Assembly (NCBI RefSeq): GCF_964355755.1
Contig: NC_092677.1
Location: 10,438,601 to 10,502,600 of the forward strand
DNA length: 64,000 bases
Source: Antedon mediterranea
Taxonomy: Eukaryota > Echinodermata > Crinoidea > Comatulida > Antedonidae
Reading direction: 5' to 3'
This document shows positions 1 through 64,000 of this stretch, piece after piece. The number at the start of each line of letters is the position of its first letter. Within the stretch, counting starts at the first letter, position 1. A model generated the notes under the pieces. That model was not told the origin of the DNA and made no database searches. It was given only the letters and a program-made list of their open reading frames with translations. The position numbers were made by a program, and so were the translations under genes.

Positions 1-87
1 GTCATGTAATAAACCAGAAAGACAACTTTGTCATGTAATAAACCAGAAAGACAACTTTGTCATGTAATAAACCAGAAAGACAACTTT
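1..87. repeat. 29-bp tandem repeat, three copies
   Basis: Three perfect copies of a 29-bp unit beginning gtcatgtaataaacc lie head to tail. The array touches the left edge of the window, so its full length is unknown. Confidence 0.95.
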
Positions 88-1566
88 TTCAGTTAACTTA
101 GTAAAGATATGGTGGCGAGTGGTAGGTTTTTTTTAAAAAAAGAAAATAAATTTGTTCGTAATATTACACTCAGGGGCGAGATAGAATCCACTTCCCTCTG
201 TTGACAGACTGTAACTTTTTAATAATTAATAATTTAATATGAATCATGTAATTATATAAGAAATAAAGTAACAGTATACAAATATATTAATATCTTTACA
301 TTCAATCTTTAATATTTTATGATATAAATACATTTTATAAGCCAATATAAAACCAGAAAATGAGACAATAAGAAGACATTAGAAACAATAAATTAGGAAA
401 TTATGGGGACACAAGTGACGAATGCTAGCTTAACGATTAAATCATGTGAACATGTATTAATTTAATTCGTTAAGAGTCTTGCAAAACCCATTTCACGAGC
501 AAAGTAACATTTTATTACCATCAGTCATTTGGAAAAGGGAGCTTAATAAAAGAAAAACCTGTCATTTAGTAGACATTATAAAATGTATTATGTCTGGAAG
601 AAAAAACATTAAAAATGCTTTATGATCTTAGAATGGTCAAACATGAAAAGGATTGGTTTATATGAATGTTAAACAAATGTATTAGGAAAATGCTACTGTT
701 GTTACAACATTGTCTACAAGGGAGAACACTAAACCTATAAAACTGTCTAGAGAACGGTCAGATAAAAATTACAAGAGGCTATTACGTTTGCTTCATGAGA
801 AAACTTTCTAGTTATTATTGATCATGTGAAAATAGTTCTTCTGCAGTTACTGCAGTAACTACATTTTTATTGCAAAAACATTTTATGGTGCTAACACTGT
901 ACAAGCTTGCTGAATAAATGCATACAGGTTTAGAAAAAATGTAGTTACTGCAGTAAAATAAATTTTACATGGTCCATTACTAGAATATATATTTTATAAG
1001 TTCTGTAGAATTTAAGAACATCTACAAAAACTGTTTTTATTATTTGAGGAAAAACCTCTATTTAGTATATTACGATTTTTGTTTGATGAAACTTGGCAGT
1101 TATTATTGCATTTAAAACAAATTGTGCAAAATGTTATAAACATTCTACTATAAAAACTGTTTTATATTTTAAATGGAGAAATAAAAATACTTTGATATTA
1201 ATACTAATGTTGCAACATTATCGAAATAGTATTTTATACTAGGATTGATTTCAGAATGTTGTGTAGAATTCTACAAACTTTTTAAAGTAATAATCAAAGT
1301 TCATTCAAAATCCTATGAGGTTATTACGGAATGTTGTGTGAAACGAACATAGCACTAATATTTTACAAACTTGCAAATGAAGATCAGTGCCAGCCAATCT
1401 TATAAGGTTAATTACAAAAGTTGCACAATTACAAATTGTAACAGAATGTAAAGAGTAATGTAAAAAAAGTCAAATTGGAAGGTGTACAATTCCTGAAATT
1501 TTATAAAGCACCTGGTTCAAGATCTAAAGAGAAATGAAAGAGGAATGGGAAGAAAAAATCTGACAA
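88..1566. other. AT-rich intergenic DNA with one small hairpin
   Basis: No gene is visible. An inverted repeat of about 20 bp (844-867 against 934-957, core gtagttactgcagta) could form a hairpin with a loop of about 65 bases and may be a small MITE remnant. Confidence 0.6.
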
Positions 1567-2342
1567 TATGGAACGCCGTTTACGCAACATTTCGATGATA
1601 TGAATTTTATGACGCGATATGTGAATGAAATGCATCGATATGAATTAAATGGTGCGATATGAATGAAATGTTTTGAATTGAATGCTTTGAATTGAATATT
1701 TTGAATGAAATGTTTTGAATGAAATGTTTTGAATGAAATGTTTTGAATGAAATGTTTTGAATGAAATGTTTGAATTGAATTGAAAAGTCAAACTATTGGT
1801 GGCGTATGTCATTCTCGCTCGCGATTATTTTCTCAACCTCTTAGGCCTAAGCCTGGGTACCCTCATCTCCTTTCTTCCACGCTGCCTTTACAGAGAATCC
1901 TAACAGACCTGGGTTTGGAAATATGTATTCCAATGTTTCAGGTCTGTTAGAGAGTCTCTGTAAAGGATTCATATTGATGACAGCGTTGAAAGGAGATGAG
2001 GGTACCCATGCTTAGGCCTATTAAGAGGTTGAAAAAAAATCGCGAGCGGGAATGACATACGCCGCCAATAGTTTGACTTTTCAATTCAATTCAAACATTT
2101 CATTCAAAACATTTAATTCAAAACATTTAATTCAAAACATTTCATTCAAAACATTTTATTCAAAACATTCAATTCAAAACATTTCATTCAAAACATTTCA
2201 TTCAAAACATTCAATTCAAAGCATTCAATTCAAAACATTTCATTCATATATCACGCCATTCAATTCATATCGATGCATTTCATTCACATATCGCGTCATA
2301 AAATTCATATCATCGAAATGTTGCGTAAACGGCGTTCCATAT
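1567..2342. mobile_element. Foldback element: 776-bp near-perfect palindrome
   Basis: The left arm begins atatggaacgccgtttacg and the right arm ends with its reverse complement. Each arm is about 330 bp, with a spacer near 1890-2000 that itself holds a shorter inverted repeat (aacagacctg / caggtctgtt). Inside each arm is a degenerate 14-bp array of the type gaatgaaatgtttt, in opposite orientation in the two arms. The 100-codon plus-strand frame at 2052-2354 is only this array translated and is not a gene. The structure fits a foldback or long-TIR nonautonomous transposon. No target duplication was clear. Confidence 0.9.
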
Positions 2343-4620
2343 GACAACATGTAAGCCACAAAATGCTAAGCTGGCATCCATCCTCTGGTCAAGGTGGGCA
2401 CTGGAAGAGAGAAGCCCTTGATTAATGTTAGGACCAATCAAGGTGCTTTAAACAGTCCTTGCTTTGTTTGTATCAAATCTGTTAGTGGCGGTAATTATCG
2501 ATTGAATAAAAATAACAATTAAAAAAAAAAAGTCTAGAAAGACACACACAACAAATCTAAAAATTAAATTAAGTTTTACAAGAAAATGTAATGTCAACAG
2601 TGGTTGCATTATTCACTATTTATAGGTAATTTTTAAAAACTTCAACATTTTATTTGAAGAAATATATTTATACAAAAAGAAGAAATTATTACACAGTAAC
2701 TATCAATCATACAATATTTAGCAGACATCCATTTTATATTAAACTCACAACCCCGATATTGTCATGTTACTTTTTATAGCATTTTCCACTGTGTGTATTA
2801 ACCACCTAACGACAGAATAACATTATTACAACATAAATTGCTGCATAGCCGACCGTCTATATTCCTTCATAATGTTACCTATATCTAGGCTGCAAAGATA
2901 TAGATCCGCAGTTGACCAGACTAATCACCATCGCCTGTCTGAAGTCAGACATAATCTAAGTTGACGTGATGAATGTACACGGCGCATATTTCACTACCTG
3001 AGAATACGACTTTAACGATAATGATGCATGAACATCAAGTAAATGACTTTCCAGGGAGCGATAAACTGTATTTGTTTTTCAAATCTATATCGGGTCTTCT
3101 ACCTGTTAGTTCATTTTTACTTGGGAAGGATAAAGAGACGGAAAGATAAAACATTCAATGTAAAGGTACAGCTTCCAATCAATCTAATGTACAATGACTG
3201 TGGTGCTTATATAATGATTTGTGACTAACATTCATGTGAAATATTTACATGCACAAAATGACTAGAAGAAATTGCGATGACTGAACTGAACATAACAAGT
3301 TACCACATTTATTCAAATTATTTGAATAAATGCCCTTATTTGAATAAACGCCTCACCTCCCACACCTTTATAGAACATCGTTTGGAATAATATAGTTAAT
3401 AGTTCATTCTTATATAGCGCATAAGCAAGCTCTCAACTCTGGAGTTCAAAACACCGGGGTTGAACAGCTGACCATTCTCCGGAGGGCAAACTGCGGAGGC
3501 ACACCGGTGTCAAAATAGAGGGCGGTATTTACGATTACGATCACAAACCTTGGGGTGTCTTCGGCGATCACTGCAGAATTTTTGTGTGAAAGGGGTATAA
3601 GTGCCCTGACAACCGCAACTATCTAATACTGCTAATATACAGTACAAGAATGTTGGCCGAATGATTATCTAACTTCACACTACTACATAAAAAATATTTA
3701 AATGACCAATCATCTCTTTTTGTAATAAAAAAAAAACTTGATGCATGTGAATGCAATATTAGGACGTGACTGTAAACTCAAATGAACTTCCGATTCCTGC
3801 ATTGGCGACAGACTAATTGGAAGTAACATTCTAAGCTTATTAGTTTCGGAGCATGCAATTATTCTAAAAAAAACCAAGAGGGGTTGTACACTATGCTTAT
3901 TATATAGCTAAATTACAAAAGTTTGTCTAGTGGTCTAAAGCTACTATACCTGGGGTTGTATGAGCCTGTCTAAATTGTATTTTTCTAAATAATTAACTTT
4001 TGGCCAGTGTGTATAAAAATGCCCATCCTACTATACTAAACAAAATGTAATGGTTCGATTGACATTTGAAAAGATAACCAGTATAATAATAATAATAATC
4101 AGTATAAAAAAACACCACATATTATAAAAATTATAAATAGATACGCTTAATGCTACATTTTGTCCACAATGTATCAATATTGTAATACATCTGAACTTCT
4201 CCTTAATGAACTTTGTCATTTACAAACTGATTTAAAACCAAGAGAAATAGAAAGATCGAGTGTATTATGATAACATTACAATAACCCTAGGTAACATCTT
4301 GTCTGCTATAGACCGAAAACAAATTAGTCTGTAAAAGAATTTCAAAATCAGTGGTGATATAAATTGTTGTTTTTGAGTTTTGAAAGAAAGGGGGTTCCCC
4401 TTAGTCTCTTTTTACCTAAAGTGTCCCTCTAGGAATGTAGACAGAAGATAACTATGCACCATATCAATGTTTGAAATGGATAGGTAGGGGGTTTCCCCTC
4501 ATGTATTTTCTCCATTGCCTTTTCTACCTTAGGGGCGTTATTAAGGAAATCAATTAAGAAGTATATGACTGGAATGAGTATGAGCATTTTTCCTTTAGGG
4601 TTTTTTTTTTGTTAATTATA
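2343..4620. other. Intergenic, nothing recognised
   Basis: AT-rich sequence without a credible coding frame. The frames of about 60 codons at 3043-3228 and 4031-4219 have biased composition and resemble no family known to me. Confidence 0.5.
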
Positions 4621-4866
4621 TATATATACATACTAAAAAGTTTTTCCTTTTATTATAGTCAAAAATTATAATCATAATCTATCTAATTTTAAATTTAAAA
4701 AGATATAATTTTAGTAGTATAATGTATACAAATTCTAACATATATTATATATACATACTGAAAAGTTTTTCCTTTTATTATAGTCAAAATTATAATCATT
4801 ATCTAACTAATTTTAAATTTAAAAAGATATAATTTTAGTATTATAGTGTATGCAAATTCTAACTTA
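4621..4866. repeat. 125-bp tandem duplication
   Basis: Two copies with a period of about 125 bp, each containing acatact, then aaaagtttttccttttatta and a run ending gatataattttagta. They differ by a few substitutions and one-base indels. Confidence 0.9.
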
Positions 4867-5053
4867 AATTGATGTTTAAAAAAAGATCATGACAGGATAG
4901 ATAATGTTCATAATTAACACATCCGTTACCAGTTATTCTTTTTAAAAAATTGCGGAAGGATAACCATTGAAGTGTAAAGAGACATGCTAATAATACATTT
5001 TACAGACCTGTTTTTTATTTTCCTGCATAATAATGTGAAATTACTTTGCCATC

Positions 5054-5470
5054 ATGATCACTTCATCATTATTGTCATCACTTTATCATTGCTGTCATCA
5101 CTTCTTAATTTCTCTCATCATTATTCTCATCACTTCATCATTGCTGTCGTCACTTTATCATTGCTGTCATCACTTCATTATTGCTCTTATCCCTTCATCG
5201 TTATTCTCATCATTTCATCATTGCTGTCATCACTTTATCATTGCTCTTATCCCTTCATCGTTATTCTCATCACTTTATCATTGCTGTCATCCTTTCATCA
5301 TTATTTTCATCACTTTATCATTGCTGTCATCACTTCATCATTGCTTTCATCACTTCATCATTGCTGTCACTTGACAGCACACCATCCCCATCACTTCACC
5401 ATAATTGTCATCACTTCTCTATCATTTCATCATATCACCATCATTGTCACCAATTCATCACTTTTACAAA
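5054..5470. repeat. Degenerate tcatca / cattgctgtcatcac repeat
   Basis: An almost pure pyrimidine-plus-A stretch built from tcatcacttcatcattgctg-like units. Overlapping open frames in several phases (up to 196 codons) come from the repeat and encode only Ser/Leu/His/Ile-rich low complexity, so no gene is called. Confidence 0.9.
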
Positions 5471-7180
5471 CATACGTTACATTCACAATATTCATCAGTT
5501 CATTCAACAGTATTAAGCATATATATATATACAAAGTCTGTGGTGACTTACTGATGCTTTTAATTAAATGTTGAAACATTATGAATGAGCTAATATTATT
5601 ATGCAAGATTTCTTATGTAATGTTTTATCAATAAACAAAAAATACTGCTACTTTAAACAAGCACTCAACCAAATGAATGTTTTAAACCACCGACCCATGA
5701 CAGATTATGTCAGAGGTTAGAAGTTGCATAATTAGAATGTTGAGAACATAACACATGCCTGCAGGCCAATTGGCTAGACAACAGATCATACAGGTAACAT
5801 TTCAACAGTTATCATTCAGTTATGACTCATGCAAATTATGTATCTGGAGTCTGCTTGAAAAACTGGCAACCAATCTAGAAATGAGGTTGTATACAGGGAT
5901 ACCCTTGAAAATAAGAACAAAGTTTGGTTTACAAAACTTCAGATAAATTACCTATTATCTTATGCGTGTTGTACTTTTCTATTTATTGTCTTTTCCTCAA
6001 CTGATTAGGTAAATTCATACAATTAATTCTTTAAAAAAACCCATTAAAATCATACCTCTTTTCTAAGGCATATGAAATTAATGGATAAAAAAATAATAAT
6101 AAATCGGAGTCTAAATCAGGTATTGTATGTGGTTGCTAGCGGCTTGAGCACTTTGAGTGGATATGTGTGCTATATGAATTATTATTATTATTATTATTCA
6201 TTTTTTCCCCTTCTTTCAAAGTTACAGTATGTTCAAATGTTTCACTATAATATTTTATTTATACTGTTTTATATTATATTATTAATGTGTACTCTTATGT
6301 ACTATAGATTGAATAATGCTGTTGTTAAACCATCCAACAACAACAATAATTTTTATTTGGCAAAATAGTTGCAAAGCATTTGCAAGTTTACTTGCTAGTT
6401 TGTGTAAATGTGTTTGCATAGTAATAAGCAAAATGTAGTACTGTATCAGTACATATATGACCAAAACATTGATGAGATAAAAAAAAAAAGTCAAAGTCTA
6501 AACCATTGTAAACAGAATACAATAGCTGTACTAAATGGAGATACATGAATTCAATGAATTTGTAGCTAGGAGAGGAAAAGCAGAGTAAGAAATGTTTAGT
6601 TTAGTTTAATCAGTACTGTATTGTGTATGAACATACAGAAGAAAGTCTGAGCTTTGAATTTAAAGCCATCGTGTCCATATAATAGCTTTACTGAAATATA
6701 GGATGAGCAGCAATGTTCAGTTTTTACGATTTAATACGATATTAAGGATAATATGACTGGCCATGGATATCTATTTCACTGTTTAAACAATTGCCTATGG
6801 TTATAGAGGTTATAAAATATTTGGTTTGGGAATATGTATTTGTACACTGGTATAATTTAATGAATAAAACAGGTTTGTTGGATTTTAAGGCGTTAGTTAG
6901 ACACATTTAATGTATAGTATAGTAACTATGAATGAACATTGATATATACATACATATCACAGTGGCTTGGCTCACTATTTCTGAGTTTGTTTTATATTAT
7001 CTGTCATATCAAACTTATTACTGGACCTTATGTTGTGTTCAAAATGATTTCAATGCTTTTACATGTCTCACATTTGGATTATAACCTGTAAAAATAATTT
7101 TCTGAATTATTTGAATGTATTCATACGAAACAAGAAGAACACAAATATGAAAGGAAGTCATTATAAAGTGATATATCTCA
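5471..7180. other. Intergenic, nothing recognised
   Basis: Simple tracts such as (att)n near 6177-6200 and short chance frames only. Confidence 0.5.
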
Positions 7181-7316
7181 TCATACACCTGTACCAGTAT
7201 GTTAACAATACACTGCTTTGTTTATTCTGGAAAGAGCAAGATATCTATTCATACACCTGTACCACTATGTTAACAATACACTGCTTTGTTTATTCTGGAA
7301 AGAGCAAGATATCTAT
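7181..7316. repeat. 68-bp tandem duplication
   Basis: Copies at 7181-7248 and 7249-7316 begin tcatacacctgtacca and differ at very few positions. The duplication makes the 87-codon frame at 7063-7326 look repetitive; it is not called as a gene. Confidence 0.9.
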
Positions 7317-7839
7317 TCATGAATAAAAAGATTTAAAGCGGTAAAAAAGAAAGGTCGCAGACATTATTCACTTTGCAACATACAAAGAGTTAATTTACCT
7401 AAAAAAGAAGTGGGTCACATTTGCCAGGAAACTAGAAAGTTTTTTATCAAGGATAAAAAGATATGTATATGATCCTAGTATTATACATTGAATACCATGC
7501 TTTAATGCCATGATGTTATTATAGCCAAAGTGACAGGATTTAAAAGGAAAGAATCTGATTGGTTAACAGTAGCCCTTTCTAAAAACCAATAGAAACAAGT
7601 GTATAAAGTACTGTCTAGATATTATAGAAAGATGTAGAAAAAGATGATAGAAGAGGATATAAGATGTCAAGAAGGAGAGAGGATGAGAGGAAAGGAAAGG
7701 ACATGTTTATAAGGAGAAAGGGACAGCATGTAAAGGAGAAAGAGAGTAAGTAAAGAAAGAGGACAAGATGTATATAGATGATAAAAAAGAGGAATGGATA
7801 AGAATAAAGTGGAAAAAAGAAAAGGCGAGAGGGTTAGCA
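7317..7839. other. Intergenic, grading into purine-rich DNA
   Basis: No gene is seen. From about 7660 the plus strand becomes strongly purine-rich, leading into the minisatellite. Confidence 0.5.
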
Positions 7840-9195
7840 AAGAAGAAGAAAAAGGAGATGTTGCAAAGAAGAAAAAGGAGACGTTGTAAAGAAAAAGGAA
7901 GAGGAGAGGTTGCAAAGAAGAAAAAAGATGAGAGGTTGTAAAGAAAAAGAATGAGGAGAGGTTGCAAAGAAGAAGAGAAGGGAGAGCTTGCAAAGAAGAA
8001 GAAAAAGGAGACGTTGTAAAGAAAAAGGAAGAGGAGAGGTTGCAAAGAAGAAGAGAAGGGAGAGGTTGCAAAGAAGAAGAGAAGGGAGAGGTTGCAAAGA
8101 AGAAGAGAAGGGAGAGGTTGCAAAGAAGAAGAGAAGGGAGAGGTTGCAAAGAAGAAGAAAGATGAGAGGTTGTAAAGAAAAAGAAAGAGGAGAGGTTGCA
8201 AAGAAGAAGAGAAGGGAGAGCTTGTAAAGAAAAAGAAAGAGGAGAGGTTGCAAAGAAGAAGAGAAGGGAGAGGTTGCAAAGAAGAAGAGAAGGAAGAGGT
8301 TGCAAAGAAGAAGAGAAGGGAGAGGTTGCAAAGAAGAAGAGAAGGAAGAGGTTGCAAAGAAGAAGAGAAGGGAGAGGTTGCAAAGAAGAAGAAAGATGAG
8401 AGGTTGTAAAGAAAAAGAAAGAGGAGAGGTTGCAAAGAAGAAGAGAAGGGAGAGCTTGTAAAGAAAAAGAAAGAGGAGAGGTTGCAAAGAAGAAGAGAAG
8501 GGAGAGCTTGTAAAGAAAAAGAAAGAGGAGAGGTTGCAAAGAAGAAGAGAAGGGAGAGGTTGCAAAGAAGAAGAAAGAGGAGAGGTTGCAAAGAAGAAGG
8601 GAAGGGAGAGCTTGTAAAGAAAAAGAAAGAGGAGAGGTTGCAAAGAAGAAGAGAAGGGAGAGGTTGCAAAGAAGAAGAGAAGGGAGAGGTTGCAAAGAAC
8701 AAGAAAGATGAGAGGTTGTAAAGAAAAAGAAAGAGGAGAGGTTGCAAAGAAGAAGAGAAGGGAGAGGTTGCAAAGAAGAAGAGAAGGGAGAGGTTGCAAA
8801 GAACAAGAAAGAGGAGAGGTTGCAAATAAGAAGAGAAGGGAGAGGTTGCAAAGAAGAAGAGAAGGGAGAGGTTGCAAAGAACAAGAAAGAGGAGAGCTTG
8901 CAAAGAACAAGAAAGAGGAGAGCTTGCAAAGAACAAGAAAGAGGAGAGGTTGTAAAGAAGAAGAGAAGGGAGAGCTTGCAAAGAACAAGAAAGCTGAGAG
9001 GTTGTAAAGAAGAAAAAAGAGGAGAGGTTGCAAAAAAGAAAAAGAGGAGAGGGTTAGCAAAGAAGAAGAAAAGAGGTTGCAATAAAAAAAAAAGAGAGGT
9101 TGGATAAGAAAAAAGAGGATGTAAAGAAGAATGAGGAGAGGATGTAAAGAAGAATGAGGAGAGGATGTAAAGAAGAATGAGGAGAGGATGTAAAG
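7840..9195. repeat. 26-bp purine-rich minisatellite, about 1.35 kb
   Basis: Dozens of copies of a 26-bp unit of the form tgcaaagaagaagagaaggg plus agaggt, with variant units (gtaaagaaaaagaaag, gaacaagaaag). The plus strand is nearly all purine apart from a ttgc interruption in each unit. Because 26 is not a multiple of three, reading phase rotates from unit to unit. This explains the long open frames in all three minus-strand phases (up to 471 codons) and several on the plus strand. None is a gene. The 3' end (9115-9195) shifts to a shorter unit, gaggatgtaaagaagaat. Confidence 0.95.
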
Positions 9196-9756
9196 AATTT
9201 AGGATGGAAAAAAGTATAAAAAAGGTGTTAAGAAATCTGGATTTAACATAAATAAATGTATAGACATATCATAGCGTGAGAAGCTTAAAACATTACTAAA
9301 ATACAAACATTACACTAAACTAATTCATTCATTTATATAAAATTTAAATACAGTGATGGCAGATGTTTATGTCAGACATAATGTTTTACTAACGATTAAA
9401 CGAGAAGAAAATTGAACCACAATCAATAACGCTCCTCCTAAAAACTGTCTAGACACACGAATAATAACAAAAACATAATTTACCAATCAACAATTGAAAT
9501 AACATGACTGTATAATCTGTTTATTTGGAAGTGAATGCAAACTTCATGATCTTAATCTCCCTATTCATTATTTTCTGTATTATTCATGTATTAAATTTGT
9601 AAAAGATTACTCTGGAAAACAATGTCTGGAAAAACATTTCATAAATTGTATCTCACATGAATTGATTATTTAATAAAGTAGTGTAAGTTTATTTAAACTA
9701 CGCAAATATAGTAATAATACAGATCATAATATGAAATTGTAATTTTGACAAAGCGG

Positions 9757-9758
<2 letters not shown>

Positions 9759-9787
<29 letters not shown>
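9759..9787. repeat. (TG)n microsatellite
   Basis: Uninterrupted dinucleotide TG run of about 14 units. Confidence 0.95.
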
Positions 9788-10914
9788 CTTTCAACAAGAT
9801 GTTTTATTAACTACCTCGTTCATTGAATAAGAAACGAACCATTCATTCCTGTGTACTGAATGCGCATATGCAGGATCAAATTTTTAAAAGGGGTTCGTTT
9901 TTCCAGAAAATAAAAAATCGTCACAAGCTAGGCTGCTAGGCCTATATACCATGAATTTCTCTCTAGTTCAAAAGAGCACTTCAAGGCAAAAATGTTTGTA
10001 TTTTTGTGAGGGTCCCTAATTATCAGCTTCAGCTGGATGGACCACCCTCATAAAAAATTGTTGAACAAATACCCCAGTTCCCCCTCCACCACAAGCTACG
10101 AGCTTAATGATACAGAGCTCGCTACAACACTATTCAAACGATAGAAGGGAACGTGGCCTGGTGCCAATGGCCTAAATTGAACACCCTTTAAATAACAATT
10201 TTGTATGCACAAATAATATACACAGAGAACAACCTGGAATTGAATATTCTTATTTATATGGAGGTTACTGTACATTCTAATCAGCAAAACTGTCAATAAG
10301 TTTACCCATACAAGACAGCCTGGAAAGTGATACTATTTCCTAATCAATATTCTATACCATGGCAACAATAAAAGAAAAACATCTCATTCTCTCATTAAGA
10401 AGAATGAAACATACACAAGCAACATAATATTTCAATTATTCAAAGTGAATTATTTATAACCTATTTTAGTATTGTAAGTGCCTCATGGTGTTTTAATTTC
10501 AAACATGCTCATATTGTAGGATAAGTGCCACTTTTTGGATAAGTGGCTTTCCATTACTACTGCATGGTATTGTGCACGTACAAACCTGAGAATAATTTCC
10601 AGTTGCCTTTTACACACACAAAGAACTCTGGATGACTACTATTGTGAAATTCTTTCAAATTGTTTTGACTGAATATTATAAATTTGTTTAGCAAATCATT
10701 ATGTGGCTCCAAGGAAGGAGTGAAAATAATCATTTTTAAAATCTTTTCCTATTAATCTTTTCTAATCATGATTACTGATATGATTTAAAGGTTGGTTTCC
10801 ACTAGGACGCAATGCAAAAACGTAGGCGCATTGTAAATAATTTGACCAATTACAACGTAAAGGATTATCACAAATCCTGTAGAAATATTATGAAATCTTT
10901 ACATTATTACGTTA

Positions 10915-11010
10915 TGTGACAAAAACATTTGATGTGCCCATAATATTGTATATGGACATGATGATGTCATATATCACTACCATACTTTGACATATCAACG
11001 ACACATTTTA
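10915..11010. repeat. Diverged M1 inverted-repeat element copy
   Basis: Retains the internal block shared by the M1 family (gtgccca, then tatggacatgatgatgtcat and cactacca). The ends have decayed. Confidence 0.55.
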
Positions 11011-11975
11011 AAATTACTTATGCACAATCAGACAAAATTCTTTTATTAGATGATATTATATCTGGACAATGCTTAATTAATATATTGAAAATGATGGATA
11101 AAGTGAGAAAATAAATGGCCAACAGAAATGTCAACTGTGTTGTTATGTTGTGAAGTATACTCTATTATCTGTCTAGACAGGATTAATTTGTATGTCATAT
11201 TATATACTGTCTGATGTTGCTAAAGCCTAGTTCTAAGTAAATGACGGGCTTACGAATGACGAGAATGACGAATTTAATGAGATTGAGAATGACAAATTTT
11301 AACGAGAATGACGAATAACAAGAATCACGGAACATTTCTTCTAAATATTTATTTTTGAAGAAGAATTCTGTGGATATTATAATTTATGAAAAAACATGAA
11401 AACTTGATTTAAAAATCATCAAATTTTACAATAATTTTCAAATTATTTTTGAATAATAAAACATAGACATTTTATGTGTATTTAAATATGGTAGTGTTTA
11501 TTTATAAAAATATATTGTGATAATGAACTAACCTGTGTAACCATTGGTGTGACACTAATCATAGCACTCAGATATATAATATATACTGTTGAAATAGTAT
11601 TCCACATATGTTAAATGGTCTACCCAATATGTTATACTTATATTAATCTATTTTTTTATTTCATCGAGGTTGTTTCATTTTTAGGAAATTTAAAGGTTGT
11701 TCTAATATTTATAATCGATTATAAAAGCAATAATTATAATAAACTCTGTATTTCTCAATAAATGATATTCTCTATGATGCTTTTATTTGAAAGTTAATTA
11801 TTTAAAAAAATATATATATATATATATAATATGTATGTTACATGGTATGTCTAAACAACAAAAAATTAATATATATATAAAAACACATCAGGCACAGAAC
11901 ATTAATTCTAAACCGCCCGGTAATATACTTAAATTTATTTAATTAATTTGAAACGATAAAGATGAGGAAATCTGT

Positions 11976-12048
11976 CACCCCAACCGAGATTCGAACCCGG
12001 AACCTTCTGCTGGATATGCAGATGTCCTAACCATTAGACCACTGGGGC
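11976..12048 (-). tRNA. tRNA-like cloverleaf, Glu-like body, anticodon position reads ATC
   Basis: Read on the minus strand, the 73 nt fold into a full cloverleaf. The acceptor is GCCCCAG against TTGGGGT with two G-T pairs. The D arm is GTCT/GGAC, the anticodon stem TCTGC/GCAGA with seven-base loop ATATCCA, and the T arm CCGGG-TTCGAAT-CTCGG. The A-box and B-box resemble eukaryotic tRNA-Glu. The anticodon would be ATC (Asp codon GAT), which eukaryotic tRNA-Asp genes do not normally use, so this is more likely a tRNA pseudogene or the head of a tRNA-derived SINE than a working tRNA. No T-run terminator is obvious immediately downstream on that strand. Confidence 0.5.
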
Positions 12049-14066
12049 TTTCATGGTATTGTTATATATATATACTTGATAAAATAACATAACATCACCA
12101 TATAATAAATAAAGCAAATCATTGTTATATATTGAAATTATTAATCACGATTATTTATTATAGCAACAATACTTGGATGTGAACAGCGTGAAGCTGTTAG
12201 AGCGTGAACCGAAAGTATTTGATATGCCCGAGCATTGCCTTATCCAATATTATGTTGTGATTAGATATGATACTGTATCATCTTTCAAATACACAGACAT
12301 ATTAGTAATTGCACACATTCAATGAAAAACATTCTCACGATAAAATATCACCATCGGCAACAAAAAAACAATGTATTCATATAAAAAGAGCGCTCTCATT
12401 AACAGAATGTGAGAATTTTTAATATTAAAATATTTCTTTTTTACTAAAAATTTGTCGTGAATGAAATGGTGTAGACTAAGAGTACCATCAAGGTTACGGA
12501 CAGCACAGTACGGTCCCACAATGCATATTTAAATATAATGACGACAAACACAAATAATTGTATTTTCGAACAACTGGGAACACCTAATCACACTTATCCT
12601 CTTAATAATTTTTGTATTTTGTAAATCCTGTATATGCATTTTAATCTGTATATTTTATTGTATCATGTATTTTATTTTGTGTTCTAGCATTTTACTGATT
12701 TTATTCTATTTTTATATTAAGTTGCCATAAGAAAAACCAATTTCAAATCTTTGTTCGTTGAATTATTTGACAATAAATTTATCTTGTATCTTGTATTAAC
12801 CCAAATTCAAAGACACTTTATAAAGTAAAAATTAGATGGCAAAAAGGCTGTGATGATGAATTTCTTGTTTGTGCTTTTTAAATAAAGCTCTGTTTACATT
12901 ATCAAACTTTATGTGACTAAAAAATATGGTGATGATGATGATGTCATATCACTACTAAATTTTGGCATATTACTACTATATTTGGGCATATCACTACCAT
13001 ATTTGGGCACATCACAGTTTGACAGTGAAGACGGAGCTTAGTTAATTTTGTTAATGTTTGGCAATTTGTCTGTCTATCAGTATACTGACCAGAAGGACAT
13101 TGACATTTCATTAATATATGGTAAAACATTATTACGCATGGTCACATTCTCAAATTCCTAGAATGTTTATTTCTAGAGCACATTAAGATAATTTGTCTGG
13201 CTTTAAATGAGAACCACAGACGAAGTATTTACTCACATATATGAGTGGGATACAATACATAGGTTTAATAAAACATTGTGGGAGTGTGTTACTGAAATGG
13301 AAGTGGAGGTTGGCAGTTTGAATCCTTTCAGCTGATTCACATTATCGTAGGCAAATTCCATGATACAGCATCTCATGTATTATAGACCTTCCATGATATA
13401 GAATCACATTACCTTAGTGTTACTGAATTCACCTATGTTACTGGACAAATAATGTCATATGCTGGTATACAAATGTTTGCTTGTATCTTGGACAAGACAT
13501 TTCAGGTTCATTTGTCTTTCCTCACCCAGGGATATCAATAGGTACACGCTGGAAGCTACCTATGAAGGATTAGTGATTCTTAGAGAGCTACATAAACTTA
13601 TGAACAATGCTTTTGGAAGGCACAAGTCTTCAACAAGGATTTTCACTGCTTTAACAGGCATCATAAAAAAAAATCTTTTATGCATATATCTGTGTCATTA
13701 TAAATATCTTTACATCTCACAAGTAGAATTTGATTCCAAGCCTCCGGCGAATCTAATATATGATATGCTTAACACTGTCCATGAGTGCATAGAATAACAG
13801 AGTAAAATACACTCAACAAAAGTGTGTGACAAAGCTAAAGGGAAGTAGACAGTAGCAGAGGTTATTCAAGTTCAAGCTGTCTGTCTCATCGATACACTTT
13901 GACCTTTATGAGTGGCTTCTATATTTCACTAGCAATTATGTCTGGCAAACATTTAAAGAGTATAAATATACTTCTGGAAATCTGATTTGAATATAATGTG
14001 AGGTTTCAAAATAGAGGGGGTAGCTACTAGAACATGCTAAAATGTACAATACAAAACTATTGATTT
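12049..14066. other. Intergenic, includes one unassigned 112-codon frame
   Basis: Mostly non-coding. A plus-strand frame at 13459-13797 (112 codons, containing ILRELHKLMNNAFGRHKSS) is the longest non-repetitive frame in the first 14 kb. I recognise no family in it, and it has no supporting splice or promoter context, so it is noted but not called. Confidence 0.4.
12885..13039. repeat. M1 inverted-repeat element
   Basis: Starts aagctctgtttacattatca and ends with the matching gacggagctt. Internal atgatgtcatatcactac and two ttgggcatatcactacc-type blocks are shared with the other M1 copies. Confidence 0.85.
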
Positions 14067-14072
14067 TTTATT
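14067..14072 (-). terminator. Candidate poly(A) signal of CEP192
   Basis: AATAAA on the minus strand (tttatt on plus), about 140 nt past the CEP192 stop codon. Confidence 0.45.
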
Positions 14073-14208
14073 GGTAGATTTTTTAGTGTAAAGATTTCAT
14101 ATTCTGACCTTTATAGTTTTTCTAAATTTGGCACTAAATGACCATTTTTTAACTGCATAACCCAATTTTAATAAAGTAATAATAAATATTTTGTAGATAC
14201 CCTTACCT

Positions 14209-17200
14209 TTAGACAGCTTCTCCTTCTAACTTGATAGTCAGTTTCTCGTTTAAACTTGTTTGGATGACCACCATTCCGGAATATTTGCCAGAATGAGTAG
14301 GCTTGAAGAAGATCGGAAGACGGGCGTATACCTGGGACTTGATTACATGCTTGAAGTGTTTAATTGCAAATGGAGGCTTTGGACTCAGAAATTTAACCTT
14401 AATGGTGGAAATGAATAGCATTTATCCACAGTTATTAGCAAATAGCTATAAAGATGTTGAAAGGTACTAAAGAGATTATAGACGTCTTAGGTGAGTTTCA
14501 ACAAGGAAAGGGCATGTGACAAGACCTTTAAGCAGACCTCAAGGTGCCGAGTGAACAGACTTACAGTATATAGATTGACTTACATTATATAGATGGACAA
14601 AAAAGCATTTATCTACAGTCAGTTAAGGGAATGGTTACATAGATGTAAAAGAGGTCTCCATCCAGGTAAATCTTTTTGATACTGCAGCTGATAGTCATAG
14701 CAAATCACAAAAAAATTTGAATAAAAATAATTGTCTACCTCTTGATTGTGGTGTGATCTGTTCCTAATGGCCACTTTCAGCATGGCAGTTGTGTTTATAT
14801 CTGTGGCAGGAAAGAACAGTTCTGATTCTTCAACTTCAATCCCAGAGTTTGGCTTGACATTGTTATCCTGGCAACTAAAGACAATCAAATAAGAGGATAT
14901 AAATAAAACTATGCACTAACTTTTCCTCATGGAGCCAAGCTAATTGCTCAAATGGTGTAAATGTAAAAGGGAAACAACCTGCGACTTGCAACCTACTGGG
15001 CTGAATTGCGCACAGGTGTGGACGACGCATACCACAACTTTCTTCTCCCCTAAGGGTCCCTTCGTGTCGAGTGCTGCCACCAAACGGCGCCCATTTGTCT
15101 GTCCACAATGACAGGAGCTGCATGAATCAGTACACCCTACTCTTCCAAAAGATTTACTGGGTTCTTTAAAGTGCACACAAGCCAGATGTGTTCATGTTTT
15201 GCTCTATGCTATCCAATCCTCACATAATGTTTACTTATATTCAGCACATTGAGGAAATGTGTGTTATTTTCTTGGGACTTGAATCCACAACCTCCTGATC
15301 ACTAGCCTGGTGTTCATAGCTCCAGAATATCAAGCCTAACAAGAATTGTATTTCTATACTGTCCCATAATGCTATCTATTAAAACATATATTTTAAATTT
15401 TGTCACAAAATGTGAAAGTACCTTTTGCCTTTGGTAGGATTGTCAGAATCGGCTTTGCCTCCAACCACTGCAGATTTTAAGTGTTGTGCATCCTCAGTTG
15501 GTTTTTCTGGTCCATCCTTAGAAGCAACAGCGGTCATTTCAATTCTGATTGATTGCGTTTCGGACATTCGTTCTCTGGGTTCATACTAAAAAGTAAATTA
15601 AATAAAATTTATGAGAAAATTAATGTATGACTTAAATTACAGTATTTTAACATAATAATAATATGGATTTATATAGTGCCACACATACCACTCAAGAGTG
15701 CTCAAGGTGTGTTAAAAAAACGAAATTCAATAACAGTATCTGGCTTAATAATACACAATGTCTTTAAAAGGTCATGTAGGCCTATAAATAGTATTTTAAC
15801 ACTGCCTTTTGCAATTTGATGTATTTTTCTTGTTGTTTTATTGTCTTTAAATTATACCAAGCAAAATGAATTTCCAATTTAAAGTGGACCAATACAATTT
15901 CCTCAGTTTTATAAGCAATAAACTTAACTCATTTGAATGCTAAGCACTGAACAAATGTGGCACCATTGGTAGAAAATAAGCAAGAATTTCATAGTGTATG
16001 TTCAAATGAGTAATTTTTATTAATGTTAATATTTTTATGGGTATGGTTAAAGGTACCATATTGGCATTCTATTCATTTTCAACTCACCTCCAGATTCCAA
16101 TACTGTGAATACTTTCCGACTTCTCTTGGGATAAACGTTACCAATACCTACAAAATGTAATTCCAAAATATTACTTAACATTACATAACTTTTTGCATTA
16201 CATCATTTTACATTTATATATTTCTATAACATTAATCATAACCACTTTACATACTATGATAACATTGCTTAAAATAAGTAAGTACATTACATAACTTTAA
16301 TATAGTAATATTATACTGTATGAAGCTCTGTCTACACTATCAACCTTTCGGTGACAACAAAATATGATGTGCCTATATCTGGACATGCTGATGTTATATC
16401 AATACCATATTTGGGCATATCACTACCATATATGGGCACACCCCACTGTTTCTGTCTACTACTTTGACAGTGTAGACAGAGCTTGATATGAATATTCAAA
16501 AATTTACTTTAAATTCTTGTCCTGACAGAATAGATCCGGATTGCTTGGCGAATCTGAAGGCTGAATAAGTAGCACGGAAAATGTCACCGCCTTCTTGCTT
16601 TACGTAAGCCGGTGCAAATGATGACAAACACCAGCGAAGAACCTCATTAGTCATGCTTTTAAACTCAACAGTTGCCTCTGTTACAGCAGGGAAAAAAGAT
16701 TATGAAGAAACTGTAAACATACTACTATTCGCCCTCAAACTTGTATTAAGCTCTCTATAGACCCACACCCACCCAGTACACTAAAGCTCTGTCTACACTA
16801 TCAAACTAGTTTGACAAAACAAGTGTGATGTGCCCAAATATGGTAGCGATATGACATCATCGTGTCAGTTATGGGCACATCAAATTTTTATGTCATATAA
16901 AGTTTGATAGTGTAAACAGAGCTTAAGAGACGATACCCTAATCTTTCCGAATTATTTATCATGCATGTGCAGTGTATACACAGGATCACCACATTTACAA
17001 TCAGGGTAACATGTCTTGACAAGGATACAAGCAAGATGGGAGACAGGTCTCAAAGCCCTGCATCTCACATGCTAGTCAAATTTCCACACAATTATGCCAT
17101 ATTGGTCTTTCCATAAAGGCACTAGGATTAACTTTCGGGGCAGCAGAAAATGAGCAAAGAAGAGCTGACCTCCAATGTCAATGTAAAATAATTAATGAGG

Positions 17201-20200
17201 AGGAAATTAAACAAATATAAAGAATAAAAAAAACAATTTTAATCACTTTTTTAAGATCTGTTAAATGGAGAAAAAAGGTTTGAAATGTATGTACAGTATA
17301 TACAATCTTATGAATACCCTTTGTAATTTTTTACCCTAAAGAGGCAGACCAATAATAAGTAATTTATCTATGTCAGAAATCGATTATACGACAATAAAAG
17401 TGGAACAAGTCTTCGAAAGACAAAATAAAATACTAGACCAGAACAAACCTACCTGATATTTTGCCAACTTGCGTCTCTTCAAATGTTACTGTTCGTAATT
17501 TCAGTTTAATTGGTTCTTTTATTTGGAGGTTGGGCACTCCAATGACATCTCCAGGAGTGGCTGGCTGGTTGTCTAACGATGTCAGATGACCACGGGATGG
17601 ATAAATAGATGTGTCCATTGCTATGTCTTGTCTAATCTGAACTTTAATTTCCTAAAATAAAAATAACATAATATGAATTACTTTTAAAGGTTGAATTTCT
17701 TTTAAGGTTGATTTACCAAACTAGCAGGGGAAGGGAGGTTAGTTATTTTAAACGCTAAGTAATTTAGAGAATATTTCAATGTTACCAATAGTTTTCTTAA
17801 TTTTCAACAAGGCATACCTCCTTCTTTTCGACACCCCTATTACTATAAAAAAAATGACGGAAAATACGGGCAACCCCCTACGCAAGTCACAACATATCAT
17901 TTATTTCGCCAATATACAGTACAGTACAAAGTAAGACATAAAAAAAAACATTACAAAAGTAAATCAATGAGGCCGGATTACCTAAAAGTTATAAATAAAA
18001 ATAACCGTCGAGAGGCTCTCTACATCGAAATACTTACATAAAATGAATTACACACACAAAAAACATGAATTCCTATAAAATTGAGATAAAACTATAAAAT
18101 TCTACAATTGATTTATATAAAACACTATTAATGGTACACTTCTCGTGATCCAGGTGTTTCCTTTGGGAGTTCTACTGTAAGAATGATCACATAGTCTAAT
18201 GCTCTGTCATCATGTCCATATATGGTATATATGATATGCACATCACATTTTTTTTCACATAAAGTTTAATAGTGTAGACAGAGCTTTATACAATTTTATT
18301 AGTAATCAGTATCAGTATAATAAACTATGCAATAAAAACAATTGTTCTTTGCGAATAATTAATTAGACACACCTTTAGATTGCCATCACATTTAATGTAG
18401 ACACTACCTCCCCAAGGTAGCTGCACTCCTCTAGATGCCAGTGATGGACTTGGACTGACCAGTACTAAGATCTGACTACGAGGTTCAACAACACCAGTCT
18501 GTGGGGTGACTGTCAAGCAATGTCCAGGCCAGGTCAGCTCAAAGCTGCAAATAATAGTACAAACATGTAGGAAGTCAATTGAAAGTGTCACTCACCATTG
18601 TTAATGAAAATAAAAACATTTACAAAAGACAAATTTAACCATTAGGATGACTATAACGAGGCATTTAATAAAAAGGCAAATTGCCTTAAAATGTAAATGT
18701 GACATGTTTCGAGAAACTATTCTCATCATCAGAACAGTAAACAACGCCTAGAGTGCTTATATACCAATAGGACATATTGTATGTAAATAAGTAATTAGCA
18801 TAATAAAACAAGGAAGGAACAAATTTAACCACAGTCACCTACCTGAGTGTTCTATCTGTTGAATTGATGACTTGAACCCGTCCCTTGCTGACAGATTGGG
18901 ATTGCACATGCAGTACTAGATGTTCTGGTTGAATGCTCCATGTAGACGATTCACTGGATGTAATTGGTGACGAATGCATTGCTTTATGGGATGGTGGCGC
19001 CGGTATGTCTTTTATTGGAGGCGAGTTTGACATTATCTCAGACCTGTGCACAAAACAATACTTAGATTTAGAAAGTTTAGTTCTTACCCTCTGTCAACAC
19101 TATCAATGGACATGATGATGTCATATCACTACCATATTTGGCATATCACTACCATATTTAGGCACATCACACTTTTTTGTCACATAAAGTTTCATAATGT
19201 AAGTGACATCCTTGTGGGTGTATAAAAAAATTATAAAATTAATCAATAAAAACTACCATCTCTCTTTCTTCATTTCCTTCATTTTAGGAAACCTTGGCAT
19301 TTCTTCATCAACCTCTTTTTTCAACGTCCAATCACCTTCATACTGAATGCTATCATTCACTTCTTTTGAAGCGCCGATAAACGACACCATTATACGCGAC
19401 ATGCATGAATAGAACAACTGCTTGTCGTTTGGTGAGGGGGAAAGATTAAACTTTTCTTCAACTTTTTCTTCATTAAGAAATGGCTTATCAAACACGACCT
19501 CTTTCAGTGGATTACTGCCGGACAAAACAACCTTTTTTGCAGTTCCTGTTTTCTGGGCTCTGTTGAAAATAATTCATGTATATTGTCACTAGTTTTTCTT
19601 ACATAGAAATTATTCTGAATTCTGTCTTACTATAGAGGATTTAAAACTTTTGAGAAATTGCATAGTTCAAATTTGTATTTAAATTGAAATGAGTTTTTTT
19701 TATACTGTATTTTTCAAATTGATAACTTCTTAAAATGAGATTCTCTACATGAAAGAAGTTGCTGGGAGTGGAATTGTCTCTCTGTCTAGTGTAGTGTCCC
19801 GTATATGGACATGACATCATATCACTACTATATTTGGGCATATCAGTACCATATTTTCTGTCACATAAAGTTTGAGAGTGTAGATAATGCTTTATGAGAA
19901 CAAATTATGACATATGACAGGACTTGAACCCAGGATTCACTTACTGTCTATACTGATGTCTTGTGATCTCATCTCCGTAGAAGATTCCAATGGCACACAG
20001 CAGATGAGACTGCTTGGAGCAGAGTACTGAATCTGTCTTTGTTAAGTGTAATGTCAAAGTGATTTTTTGGAGCTTTTCCCTCTGCAGGATGAACTCATCT
20101 GGTTTGATGGTAATTCTCTTTGATTCCAGCTTTTCACTTGCTTTTAGATCTTGGATAAAATATAAAACAATTCATTTTCGATGGTTATAATACCACATTT

Positions 20201-23200
20201 CTTGTTTGCAAGAAGCGAAAGACCTAAACAAAAAATTTATTGAAAGTCCGACGAAGGTGCATAGATATTCTTGCAAAAAAGTCTAAACTTTTAGTCAAAC
20301 TTCAACTTAGCATAGAAACTTACCTGCAAAAGGTATTATTTTTACAAAAGCGGTTCTAGAGCCTGTATTTAAGGCTTCAAAGGAAAGGGTTCGAGTCTGT
20401 CCAGCTACCACATTCATTACATTTGATAGATATGTATCGCCAACATGTGTAAGTCCGCTTAGGATGATGTTGCTAACACCACCATATCCAGACAAAGGAA
20501 TCTAAAACAAATATAATGACAATCAGACATTGTTCAAATATCAAGTAGTAGTTCAGAATGGATAGGTTTTTAATAGTTTTTTCTTATACTGTATATGTAT
20601 TTCTATATTAATTTATTTGATAAAACTTGAATTTCATTCAGCATCTTACTGTGAACTTAGTGTTGCCTGTGGTTGGTCTGATAACCAATGTTGCCTTCAT
20701 TGTGTTCTCTGATGTTGGGGCAAAGAGAATGTGCACTGGTATCTGTTCTGAGGGCTTTAGAACAACATGGCGGTTGTCTGTCAACTTCTCCTGCTGTCCG
20801 AAGGAACTTTGAAGCTGTAAATGATTTGGAAAAAATACACTCTTTTTAAAAATGTCATACGCATCCAACAGCAAGTACAAATTCCCCAATAACAAGATGG
20901 ATAAACTATTTTATAATTTAACATGTTTATAAACTACATCTCATTTGAGGCTTAGGGAGTGGAGTTGAAAGAGTGGTGGGTTACAACCATGGCACTAGGT
21001 AATTCAGGAAAATTGTTTGGGGTCAAACAATGTTTTTTAAATTCAAGTAGTACCCGCTGCTTCTATGAGCTAGAGACTAACCATAGTCATCAGCTTGGTG
21101 CTCTATGGATGGTTAGTGATCTTGAGGTCGTATAGAATCATTTAGGGTCGCAGACCACGATTTACAGAACCTTCACTTAATCCATACCTGAAAGTCATCA
21201 GTATTGCCTTTAATTGATAACTTCAACTTCATCATTTGAGAGTCAGAGTCATTCTTTAGTACTATCTTCTGCTGGAGAGCTCTGCCAACAGGGACACCTC
21301 CCCAGACCACAAACTGCTTAGTGCATAGAATAGGTAACATAGATGGTTCTTTTGAGATTGGAGAAGTGGTTGTAGCTTTACCTAACATAACAACCTCATA
21401 GTGTGGACCATCTGGTAAGACTTGGACGACAAGTGTGCTATAAAACATAAAAATATTTTACATAATTAAAATATGCAATTTATTTTACCTACAGAAAAAT
21501 TGGCTGAAAATGTAAAAGTTATTTTCAGGAAACAAAGCCATAAATGATTATTCTGTATATATGCAAAAAAAAACACTAACAAAGATTCGTAAGATATTGC
21601 ATGTGTACCTTTCAACTTCAGAGGGCGCTTCTTTAGGCCTGTATTTTACCAACACATCTCGCTCCTCATCCGGTTCTAGTGCTAGCTTCTCTGGTACCAT
21701 AGTGAATAAATCCTTTGCTCTAACAACAGACAACTGGATATCAAGCCTAAGGTTACCAGCATTTTTTAAAGGGAAGTTCCGACTTGCATACTGTCCAACC
21801 GTTGATTTAAAATTCATAGCCTAGAAGAGATTAGCAGAAATTTTAACATACAGCGTTGCTATTCAAACAATAATGGGCAAACTTTTCTTCATTTAACTAT
21901 GTTTTACACATTTAGTTTACTTTGTATTGGATATAAAAACATACCTGCATACTCCTTGAAGCATGTAGCCTAGCCACCCCAACTAAGCCCTTGATGGGTA
22001 GAACTGCAAGATATTCATGCTGCTCTGGCGTGTCAAACTCCACCTGAAGTTGTCCAGAAATAACATCAGGAGGGCCTAGCTTAATGTTACTTGTAATGCT
22101 TAGCTTACTGGATGCTTTGATATGAACCCAGACACTGACAGATGGAGACTCTTTAGTCTTGAAAAATAACAGAAATAATTAGATGTATAAAATATAAAAC
22201 AAATACTATTTTTAATAATTAAAATAAAGAAAAGAAATGTTTATTATATTGTATGTATATTCGTAAAATGAATTTACAGGCACTAAAATTTGTAGCAGAA
22301 AACAAATAAAATATGGTACCTGATTTTCATTGCCTGCTAACGTTGTATGTACTGGCTTTGTAGAAACACCTGTGTTTGACTTCTCACCGACACTAAAGCT
22401 TAGGTGATGCATCAGAGAACCCTATGGAAATCATGAAAAATGTTTAATTTATGAATTAAGTGAGAGATCGTACATGCACTATCATCATTTTGTAAACGGA
22501 AAAGGGAACTTTTAGCCACCAATTGTTGTGAGCAATTGATATAAAGTCTAGAGTGAAAACTCTGTCTGCACTATCAGACTTTATGCGACAAAAAAAATGT
22601 TGTGCCCATATATGGACATGATGATGTCACATCACTACCATATTTGGGCATATCACTACCATATTTGGTCACATCACATTTTTTTTCCGTCAAACTAGTT
22701 TGATAGTGTAGACAGAGCTTCATGTAGTGTAATGCTGTGTTTGATGCGGTGTGTGTCTCTGGTTTAAGTCTTACTGGGTGCTTCTATTTATTTTTTTAGT
22801 ATGTGAAGGAGATACTGTATATAGATAAATGTGTATAAAACCGAAAATCATTGAAGCATGTAAAAGTAAACAATTATGATATCAAGGTTTACAACATATA
22901 AACTTAGAAGTAGCACAATATGACAAATATGGAGAACTTACAGAAATGAGAGCGATTCGAATTGGCACAGTTGCTCTTCCACGATTCACAACCAAAATAC
23001 GTTTTGATGTGGATGTGTTCTGATTGATGTTGCCAAAATGGATACTGCCATCATCCGATTCTTGTATCTGATAAAATAACCGAATTAATAAATAAGTCTA
23101 TGAATAGAAGATGTAGAAATGTGTAAACAAACCATGCATATGATATGGAATACTTTATTTTAAAAAAATCAAGCAGCTAATGTAAAAAGCTACACTATCA

Positions 23201-24084
23201 AACTTTATGTAACAACAAAATGTGATGTGTCCATATATGGACACGAAGAGGTTATATCACTACAATATTTGGGTACTTCACACCTTTTTTGTGTGTCAAA
23301 CTTGATGATTTAGACAGTCTTTTAAATCTTCAATGCACATTTTCACATACCTCAACACTAGGTTTCTCAGCCAGACCTTGAATGGTAACTACTTGAGGAG
23401 GATTTACTTGCACCAATGCTGTTTCACTATTAGCAACGACTGGACTAGAAGTTATTTGAACTTCAGATATGTAGATTCCTGGGTATTTGGGCATAAATAT
23501 GATCTTCACCTCTTCAGTAGTATGAGGGCTAATGATGGTTTTTGGATGGATCAAAAATGATGGTTTGCTTATAGGATTAACCTGATAAATAAAGTTAATA
23601 TATTGTAAAAATAGTCTAGGCACAATAATATAGATAATAAGCAAGGTAAAAGTGCATGGTACAGTATAGGACTTAATATGTACTGTCTGAGAATTAGGAA
23701 AGGCTTATGTTTGCTTTTCTTGCATCATGTTATTTTGTGTATGTTTTGCTGAAATTGAATAAAACATCTTAGACTTCTTCTAGCTGCTTTAATAATGTAT
23801 TGTTTTTCATTTCAAAGAGCAAAGAGTTCCACATTACATTGAAAAATAATTTAAATACTAAATAAACTCAGCTCTACTACCACAGTAGTATTTTAGACTG
23901 ACCTCTTCTCCATTTATTGACACAGACACTACCTCCAATGTACACTGCAGCCATCTTGTAGAAGGGTTGTGAAGAGGAAGGGTTGCTTGTGCTGCAATGC
24001 CTACACAGCATACTCCTTGGAACCTAAGTTGTTTTGGTACAACAAGGTTAGCCACGATACTGGCATGAGGTAATGCTGATTGGC
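14209..24084 (-). CDS. CEP192: CEP192 part 4: exons 17-35, ASH/PapD-like modules
   Basis: Exons: 23903-24084, 23351-23581, 22942-23067, 22320-22421, 21945-22157, 21609-21820, 21188-21437, 20650-20814, 20324-20501, 19945-20149, 19257-19559, 18843-19043, 18373-18544, 17453-17651, 16508-16677, 16088-16147, 15422-15585, 14739-14874, 14209-14397, covering residues 1879-3030. This is the SPD-2-type C-terminal half: a string of beta-sandwich modules of the ASH (MSP/PapD-like) class. Recurrent hallmarks are visible, such as PLKNAGNLRLDI, LEPDEERDVLVKYRP, LKPSEQIPVHILFAP and FFKPTHSGKYSGMVVIQ. Family knowledge places this region in centrosome targeting and PCM scaffolding. Many of its introns hold M1 elements. 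Confidence 0.93.
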
Positions 24085-27000
24085 CTAACAACAAAAATAA
24101 TGTGTTATTGAGACAGAAACGGTTGTATTGTAGACTGCCAACTATAAACAGAACATTGAAAACAATCTAAAAAGAAGCTCTACTACTGCTACAGTATTGA
24201 GTAAAGGGCCTTTCACACCTGCTCCGGCACGGTTCCGGTCCGGCGACGGCAAATCCAATCGAACGTCAATGTTTCGTTTTTACGCGGCTACGCGCATATC
24301 GATTGGTGCTTGGCCGCGTGGAGCGTCGTAAAAACGAAACATTGGTGTTCAATTCGCCGGACCGGAACCGTGCCGGAACAGGTGTGAAAGGCCCTTTAAT
24401 GCAGACAAAAGCTTCCCCTCAGTCATGACATTGCACAGAAATATAGTGAAAGAACTAAAGTAAGAGTTTTTTACGAAAGATTTCTATGCAGTACATGATT
24501 GGAATAAAATTTACTTTCTTTTTTTACAATGTGCCACAATTTGCGGGTTAATAATAATTAGCATTTTTCTTACCATGAAAATGTGGGAGGGTTGAACCAC
24601 TAGGAAGAGTTGACATAAAGGGACCCGGACGTCCATTGGCAGTAGATGTTGGCAAGAAATGAGTGCCTGGAGCAGCCGCTGGTATTGTTCCATACGAGTA
24701 AGTGGAATGTAGACCACCTTGAGAAGGAATGCTTCCATGACCAAAGAACTGGTTACTGCTTGAACTAGTACTAGGAGTACAGGTAGTCATAATGGGTCTA
24801 TCATTTAAATATTGGCTTGCAATGGCATTAGTTAGTAATGACTGGCTGGTTAATAAAGTTGGTTTACCAGATGGTGGTAGAATGCCAGGGATTGGTTGAA
24901 AGCTTGAAATTGGAAGATTAGCAAAGGATGGTAAATGATCTGTTAACACTTGACTAGATGAATGAGGAAGTTGGGGTGGTATGTATCTTTTATCATCTGA
25001 TATTGATACAGTATTTCCAAGATGGTGATGATGTGGATGTTCTTCAAGAAGATGTCTATTGTGAAGAGAGGACTGTGAAACTGAAGAACTATACAAATGT
25101 TGAAGCTTTGCTGAATCGATGCCTGTTTCATGAGATCTTGGTGACAACGATATTGATGATTCCTGGTATATTCTTCCATGGTTATCTAGTGATATCGACA
25201 TCTTTGAGTTCTGAGATGGTTTTCGATGCGTTCTAGGTGACGATGATTTAGTTGAATCCTGTGACAATCTTCCTTGACTCACAGGCGAGAGTGATGTCTT
25301 TGACTTCTGTGAAGGTGAAACATGTACTTTCTGCCTACTAGGCTTCACTTTATCACTATCTGTCACAAATTTAATATCTTCATGTTCTGGACTGCCTTCA
25401 TCTGTATTTGGTTGGCTTTGAGTAATGTCAAAGAAGCTGTCTTCAATCATAATATCTGAGGGCCGTGGCATATATTCTGAGGCTACAATACGATGGTCAC
25501 CAAGAATGAAAACGTCCGAGTCAGGAGGCTTTATACTTCTTCTTCCTTTACTCGGGGAAGATCTCTTTGACTTCTTTTCTGCAAATTTAGTTCTATCAGA
25601 TGTATTTTTTTTCATGCTTTCGATATTAGGAGCTTCCTTTTGATAATCTTTAATATCTCTTTCTTTATTTTCTATTGATTCTGAATATTGCTGTTTCTCA
25701 GGTCTTAGTGGTATTTTGTTCATATCATCATTGTTAGAATTGTAAGTTTTCACTCCTTTAGTCCTTCGCATGTTTGCATGCAATTCAATCTGTGAATGTG
25801 TGTTAAATTGATGTTCTGACACATCCTGATCAATTTTTGATACATTTCTGGCAGGAAGTGCACTTTTAGAGCTATGACCAACAATGCTATGTTTTAAAAT
25901 TGGATCAAAAATAGGGGGATATGATTTATGTGAAGCAATACTTTCTTGTATATTCCTAGAATCATCTTTACCATCAGATCTATGACTAGAATTGGAGATT
26001 CTTTGACCATCCACTTTTAATTGAGGTCTTTTTGGATTCTCATCATGTCTTTGTGAAGTTCTAGCCTGTGAACCTTTTGCACGTCTAGCTTTCCTTAACA
26101 TTTCGACGATCATGGCATCAGACTTTTCCATATCTTCAACAGTTTCGGAAGACTTTCCAGTGCTCTGTATTGGGTCTACCTGACCTACCATTGGTTTGGG
26201 TTCAGAGGAATCAAGTCTTCTTCCATCAGGACCTTGTGATTCCTTTCTTTGATAGCGTCCACCAGACTGTAAAGGACGGTCATCCTTATTTCTAGCACCT
26301 GTGTCAGATATAGAATTTTTGGATTTTATTGCAGATGAGCTAACATCCCTTGCTTGTTTATCTAAGTTTGATGTGCGACTGTGTTCTTGTACATTCTGTT
26401 TTGTAAGGTTCTTTTTCACACTGTAGGGAGCAACATACTGAGTCGCATGCCCTTGTAAGCTTTTGACAACATTTTCTTGAGGTTTAGTTGAGAATCTACT
26501 TTTCGATGTTTTACTATCCTCAACCCCATCACCAATTCTCCGAGGTCTTGTTGGGTTGAATTGTTTTTGATGATCACTTTGCCTATACTTCACTTCACCA
26601 TCACTTGATCTGGAATTCCTTTTACTATTTTCCACAGAAGAAGTTCTACTTTTATCTGATTTGGGAACTTGGTTCCCTTCCATTAAAGGTCTTTGTTTTA
26701 CTTGTTTTCTATCTTCCTCTCTCTTGTAATCTACTTGCTTAACTTTAGAAGATTTTTCAAATATATTTCCAACTTGAGATGAATTTTCAAAATTACTATC
26801 TTTAATATCACAAGGTTGATTTTCATTTTCTAAATTATTTCTTGTGTGTTCAAGTCTATTTGATGTTTCTTCACATTTATCAGATGTTTTTTCATTTGTT
26901 GTTTCCGTTGGTTTGTTTGACAGAGCAAGAATCATAGCAGCTAATTCATTCGGTTTCGTTGAACTTGATGCGTTTATGATTGCAGATGCTATTGTACTCA

Positions 27001-30000
27001 TGTTTATAGCTGGTGCTTCAGTGGTATCTAATTTATGCGATTTGTCAGTCAGTGGTGTTACTCCATTGGTTGAATAGTCCAGTCCAGAATCATCATTGGC
27101 TGTTTGATTTTGAGTTTCGTTAGTCAATGTTCGACTTGCACTGTTTGCGGTTACATTATAGGTATTGTCATTTCGGCTTACACCAGTGAATCCAGACACT
27201 AAAAGAGTTAAAGTACATACTTTGGTAGTAAAGATAAATTCTTAATCTTAATTTTTTAATTCTTAATACACATTTAAAGACACTTCTATATAATACTTCT
27301 TAGCATTTAATCTTAGCAGCTTTTTGATGGCTTTAGGCTCAAAGTGATTATTACTGTTTAAATGGTTGTTTTAAATGTTTTATGTATGTTTTTTTAACCT
27401 ATTGTTCTAAAACAGGTGCTACATCTATACCCGATATGTTTTTATTCTGTATAAATATGTTTTTAAATAAAATAAATAAAAGGATGTTGAAATACCGGCA
27501 AGAACAAAATAATTTAATTTGCAAAGATAAATCCTAAAATGTCACTTACTAGTATAATTAGGATCGTCAATCCATGTTGATGGCTCATTAATAGATGCAG
27601 CCTCTTGAAGAGATGTTTCATTCAAACCATCATGATTCTCATAAAGTGCTCGTGGAAGGCCAGAGGATGGTGATACAACGATGCCACCACCAAACTCAGG
27701 CTGAAAAACAAATGACACTAGCAACGTTCTTACAAATATCTTTCCATGACAAAGATGACACACAATATCTGCTATAAGCACAAGTTAAACTTATTCTATA
27801 ATTTTTTTTATTAAACATTTCTATTTTAAATCAACTGACAGCGATATTAATCTCCTATATTGAGTTCACTTGGAGAAAATCCATTTACAAAGTTTCTTGA
27901 AGGTGGAGTTGTTATTGGTCAGAAGAAAAAATGCAGACAAGATTTGAACTCAGTACCCTGGGATTAGGAGCCGAGCAGATCCCTAAACTAACCAAAGAGA
28001 CTAATAAATGTTGTTCCATACCCGATTAGTATTTCCATTTCCCGACAGAGAGCCAAGAGCTTCTGTCCGTCCTTCCATAAATCTTCCAATGGATATACGA
28101 CAGAAATCCTCAGTGCCAGTGATGTCATTATACCGGTCCAAGATGTTCTCTACACCACCAGTTGACCAGTCAAACTGATTCGTATTGGGTTCTGTTGGTG
28201 ATATATGTTCATCCTGTAATCAAAGATATATGAGTGATAAACAAAGAATTTTTATGTTAAGCTCTGTCTACACTATCAAACTAGTGTAAAGTGCCCAAAT
28301 ATCATAGCGATATGCCCAAATATGGTAGTGATATGACATCATCATGTCAATATGTGGGTGCATAACATTTTGTTGTCACAGTTTGATAGTGTACACAGAG
28401 CATTAAACTTAAGTATCTTACAAAATCAAGTTAATTTAATATTTGTTATCTTTGGTGAAAAATAAGTGTAAAAAATTCACTTATATGAATATTTCTCACC
28501 TGTCTGAATATATTTTCCTTTTCAAAAGATTTTTCTGCTTCATCAATCATTTCTTCAGCACAACCTGGATTGAAAGAGAAATATATTTGTAACTTGTAAG
28601 TACAGTTTATGAATAATGTCCAATGGATCGGCTCCTTTAGGGTACTCCTATTCAGGATAATAATTGAAAAGTTTCCTATGAAACGAATGAGGGGTAATAT
28701 ATGTTTAACACTTTGGCTAACCCACTACTCAGGGGACAAGGGGACACCCCTATTAAGGAGACATTTTTTGCGTCTCAAAGGTTTGACCGTAAAAGGGGTT
28801 CTACTGTGTTATTTTCCTACACAAGAGCAAGATATCATACTGATCGTGTGTGAGAGGATATGAGCTTCAGACCAATTTTTAATTTGCTTAAATTTATGAA
28901 CAAGTTTAAATTACCTCCACCAACAAATTCATGATCACCAACTCCAACGTCTTCCCCACTGATAAAATCTTCAAAAGAAATCGAGGCCATGCCATCTGTG
29001 TACAAGAAGTATATACTTAATATTCATTGCCATATTTATTTAAGTTTTTATTATATTATTTGATAATACATTTAATTATGTATTCTGTATATTAACAGGA
29101 CTGTATAAATATATAGTAATACCACTTACTTGCTTGTTTGATGATGGGTAGAGAATTTCTAAAGGCTAAATCATTAACAACTTGTCCATCATCGTCAAGG
29201 TAAACAGAGGCTCTGTGATCATCACCATTTTGACTACCTGTTTGAAGGCAGAAAGACATTTAGATATTAAGCTCTGTCTACAATATCGAACTAGTTTGAC
29301 AAAAAAAGTGTGATGTGCCCAAATATGGTAGTGATATGCTTAAATATGGTATTGATATGACATCATCATGTCCATATATGGGCACATCAAATTGTTTGTC
29401 ACATAAACTTTGATAGACAAAACTGTAAAATGTATATTTTGGAGCACTGCCAATAGTATACCTTTTCACTGTCAAAAACCGTATTCAAAGACTACATACC
29501 AAACATACAAGGAAAAAGGAAAGGATTTGGACCCATCACCTTGGGATTGGGTATGTGAACATCACATCCACCACCAAGCCACATCAAAACATGACACCAT
29601 ACCTTGGCAAGAGTTCCCAGTCAACCTTCTGCTGGCATTGCTGCTTCTGGTACTGCTGTGATCACTCCCTGAGCTTCTGGCAGACACCTCCATATGGGAG
29701 AATTCATCATCTCCAAAAGAAAATTTCTGAGAGAATGTGATGTCATTACCAAAATCTCCTAAAGAAGAACGGCCAATGAATGCTTGCCCAGGACTTGTGC
29801 TCTAAAAATGTTGAGATAAAAAGGTAAACTTTAAGTGTTTTTTTAATACTTTTAACACTAAATTGCAAATTAAACTATACTGGTCATACACACCTCTTGA
29901 TCAAATGGATTATTCCTTTTCGGCTGAAATTGTGCTTCTAACCTTTCTTTACAATCTCCATCAAATATAGATTCGTCTTCAAAACGGATACTACTGGCTT

Positions 30001-33000
30001 GAAGAGGGTTAGCAGAGGCATATAGAGTGCTGGTATCATTGTGATGTTTGTTTGGATTGAAAAACATGGATGGCATTTCGGTATCATTTCCTCGGCTTGT
30101 GTCACTAGAAACAGATGGTCTGCCCCTGGAGTAGTCGGAGTCACTGTCTAGCCTTGACAATGTGTTCACCTCATCTTTACTTGCAAATCGAACTTGACGA
30201 TACGGAGTAGATATCATACCTTTACCAACAGGTTGACCTCTAGCTTGATCCTGATAAACAGACTGACCCTGGATAAAATATAACAGTTGAATTATGAACA
30301 CTACTGTCGCCCTACTGTTGTTTTCATTGCCACACTAACACACAACTACTACCATTAGTTCAGCCAATGTAGCAGAAATAATGGGTATGCCTAGACAAAA
30401 GAAATTAATTTAATGTTGATAAAACCAAAAATGGCCGCTAGCTACACTATTTTTCTACATATCAGGTATTGTCTATGCAATCGAGGATTTAAGTCAAACA
30501 AATTGAATTGTACCAACTAAAAGATATAACATATAGTATTCTCAAATAGTTTTATCTTCATTACCATGCCAGAAACATCTTGATCTAAATCACCACCATT
30601 ACTAACATTAGGAAGCTATGGATTTTTGACGACCTAGGACATATTTACATCATTTACTTTTGGATTCATTAGGATGTACTTCTTCACTCTATTCTAGGAC
30701 CAGGTGACAACCAACAACATAATACGCATAGGTCGTAGGTCATAACAAATTGAAAGCTCCCTAATACCAACAGTCGTTATGATCTACAAGCATTTACTTC
30801 AATCTCTCTTTTACGCTGATCACTTCCATTAAATTGGTCATGTGATCCAGCATTGATCCCATGAAAAAAATCCATTGTGGTGAGTTGAGAGGTTGCTGGT
30901 GGAACGTTACCATCCTCTCCATCACTCATTCCATCACCTCCACCACCCCCATCACCAAGAACAGGCGCTATCACTTCTCCCTCCGCTGATTCTCTTGGGC
31001 CTGTGCCAAAATAAGAAGGAAATCCTGATCACGTATAGTTTCAAATTTACTATGTTTAATTCAATTAACATTTTTAGACTCCATGTTCCTCGAATACATT
31101 TATTCCATCACATATGAATAAAAATATAATGTAGCATTATAAAGAAAATGATAAAATAAGGGGCTCAGGAAACCAAGATGTTTTGTTTGCATGAAACCCC
31201 AGAAAAAAATTTAAAAAATCTATAATAGCTTTTTTTACTGTATAGTCAAGGGGCAACAAAAAATATGGAGCATAGTTGCGGGCTAATTGATAAGTATGAT
31301 TGGTCAGTTTAATACCAGGGCAATACACACGCGCGCAGTAAGAACTCGGAACATCTCAGAACAGAAACAGGCCTTTCATCAGTGTGTGTGACAGAATAGT
31401 ATTAATAGGTGTGAAAAGGGTATTTTTGTTTAAAGTTTTATAAATTACTATGTTTAAAAATATTGAACTGTACATGTTTCCGCAATAAAATAATGAGTAA
31501 AAGGAATTTTTGCACCTTTTAAGAGCCATTGTCTGTAAAAATCAAAGATTTGGTGGCAGATGTAAAAAAATGGATTTCTCTCAAATTTTTACCATGAATA
31601 GACATTTCAATAAAAAGCATATCTACAACATTCATTTTAATTTTTAGCCTCCGTTGCCATGACAACGGTCAATTATCCAAATTTTGATGTTTTTGCCATT
31701 TTTCACAGATTTTCTATAGTGAAAAAGTACAAAATTGTATACTTATTTTAACCAAAAATACTTACAGTATACAGTTTTTGTTTATAGCAGTGTAAACAAC
31801 ATGTATTGAGTTCCATTTAATGTAGAAAAAAAATAAATTACAAAATGGAGTTTGGTTGATACCATTATTTTAAAAAGGGGTGTTTTTAAAAAATATTTTT
31901 TTTTATAAAAGTATTCCTCATAAACGTACCTATAACTTCCAAAGTGGTGTTTTTAAATCAATGAGGTTTTTTTAATTTGATAGTCAATAGGTTTGTCAAC
32001 AATAATCACGAAAAAAACACTGGGGTAAATTTCGTACATAGGTTCTGTGTTGCCAGGAAAATACGAAAAATACAAAAAATGTAACAAAATATCAACAAAC
32101 AAAACACTTGAAACACAATTTAAATATGGCTAATCCAATAATAAAATGTATATGTGGCTTGCCATAATGCTACTAGAGTCATACAAATAGTTTAGATAAA
32201 ATAGGAGAATGTGTTGCCAGGTTTATTTCAATTAATTGCCAGAAAAACAGTATTTTGCATTGAAATATTTAGTTGATGGAAAATAATGTTAAACTTGGAA
32301 ATAATTGCGTCAATGGTTTTTATAAATTTTAAAATCTATTTTGTATAAAGAGATACAGAAAGACCTCTTAAAATATCTGACCTTGTAAATAGGTCATTTG
32401 AGGTCAAAAGGGGTCAGAATGCAAAACAGGACAGGTCCCCACTTTACTACAACTATTAATGTTTGATCAAAATTTACAAGATAGTTCATAACAATTCTCA
32501 ACAATTTTCATATTTTACCTATAGTGTTACCTTAGCAACCATTTCTATGTGTAACTAAGGAAAGTAATTTTAAAAAAAAACGTAAAAAATGGCGTTTTTA
32601 TAAATACAAAGAATTGATTGCATTTGTAATTTTTCTCAATTTTACTTCTACTGCATTCCATTAATGACAAACTTGACCTTGTAAATTCATTCATTTTGAG
32701 GTCAAAATTTTACCATAGTAACTGTTTCTATGCGAAAATTTCAAAAAAAATAAGGAGTTTTTCATAAATACAAAACATTTTTTCTACATAGTTTTACATT
32801 TCTACTTTTTGCCAAATTTACTTTAAATACTGAATCCTAATAATCTCAGAAAGAAAGTCTTGACGAATCTGAATAAAGGTAAAAAAATGACCTTTAGTGT
32901 TATCTTAAACCTGTTTACGTAACTAATGATATTTAAAAAAAAAAATTAAATATGGAGTTTTCATGAAAAAAAAAATGTTTACATATTGAGGTCAAATGAC

Positions 33001-36000
33001 ATCAACATTTTACCTATAGTGTATTGTATACAACTGTTTCTATACGTAACTAAGTACAATATTTTTAATATGGGGTTTCATGACTACAAACAATTGATAA
33101 CATAGCTTTACTACCTTTTCCCAAATTTACTTATCTACAGTGAATCCCAGAAAATGTCTGACCTTGTGAAAGGGTCATTTGTTGGGTCAAGTTATGTCAA
33201 AATGTATTATTTATGTTATGTTAGAACCTGTTTCTATGCGTAACTAAGGATAATTGTTTTTTTAAATACAGTTGAACCTCCCGTAAGTGGCCACCCTTGG
33301 GACCTGGAAAAGTGGCCGCTTATAATTGTAGGCCTATTATTATTTATAATCAGGTGGTTTAGTATTTTTTAGCATTTTCAGACAAATTTTAAAAACTTTT
33401 ATCATATGAAAAATGGTCGGTCAAAATCTGTGTAGTTTTCTCATCTCTTCACAGTAATGTTTTTAAAACCTCTTCAAAATAAAGCTAATATATAAAGAAA
33501 TACAATAAACATGCACCTCTAATTCATAGGTCCATGCAATAAGTATCACATTTTTCGATTGGCCGCTTACAAAAAATCTCATTTTGTATAAAAAGGTGCC
33601 CGCAGCTGCTTACGGTAAGCACTAAATGCACTAATTAGATAGGAAAAACAAACAGGCTTTTCAAAGTGCGTCCGTTAAGGGAGGTGGCCGCTGTAAATAA
33701 AATATGGGGTTTTCATGAATAAAAATAATCACAGAAGAAAGTGCTTACGAATATGACCTTGTGAAACGGTAATTTGAAAATGCAAATAAGGCATGCCTGC
33801 TACTAATCTACAAATTTAAATATGCAAAATCTAAAGAATATCTCAATTTTAGTTACCATAGTAACTGTTGCTATGCATAACTAAGGGAAATTAAATAATT
33901 ATCAGATAATTATTAATTAATAATTAATACTGAATCCAACCATCACAGTAAAAAAAAATAGAATTTAAAACCAATATTTAATAATAAAGTGTGATATTTT
34001 ACATGCTGACCTTAAATGAAATGAAATTTCAAATCAGGGCTTCAATATTTGTTATGTAGCATTAACATACCTGAGTATATCATTGACTTTTGATTGGTTC
34101 TATTTTGGGGAGGGGAAAGTGGTGGATCCAGGACTTTTAAATAGTTAGGGGGTTGAAGGCGAGGGTCTAAAAACTTAACTTTATGTCCTATCTTTTGCAT
34201 TGCAATTTTTAACTTGGGGTGGGTGGCGGCTTGGAGAAAGGGGGAGGGGGTGGAATGGAGGAGTTTGAATCCGTCTATTCATTGGAGCGATACTAGCGGC
34301 AGTGTGGGTGGTGCTTGAAATGCATGCATTTGACACTCTATAGTGGATGATCGACCAAAGTGTTGCAGTTTATCTTTTTGTGGTTATAGTCGTGGTGGGG
34401 GGGGGGGGGGGTGGTAGTCGAAAGTGGTGGTAGATGGGCATGTGGGATCTGCTTAGGTTAGCAAATAAAAGAAGTAAACAAATGAAAGAGGAGCTTCAAA
34501 ATAAGAGAGGAGTAATCTGTTGCAAAGATTAAAATTCACAACGATCTGATAATTTATTCAAATTTCCAGAGGATATAACCTATAAAATGACATTAAAACT
34601 GGGAATTACAGAATCTATAATTAAAAATTAATTTTTTTTCTCTCAACACAACTAGAACTATATAAAACATTAAGAATTTTTCTGACCAATGAGTTTCAAA
34701 TCAAATAATCAAAGAAAATAAAATGTTTTTACTAATATACCATGTTTTTTTTTTTATAAAAATGCCTATGTTTCTCGCAACACTGCTTGTAGATTTTAAA
34801 TTTACCCCAGTATTTTATTTTAGAAATCAATTATTAAACATTAGAACTACCTATTTGTAATAAATCAGCTAAAAAAATACACCACTTTGGGCGTTATGGT
34901 GAAGTAAAGTTTAGTTGCATTGAACAATTTAAAAAAAGTGAAAAACACCCCTTTTTAAATAAATGGTATCTCCCAAAGTATGAAATAAAAAATAATAAAA
35001 AAATTTGAAACAGGTACACAATGCATTGTTATTATGCATACACTAATTATTTTTTATAATTAAATGAACAAAACAAAAATATCGTTCATCAAAGTAGTAC
35101 CAATATCCATTTTAAAAAACCTTAAAAAAGGACAAAATTTGACAAAAACACAAATTTGGCCGTTGCCATGGAAATATAAGTGTGAAAAAAAAAATACTTC
35201 ATATTTGATTTCTCTCAACACATATATAGCCATGTGCAAAATTTGAAAGAAATCCATTTTTTTGAGTCTGCCACTCTTTTTGATATTTCTTTGATTCTTA
35301 CAGACAATGGCTCTTAATAAGGTTTCATTTACCTCTGATTCCATTGAATGCATACTGTGTATTATTTTCATCTGAGCTACCTCCTTCAAGGCCTGGCCGT
35401 CCTTCATTGCTACTGTCCTCACTTTCACCCACACATTCTCTTTCTGCAGGTTCTATGTAGTTATTACGCTCTTCTAATTCCTGTCAAAGAAAACAGAATG
35501 ATTTTATATTTATTTTCAATACACAACCAGAACAGAAAGTACATATTTATTTATCATTTTTCTATGACACTGTTAGTGGTGCAACCAAAATAAAACAAAT
35601 GAGGAAAACAATGAAGGGTGGGAAATGAACCTACAGTATGCTTAAACGTTTTTGTTGAATATGCCATTTTAATGTCACATAATATTTATTTCCTTTTATC
35701 AAAAATTGGATCTAGAAAAAAATTTTTATCTGAAAAAACACAAATTGACTAAAAGTCAATGGGTTTTTGGTTGAATTTTTATTTTGTCTTTTTATAAGTT
35801 TTTTGTTAGTTTTTCTTTTATCTGTTTTTGTATGTCTCGGAACAAACCTAATTTCTATGTATATTTTATATGCAAATGACAATAAATGGAAGTAATTTTT
35901 CACTGATGAATAAATAAATACATCTTTAGAGCTCTGTCTACACTATAAAACTAGCTTGACAAAAAAAGTGTGATGCGACTAATTGATAAGGTAATATTAC

Positions 36001-38922
36001 CAAATACGGTAGTGCTATGACATCATCATGTCCATATATGGGCACATCACATTTTTTGTCACATAAAGTTTGATAGTGTGGAAAGAGTTAAGAAGTGTTG
36101 TTTTCATTCTCTACAACCTAAATCTTTATCAACATTATTCAACTGACCTTTCTAACAGCATCTAATTCATCTTCTGTGTCTATTTCGCTACTGTCTAAAG
36201 ATTCACTACCAATTGCACGCCCTCGAACACCTATATATTTACACACAAAAACAAAAAGTAAAATGATATACATAAAACTATATAAAATCAGTATTACAAT
36301 TATACCATCAGATAATAAGATGATGAGTAAGTGATGATTGGTTTGAGTCCCACCCGAGAATTACTTGTGAATTGTATTCTTAATGTGGTTAGTATAAAGT
36401 AAAAATTACGTCAGAGTAGTGCAAAACATCTGACCAATGATGAGTGAGATAAAACATGTGCACACCTTGAGACAATCTTTCAGGAATTCCTGATTTGCGA
36501 ACACTGTGATTAGTTTTAGTAAATTTCTTTTGCCTAGTTAGGGCAGCATCCTGCCAGCTTCCTTCGCTTCCCTCCGACGGTCTCCTTGCGCCAAGTGGTG
36601 GGCTCTTCTGCGAAGGCTTAAATGGAAGACTTGATCCCAGGCTAGAACCTGTTAAATTAAACTCGCTTCCAGTATTTTGAAGCGACACTGAATTTGTTGT
36701 CTGGTTTGGAAGATTAACATCTTTACTGTTTTGTTCTTGCCCCTGTGAGGGCAGCCTTGGTGGGAATATCTCTTCACCATCACCACTGCCAGGTCGTGGA
36801 ATATTTGCCATAGGACTGTGTTCAAAGAACATGGAGTCAAGCTTCTCTAGTGGGAATTTTCTTGCACTACCTATCAATAGAAAATTTTGAAAATTAAATA
36901 AAAGAGTGGAAAAGTATACCTGGTATTTTTCAGAAATCATTTGCAAAATGTACAGTAATACGATAACAAAAACTGAAAGGTGCTAAAAGTAATTTTCAAT
37001 TCTGAAAAACTGGGTTGACAGAAAATTAATATATTCATTTTCTAACTACCATAAACTTTTTTTTTTTGCACAAGTCACATCTTTAATTACACTCAATAAA
37101 AATACATAATGTTTAGCATTCTCTAGTACTGTATCTAAATTCTCATCTGCATCTAATAAGGCCTTACTACTTAAAACCTAACCTTTCATGATACAGGCAC
37201 CACATGTGATATACATGAAATGCTGTATTCAGAATTTTCATATGATACTGGATAAATATTGTCTTATGTAGAAATACATGTAAATAATTGTTAAAATATC
37301 GTTTACCTGAATACTTATGTTGCATTGAATTATTTTGAATATCTTTGGTTTGTGAATGATCAGATTCTCGTTTTGCTCCCACAATGCTAAAATGTGATCG
37401 GTTATTATTAACTTGCTTACTATCAAAATCAACATCTCTACTCTGTAACAAGTCAGGCGGTCGTGATTTATTCGACTTAATCATGCAATCGACACAATCT
37501 CCAGCAACATCATTGGGACTATGGTGTTCTTTACAATTGCCAATTGTGTTATTGTCAATGCTATGTCCTACTGTATCAAAGAATTCAAATTTATCAAAGT
37601 GCTGTGGGTCACCTTCATTGCTGAAGGCAGATAGTGGGGTGTCTGGAGTGAGGGTTGTATCTAGTTCAGGCCTTTCTTTGAGGTCACCATGACTGCTTTT
37701 GATTGGACTGCCAATTTGAAGAAGGCTACCAGAGAGATCTAAAATATAAGAAAAAAAAATGATGATGGTAGGAGTGAGACTACCAAAACATGCAAAGTAT
37801 GGGCTACCAATAAATGTCAGCTAAAAAGTACCTTATTTTTATTCAAACATATTTAAAAAATGGCAAAAGTATTCCTACTTTCTAGGAGTTTTATCCAATA
37901 ATCTATATTGTTTTGACAACTCTTATAACATGACCACAGTGCTTATTTTGCCATTTTCCCTTAACTGGTAGTTGATTTGTAATTTTTGTAAAGACTGTAT
38001 ATTTTTTTTTTAATATGGAAAAGGTACAGTACTATTTTACTGTTAGCAAATCTACTTACTACTGTTTAGTCATTCAGAATTGATTTTAGTCGGTAAGTAT
38101 ACAGACTTAAAGTTCTGCCTTTATTTAATTTTAGTAATATATATATCAGTAAATATTAATAATGAAATTAGAAAATATATCTCACCATGCATAGAATCTA
38201 TTGACAGTATACCTAGAGAAGATCCTGTATTATTCAAGCCTATACTCTCTCGGCCAAGACTACCTCGACCCAGGTCAGTTTGTATGCTTAACGATAAGTT
38301 TGATGATGGCATTTTCTCTAGCATATCAGAAAGGTTATGAGTCTTTAAGAAATTGTCAATATCACTAGAGCTATTTGAATCAAGGCTGTCAAGTAAACCT
38401 TTGGTTTTCAATTTTTTCTTGCTTTGTTCGATGCTATCGGTGCTTGGATTATCCTGGTAGAATTGTGATGGATTGTGGTTATATTGTTTTGGATTTGACG
38501 ATAGCTGTTGTTGACCATAAAATGATCCTCTTGCATCATCATCTAAATATCTGTAGAAAAATAAGGAGAAATGAAATCAATTTATAAACATTTGAAATAA
38601 AAAATGTTGGTGCTAACAATTAACATCAAAAGCCTACAAGTGCCTTTTTATTTAACATACAGTTAAGCTCCTGGGCTAATTTAATTAACAATTTTTAAAT
38701 TATTTTATTGTAAAATAAAAATTTAATATAACATTAACAATTAAAACATAAATTATTGAGACATACTCACTCCTGATATTTATGAGTTTTCATTACAGTT
38801 GACGCTGCCATGGGGGCGCCAGGCGATGAGTCCATAGACATGTCGACGGGGGTCTTGCGAGAACTTGGTCCTCCTATAAGAGACTCATCTAAATACATCT
38901 GAGACGCTGTTGGCCGTGCCAT
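14209..38922 (-). CDS. CEP192: CEP192 / SPD-2 centrosomal scaffold, 35 coding exons
   Basis: Centrosomal protein of 192 kDa. In other animals it recruits pericentriolar material, Aurora A, PLK1 and PLK4 to centrioles. Joining 35 exons at GT-AG sites gives one open frame of 9,093 nt (3,030 residues), with every exon phase agreeing. It is longer than my recollection of human CEP192 (about 2,540). Family signatures recalled from the vertebrate protein appear in the right order: VYLDDDGQVVNDLAF (exon 11), SIGRFMEGRTEALGSL (exon 14), STIASAI with LAAMILALSNK (exon 16), CCVGIAAQ and SINGEE (exon 17), VNRGRATVPIRI (exon 19), SGYGGVSNIIL with NTGSRTAFVK (exon 25), FYGDEITRHQYR (exon 26), WPGHCLTVTPQ (exon 29), FRATYSAFR (exon 31) and KFLSPKPPF (exon 35). 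The start is the first in-frame ATG of exon 1; a 5' non-coding exon is not excluded. The stop is at 14209-14211. Exon coordinates are in the four part entries. Confidence 0.95.
15280..15335. repeat. tRNA-like (SINE-type) fragment in a CEP192 intron
   Basis: Contains gacttgaatccacaacctcc followed by gatcactagcctgg, which resembles the B-box half of a minus-strand tRNA-derived repeat. A near match (ccacaacctacagatcgctagcctgg) occurs at 57355-57380. Confidence 0.4.
16323..16484. repeat. M1 inverted-repeat element (CEP192 intron 31)
   Basis: Begins aagctctgtctacactatca and ends tgtagacagagctt. The internal ggacatgctgatgtt and ttgggcatatcactaccata are family-typical. Confidence 0.88.
16784..16924. 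repeat. M1 inverted-repeat element (CEP192 intron 30)
   Basis: Full-length copy with both ends (gctctgtctacactatcaaa ... gtgtaaacagagc). TTAA follows the right end. Confidence 0.9.
18201..18285. repeat. Truncated M1 element (CEP192 intron 29)
   Basis: The left end (gctctgtc) is joined directly to catgtccatatatgg, so the left internal half is deleted. The right end agtgtagacagagctt is intact. Confidence 0.75.
18660..18780. repeat. Possible retroelement 3' remnant (CEP192 intron 28)
   Basis: Contains gacatgtttcgagaaactat then tctcatcatcagaac. This type of motif (cleared on the opposite strand as ctgatgatgagaa...cgaaacatgtc) is often seen near ends of Penelope-like or other retroelements. No coding remnant is visible. 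Confidence 0.35.
19091..19205. repeat. Degraded M1 element (CEP192 intron 27)
   Basis: Has acactatcaatggacatg, the paired cactaccatattt blocks and a decayed right end (aaagtttcataatgtaagtg). Confidence 0.7.
19799..19893. repeat. Degraded M1 element (CEP192 intron 26)
   Basis: Internal tatatggacatgacatcata and right half gtcacataaagtttgagagt are present; the left end is missing. Confidence 0.7.
22557..22720. repeat. M1 inverted-repeat element (CEP192 intron 19)
   Basis: Both ends are present (ctctgtctgcactatcagac ... gatagtgtagacagagctt) with a full internal region. Confidence 0.9.
23189..23320. repeat. Degraded M1 element (CEP192 intron 18)
   Basis: Left end agctacactatcaaacttta, internal ccatatatggacac and a decayed right end. 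Confidence 0.7.
24202..24399. mobile_element. 198-bp palindromic GC-rich MITE (CEP192 intron 16)
   Basis: Terminal inverted repeats of at least 40 bp start taaagggcctttcacacctg and continue through ccggcacggttccggtccgg. The ends fit a TA target duplication (TA-aagggcc ... ggccctt-TA). It is sharply more GC-rich than its AT-rich surroundings and carries no coding frame. Confidence 0.88.
24574..27198 (-). CDS. CEP192: CEP192 part 3: giant exon 16 (2,625 nt)
   Basis: This exon encodes 875 residues (about 1004-1878) without interruption. The conserved STIASAI...LAAMILALSNK helix lies near residues 1070-1100. The rest is low-complexity, Ser/Lys/Arg/Gln-rich and highly charged, with many RS, SP and KS sites. 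It ends in a Ser/Thr/Pro/Gly-rich stretch just before the first ASH/PapD-like module. Most of the length excess over vertebrate CEP192 appears to be in this exon (inference from recalled length). Confidence 0.93.
27550..35480 (-). CDS. CEP192: CEP192 part 2: exons 6-15
   Basis: Exons: 35333-35480, 30798-31000, 30565-30615 (a 51-nt exon), 29894-30268, 29603-29801, 29130-29237, 28915-28995, 28500-28564, 28022-28213, 27550-27700, covering residues 480-1003. Exon 7 has a Gly-run (GDGGGGGDGMSDGED). Exons 11-12 (VYLDDDGQVVNDLAF, then FEDFISGED) and exon 14 (RISIGRFMEGRTEALGSL) match conserved blocks of the vertebrate protein. Exon 13 contains a KEN tripeptide. Intron 6 is 4.3 kb and is mostly one transposon. 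The 51-nt exon 8 (LPNVSNGGDLDQDVSGM) was placed because it has flanking AG/GT and fits phase 0 on both sides. Confidence 0.87.
27935..28015. repeat. tRNA-like (SINE-type) fragment in a CEP192 intron
   Basis: Contains gatttgaactcagtaccctg and ggattaggagccgagcagat, the pattern of a minus-strand tRNA B-box and anticodon arm, immediately upstream of exon 14's donor side. Confidence 0.4.
28259..28404. repeat. M1 inverted-repeat element (CEP192 intron 13)
   Basis: Ends gctctgtctacactatcaaa and gatagtgtacacagagc are each flanked by TTAA (gTTAAgctc ... gagcaTTAA), suggesting a TTAA target duplication. Confidence 0.9.
29269..29421. repeat. M1 inverted-repeat element (CEP192 intron 10)
   Basis: Left end aagctctgtctacaatatcg preceded by TTAA. 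The right end is partly lost after ataaactttgatag. Confidence 0.85.
33270..33697. mobile_element. Nested MITE-like insertion with ggaggt/ggccac ends
   Basis: The left end, cagttgaacctcccgtaagt then ggccac, is mirrored by the right end, gtccgttaagggaggtggcc then gctg. The insert interrupts the internal repeats of the 3.8-kb element, so it arrived later. Confidence 0.65.
34397..34411 (+). repeat. G15 homopolymer
   Basis: Fifteen consecutive G on the plus strand inside a G-rich stretch (34080-34430), a possible G-quadruplex or assembly-length-uncertain site. Confidence 0.8.
35931..36089. repeat. M1 inverted-repeat element (CEP192 intron 5)
   Basis: Both ends are recognisable (gctctgtctacactataaaa ... 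tttgatagtgtggaaagagt) with an intact middle. Confidence 0.88.
36148..38922 (-). CDS. CEP192: CEP192 part 1: exons 1-5, N-terminal disordered region
   Basis: Exons in transcript order: 38771-38922, 38186-38550, 37307-37738, 36466-36870, 36148-36230, covering residues 1-479. The start context is ttaaaATGGC. The sequence is Ser/Asp/Gly-rich and looks disordered, with many Ser-Pro/Thr-Pro sites (for example RKTPVDMSMDSSPG in exon 1). Exon 5 carries an acidic cluster, LDSSEIDTEDELDAV. By position and composition it may correspond to the acidic PLK4-binding segment of vertebrate CEP192, but that is inference. Phases at the exon ends are 2, 1, 1, 1, 0. Confidence 0.88.
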
Positions 38923-39234
38923 TTTAACCAAAGTAATTTATCCTTGAACACAATATATTATATATACAATGAACTGTCTTACTTTACTGTAGGCCTATAC
39001 TAGGCCTATACTAGGATAGTGTAGAGAGTCAATCATGAATACGCTTATTTATTGGATTTATTTTCTACTATAAACTAGAAAGCCACTACGAGAGTGCATA
39101 CCTCCGCCTACTGTAAAATTCTCCTACATAAGATTTCTCCGGTAAAAAAAAAAATATATATATATTTGTGTGTGTCTTAATGCTGTTTGTGATTTAGGCT
39201 AATTTCACTACAAGCATATGTATGCGAGTTTGGT

Positions 39235-39550
39235 GTAATGGTTATGTAACAAGCCTTTCAATTAACAATAGCTTCAGTTGACTAACAATAGAATAGCAAC
39301 GCGAAAATCAAACGAGTGAATTTGAAAAGAAATAGGTTTTTGAAACTACTCGCATCAAAAAACGTGCACATTAAATCAAATTATGTTATAAAATTACAAA
39401 TCACAAATTATAACTCTTGGCTCTTGTTAAAAAATGAAGTTTTTTGGACAAGTAGCTCTCGAGAAAATGCAATTTCAGTTTACTTGTTACTTTAAGACTG
39501 CTCGCCGGCTTTTGAAAAATTCTGTCCTATCTTTTAACACTAGCAGGTCT
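39235..39550 (+). repeat. Direct repeat copy 1
   Basis: About 315 bp, matched at 40245-40530. Shared blocks include gactaacaatagaa, gtgaatttgaaaagaa, acaaatcacaaattataact and ctgtcctatcttttaacact then agcaggtct. Confidence 0.9.
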
Positions 39551-40244
39551 AAAAAAGTATACTTTTTACGCATCAGGACTATATACATGAAAAGTAATTT
39601 TAATCGTTAATTATTAGAACAAGATCAGTATCAATTTAACAGTGAAGTACTTTCGATTAACAACAAACAAAATATTCAAAATATATTCAGGAACCATGGC
39701 GGTACGGTAACTTTATATTTTCTAGGCCCCCAACAAAGTATGATCGCGACGAACAACGCACTTCATCGCGTGACAAGAAAGCGCTAGGCCCCCTAAACAT
39801 TCCATCGCGTGGTGAATTTCCGCATCTGCCATTGTCGCTATGGCGTGACGTAGTTCAAGTCGAACTTGCGCGAAGAAAATAATGTAATTTGTATACGGTT
39901 GTAAATAAAGATTATTTTCATTATTATAACTTATACCAATGTATACTTAATTAAGCTAATATAAAAATAGATATTTCATTTTTCAATATCTGGCCAATAT
40001 AACAACTCAATGACTGTTACGTTTTTCATAAACATCGTTTAAAAACCATTTAGTCGACCATTTAGCCTGCCCCCTCCAGGACTAAAAAAATCGATCAAAA
40101 TTCGTCTCGATTTAGTCGAGGTTGGCCTGAATTAGTCGGCGATTTAGTAGAAGTTCGGTTTATGAATTAAAATGACGTCATTTTTAAAGTTTTAGCTTGA
40201 ACTACGACTAAAGTCCGGTTTAAGAATACGGGCGTGTGTGTTCA

Positions 40245-40530
40245 ACTAACAATAGCTTCACTCGACTAACAATAGAACAGCAACGCGACAAACAGATGGG
40301 TGAATTTGAAAAGAATTAGGTTTTTTAAACTATTCGCATCAAAAAACCTGTATATTAAATCAACTTATGTTTTAAAATTACAAATCACAAATTATAACTC
40401 TTGCCTCTTGTACAAAAATGAAGTTTTTTGGAAGAGTAGTTCTCGAGAAAATGCAATTTTAGTTTACTTATTAATTTAAGACTGCTCACCGGCTTTTGGT
40501 AATTCTGTCCTATCTTTTAACACTAGCAGG
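40245..40530 (+). repeat. Direct repeat copy 2
   Basis: Second copy, about 1.0 kb downstream of the first and in the same orientation, with scattered substitutions and indels. Further on, it runs into a segment ending tacctccttggcggaggta (about 40770). A similar cctccgcc text lies left of copy 1 at about 39108. Both may be parts of one mobile-element family. Confidence 0.9.
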
Positions 40531-42647
40531 TCTGAAAATAATTTTTAAAAGTGGTCCAGAATTGGGACCGTGGTTCAGATTTTAACAAAAATTGGGCAGT
40601 GTCGTCCTTGCACCAGGTGACATGTATGGTAGTAATTTGGAGTCATTCGAATCAAAACTGTGAGCGCTAGAGTGATGACAAACAAACACAAAAACCAAAC
40701 AGATCAACATACTTGGCCAATTTTCAATTTGGCCAAGTAACAAACAAACACATGCTACCGATTACATATACCTCCTTGGCGGAGGTAAATTAGGCCTAGC
40801 TAGTCTAGCCTAGCCTAGTACTGTAAAATAAAATATTTAATTTGCATGCCATGCATGTCGTGTCCTAGCCTAGCTTATGTCCTCTATGACCTATTCAGTT
40901 TGATTGATAATGATTGCAATATATAACATTATATGAAAGGAAGATGCACTATTTATCTAGGCATAGGCCTAGGCCACTGTCAGTGAGTGACAGTGTCATT
41001 CATACACAGCGCGTAGGTAGGAAGAGATTAGGTTTCCCCTGTCGCAGTTGGAGTAAGAAGAGGTGAGGTAAACAACAATATGGGCCTAACTTTACAAGCC
41101 TTAAATTACTTACTAAACATTCAATTTAACTAGATATGCCCCTTAATTACCTAAATAATATTATTTATCATTTATGTGTATAAAATCAAACTTAAATCAA
41201 AAACTAAACATTGTTTTTAATGAATAAATATATTTCATTTGCTCACTATTTTCTATTTTGCGCTTTGACATTCCGCCATTCTTTGATTATAAAACGCCCT
41301 CTACAGACTTTACTACCGACCAATCAAAACTTCACGTCTTAATTTTTTCCCCCGCATAAAAAAAATGTATTCATTCATTAGTCCAGTTCCCTATGTATTT
41401 TCGTGTGCAAATCATGGGGAAAGAGTAAACATTGCGTTTTATAATTATTTGAAGCATGCTGGTTTATAAAAACCTATGTTGTCAAATTTCTAAATTCATC
41501 TTTTAACCTCTGAACTCAATTTGAATATTTTGACCCATTGAAAAGAAAATGGTCATATCTTTGCAACGTTTAGATTAAATGAAATAATTTTCAAATTATT
41601 GGAAAGATGCATAATAATATTCGTTCTAATCGAAAAGTTAGTCCAAAAATGGCCGGAAGTAGGATTTTTGGCATATGCAAATTTATAACGTAACGATTAG
41701 AATGACGTAATATGAAGCGCGTATAAGACTATACTATTGTCACCTTTGATTACTCCGTGTAGATTTGTGGCATAACAGGTAGTGCTCTAGTAACTATCGT
41801 TTGGATTCTCTCAGCTCTACTAGCTAGGGTTCGAATCTCTACGGATTTCTTTTTTTAAAAATAAATATAAAATGTTCTTCTTTTATTTTGAAAAAGATAT
41901 TTAGGGAGTCAAGTTAATTTAGGATATGCAGGGGCTGGTCCTGCAGACTTATATTCTTTCCATATTTCGAAGTTCAATTTCCGGCGGGGGCACATGATGG
42001 CAACTCTATTTTTCTAACAACCATGGTGGGCTGGTCCTGTAGACTTATAATTTCGTTTCATATTGTTTTTATTTAACCATGTTTCATGGGGGTAGCCCAT
42101 TCAGCAAAGCTGGTCATTGGCGCCCTCGACAATACAATACAAACAGTAAAAATACATTATCATAAACAAATTAATTATAAAAAAAAAATACTATAAATAT
42201 AAACAATTGTGATAAAATTCAAAACTCAAAAATTAAATTCAATATAAATTATACACAAAGTGACGAGTTCAAATCTAGTTTTTTGTGGAGTTATGGGAAA
42301 ATAGGAATTTAAACGTGCGTTTTTAAAAAATAATTTAATATCATGGATCTAATACCAAATCCGCATGATCTAGCAATTCAATCCGCATGATCTAGGTCTA
42401 CGTTTTACCCATGATATTAGAATTGATTTGTAAATTTTAGACTAGAGCTTACTTAATTATTGTATGATAATTATCAAAATACACAATTAACAAATCAAAC
42501 CTAACACAGAGAAGAATGATTGGAAGTACATTGTATCTTGGGCCCACATAGTAAAACAATTCATGCGTGACGCGTTGCTTAGTGACTGTACACTTCCGTA
42601 TTTGTCATTGATTATATCAATAAAGTCACCAGTTTATACCTAACAAA

Positions 42648-45600
42648 ATGGCGCTCGGTTTATCTCATAAAAACAACTTAAATACATGGTTATCGTGGCT
42701 TATGTCCATCAGTCATTTGGTGGTGTTATTTGCAACGTTTACAGAAGGAATTGACGTTGGTAAGAGACTTGAATTGTTCGTACTTAATGCTTTATTACCT
42801 TGATACTTAACAGCTACAATAATTACAGTAATCACAGCTAGTGCTAACAGTTATATATCCCTAGCTGCATTAATTAAATAAACTAGATGGCACGCTCGCT
42901 TCGCTCGCGTACCATCTAGGTCGTGCCCACAGATGGTTCTCGAATACACAGTATTTTCCAGCGAGAAAAAAATGGAGATTTCAAATGTACGTACTGCAGG
43001 ACTATAATACATTGTCGTTTACAGAAACGAATAAATATACACGATGATTTATGAAGTCAGCTAAAATTAGCACCCTGGGAATTACTTCCGAGAGAGAAAC
43101 AAAATGAGTCAATTTTTTTTTATTTGGATTCATTTAAACAAACCCAATTTGTGTTTTGTATGTAACATTAAGTGTTGAGGGATGGGGAAGAAGATAGGTA
43201 CAAAGAGGAAACATTTTAAAATATATTCTTATCCACTCAGTAACGAAATATTGTTTTTAATGTTTTATAGGCCTATAAATAATATACCACTAAATACAGT
43301 AAAACATTTACGATTTAATACTTTGTTAAAACTCTCACTGTCATAGTCGATTGAAATAGTAAAGTACATGTAACGATACACCACTACGTACGTTTATATA
43401 TTTTTTAATTATTAATTAATACAAACGTTGAGAAGCAACTGTCAGTAATAACGTTTATTTATTTGTATATTATATGTTTATAATCTAACAGTAGGGCCTA
43501 CCCACACTCACAGTAATAAAGTTTATTTGTATATTTGTTTATATTATATCTAGCAGTACCAACACTCACAGTAAGAAATTTGCGATTCAAATTGCGATCA
43601 AAAGTGGTTAATACCTTAACAGTATTGTACAGCATTGCAATACTATTTATGTTTATTCTCCAAGGGGGCCCATAAATCTAAATCTATACCTCTATGGTTA
43701 AACCAAATAATTTGGAATGTTCCATTCATCACAACTCAATAAATTTGTAAAAACGTATATTACATGTATCAAAATAGCATTTTTTAAAGAAAATCGGCCT
43801 GTCTTCAACATTATGATGCTGTACTCGAGCAGTTCAACCGGTTTTCATCTATTAAAAACAATTATCGTAGGAGGAGATAGGAAAATGCGAAGCGTCCTCG
43901 TATTATTGTGTGCGGGTATTTTTCAAGTTGGACATCCATTAGACAGTGTATACCACGATCGGAAAACACCCCTATTTGGGGAAAATCGTTGAACCTAAAT
44001 TCGTTTTAATCGTCAATAACTAATTATCTAACTCAATTTAATTAGTAAACAGGGTTACATCAGGTGGTTAAAATCAGTACCGAAAGTACGAACCAACTTT
44101 ATATACCATCGAGTAAACATTCTAGAAGTAATGCGCGATTTACCGAATTTTGCCCTTACGTAAATTTATATATAGATACGGCCTAAGGCTACATATCCCG
44201 TCGAAGTTTGTAATTTAATATTGTGGTATCTCAACGTTGTGAATATAAGCAAACTGCCTTGATAGGCTACGATCGTTACCGTTTATTTTAATCACTCTAA
44301 ATTGTTGTTCCACTCCACCCCGAATTCAACAGTACACGTCGTCAATGTCATTCCAATCATATAATAATTATATGATTGTAAATATAACCATTCCTAATCT
44401 CACAATGACAATTAACGTACATACATAGTTCAGACAATGTTAGAGATGCACTACTGTTTATTCGTTTATTCAATAATAAATATTCCACACATATATTAAA
44501 AATACATAAAAATTATATTAACGCGTTTGATAGTAATTAATAAAAACATAGTATGTGTGGAAGGAAACCTAATATAAGTTTACGCCTAGACTCTCAGAAA
44601 TAAGTGAAGTACTGTACAGTAACAAAGAAGTTGGGAAGAAAAAGATACAATATACGATATAGGCCTATTATAACAAGGCCATATGCATGGCTGCTGCAGT
44701 CGCGTGCTCAAGTTAGTGTTTACCGATCAACCGACCAACCGACCGACACTGTAGAGTCGCGCTGCACGCAACTAAAAAAGGAAGGGCAATAGAAAAAGCG
44801 AGAACACCGGAAAGTCGAGATACTCAGGTCTTATATAAGCAACAGACCGGTTATATATGACAAAAGTAAATAATGTTACTATATAATTATTATATTTACT
44901 TTTAGACTACCTAACCACAAACTGTAACAACACAATAACAGCACAGAAAGGCGGTATAATTGAACCCGAATCCCGCCTCTTTTATTCGAATAACGTCGAC
45001 TGCATATCTAGTCTGAAAGCCCCAGAAGGTAGTCAACTTCTGCTCCAATTTTACCGCTTTAGTTTAGAAGACTATGTAAATAACCAGTGTGCTGATAAGT
45101 TAGTTGTTTACGACGGTCTTGCTCCTAACAGTAGCAGACGGTTGACAGAAGAATTATGTGGTCGAATTCGTCCGGAAAACGTTGAATCGACGGGTGAGTC
45201 CGTTACTATTGAGTTCGTATCGGACGAGGATGGCCAATCGACTGGATTCGGGATCTTCTATACTATATTTAGAGACGGTAAGTTTTTTTTTATACTAGAG
45301 GTGAAATCGTTACAACTCCTCATCAATATATCACTTTGCAATTATTAGGAGTATCATTGTCTCTGATGTCATTAGCGTCATATTAGTCACCATCAACCAT
45401 CAACTTTCCCTTATATCACCATCTCACTGTTTTTTCTCTCACACAGCTCCATGTAGCGAAGATGAATTTGAATGCGACAACGGTAAATGTATCGCAGCAT
45501 CTTTAAAGTGCGATACGTATGATATGTGTGGAGATAACAGTGACGAAGCGAACTGTGGTAAGAATAATATTTCTGTAGTTGCTTGAGCTTGATTACGGGG

Positions 45601-46848
45601 CGCCGTTCGGGACTCATTTTCTCGACAAAATACAATCCCGAACAGCGCCCCGTACTACTTGAAATGTCATTCTTTTATTTGACTGAAGTGAATTACAAGT
45701 TAGATACAAGTCATGACGCTTCGGTATACCGTAAATCTTCTAATTGTAACCCTGGGTTATTATTCTTTGATAGTTTTTAAGGTGGGTTAATATTAGAAGG
45801 GGGGTTACTTTTAGAGTAGTGGGTTACTATTAGTAATCTTAAATTAGGCACCCTCAACTTTTCCGGTCAGCAACTCATAGCAAAATAATAAATACGGCTG
45901 CATCATAAGTTTTTATAACTCTAATAGTAACTCCTATGGGTATGGGTTACTATTAGAGCAGTGGGTTACTATTAGAAGATTTACGGTAGGTCCCTCTCTT
46001 TCCGAATGCACCGAGTTCCCCTTTACTAGTGTACACGCGCCGTAATAAGTGTACACTGCTGGACCTCCATTTTAAGTCTCCGAGCAGACTAGGACATCCA
46101 GAGAAAGTCGAGTCGAGTTTGCAATGCCCCATGACCGCTCGGTCACTAGACTCAAAATTCATTCATAATACAACCCTAGTTAATGAGATATTTAAACCAA
46201 ACTCCCTAAAGTAACCTATAACAATAAAATAATATAGAAAAGTGGGCTAACAAGACAATATGAGTCAAGGTAAGAGAAGTGTATGTTTAAGATTGTGACA
46301 CGTTTCAACTTTGTCAATAAACGGGTTTTTCTTTATTGAATTGTCAATGTTCTGAAAACGAGACAAAGCACAGCATGTTGATAAAGTAAAACGATTCTCA
46401 TGAAATGTAGAAACAATCAACAGTGGTTATCTATCCTAAGAAATGTATAAAAACAAATATAAAGTTTAAAGTTATGAATGTATACTTTGACGACGTGACG
46501 ATGTTTTATTGACACTTTTTTTCGTTTCTATTGTCTACTGTACACGCTACTGCGACGCGTTTCAACTTTTGTAAACACAATGTTTGTTTAGGCTTCCTTG
46601 GTTTAAACATTTGTATGTTGCTTTTTGTTTCAGATGAACCAGCTGTGGATGACCGTGGATTGAGTACCGCGGTAATATTTGCTATTCTCGTTGGTAGTAT
46701 TTGCTTCGTCATCGCCGTTATCTATATTGTGTATACGGTTAAAGAAAAGCAACGTCAGAAGAAACTCACAGAACAAATTTTAAAAGAAAGTGTCCTGAAA
46801 CCATCCGACAACAATTATTGTGACAAAGATTTCTGGGGATCTTCTTGA
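42648..46848 (+). CDS. Gene B: CUB-LDLA single-pass membrane protein, 269 aa
   Basis: Four exons, 42648-42759, 44906-45277, 45447-45557 and 46634-46848, all joined in phase 1, giving 269 residues. Exon 1 encodes a signal peptide (hydrophobic [11 protein letters not shown]). Exon 2 is one complete CUB domain (residues about 38-161) with four cysteines, [10 protein letters not shown] and [11 protein letters not shown]. Exon 3 is one LDL-A module (about 162-198) with the canonical calcium cage [10 protein letters not shown]. Exon 4 has a membrane helix (about 208-230) and a 39-residue tail beginning with charged KEKQRQKK. The topology is type I. The CUB/LDLA/TM order recalls NETO-type receptors but with one CUB fewer; orthology is not claimed. 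It lies divergently to CEP192 and convergently to gene C. Its tail lacks the Cys cluster of C and D. Confidence 0.9.
42880..42930. repeat. Short palindromic repeat edge, cgctcgcttcgctcgcg
   Basis: The sequence ctagatggcacgctcgcttc and its continuation to ccatctagg form an imperfect palindrome. Motifs of this kind often mark ends of dispersed invertebrate elements. It lies in intron 1 of gene B. Confidence 0.4.
45597..45651. repeat. Short hairpin in gene B intron 3
   Basis: The sequence ggggcgccgttcgggact pairs with atcccgaacagcgcccc across a short spacer. Confidence 0.7.
45726..45988. mobile_element. 263-bp MITE in gene B intron 3
   Basis: Ends taccgtaaatcttctaatt and attagaagatttacggta are inverted. 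The interior carries several gggttactattag-type repeats. It is non-coding. Confidence 0.85.
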
Positions 46849-47076
46849 ACAAGGAAAATGTTGATGAATTTTGGTGACTCAAATACCCAGAATGGCTCGA
46901 AAGATGTATGTGCAAAACGTGTGGCGGAGGTGTTGGATGTTAACTACTGATCGTTAATTAAAATGAAGATGAAACACAATACTTATTCTGTGTCTCCGCA
47001 CTGGTCGTCTCCGACATATACACATAATATTGTACAAATATGTAAATATGTATCATAATATTGTATATTTAAAACA

Positions 47077-47082
47077 AATAAA
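47077..47082 (+). terminator. Poly(A) signal of gene B
   Basis: AATAAA about 230 nt after the gene B stop codon, in an AT-rich context. Confidence 0.65.
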
Positions 47083-47847
47083 GATTTCGAATACATTTTA
47101 ATATAATGCTTTTATTTTTTTTCAAATACTAGATGGAATACGACTGCAAACTACTCGAATAAACTTTTATTGCAATAAAAACAACCGGAAAATTATAAAT
47201 CGTTTGACTCATTTGACCGTCTTATTTAATAATATACGATGGCTTAACACCGGGAAAATATAATTTTTACTTGGTAAAGATCGCCATAATCATAATTGAT
47301 TAAGTCTGAATATTAAATTAAAGATATAATTGGTAACTAGAATGAAAGTAACGTTATTTCCTTATCAGGGATTTATATATTTTTTGTATCTGTCTACTTA
47401 AAGACAACTCAGACAGCGTCGTACGACGAGACCCGAAGAGTCGTCTCGCCGGGAGAAAGTTCTCCCGACGACCTAAATACTGCGCCCGACGCTATCTCAA
47501 GACGAATCGTCTCGTCGGAATTCAACTCAGACAGCACCGACGAGTCAAACTTTTTGTCAGACGCTCTCCGAGTTGGCCTTTAGGGTTGTATTAATTTTAT
47601 GTAGAATAGTACCTGTATGTCTACGTTTTGCAAATAGACATCTAGACGAATTGACTGTTGTGCCAGTTTATCGATATAATCATTATTTACATTGGTAGTC
47701 ATAAATATTAACAATTTCTTATTATATTAAATGTATTCACCGTTTTACCAGACAAACTATATACAGAGTCAATAACCTGATGATGGCTCAAAGCAATTCT
47801 GTACGCATCACGAACAAAATACCATTTTAGTCTTATTATTTTATAAT
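47083..47847. other. Convergent intergenic space between genes B and C
   Basis: Mostly AT-rich. A CpG-dense segment at 47405-47575 contains gacgagac, gtcgtctcg and cgtctcgtcgg as interlocking inverted repeats, with the direct repeat caactcagacagc at both ends. It looks like a small mobile or tandem-derived element of unknown type. Confidence 0.55.
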
Positions 47848-47853
47848 TTTATT
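47848..47853 (-). terminator. Candidate poly(A) signal of gene C
   Basis: AATAAA on the minus strand, about 100 nt past the gene C stop. Confidence 0.5.
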
Positions 47854-47953
47854 GAAAAAAATACTTATATAGCAACGTTACAACTTGTGGCCAATTGCCA
47901 AATTGCGTGTAACATTCTTAGAGACCACTATAAATAAATGTCTTGACTGCTCT

Positions 47954-50525
47954 TCATCTGCTTTCTCTCGCATGGCCACCGTCTCCATTAAAGAAGTCAT
48001 AATAATCTTCTCCACCACCTCCTCCATAACCTTCATCGTCGTGATCACCGCCATGGCCTTTCCTGTTACCTCCCTTTCCACTTCTTGGAATCAAACCTAC
48101 CGCTGCCCAATCATTGTTTCCATCTCTGCGTCCTCCGCCAGATGACGTACCGTCTCCATCACGTCGCGCGTCAGAGCCCCCGCTTCGGCCTTTCCTTCTT
48201 CCCTTACAGCACCGCCTGCACGACCGCCCACATCGTCGAAGACAGCGTCTGCATTTACACCTGGTGCAACAGGTTCTGCAGCAGCCGACAAAACATTGCT
48301 TGCAGAAGTTTCGACAGCAAGCTAGGCGCCAAGGTATGTAACCTGGTCGCCAACACAACCAGTACAAGATGTATAACGCCCATAGAACACCAAGTAGAAT
48401 CATCAGAATCCACCATATAGAATCGACAACTGACACGGATTCCTTACGTATCACTGGAATAAAATACACATAACTGTAACTTCTGTAATGAAAAAAAATA
48501 CACTAAAGCTAGTATTTGATGAAAATGTACATACATGGGCAAAACGAAGGCGCTCCAACTCTCTGGTCTGAACCATCCCCGCAGTTGTTGAAAAAATCAC
48601 ATCTAACGGAACGCGGGACACACAGACCGTTGTCACATTGTAGTTCAAACACTTCATCCGTACAAGTACCTAAATAGATAATTTAAAAAGTAATATTATA
48701 TTTACAATTTAATTTACGAACTCAATTCAGTGAATTAATCTGTTTTATAAACGTCGAGCGTGTAAATGTGTAATCAATTTTAATATCATATCGGTTTTCA
48801 AATGTTTAAACCCTTCCCAACATTCGGTCATTTGATGCCCTCCTGTGTATGGATGGGTGTAATATTAACCATTTGTACAAACGCTCTCTAGATCTCTCTA
48901 GTAGATTTCATAGTGTCAGATTTTGGTACCCATAATTATCACTTCTAGGCCTACCAATTTAAAAGAACCTTTACCTGACGTAAACGAGGTGTACAGAAGC
49001 GTGATGTTGACTGCAGCTCCTGGTGCAATAGAGAAACGAATGATTGCAAATTGAGTGAGCGTTTGGAACGTTGACGTATCATTGAGGCAGTATCTATCAA
49101 TGATATCATCGTCAGAGATGACCTGTCCATCCCAAACAGATATGTACGTACTGCCGCACTCGTTGGTATTGGCTGGATCTGGATAGTATAAACATGAAAC
49201 TGAATTTCACTCTTCGTTATACGAGTGCGTACATGACGTAATTGAGACCAATACTTTAAAGATGCTGGTGTGAACTAAATGTATAAGTAAAAGTAACAAA
49301 TGATCGCAGTGATTAAAATTCATTTAACCACTGATATTGTTGAGAAAACCCCGAGTTTGAGTAACTTCGCCAGACTGCAGCTAACTAGTTTTCAGAGGTT
49401 AGAACTTAAGTTAGCCAATGAAATCATAGTCTTTGTAGTCATGTGATTCTGCAAGTGGATAAAATTACAGTAAAGCCAAATCCACACCAGCAAAACTTTA
49501 GTTTGAAAACGGAGGGTTTTCCCAAGTTTACCAGAGTGTGTACACGCACGCTCGCGTCCGTCAACTCGGTGACGCCACTGACGATACCAAGCAGTAAACT
49601 AAACTTACCTTCAATGACTAGGTCAACAAAGTTAAAAGACAGCCTTTGATCAGATCGTAATGCTTGTACTTGTACTGTGCACGTGATCCGAGATCCAGAC
49701 GTGTTATTAAACACATCCTCGTCATCATGTGATCTTAAAGCATACGCATCTTTCTTACGTAATGCGTTTCCACAATTATCCATCATGTTCACTTGAGAAA
49801 ATAATTAAGTCAATAGTAAGCAATTCGACAATTAATGCATTGTTAACAAAGAAAACAATTATTTATTCTAAATGATTTGAAAAAATAAGTCTATAGGTCC
49901 AAATAATAAAGATACAAGGGTTGGTTCAGGAACTATAAGTTTGACGTTAAGGAGAATTTTTGACGTTAACTAGATGTTTTTTGACGTAGGGAAAAGTTGT
50001 TAACAAACGGTACTTAGACCTAATCTTCATCCAAAGATATTACGTTTACGTGAAATTAGTTTCTTATTAATTATACAATGCTAAGTTCTGTTACTACGGA
50101 AATTGTAAATGTTACCATATGTTATATAAGATACGTGTTGAGACACCAAATGTTTGTAATAATAAGTTTAGCTTATGTAACCTCTGGTCTACATTAAAAG
50201 AGATCAGTGGAAAAAACAAATTTGTTTTGGATAACAAACTCATTGTATGGACCAATAGACTTAATCAAACATTTGTAGGCTTAGTCATACATGAATAATA
50301 CTTCTTCGGGGACATATATTTTCGGACGATATTAAATAATCTAAGTGAATACATCTATGGGGAGACTATGTGTAATGTAGCGTATATATAGGCCTATACA
50401 ATACTCGTCTATTAAAAAAAAGGAGGAGTGGAGAACAATATTGTATACTTACAGTAGCTTGTTATTCCAAGAACAGAACCAATGCACAGGTAAACAAGTA
50501 AAATATGTAATAAACTCGCCGCCAT
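47954..50525 (-). CDS. Gene C: CUB-LDLA membrane protein with Cys/Arg-rich tail, 364 aa
   Basis: Five exons, 50453-50525, 49609-49791, 48975-49178, 48535-48669 and 47954-48453, all joined in phase 1 (364 residues). Exon 1 gives a signal peptide ([17 protein letters not shown]). Exons 2-3 make one CUB domain (about 26-153) split by an intron, with glycosylation sites (NNTS, NDTS, NITL). Exon 4 is an LDL-A module whose last part reads CGDGSDQ, so the usual SDE is altered. Exon 5 has a membrane helix (about 208-230) followed by CWRPGY. After it comes a dense Cys/Arg block of about 45 residues (for example [14 protein letters not shown]), then a Gly/Asp-rich acidic tail with DYYDFF, ending HARESR. 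The function is unknown. The juxtamembrane cysteines could be palmitoylated or bind metal (inference). It is a paralogue of gene D. Confidence 0.88.
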
Positions 50526-51464
50526 CTTATTTCGAAGTTCTTCCTTTAATAAGAAATTAATCACAGTACTATACTTTCATTTGCATACAACATATTCACT
50601 CATCAGAAAATGGCTACATATCACCGTTAGTTACGTTTAACAGCGGCGTAAAGGATTCTTGAGCGCGCGCTCTCGCAATGACGTTTTTTAGCAATAGGCC
50701 TAGGCTACCGTATGTGTTTCTCTTTAGCTCATATGTTCCTGAATTTACCATAAACACGGACAACAATTAGGTTACTGCAGCCATAGAAACTCAGTGACGA
50801 GTAGCCGTCACTTGTGTAAGCAGATGTATAACATTGACATTTTTGGCTTAGCCGCTTGTAACCACTTGGCAACCGTCAAGATGCAACATCTGAACATATC
50901 ACACCTCCATTGTTAAACTTCAAGAGCCAATCAAATGTCTTTGTTTAATCCAATATACTTTTAAGTGCAATTTATTATACAATTCTATAGATAAACGACA
51001 CCTGATATAATATTAGAGGGTTACTGTTATGAAATAGTTTATTAAACAAATATCATTCTAACCCGAAATAAAATATCGTGATCTTTTTCGCCACATGTCA
51101 ATGCCTGGGGATACAGCCTTCTCAACCTGAATTCACTACGGTATTGTATTTTTTTTTTCAAGGTTAGGATAATTGTGCACATTTGTGAGTTAATAAACTT
51201 TAAGTTTATATAAGAAACCACTTATCGATGACAAAAAGTACACACGCAATAAGTAATTACTTACGGCGCGTTTATCGAGTTGCTATAGAGACTGTAATCA
51301 CACCAATACACATACGTCCGATCATGGAGGAAATATACATGTTCCTCCGTGGTCCGATTGAGTTAGAAAAGTAGCAAATAAAATACGATGTTTTTACCAG
51401 TCTAATACAATCACAAACGGGAATTGAAAATCAGAAACTGATAATTATTTTACATACATTTAGA
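50526..51464. other. Intergenic between genes C and D
   Basis: Presumed promoter of gene C. A CpG-richer patch with gagcgcgcgctctcgc lies at about 50663-50680, about 140 bp upstream of the start codon. Nothing else is recognised. Confidence 0.5.
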
Positions 51465-51470
51465 TTTATT
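51465..51470 (-). terminator. Candidate poly(A) signal of gene D
   Basis: AATAAA on the minus strand, about 170 nt past the gene D stop. Confidence 0.4.
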
Positions 51471-51641
51471 ATAAAACAATTTTACTACATAAAAGTTTGG
51501 AAAAAGTGAAATTTATAAACTCTTGTTATAATACAGATGTGTAGCCTATTCAAAATTAATACCGACTACTAAATGTTGTATATTGCTATTATGTAATTAA
51601 ATAAATACTTCTGTAAAAATTCATTATTGTTTTTACATTCG

Positions 51642-54618
51642 TCATCGACCTTCTCGAACATGTGCGCCAGCTCCATTATCAATATCATCGTCTGCTCCTA
51701 AATATGGTTCAGAAGATAGAAATACACCTTTTCTTGGAGGAGGCAGATTCCGCCGTGCCGTAACCGGTGTAGAATCAGTACTTGTTAACATCAATGCTGA
51801 AGGTAGACTCTGTGACGAAGGAAAGCTTCCATCTGGTGAATTCGTGTCTGAATATTCATCTGGAGGCGGTGGCATTGGTGATATTCTATAAGGCGGACGC
51901 CTATGAGACCGTGGGCTGTTGGTACCACTTTCTGGTTCGTATAACACTTTACCTCTGCGTCCTAGCCCAGGCCTAGGCTCACGTCTACCATTGGGTTCAT
52001 TGTTATTTTGACCCTTAGTTTGCGCAGAATTGTCCCTTTTATTTCCTGAATCCGGTTCTTTCTCTATTGATAAACTATCATTTTCAGATCGCGCTTCATT
52101 GATATTGCTAAACACAATAGGTGAACCAGTGTCATCGAGAAAAACACCTTTGGTAGAACCATTTGGTTTGTTAGGCCTATCACGAGGACTATTATTCTCA
52201 GATCTCACCACAATAAACACATTTCTGAGAGCAGTAGCCTCGCGTTCTGTGGTCCTTACGGTATTTTGACTCTGTCGAGTCTGTGAGTCTTCCCTATTTT
52301 CTTGTTTAGGGTCATCGCTACAATCACATCCCGCGCATAACGCACCAGAACAGATGAATTTGCAGAAGTACTTGCTATGTTTTGTACAGCAAGAGCAGGG
52401 CTTCTTGGAGAAGCGACGTCTGCGGCAACATCCACATATCCAGGCAAAATAACCGGGTCTCCAGCAACACCAGTACAGTACAAAAGGAGATAGTACACCG
52501 ATTACTGCTAGACTGATCCATAGTGGCATTAAATCGGCTGGTTCGTTTACTGAAATACAAATCATAATTGTTGAAAGCGATAATTAAAGAAGAGTATTAT
52601 TGTGCACAATAATGGCACCTCTAGCATTTTCTAGTATTACATTTTTTGTAAACTTCTTTATTTTACACCAACAGAGTAAAAGACCAATAACATGTCGAAT
52701 ATTATTATACATAATATATAATAAAGTAGGCCTACGTAAAAAACTATGGAAACCACACAAATATTGGTATGGTTCCCGTAGGCATGATGTATACACGTTT
52801 ATAGGAATCCTTGTTGAATACAATTTTTTAAAGCGACTTACTTGGACAAAATGAGGGAGAACCATCAGATTGATCGCTATAATCTTCTGCTCCACAGTTG
52901 GAGATGTTCTGCCTGTCACAGACGACTTCTGATGATATGCAACGTTTGGTTGTGCTACACTGAAAATCAGATGACTGACAGTCTGATTCTGCAAAGAAAC
53001 ACATGGACAATTTTAGAAAACAAGATCGAACTTTGAACTTTGACATGATAAGGAAGATTAGTTTTGAAGATGATATATATATATATATAATATGTAGAAT
53101 ATAAATAGAAGTGTGTAATAACCAATCAAATACAAAACTTACCAGAATTAAATGCTGTGAAAACTGCCCTAAAATCAATAACGCTCCAGTCTCCATTAGA
53201 AGTCACACGAATCGTCATACTGGTTCCCGTCGACTCTACAACGCTCGGTCTAACGGTACCACACGGGTTCTGAAGAAGCACAGCTGAAGTGGATGATGAA
53301 CCGTCATATAACCGTAACGAGGCATGAGAACAATTAGTATTATCTCCATACCTGAAACAAATTATGAAATTACTGCTTTTTGATAACTTCTTTAGAAAAA
53401 AAAATATAGGTCTACTGTACACGAGGCCTTTTACATCTATCCAGAAGTTGCATCTGCGAGTGAAAGGGCCATTTTCGGTGTATATAAATTTAGGCCTAAG
53501 TGTCTAAGGTGAGGTTGAGCTAATTAATATTTTACAACCCGTTCGGTATGTAAAATATGTCACAAAAAAGCTATTATTGAAAACTGATCTTTATTAAGTT
53601 GTTGCACTGAGAATGTATTACGTAACATAATTACGTATTAGGTAACTCTGGTGTATACTAACCTTTCTCCGATGTCAAACCATCGAAAGTCAACCATAAC
53701 TTTGGTAAAATCTCCCATTGCAGTTACCGTGTAGGAACAATCAGTTGTTTGGTTAAAATAGTCATATCGACCCTGTGTTGAATGAGATGACATGACGAAC
53801 CCGTAGGTTTCTATCGTTTGACCACAGTTAGAATTTAATAACGTTACTGAAAAAAATATCATAAATTAAATTAATTATGGTTTATCTATGATTTTTAATA
53901 ATTTATTCTTCAAATTCAATAAATCAAAAACAATAATAAAAGATGGAAAAAATTACCAAAAGAAAATGAGAGCAAAAGAAGACACGGTAACGATATAAGC
54001 TCAAAATCTTGTATTTTCTTAATTGTTAAATGTTTAAGCTAATCTATAGTAATGATAACAACAATTTTAAATGTAAATATGTATATGTTTGTATGATGTA
54101 GTATGTTTAAGCGGATATTAGGCCTTGATGGCATTTGCAGAAAATTTAATTTAATTGAATTGCCTTTTTGAAATACACTGTACAGTATAAGGAACTTCTA
54201 TAGGAAATGTATAAAGAGACAATAAAATGTTTGTTTAACCCTAGAATGTCATCGTGGACTAAAGAAAACATTATTACAACTTTGTTTCTTTGTAAAATTG
54301 CATGTTTTCATTAAATTACTTATGGAATGTACACACGTTCTTTTTAAAGACGATAGGCCTATTTAAATGTAAAACTTGTGTTGTCTGATCTGCAATTATA
54401 ATTGAATAAACAATGGTTCTTATGCTTTTTAATCCGTACTACACGGAGTTGGTCTGCACTGAAAGTTATTGTAATTAATGAACTAATAATCAATATTGTT
54501 TATACTAACCTGTATCAAGCGAATCCCTAGATCCTGTGTCACTTGTGGTCGCACGATTACACTCGGAACTCTTCCTAACCAGGCATCCTAGTAACACGAC
54601 AGGAAATAAAATCCTCAT
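51642..54618 (-). CDS. Gene D: CUB-LDLA membrane protein with long Pro/Ser tail, 518 aa
   Basis: Five exons, 54510-54618, 53663-53846, 53143-53351, 52842-52988 and 51642-52549, with end phases 1, 2, 1, 1 (518 residues). Exon 1 encodes a signal peptide (MRILFPVVLLGCLV). Exons 2-3 form one CUB domain (about 37-167; NSNCGQTIETYG, ASLRLYDG). Exon 4 is a degenerate LDL-A module (about 168-216) with an insertion (CGAEDYSDQSDGSPSFC) replacing the usual calcium cage. The last exon has a membrane helix (about 221-245), then CWRPGY and a Cys cluster (CGCCRRRR, CSCCTK, CAGCDC). A long disordered tail rich in Ser/Pro/Arg follows, containing PPYRISPMPPPPDEYSD, a possible SH3/WW or tyrosine-signalling segment (inference). 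It ends HVREGR, matching the HARESR end of gene C. Confidence 0.88.
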
Positions 54619-55441
54619 CTTACAGGTGCGAATCTAAATGAGCCACCGACATGTTTGATGATTTACCATTACTACTCTGAAGTTAGAAACTTCACCGTGT
54701 TACCATGGACGCCCTGAAGTAGCGTCCGAAAATGTGAACCGTGGTTCGTGTGCTGCTATACAAATAACGAAGTTCTGCGGTTCTGCTAGACTGATTTTTC
54801 ATAGTAAATGGCCCTGTGCAACATTATCAACGAGCTTTCGAAAATAAATACAACGTAGGAAAAGACTATGTAGTCTGTATTAGTTTCTGCTGTTTAAATA
54901 ATGTGACCCGACACGCTAACGTAAGCCAAAATTGTCTCCCCTTCACAACGATACATTGTTGACCGCTTCATTTACCCGTTTTCACTTCTTTCTAATTCTC
55001 GAAATTGAATATCTTAAGTATTTCATATAAATGGTAATTACTTCAATGAGTATAACAGAAAAAAAAAACGTGTGATGAGTTTATTTATTTGATATAAAAC
55101 GTGAACGTACACATTTGGTATTTATATACATACAGTGTAGGCATATGTTGCTTGTATAAAAATAAAAAATGTTTATCTAATACACAATATCATATATATA
55201 TATACAATAATCAGTCTTATATAATTTTTTTTAAATTTAAAAGTATTAATATAAAAGAAAAATTGTTAAATAACTTAATGCAACAAGCTACGGTACGGGG
55301 TTGTATTTAAATATATAATACTGTATAAAAATAAATTAATTTAAGTATATTTTGCGTCTGCTCCTGGCGTTATGTAATTTAATATATCTACTGATATAAA
55401 CCGGACTACCACAATATTTAATAGGATTATGTGGTTAATGG
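54619..55441. other. Intergenic between gene D and the Pox gene
   Basis: Upstream region of gene D and 3' flank of the paired-box gene. Tandem AATAAA signals on the minus strand lie at 55080-55089, about 350 nt past the Pox stop. Nothing else is recognised. Confidence 0.5.
55080..55089 (-). terminator. Candidate poly(A) signals of the Pox gene
   Basis: Two overlapping AATAAA on the minus strand (tttatttatt on plus), about 350 nt past the stop codon. Confidence 0.4.
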
Positions 55442-58235
55442 CTATAATACGATACGAGGAATTGTGCCACGATACAACAACAACCCACCAATGGGCGGGA
55501 AAGAAGGTACCATGTTACTGACAGCCCGATTTTCAATGATTGTTTGCCGTAACGTCATAGGCAGACAATGCTGTTGATAGATGTGATGGTGATGTGCAAG
55601 TCCAGGATGTTGAGGAAATTGTTGCAGTTGTGTCACTGGGTAATGGATGACGTTTTGAAGTCGTGCCAGAGATGGCATTGACGCTTGAGTGCTGGTGCGT
55701 TGATTGACGGTAACCTCATATGACATCGATGGTATAGGCCTACTTTTGGCTACTGGGCCTTGCTTTATTGGTGAGTCTTGTTGATGTACACCAAACGATG
55801 AAGAATATATACTTGATATCGGGGAAAGCGTTCGTTCTTCGTTGTCCTACAAGAAAAATGCATTTACCATACATTAAAATGTTTCTCTAACAGTATAGTA
55901 TTTTTATTTTTTTCGGAATAATATAGTAATATTAATAGCATTATAACTTAATACGGTTTTTGTTGTAATGAAAACCTATCATCAACATTGCTTATGTATC
56001 ACATTCAACCAATCACGAACTAGAAATTCCCACTGCTGTGGACAATCAGGGAAATGTAATTTAACTCTTCCCTGGGACAATACCATTCTTTGTTTGGTTG
56101 GTTACTAAAGCAGAACAACATTTTAATCGAAATGTCTTTGAGACATTCCGACTTCTTTGTTACACCAAACAAATTAGAGATTAGACAATGGAAATAAAAG
56201 AATTCATCAAGAAAGACACTTATAGAGTTTAAGAGACTACTTTGGTTCTAATCCAATTAATAATTAAGAAAATTAGTTTTTCTGATGAAAGCAAGAAGAA
56301 ACTTTGTAACACACAATTCATTTATTGTTCTATAGCCCTAACTGTATATAAAGAGTTAGCTAATAATAGTTTGACAAAAGGACGCCAACAAATTAGTTTT
56401 CCCCAAATGTATTGCAGAAAACGTGAGTCATGTCCAGTTCTTAAGTCATGAAATGTTCTTACCTTTAACATCTTATATCTTTCATCTTTATCGGGAAGTA
56501 TATGTTCTGATATCCGTATCTTTTTAACATCTGTAAAACATATTTATGTTCAATGTTAGTAGAGAAAGGGTGAGAAAACATCGTATCCAGTTAATAAAAA
56601 TTTAAATATTCTAAGTAAATAATTATATCTAAAAAGTAGTGCAAAACTGGACAATTTCTATGAATATTGAACATTTATCTGTCTATAAATACATTACCAT
56701 TTATAATTGTTTGATTCTATAATACAACAAAATATATTTTGTACTTTTTTAAACTGCTAATAAAAATATATTATTGTGGTCTGTTGATTAGGTAGTTTAA
56801 CAAGTTTTGATTAACTAGAATGAAAGTGTAGGGACAAAAGATTCCAATCAACTGATGATTAAGGATTAGGCCTAATCTATACACCAGTAATCTGCCTAAA
56901 CGATTGAAAAGAAGTGGCGCCCTTAGTACAGGTGTATTATGAACTGTAGTTATCGTTGGCAAAATACACCTCAATTAATTTGTACATCTGGTTTAATTAA
57001 GTCTGATCTTATTATGGCAATCTTGTTAATAAGCTTCGAATTAAGCCTAAACAACGTTTTACATTGTAAAAAGAGTTTTTACAGAGACCGCCATTTGGGG
57101 CATGCGCAGTAAAAACTTTAAATAAAAAAACACAAGGCAGTCAAATTGAATAGTTTCTATTCTGTAAATGTTATAGAGTTATAATCAAGTAATATATAAA
57201 GTAATTAAAAAAAATATTGAATAACAATTATTCTTTGATATTGAATTTTGCAATAAACAAATCAAATTAAATTATATAAAAATTAAATAATCTGATGCCT
57301 TTTGAGTTTGATGTTTTGGAATTATAAAACTATAAAATGTTAATTTGCTAGAACCCACAACCTACAGATCGCTAGCCTGGCATTGACCATCTAGCTTGTG
57401 TATGGTGGCTAAAGATAGATTCGAGTTCACGGAAATGTTAATGGTTACTGACTTACTTTGTTGTATTTGTACTTCAATGTCTTCTTGTTTCATGGCTTCT
57501 GCTTTGGTTTCATGTTTCCGTTTCTTAGTTTTGGAAATTCCCAAAATATTTTCAACTGAGAAAGAAATTTTGCAATTTTTGCTCGAAAATTGCTTCTCTG
57601 TGGATCCTTTTGAAGTAGAACACTCGATTCTAGCATTGTTTTCCAAGTCTTCATTTTCTTCTTTAATGTTCAAAAGTTTTCCATTTGTTTCTGATATGTT
57701 ACTAAAGTTGTCCAGACTTGAAGAACTATTTCGCAAAATTCTATTAATTGAGCTGATACTTGGAAGATTGTCTTTACTGCAGATGCCCTTAGCCATCAAA
57801 TGATCTCGGATCTCCCAGGCAAACATAGACGAGTTTTCCTGTTTGAATTCGATTATCTTACAAATTACAAAGGGTGTTGACACTCTGGGCTTACTTCCTC
57901 CGATAGCTCCTGGTAATATTGAACCTGTCTCTGCAAATCGACTCAATATTTTACTAACACATCCATGAGAAACCAGCAGCTGACGGGATATGTCACATGG
58001 TCGAAATCCAAGATGTGCCAATTCTAATATACGATGGCGTATGTGGAGTGGTAGAGGACGACCATTTGCAAAAACTCCACCCAACTGGTTGATGCCGCCA
58101 TGACCTAAAAGAAAATGATACTATTTAACTAACATACCCCCTTTCCCCATCTTGGTAAACCAGTATCATACGAAATATGACATTTTAATTTAAAAGTCAA
58201 TATTTACCTGGTCTTGTTAGCAAACCTTGTAACAT
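55442..58235 (-). CDS. PoxN: Pox-neuro-like paired-box transcription factor, 382 aa
   Basis: Exons 58208-58235 (candidate first coding exon), 57457-58104, 56463-56530 and 55442-55846 give 382 residues with agreeing phases (1, 1, 0). The paired domain (about 10-137) begins [19 protein letters not shown] and contains [38 protein letters not shown] and [40 protein letters not shown] and [12 protein letters not shown] are closest, from memory, to Drosophila Pox neuro. [15 protein letters not shown] also recalls Pax1/9. An octapeptide/EH1-like FSVENILG (about 191-198) suggests Groucho-type corepression. It is followed by basic [10 protein letters not shown], a likely NLS. There is no homeodomain. 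The C-terminus is His/Gln/Pro-rich. It would be a nuclear DNA-binding regulator. The exact Pax subfamily needs a tree, and the first exon is uncertain. Confidence 0.85.
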
Positions 58236-60363
58236 ATTTCATATAAAATAAACTTTTAAATATGGGCTCAAATCACTGTCGAACTGGTTGTTGAACAAGA
58301 GTATAACAAGACTTCGCGGACAAGTCTTAATTGCTTCTGAGAGTCACTAATCTAGACCGTAAATACATATATTTGTCTAAACCAAATTACACCTTGTTAT
58401 AGTGTATCTTTGGCTTTGGAAGTCATGTAAAGTCACCGCTATCTGTCTTATTGATTAAATTGACTAAACTTTGTTTTCAATAGATATTGTTACTCCTGAA
58501 AGAATAAGAACTAGATAATGTCGCCTAATCAGCGACCGCCTATAAGTTGCTCACTAAACAATATGAAGCGTATTCTTCTAATTTAGACAAGATTATCTGT
58601 TCTTTCAAAGAGCAATGGTCCGTGGAAGATATTTCAAATATTCAAAAACTGTTGTAAATTCCATTCCAATTAGATTATTCATTGTTAATTAAAAATAAAT
58701 GTAAGGTTATTCATTTACTTTTAATTATTCATTAATTTAACCATACTTCTTAATAATGACACAGCCAGATGATTTAATGGACTCATGTTAATGCGCACGT
58801 TCTGGAAAATTCTGAACGAATTGTTTTTAAAATTGTATTGTTTCGAGTTCGAAAGAAAGCTTTTGTTTCTTTCAATATAAATAAAAGAAAAGCCCGGAAT
58901 GAAAATATTGAACTTAACAATTGTTTTGTATTTGAACAAGAAAGTTTGAGATAATTTCATGTAAAAGAGCATATGTGCAGATTGTGCTTTAAACACAGCA
59001 GTAATACTATATTTATTAAACGTATTTAAACGTATCTAAATCACAATAACGATATTTGTAATGCCCATATAGAAAGTCAACCTTTGAAACGAAAAAGTAT
59101 TTAGACTGACAGATTAAATGAAGCCCGTTATTTCTAACAGCAAACATTACCAAAATTAGCTAACTTTATTGGCTAATACACCTTGATGAATAACAAATCT
59201 CTTTTATACTAATTAGAGAATAAGAACTTTATAATTGATTATATTTATTATTCGACTCATGCCTTCATTATTATTGTTGCTAAACCCAAGGCTGGTCACG
59301 GCGGCTCAAAATACACACACATACGCATTAACAATCATTTATTGTATCGATTGATTGGAGCTTTTTTTTAGTATTGTAAGTTTGGTACCTACCACCATTA
59401 AGTATTAATGAGCGATACCTAGGCCTATACAGGACATAGCCTATCATTTTTGAGACATTAGGCCTATATTTATCTATAAATTTAAATTAAGTATGGCTAC
59501 GATATACCCACTAACTCTCACCCCTCGCAAGCTTATGGCGGCGGTTTTGCCATTATAATGTGTAATGTAACATTTCGTGTTGATATATTAATGTTTAAGC
59601 TTAACAACGCATTATCGTAGTACGTGTCATAAACCCCAGGCTCTCGCATCCCATTTGCGTATAAGCTAAATTTGGCATAAGTTAAAGGCCTAATTCATAA
59701 TGTTATTTTGTTGTGTAGTACGGTACAGTACACTGTCTATATCTTCAGGTTCCAGGTGGGGTTTTCTCAAGATATACCATAGGCCTATTCGAATGGTTAA
59801 TTTATAAGCCTATGAATAACGGTTACAAGCGATTAACAATTGCGAAGTCTCATCGGTTACTAAGTACTCCAGTAACATAGTTCATTAAGTCTCCTTATAT
59901 TAATTCAAAGAGTTTAATAAACAAAACCAGGCTAATTCTACCCATTGCTACTTAAGCTCTTCACTACATCATAATGAATAGTCCTAAGTCACTAGGCTAT
60001 TTGAAGAAGTAGCTATTGATGAGGATAATACGCCTTTCTGATGAGGTTTACCACTTTCTCACAAAGAAAACAATTCCGGTGTTATAGGCCTAACAGTGTT
60101 TCATATAATAACAACTCAGAATCAAAATCGGACATTTAGCCTGTCTTGTAACTGTTCAACAAAATATGGTTAACTTGAAAAAGAAGATGTAATAATGTCT
60201 CAAGTTACAGAAAATGATTATGATATAGCCCTAATATATTTAAACTTTCTTCGATCAAATTGTAAAACACACAGTACATAAAACGACTTCAGCTTTTACA
60301 TTGCATGAATGCCTTTTAGATTTTACAATAATCATATTTATATAATTAACAGAAAATTCTTAC
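58236..60363. other. Upstream region or first intron of the Pox gene
   Basis: AT-rich, non-coding. A plausible location for regulatory DNA of a developmental gene, but I see no specific site I can defend. Confidence 0.4.
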
Positions 60364-60385
60364 CCGTCTTTACTTTATTCAACAT
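60364..60385 (-). CDS. Alternative first coding exon of the Pox gene (candidate)
   Basis: A minus-strand frame reads MLNKVKT and then a strong donor, ACGG|GTAAGAAT. It ends in phase 1, exactly the phase needed by the acceptor at 58104, and would give MLNKVKTGHGGINQ. The same frame stays open upstream to an ATG at 60577 (MVSVYFAF...), which may be chance. It competes with the exon at 58208-58235; both could be used from separate promoters. Confidence 0.4.
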
Positions 60386-60577
60386 TGTTGCAGTAGGTTG
60401 AATCAGTGTGTAAGTTGTATATTCAGTTTGTTTTACTTGAAAACTAAGCGCCTCTAACACGGTTTTTACCGATTTCTTTAGTACAATTTGATTACTGAAT
60501 GCCACAACGAGAAGGCCTAAACTAACTGTAAACTTCGAACAAACCGCAGTGATAAATGCAAAATAAACCGACACCAT

Positions 60578-62602
60578 TCTGTATAATTATAAGCAATCGA
60601 GTAAATTACCTTTGGCACCAGTTTAAATTGCTCTTCTATTATAATCTATTTAAAAAGAAGATGGTGTCTATCTTAATTGAGTATTGTATTGTATTGTTTG
60701 AAGCCACGCTAATCTCGTCTTTTTAAAGATGTAGGCCTATTTGTTCAAGCGCGGGTCTGTATTTTCTCTGCTTGGTGCCGCGGAGGATGATCGCACAGCA
60801 ATTAACTTTCAAGATTTTCTTTAATAAATCTTAAATCCTATAGTCTCTATGTAGTGTCAAAATTATATACTTGCAGTGTAGATAAACAGATCATAGTGTA
60901 TAATAAGGTTCTGATCGTTTTCAATTAATGGTTTATACAACAAAGATGAATCCGTATTATGTGAGACAATTTGACCATTGTACAAGCTTGGCGCCACTTG
61001 AAAAAATCTCTTTTTTTACAGGAAGGAGTATAAATTCTCAGAAAAAGGTATTAGTAATATATAGGCCCTAATTAAGGTTGTGATTGCAGCAATTACACGT
61101 CACATTTGACATTGTTCCTAAAATAGTACCCCTTTCCGTTTAGTAAATACAGTAAAAATAAGATCATCTGATGATCTGTTTAAACAAAAAGGAAATTTTA
61201 CAATAAGAGTACTCAGGTTAGGCCTACATAAATCTAAATACTTAACACACAATTTATATATAATAAATGTTTATTTGCATGTAACATAAGTGCAATTATC
61301 ATATCTAAAATACTATACTACAAATAAAAGTAGGTACACATTAAACAAAACGAACAATTTACTGCATGGTGTTCGAACCGAAAATATAACAATTTATATT
61401 ACAGGACTGATTTACAAAAAGACATGTATTATTCTGTATTTTTTCAACTGATACAATACATGTTCAATGTTAATTCATCCTCTTCATTAGTCACTATTTA
61501 GTCTGTTGTTACTTTGCCAGGTTTCAAGTTAGGAAACTGACTCAGCTTGGAACTTCCGTTGCTGAAAAAAATGAAAAACGACTTTGGATTTTCTGCAGCT
61601 GCCCAAGACATGTTCCTAATTATTCAGAGATATCCTATACCAATATTGTACATTAATGATTGTTGATCTATTTTTTTACAAATAATGTGATTCATATGTT
61701 GAACGTTTCGCTGGTCCACGGCGAAGCATGCTAAACAGACACATTTTGTTCGCGGAATTCCTATTGCTAAGTTTTGTTTTGATTTTAAATAAACGTACAA
61801 GGATTCATATTTATTTTATTTGTATACACTTGCAATTTAACAAAACTAGTAATCGGGTTTACAAAATTATATAAAAGATTTTTGAGGATCCGAATTAACG
61901 CACCCTTTGTAACCAAAACCCTCAAAATGTCTATTGATACAATAGAGAAGTTTCGACCAATCCCAAAGCACAAGATGACGTTAATAGACTAAAAACATCA
62001 CATGTTATATAATCACGTGTGTTAAGCTCTGTCTACATTATCAAATTATATGTGACAAAGAAATGTGATGTGCCCATATATGGGCACGATGGCGTAATCA
62101 CATTGACAGTTTAGACATAGTTTTAGACTATTTTAGTTACATCAAAACTGTTTTATGAAATGCATTCAGCTTGTATAGAACAAAGTATTTAATACTCAGG
62201 TCAACTAAGGTAAAACATTAATTAATACAGGTAATTTTTGTAATAATTATGTGAAATTATCCAAACTTTAATAGTGACATACATATTTGTTGAAAGTAAT
62301 AAACATCAACTTTAAATCGATAAAATGTAAATACCTTAATTTGTAAAACAACATTATATAAAACTAAGTAGGCCTAGAAAACGAAAAAGTTATGTCCACA
62401 GACACAGCAAATCAGAAAGTGTATAATGTTAGAGAACTGGTCAGTTCGTTCCATGAAATGTGAACGCATGTAAACGAACATTTAGACCCTGCTGCAATCA
62501 TCATCGGAAACATTATGTATTTTGTTTTTTTAAAGCTTTGAGATATATGACGACAATATTCCCTCAAAAACATTAATGTGCATTATTGCTCGTATCAATC
62601 TC
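60578..62602. other. Intergenic between the Pox and Ig genes
   Basis: No firm gene. A 37-codon minus-strand frame at about 61500-61613 (MSWAAAENPKSFF ... LKPGKVTTD, stop) is open and could be a terminal exon or chance. An M1 element copy lies at 62024-62125. Confidence 0.45.
62024..62125. repeat. Truncated M1 element
   Basis: Left end aagctctgtctacattatca preceded by TTAA; internal gatgtgcccatatatggg and a decayed right end. Confidence 0.8.
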
Positions 62603-63748
62603 TTATATTTTAGAATGTGATCGTCTTGCTTTTTTCCTGGAATATCTGATAAGCACTAACGCTAAGATAACCACTATGGCAACAACTAATAAGACAAACA
62701 CGACGATAACTACCGGATGAAGAGTGCTTTTATCAACCAAAGGTGATTGCATTGTTGGCGCAGCCGTCCATGATGTCGTCGCTGTATCCGTTCCAATTTT
62801 GATCGACATTGCCGCTCCTTTACTCAACCTTCCATCTGGTGTTTCAACTTCACATTCGATCACTGAATTGTTGTCGCTCTGTTTTAAATTGGTTATAGTT
62901 AGTACACGATTGTTTGCTTTCAGTTCAAACCTTCCGGTCATCATTATATCAACATCAACTTTGCTCCAAGAGTATTTGACATTTTCTCCCGATATCTCAC
63001 TACAGACAAACGTAGCATTATCACCTACTTTATAAAATGCCTTGTCAGCTCTGACTGTAGCTACTGGAGATCGTGGAAGAGGTATGATAGTACAGAATGG
63101 TTCGTGAGCAAACGCATTTGAGATGGCTTTGCAACGAAATATGGCACCTTCGTCTGCGCGTTGTAATATCTGATAGTAAGCTAAGGTTGTTGTACCCGCT
63201 TGGTTTAAGACTTCCCGACCGTTAATGTCCCATAACAATGTAGGAGTAGGCATCAGTCCTGATGCTGTTGCTGCTGAGCACGTTAGAGTAATTGTATCCC
63301 CAATTTTTGGTTTAGTTGGAGAGACATCGCAAGTAGGTGCACCTTCCATCGGCACTTCAAGTGTCAGAGTAGCTTGTGCCAATTTCATGAAGGTTTGACG
63401 TGAATCGATATACCCACATTCATAAAGACCACCGTCAATATCTTGAGCATCAGTAATCTGTAGATGGAAATCACGCTTCTTATTGTTCCAAGTGACTTTG
63501 TATCTTCGGCGCAGCTCTGGATCGGTGACATACAGAAGGTGATTTACACTGACATACTTTTCACCAAGGTGCTCTACATGTTTCCAAACAACGGACTCTC
63601 CAGTTTGTATTGATGTCACACTGCATTCCAACGTGGCCGTATTTCCTCTTCTTACTTTCTGACTTATTGGACCTTGTATCAACTGCACTGCAGATGTAAA
63701 ACTTGTTGAGTAAATGAAAAATAGAATGCATGATATTAAAGCCTTCAT
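62603..63748 (-). CDS. Intronless three-Ig-domain type I membrane protein, 381 aa
   Basis: A single uninterrupted frame. I place the start at the ATG ending at 63748, because the next residues (MKALISCILFFIYSTSFTSA) form a clear signal peptide. The frame is open to an ATG at 63826, but that extension is poorly signal-like. Ig1 (about 22-130) is V-type, with LECSVTS, VVWKH and DIDGGLYECGY. Ig2 (about 133-222) has ITLTCSA, LLWDINGRE and AIFRCKA. Ig3 (about 225-318) has ATFVCSE, YSWSKV and SVIECEVE. A Thr/Ser stalk leads to a membrane helix (about 346-367) and a 14-residue basic tail, RYSRKKARRSHSKI. Glycosylation sites include NAT and NNS. It is probably a cell-adhesion or immune-type receptor; the ligand is unknown. 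Lack of introns is unusual for this class. Confidence 0.9.
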   Translation of the reverse strand: MKALISCILFFIYSTSFTSAVQLIQGPISQKVRRGNTATLECSVTSIQTGESVVWKHVEHLGEKYVSVNHLLYVTDPELRRRYKVTWNNKKRDFHLQITDAQDIDGGLYECGYIDSRQTFMKLAQATLTLEVPMEGAPTCDVSPTKPKIGDTITLTCSAATASGLMPTPTLLWDINGREVLNQAGTTTLAYYQILQRADEGAIFRCKAISNAFAHEPFCTIIPLPRSPVATVRADKAFYKVGDNATFVCSEISGENVKYSWSKVDVDIMMTGRFELKANNRVLTITNLKQSDNNSVIECEVETPDGRLSKGAAMSIKIGTDTATTSWTAAPTMQSPLVDKSTLHPVVIVVFVLLVVAIVVILALVLIRYSRKKARRSHSKI

Positions 63749-64000
63749 GATGATGTACTTTGTCAGTGTGCTCCTAAAATCAACGTTTTCACACTGAAGC
63801 ACAAAACGAATATATCTGATTTTCATAGGCCTTCTCTCATAATTTCCGATTTAAGTTAACCAATCAGATGCAGCCAATGAATTGCAATGAAAAATACTCA
63901 CTTAATGTCTTCTGATAAATAATTATGATATGGAAAGTGTGATTTTCCCCCTGAAATGTTACTGTTTTTTGTTTTTATGTAAATAGGAACCTTGCTGCTC
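63749..64000. other. 5' flank of the Ig gene to window end
   Basis: Short upstream region; nothing beyond the possible TATA and CCAAT motifs is recognised. Confidence 0.4.
63809..63817 (-). promoter_or_regulatory. Possible TATA box of the Ig gene
   Basis: Minus-strand atatattcg about 60 nt before the chosen ATG. If real, transcription would start near 63780, downstream of the ATG at 63826, which supports the shorter protein. A CCAAT-like attggttaac lies about 50 nt further upstream (63856-63866). Confidence 0.35.

Follow-up and report, generated by a model that had tools for sequence, protein, structure and literature searches.

A predicted tandem pair of CUB/LDLa membrane proteins in the crinoid Antedon mediterranea with a common juxtamembrane WRPGY-cysteine block and a common C-terminus

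NETO1 and NETO2 are membrane proteins in which CUB is followed by an LDLa domain and a transmembrane segment, an order also seen in the two genes described here; NETO has two CUB domains before its LDLa domain. A simpler arrangement occurs in two Drosophila proteins. CULD (CG17352) contains one CUB domain, one LDLa domain and one predicted transmembrane segment, and its reported role is in the turnover of Rh1 and TRPL in photoreceptors (PMC4732287). Loaf (Lost and found, CG6024) combines an extracellular CUB and LDLa domain with a transmembrane segment and a cytoplasmic domain described as short (amino acids 292-378 served as antigen); it sits in endosomes and has been proposed to control the trafficking of another surface molecule (PMC8205486). 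For cysteines close to a membrane helix, a relevant precedent is LRP6, in which S-palmitoylation of two cysteines beside the transmembrane segment is reported to be required for exit from the ER (PMC5102578).

Two genes of related construction, C and D, adjoin on one strand of the window, the whole 64,000-nucleotide stretch of A. mediterranea DNA that was analysed:

47954..50525, minus strand: gene C, five exons, 364 amino acids, from splice sites and in-frame joining
Exons of gene C, minus strand: 50525-50453, 49791-49609, 49178-48975, 48669-48535, 48453-47954
51642..54618, minus strand: gene D, five exons, 518 amino acids, from splice sites and in-frame joining
Exons of gene D, minus strand: 54618-54510, 53846-53663, 53351-53143, 52988-52842, 52549-51642

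Both models were rebuilt from GT-AG sites and are predictions from DNA sequence; in gene C, the acceptor at 49172 is an alternative to 49178 and equally in-frame. The common five-exon plan encodes in each case a signal peptide, one CUB domain, one LDLa domain, one transmembrane helix and a cytoplasmic tail, which upholds the original prediction of a single architecture for the two proteins. C and D are neighbouring tandem paralogues from an old duplication, and their architecture, that of type I CUB/LDLa membrane proteins, is close to certain. The extracellular and membrane features are as follows:

48975..49791, minus strand: CUB domain of C, split over exons 2 and 3, placed by alignment to the CUB domain of D
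53143..53846, minus strand: CUB domain of D, split over exons 2 and 3, matched by Pfam CUB
48535..48669, minus strand: LDLa domain of C, exon 4, with an unusual SDQxxGAPSFCP end
52842..52988, minus strand: LDLa domain of D, exon 4, with an SDQxxGSPSFCP end
48350..48430, minus strand: transmembrane helix of C, an AlphaFold helix with a positive cytoplasmic flank

The CUB domain of D is recognized by Pfam (E 9.9e-09, 35.9 bits, cut-off 21.4). That of C was missed in a Pfam scan of the whole protein and is assigned by alignment with D together with a joint profile (A1), built from three sequences (C, D and gene B), which matches cubilin, NETO2 and neuropilin. Submitted alone, the LDLa domain of C exceeds the Pfam Ldl_recept_a cut-off (E 2.2e-07), and that of D falls slightly below it (E 0.00027, 21.5 bits, cut-off 24.1). 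The two ectodomains are identical at 48 of 169 aligned positions. The LDLa end (NCG..SDQ..G[A/S]PSFCP) retains 13 of 19 columns, level with the juxtamembrane block described below, so conservation in the pair is not limited to the cytoplasmic motifs. AlphaFold, run on the last exon of C, places the transmembrane helix at residues 8-34 of the exon peptide, with pLDDT of about 90 at its core. Past the helix the model is uninformative, with a mean pLDDT of 48.0 for the exon and values under 50 from residue 40 on, which are a weak sign of disorder given that the alignment held two sequences. The cytoplasmic flank carries charges of +4/0 in C and +7/0 in D; with an extracellular flank of +2/-2, C shows a mild charge contrast across the membrane.

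Immediately inside the membrane, the two proteins share a distinctive stretch of text:

48206..48367, minus strand: juxtamembrane block of C, WRPGY...CC followed by Cys/Arg-rich sequence, the first 19 codons (48367-48311) kept in D
52320..52478, minus strand: juxtamembrane block of D, LYWCCWRPGY...CDC followed by Cys/basic sequence, the first 19 codons (52478-52422) kept in C

The LYW-x-CWRPGY similarity first noticed in the sequence extends to LYWxCWRPGYxxWxxxCCR, in which 13 of 19 residues are identical; five of these use identical codons and eight synonymous ones, and those eight differences place the conservation at the protein level. A dense Cys/Arg segment behind WRPGY, likewise anticipated, is present in both proteins, with 16 cysteines and 19 Arg/Lys in the 61 residues of the C block, and 13 cysteines, 12 Arg/Lys and 6 Asp/Glu in the 61 of the D block. 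All cytoplasmic cysteines lie within the first ~54 residues past the membrane, leaving the remaining tails free of them. Beyond CCR, their positions align poorly, with identity at 10 of 34 aligned positions over the remainder of the block, and periodicity of a helix, a strand or period 3 did not rise above that of shuffled blocks (smallest count 2520/20,000), which gives no support to an ordered cysteine-striped helix. Pfam scans of the blocks at E up to 10 returned no family for C and a chance-level Tweety match for D (E 3.1); the Shisa/WBP1-type and Sprouty-type cysteine blocks, considered as candidates, were not among the families found.

The opposite end of each tail carries the second shared motif:

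47954..47989, minus strand: conserved C-terminus of C, NGxGxHARESR and stop
51642..51677, minus strand: conserved C-terminus of D, NGAGAHVREGR and stop

The common H-(A/V)-R-E-(S/G)-R ending reported initially is thus part of a longer stretch, NGxGxH(A/V)RE(S/G)R-stop, identical at 7 of 11 ungapped positions, a score reached by 0 of 200,000 end-anchored shuffles drawn from tail composition. Three of the seven identical residues are written with different codons. A gapped MAFFT alignment matches six of the 11 positions, and free local alignment of the whole tails is marginal, since 33 of 1000 shuffled pairs score equally high; the significance of the end therefore rests on both motifs being anchored at the stop codon. 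PDZ ligands need a hydrophobic last residue, and a PDZ ligand was rejected at this C-terminus, where the last residue is not hydrophobic. A 14-3-3 end of the relevant type depends on phospho-Ser and was rejected as well, as the Ser of C is Gly in D. Between the two motifs the tails are as dissimilar as originally described: 72 amino acids in C (32% Gly, 14% Asp) versus 213 in D (13% Ser, 12% Pro, 10% Arg), with 17 of 73 positions identical in a gapped alignment. Pfam identified no family in the tail of D at E up to 10 besides a chance-level RCDG1 match (E 7.1); the variable tail of C was covered by the full-length scan, with E up to 1.

Across the 354-Mb genome, degenerate motif patterns match only C and D plus one repeated string with Ser in place of Arg. 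The pattern WRPGYxxW occurs at 13 places (reversed control, 0), namely C, D and 11 copies of a 24-base string reading WSPGYSRW, one of which differs by a base; this string was matched because the MGN codon set admits Ser. WRPGY alone is within chance in a genome of this size, as a search restricted to AGR codons found 5 places (D and four others) against 6 in the reversed control, and none of those four is among the WRPGYxxW places. Genome-wide searches at E 0.001 with the juxtamembrane blocks alone (74 amino acids of D, 82 of C) returned only self-matches; as even the sister gene was missed, both negatives carry little weight. With longer queries it is reached, D finding the juxtamembrane region of C at E 0.008 and C that of D at E 4e-5. 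Several other loci were set aside: C10:14531482 (E 0.097), with frames broken by stops and no WRPG in its 4-kb locus; two LDLa exons, C2:34649230 and C9:18909310, with alignments that continue across stop codons and no WRPG in their loci; and C2:20473970, a CUB-like stretch in a 3-kb locus without WRPG. The strings CWRPGY, CWRPGW, YWCCWRP and WRPGYFAW are absent from the text of the searched papers, as far as the letters are printed there, and viral contigs scanned with the D block gave 20 pattern stretches, none confirmed and no relative.

The comparison of C with D, the synonymous codons and the genome patterns confined to the pair support the proposal of two conserved cytoplasmic sites joined by a free linker. 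Given the turnover of silent sites, the kept residues look selected, and selection on both sites is judged very likely from the sequence comparison. With most of the tail drifted and two short sites kept, the pair provides a map of the residues that matter. The juxtamembrane cysteine patch and the last residues probably determine the location or the lifetime of the protein.

On the preferred reading, to which we give a probability of roughly 0.45, C and D would be receptors that work in trafficking, the cysteine cluster next to the membrane being S-acylated and the C-terminal motif serving for docking. The CUB-LDLa ectodomain would bind a partner membrane protein or ligand. S-acylation of the WRPGY-Cys cluster would fix the basic stretch beside the helix to the inner leaflet, setting membrane partitioning and exit from the ER or endosomes. 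A cytosolic factor for sorting or turnover may dock on the short NGxGxHxRExR end, which a linker of unimportant sequence would hold away from the membrane. The pair might then serve as trafficking receptors or adaptors, as is thought of CULD and Loaf. Confinement of the cysteines to the first ~54 residues and positive cytoplasmic flanks are what is expected of a membrane-apposed S-acylated segment, and the lack of both cysteine periodicity and a confident fold after the helix is easier to reconcile with a flexible acylated stretch than with an ordered domain. S-acylation of the cluster has about an even chance of being correct, and a role of the trafficking type could equally go either way.

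Alternatively, the cysteine block may bind metal (zinc or iron-sulphur like) and build a small module for cytoplasmic signalling or dimerisation, with no acylated anchor. In favour of this, C contains numerous CxxC and CxC spacings, and counts of 16 and 13 cysteines in tails otherwise lacking any, far above the two modified in LRP6, keep metal binding among the candidates. Metal sites, however, usually keep their cysteine spacing, which past CCR is not kept between C and D, and the one chance-level match is all that Pfam offers over the blocks; metal binding is regarded as doubtful.

A different account concerns the terminus, which could be an arginine C-degron read by CRL2-FEM1 (Arg -1) or Cul4-TRPC4AP (Arg -4). 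FEM1C binds the SIL1 end LKELR (PMC10026218), which ARESR of C and VREGR of D resemble in having Arg -1, Glu -3 and a basic -4 residue. Both proteins carry Arg at -1 and at -4, the positions expected of such substrates, and TRPC4AP is described as accepting Arg at -3, -4 or -5 (PMC10567573). In Pro-terminated FEM1B substrates an aromatic residue lies ~15-20 positions farther upstream, and CDK5R1, which terminates in Arg, carries Phe-22 (PMC11053023; PMC10567573); the aromatic residues here are F-12, F-13, Y-15 and Y-16 in C and Y-20 in D. FEM1B also accepts a Cys-rich, zinc-bridged degron (PMC10567573). Yet agreement with a single peptide at three positions counts for little, the Arg/Pro degrons of FEM1B often have Leu at -3 (PMC10567573) where C and D have Glu, and the invariant His -6 and NGxG stretch are unexplained. 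A degron here is unlikely; if it were real, the end would set the lifetime of a membrane receptor through its last residues and would not serve as a scaffold contact.

A bolder extension joins the two sites into a two-point cytoplasmic code of an undescribed receptor subfamily, comprising an acylated WRPGY-Cys anchor and an Arg-bearing degron or docking end. It is considered distinctly unlikely. If true, access of a reader to the terminus would depend on how many cysteines are acylated, and two receptors with unrelated linkers would share one lifetime or sorting switch.

Membership of C and D in NETO, as divergent glutamate-receptor auxiliary subunits that lost one CUB domain, is improbable. 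The best solved match of D is indeed NETO2, over CUB and LDLa (residues 186-323 of chain 7f56_E, E 3.7e-13), and the joint profile matches NETO2 at E 3.5e-30, with two stretches of the chain matched; but the best solved relative is limited by which structures are solved, C searched alone shows no NETO among the 34 PDB matches listed, and the five-exon models contain one CUB domain each, versus two in NETO. Least probable is that the likeness of C and D is a residue of duplication ancestry and its motifs lack particular function, since, for all their adjacency, shared strand and exon plan, the ectodomains (48/169) and middle tails (17/73) have diverged and different codons underlie 8 of 13 juxtamembrane and 3 of 7 C-terminal identical residues.

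The original prediction recognized no named family; this holds in Pfam for the cytoplasmic motifs and fails for the extracellular and membrane arrangement, as one CUB, one LDLa and one transmembrane segment in a type I protein is the architecture of CULD and Loaf. The likeness to these two is drawn from architecture alone, and the tail of D is much longer than the cytoplasmic domain described for Loaf. LRP6 resembles C and D as a receptor with cysteines near its transmembrane segment, an analogue in mechanism with no family claim, and differs in having two modified cysteines in place of 13-16 clustered ones. The conserved end of C and D, which includes His -6 and NGxG, is longer than the degrons of SIL1, CDK5R1 and the TRPC4AP substrates.

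Genes C and D are neighbouring paralogues that share a receptor architecture and two conserved cytoplasmic sites, a juxtamembrane motif and a C-terminal motif, separated by a diverged middle tail. The window spans C8:10438601-10502600. The genes compared here, the first two modelled on sequence alone, are as follows:

Genes of the CUB-LDLa type in the window and on the same contig
50525 to 47954, minus strand: gene C, five exons with GT-AG sites, one open frame, 364 aa
54618 to 51642, minus strand: gene D, five exons with GT-AG sites, one open frame, 518 aa
44887-46845, plus strand: gene B, CUB (E 8.6e-17), LDLa (E 1.8e-10), hydrophobic stretch, short tail
C8:12926000-12930500: L009, a CUB-LDLa gene 2.4 Mb off, CUB (E 5.3e-16), LDLa (E 6.5e-09)

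As the original prediction held, C and D have the same architecture: their domain matches give each a signal peptide, one CUB domain, one LDLa domain, one transmembrane (TM) helix and a tail, with signal peptides and topology assigned by eye and from flank charges. The last exon of each gene carries the TM helix and the entire cytoplasmic tail. In the gene models, introns 1, 3 and 4 are in phase 1 in both genes, whereas intron 2, which lies within the CUB domain, differs (phase 1 in C, phase 2 in D), so one of its sites may be a few bases off.

In D, the CUB domain is recognised by Pfam (E 9.9e-09), the LDLa falls slightly under the cut-off (21.5 vs 24.1 bits), and the top match among solved structures is NETO2, spanning a CUB and an LDLa (E 3.7e-13). 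The whole C protein matches no Pfam family at E up to 1, and its LDLa passes the cut-off if submitted alone (E 2.2e-07). Against solved structures, C alone matches 34 sequences, with the best stretches lying, at their widest, within residues 127-197, a span that holds the LDLa and no more than the last part of the CUB. The CUB domain of C is supported by alignment to D (local score 126, equalled by 0 of 1000 shuffles) and by a joint profile, drawing on B and D as well as C, whose listed matches (best 60 of 89, E up to 0.01) include cubilin, NETO2 and neuropilin. The LDLa domains of C (48535-48669, minus strand) and D (52842-52988, minus strand) both terminate in SDQ..G(A/S)PSFCP. The usual LDLa calcium ligands are Asp and Glu; the pair carries Asn and Gln at these positions, gene B retains the usual letters, and C and D may have an altered calcium site.

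In MAFFT alignments, C and D are identical at 48 of 169 aligned ectodomain positions, at 13 of 19 across the juxtamembrane motif (LYWxCWRPGYxxWxxxCCR), at 10 of 34 in the remainder of the Cys block and at 17 of 73 in the middle tail, which has diverged as originally described. At the C-terminus, NGxGxH(A/V)RE(S/G)R before the stop, 7 of the last 11 residues match in an end-anchored, ungapped comparison, a level that none of 200,000 tail-composition shuffles attains; 8 of the last 15 match likewise (1 of 200,000 shuffles), and a gapped alignment gives 6 of the last 11. Both shared sites of the original prediction are upheld by these values, with two qualifications: the end of the LDLa domain equals the juxtamembrane conservation (13 in a 19-column window), which tempers the site-specific claim, and 33 of 1000 shuffles equal or exceed the score of the tails in free local alignment, which tempers the C-terminal match. 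The tail in the last exon of D (51642-52549, minus strand) contains KGVFL twice (STKGVFLDD and PRKGVFLSS), the second close upstream of the conserved end.

For the C-terminus, a candidate arginine C-degron is a definite and testable rival to the docking motif first suggested. ARESR in C and VREGR in D agree with the SIL1 degron LKELR (PMC10026218) in having Arg -1, Glu -3 and a basic residue at -4. Both proteins have aromatics 12-20 positions upstream of the C-terminus, resembling those which PMC11053023 and PMC10567573 place about 15-20 upstream in Pro-ended FEM1B substrates and at -22 in CDK5R1, and Arg -4 lies within what TRPC4AP accepts according to PMC10567573. Glu at -3, however, counts against FEM1B, whose substrates frequently have Leu there (PMC10567573).

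The Cys block is basic, limited to about 54 membrane-proximal residues, shows no cysteine periodicity and yields no confident structure model (pLDDT under 50). With these properties the block is, at modest confidence, better read as a putative acylated anchor than as a metal site. Codons for the identical residues differ silently in part between C and D (5 codons identical and 8 synonymous in the juxtamembrane motif; 5 identical and 3 synonymous at the C-terminus, stop included), which argues for selection on the protein itself at both cytoplasmic sites and against recent conversion.

Across the genome (354 Mb, 18 contigs), the degenerate DNA pattern for WRPGYxxW occurs at 13 places, namely C, D and 11 copies reading WSPGYSRW (reversed control, 0), and the GxHxRExR-stop pattern at exactly 2, C and D (control, 0). 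The shorter WRPGY, with Arg encoded by AGR only, occurs at 5 places versus 6 in its control, so it is the longer pattern that is informative. Since all these patterns are exact, a third copy that has diverged could go unnoticed. The 24 bases of the WSPGYSRW string are identical at 10 places and differ by one base at the eleventh (loci L001-L004 and seven further), and probably belongs to an interspersed repeat. A 94-aa protein query covering the LDLa-TM-juxtamembrane stretch of C (LYW at 73-75) retrieves 158 matches with E no higher than 10; among those listed, nearly all span the LDLa part only and, besides C, only D crosses the juxtamembrane stretch stop-free (E 4e-5). WRPG is absent, in the loci read, from the two stop-containing matches that extend into this stretch, and a third (C7:25876392) reaches its first residue only.

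Gene B adjoins the pair on the opposite strand as a third CUB-LDLa-TM gene, with its CUB in a single exon, whereas that of C and D is split. Its tail ends in DFWGSS and contains neither cytoplasmic motif. In L009, a hydrophobic stretch (by eye) is followed by ISCGC, and the 4.5 kb read there contain no WRPG and no match to the C-terminal pattern. Since B and, in the stretch read, L009 show the CUB-LDLa architecture without the motifs, the motifs mark the C-D pair within this genome, the architecture being wider.

Elsewhere in the window are a paired-box exon (57365-58120, minus strand; Pfam PAX E 1.4e-61) and an open frame (62606-63850, minus strand) in which Pfam recognises three immunoglobulin domains (V-set, Ig_2, Ig_3/I-set), with, by eye, a hydrophobic stretch close to its end. 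In the genome as a whole, mitochondrial COX1, sought for reading the mitochondrial code, gave no match. A long low-complexity stretch at 7667-9268, with several frames open on both strands, is by its look a tandem-repeat artefact.

The proposal that no named family has this combination holds for the motifs and fails for the receptor architecture. Apart from chance-level hits, Pfam has no family that matches the WRPGY-Cys block combined with the NGxGxHxRExR end, a literature text search with four strings of the juxtamembrane motif finds no match, and no title or abstract opening among the CUB/LDLa papers listed mentions such motifs; the combination may be a lineage quirk or may mark a broad family. 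The receptor kind itself is already known: the Drosophila proteins CULD and Loaf likewise combine a CUB, an LDLa and a TM, and Loaf is endosomal and a proposed controller of another surface molecule's trafficking (PMC8205486). For the cysteine cluster of C and D, the closest published mechanism found is that of LRP6, in which S-palmitoylation of two TM-adjacent cysteines is needed for ER exit (PMC5102578).
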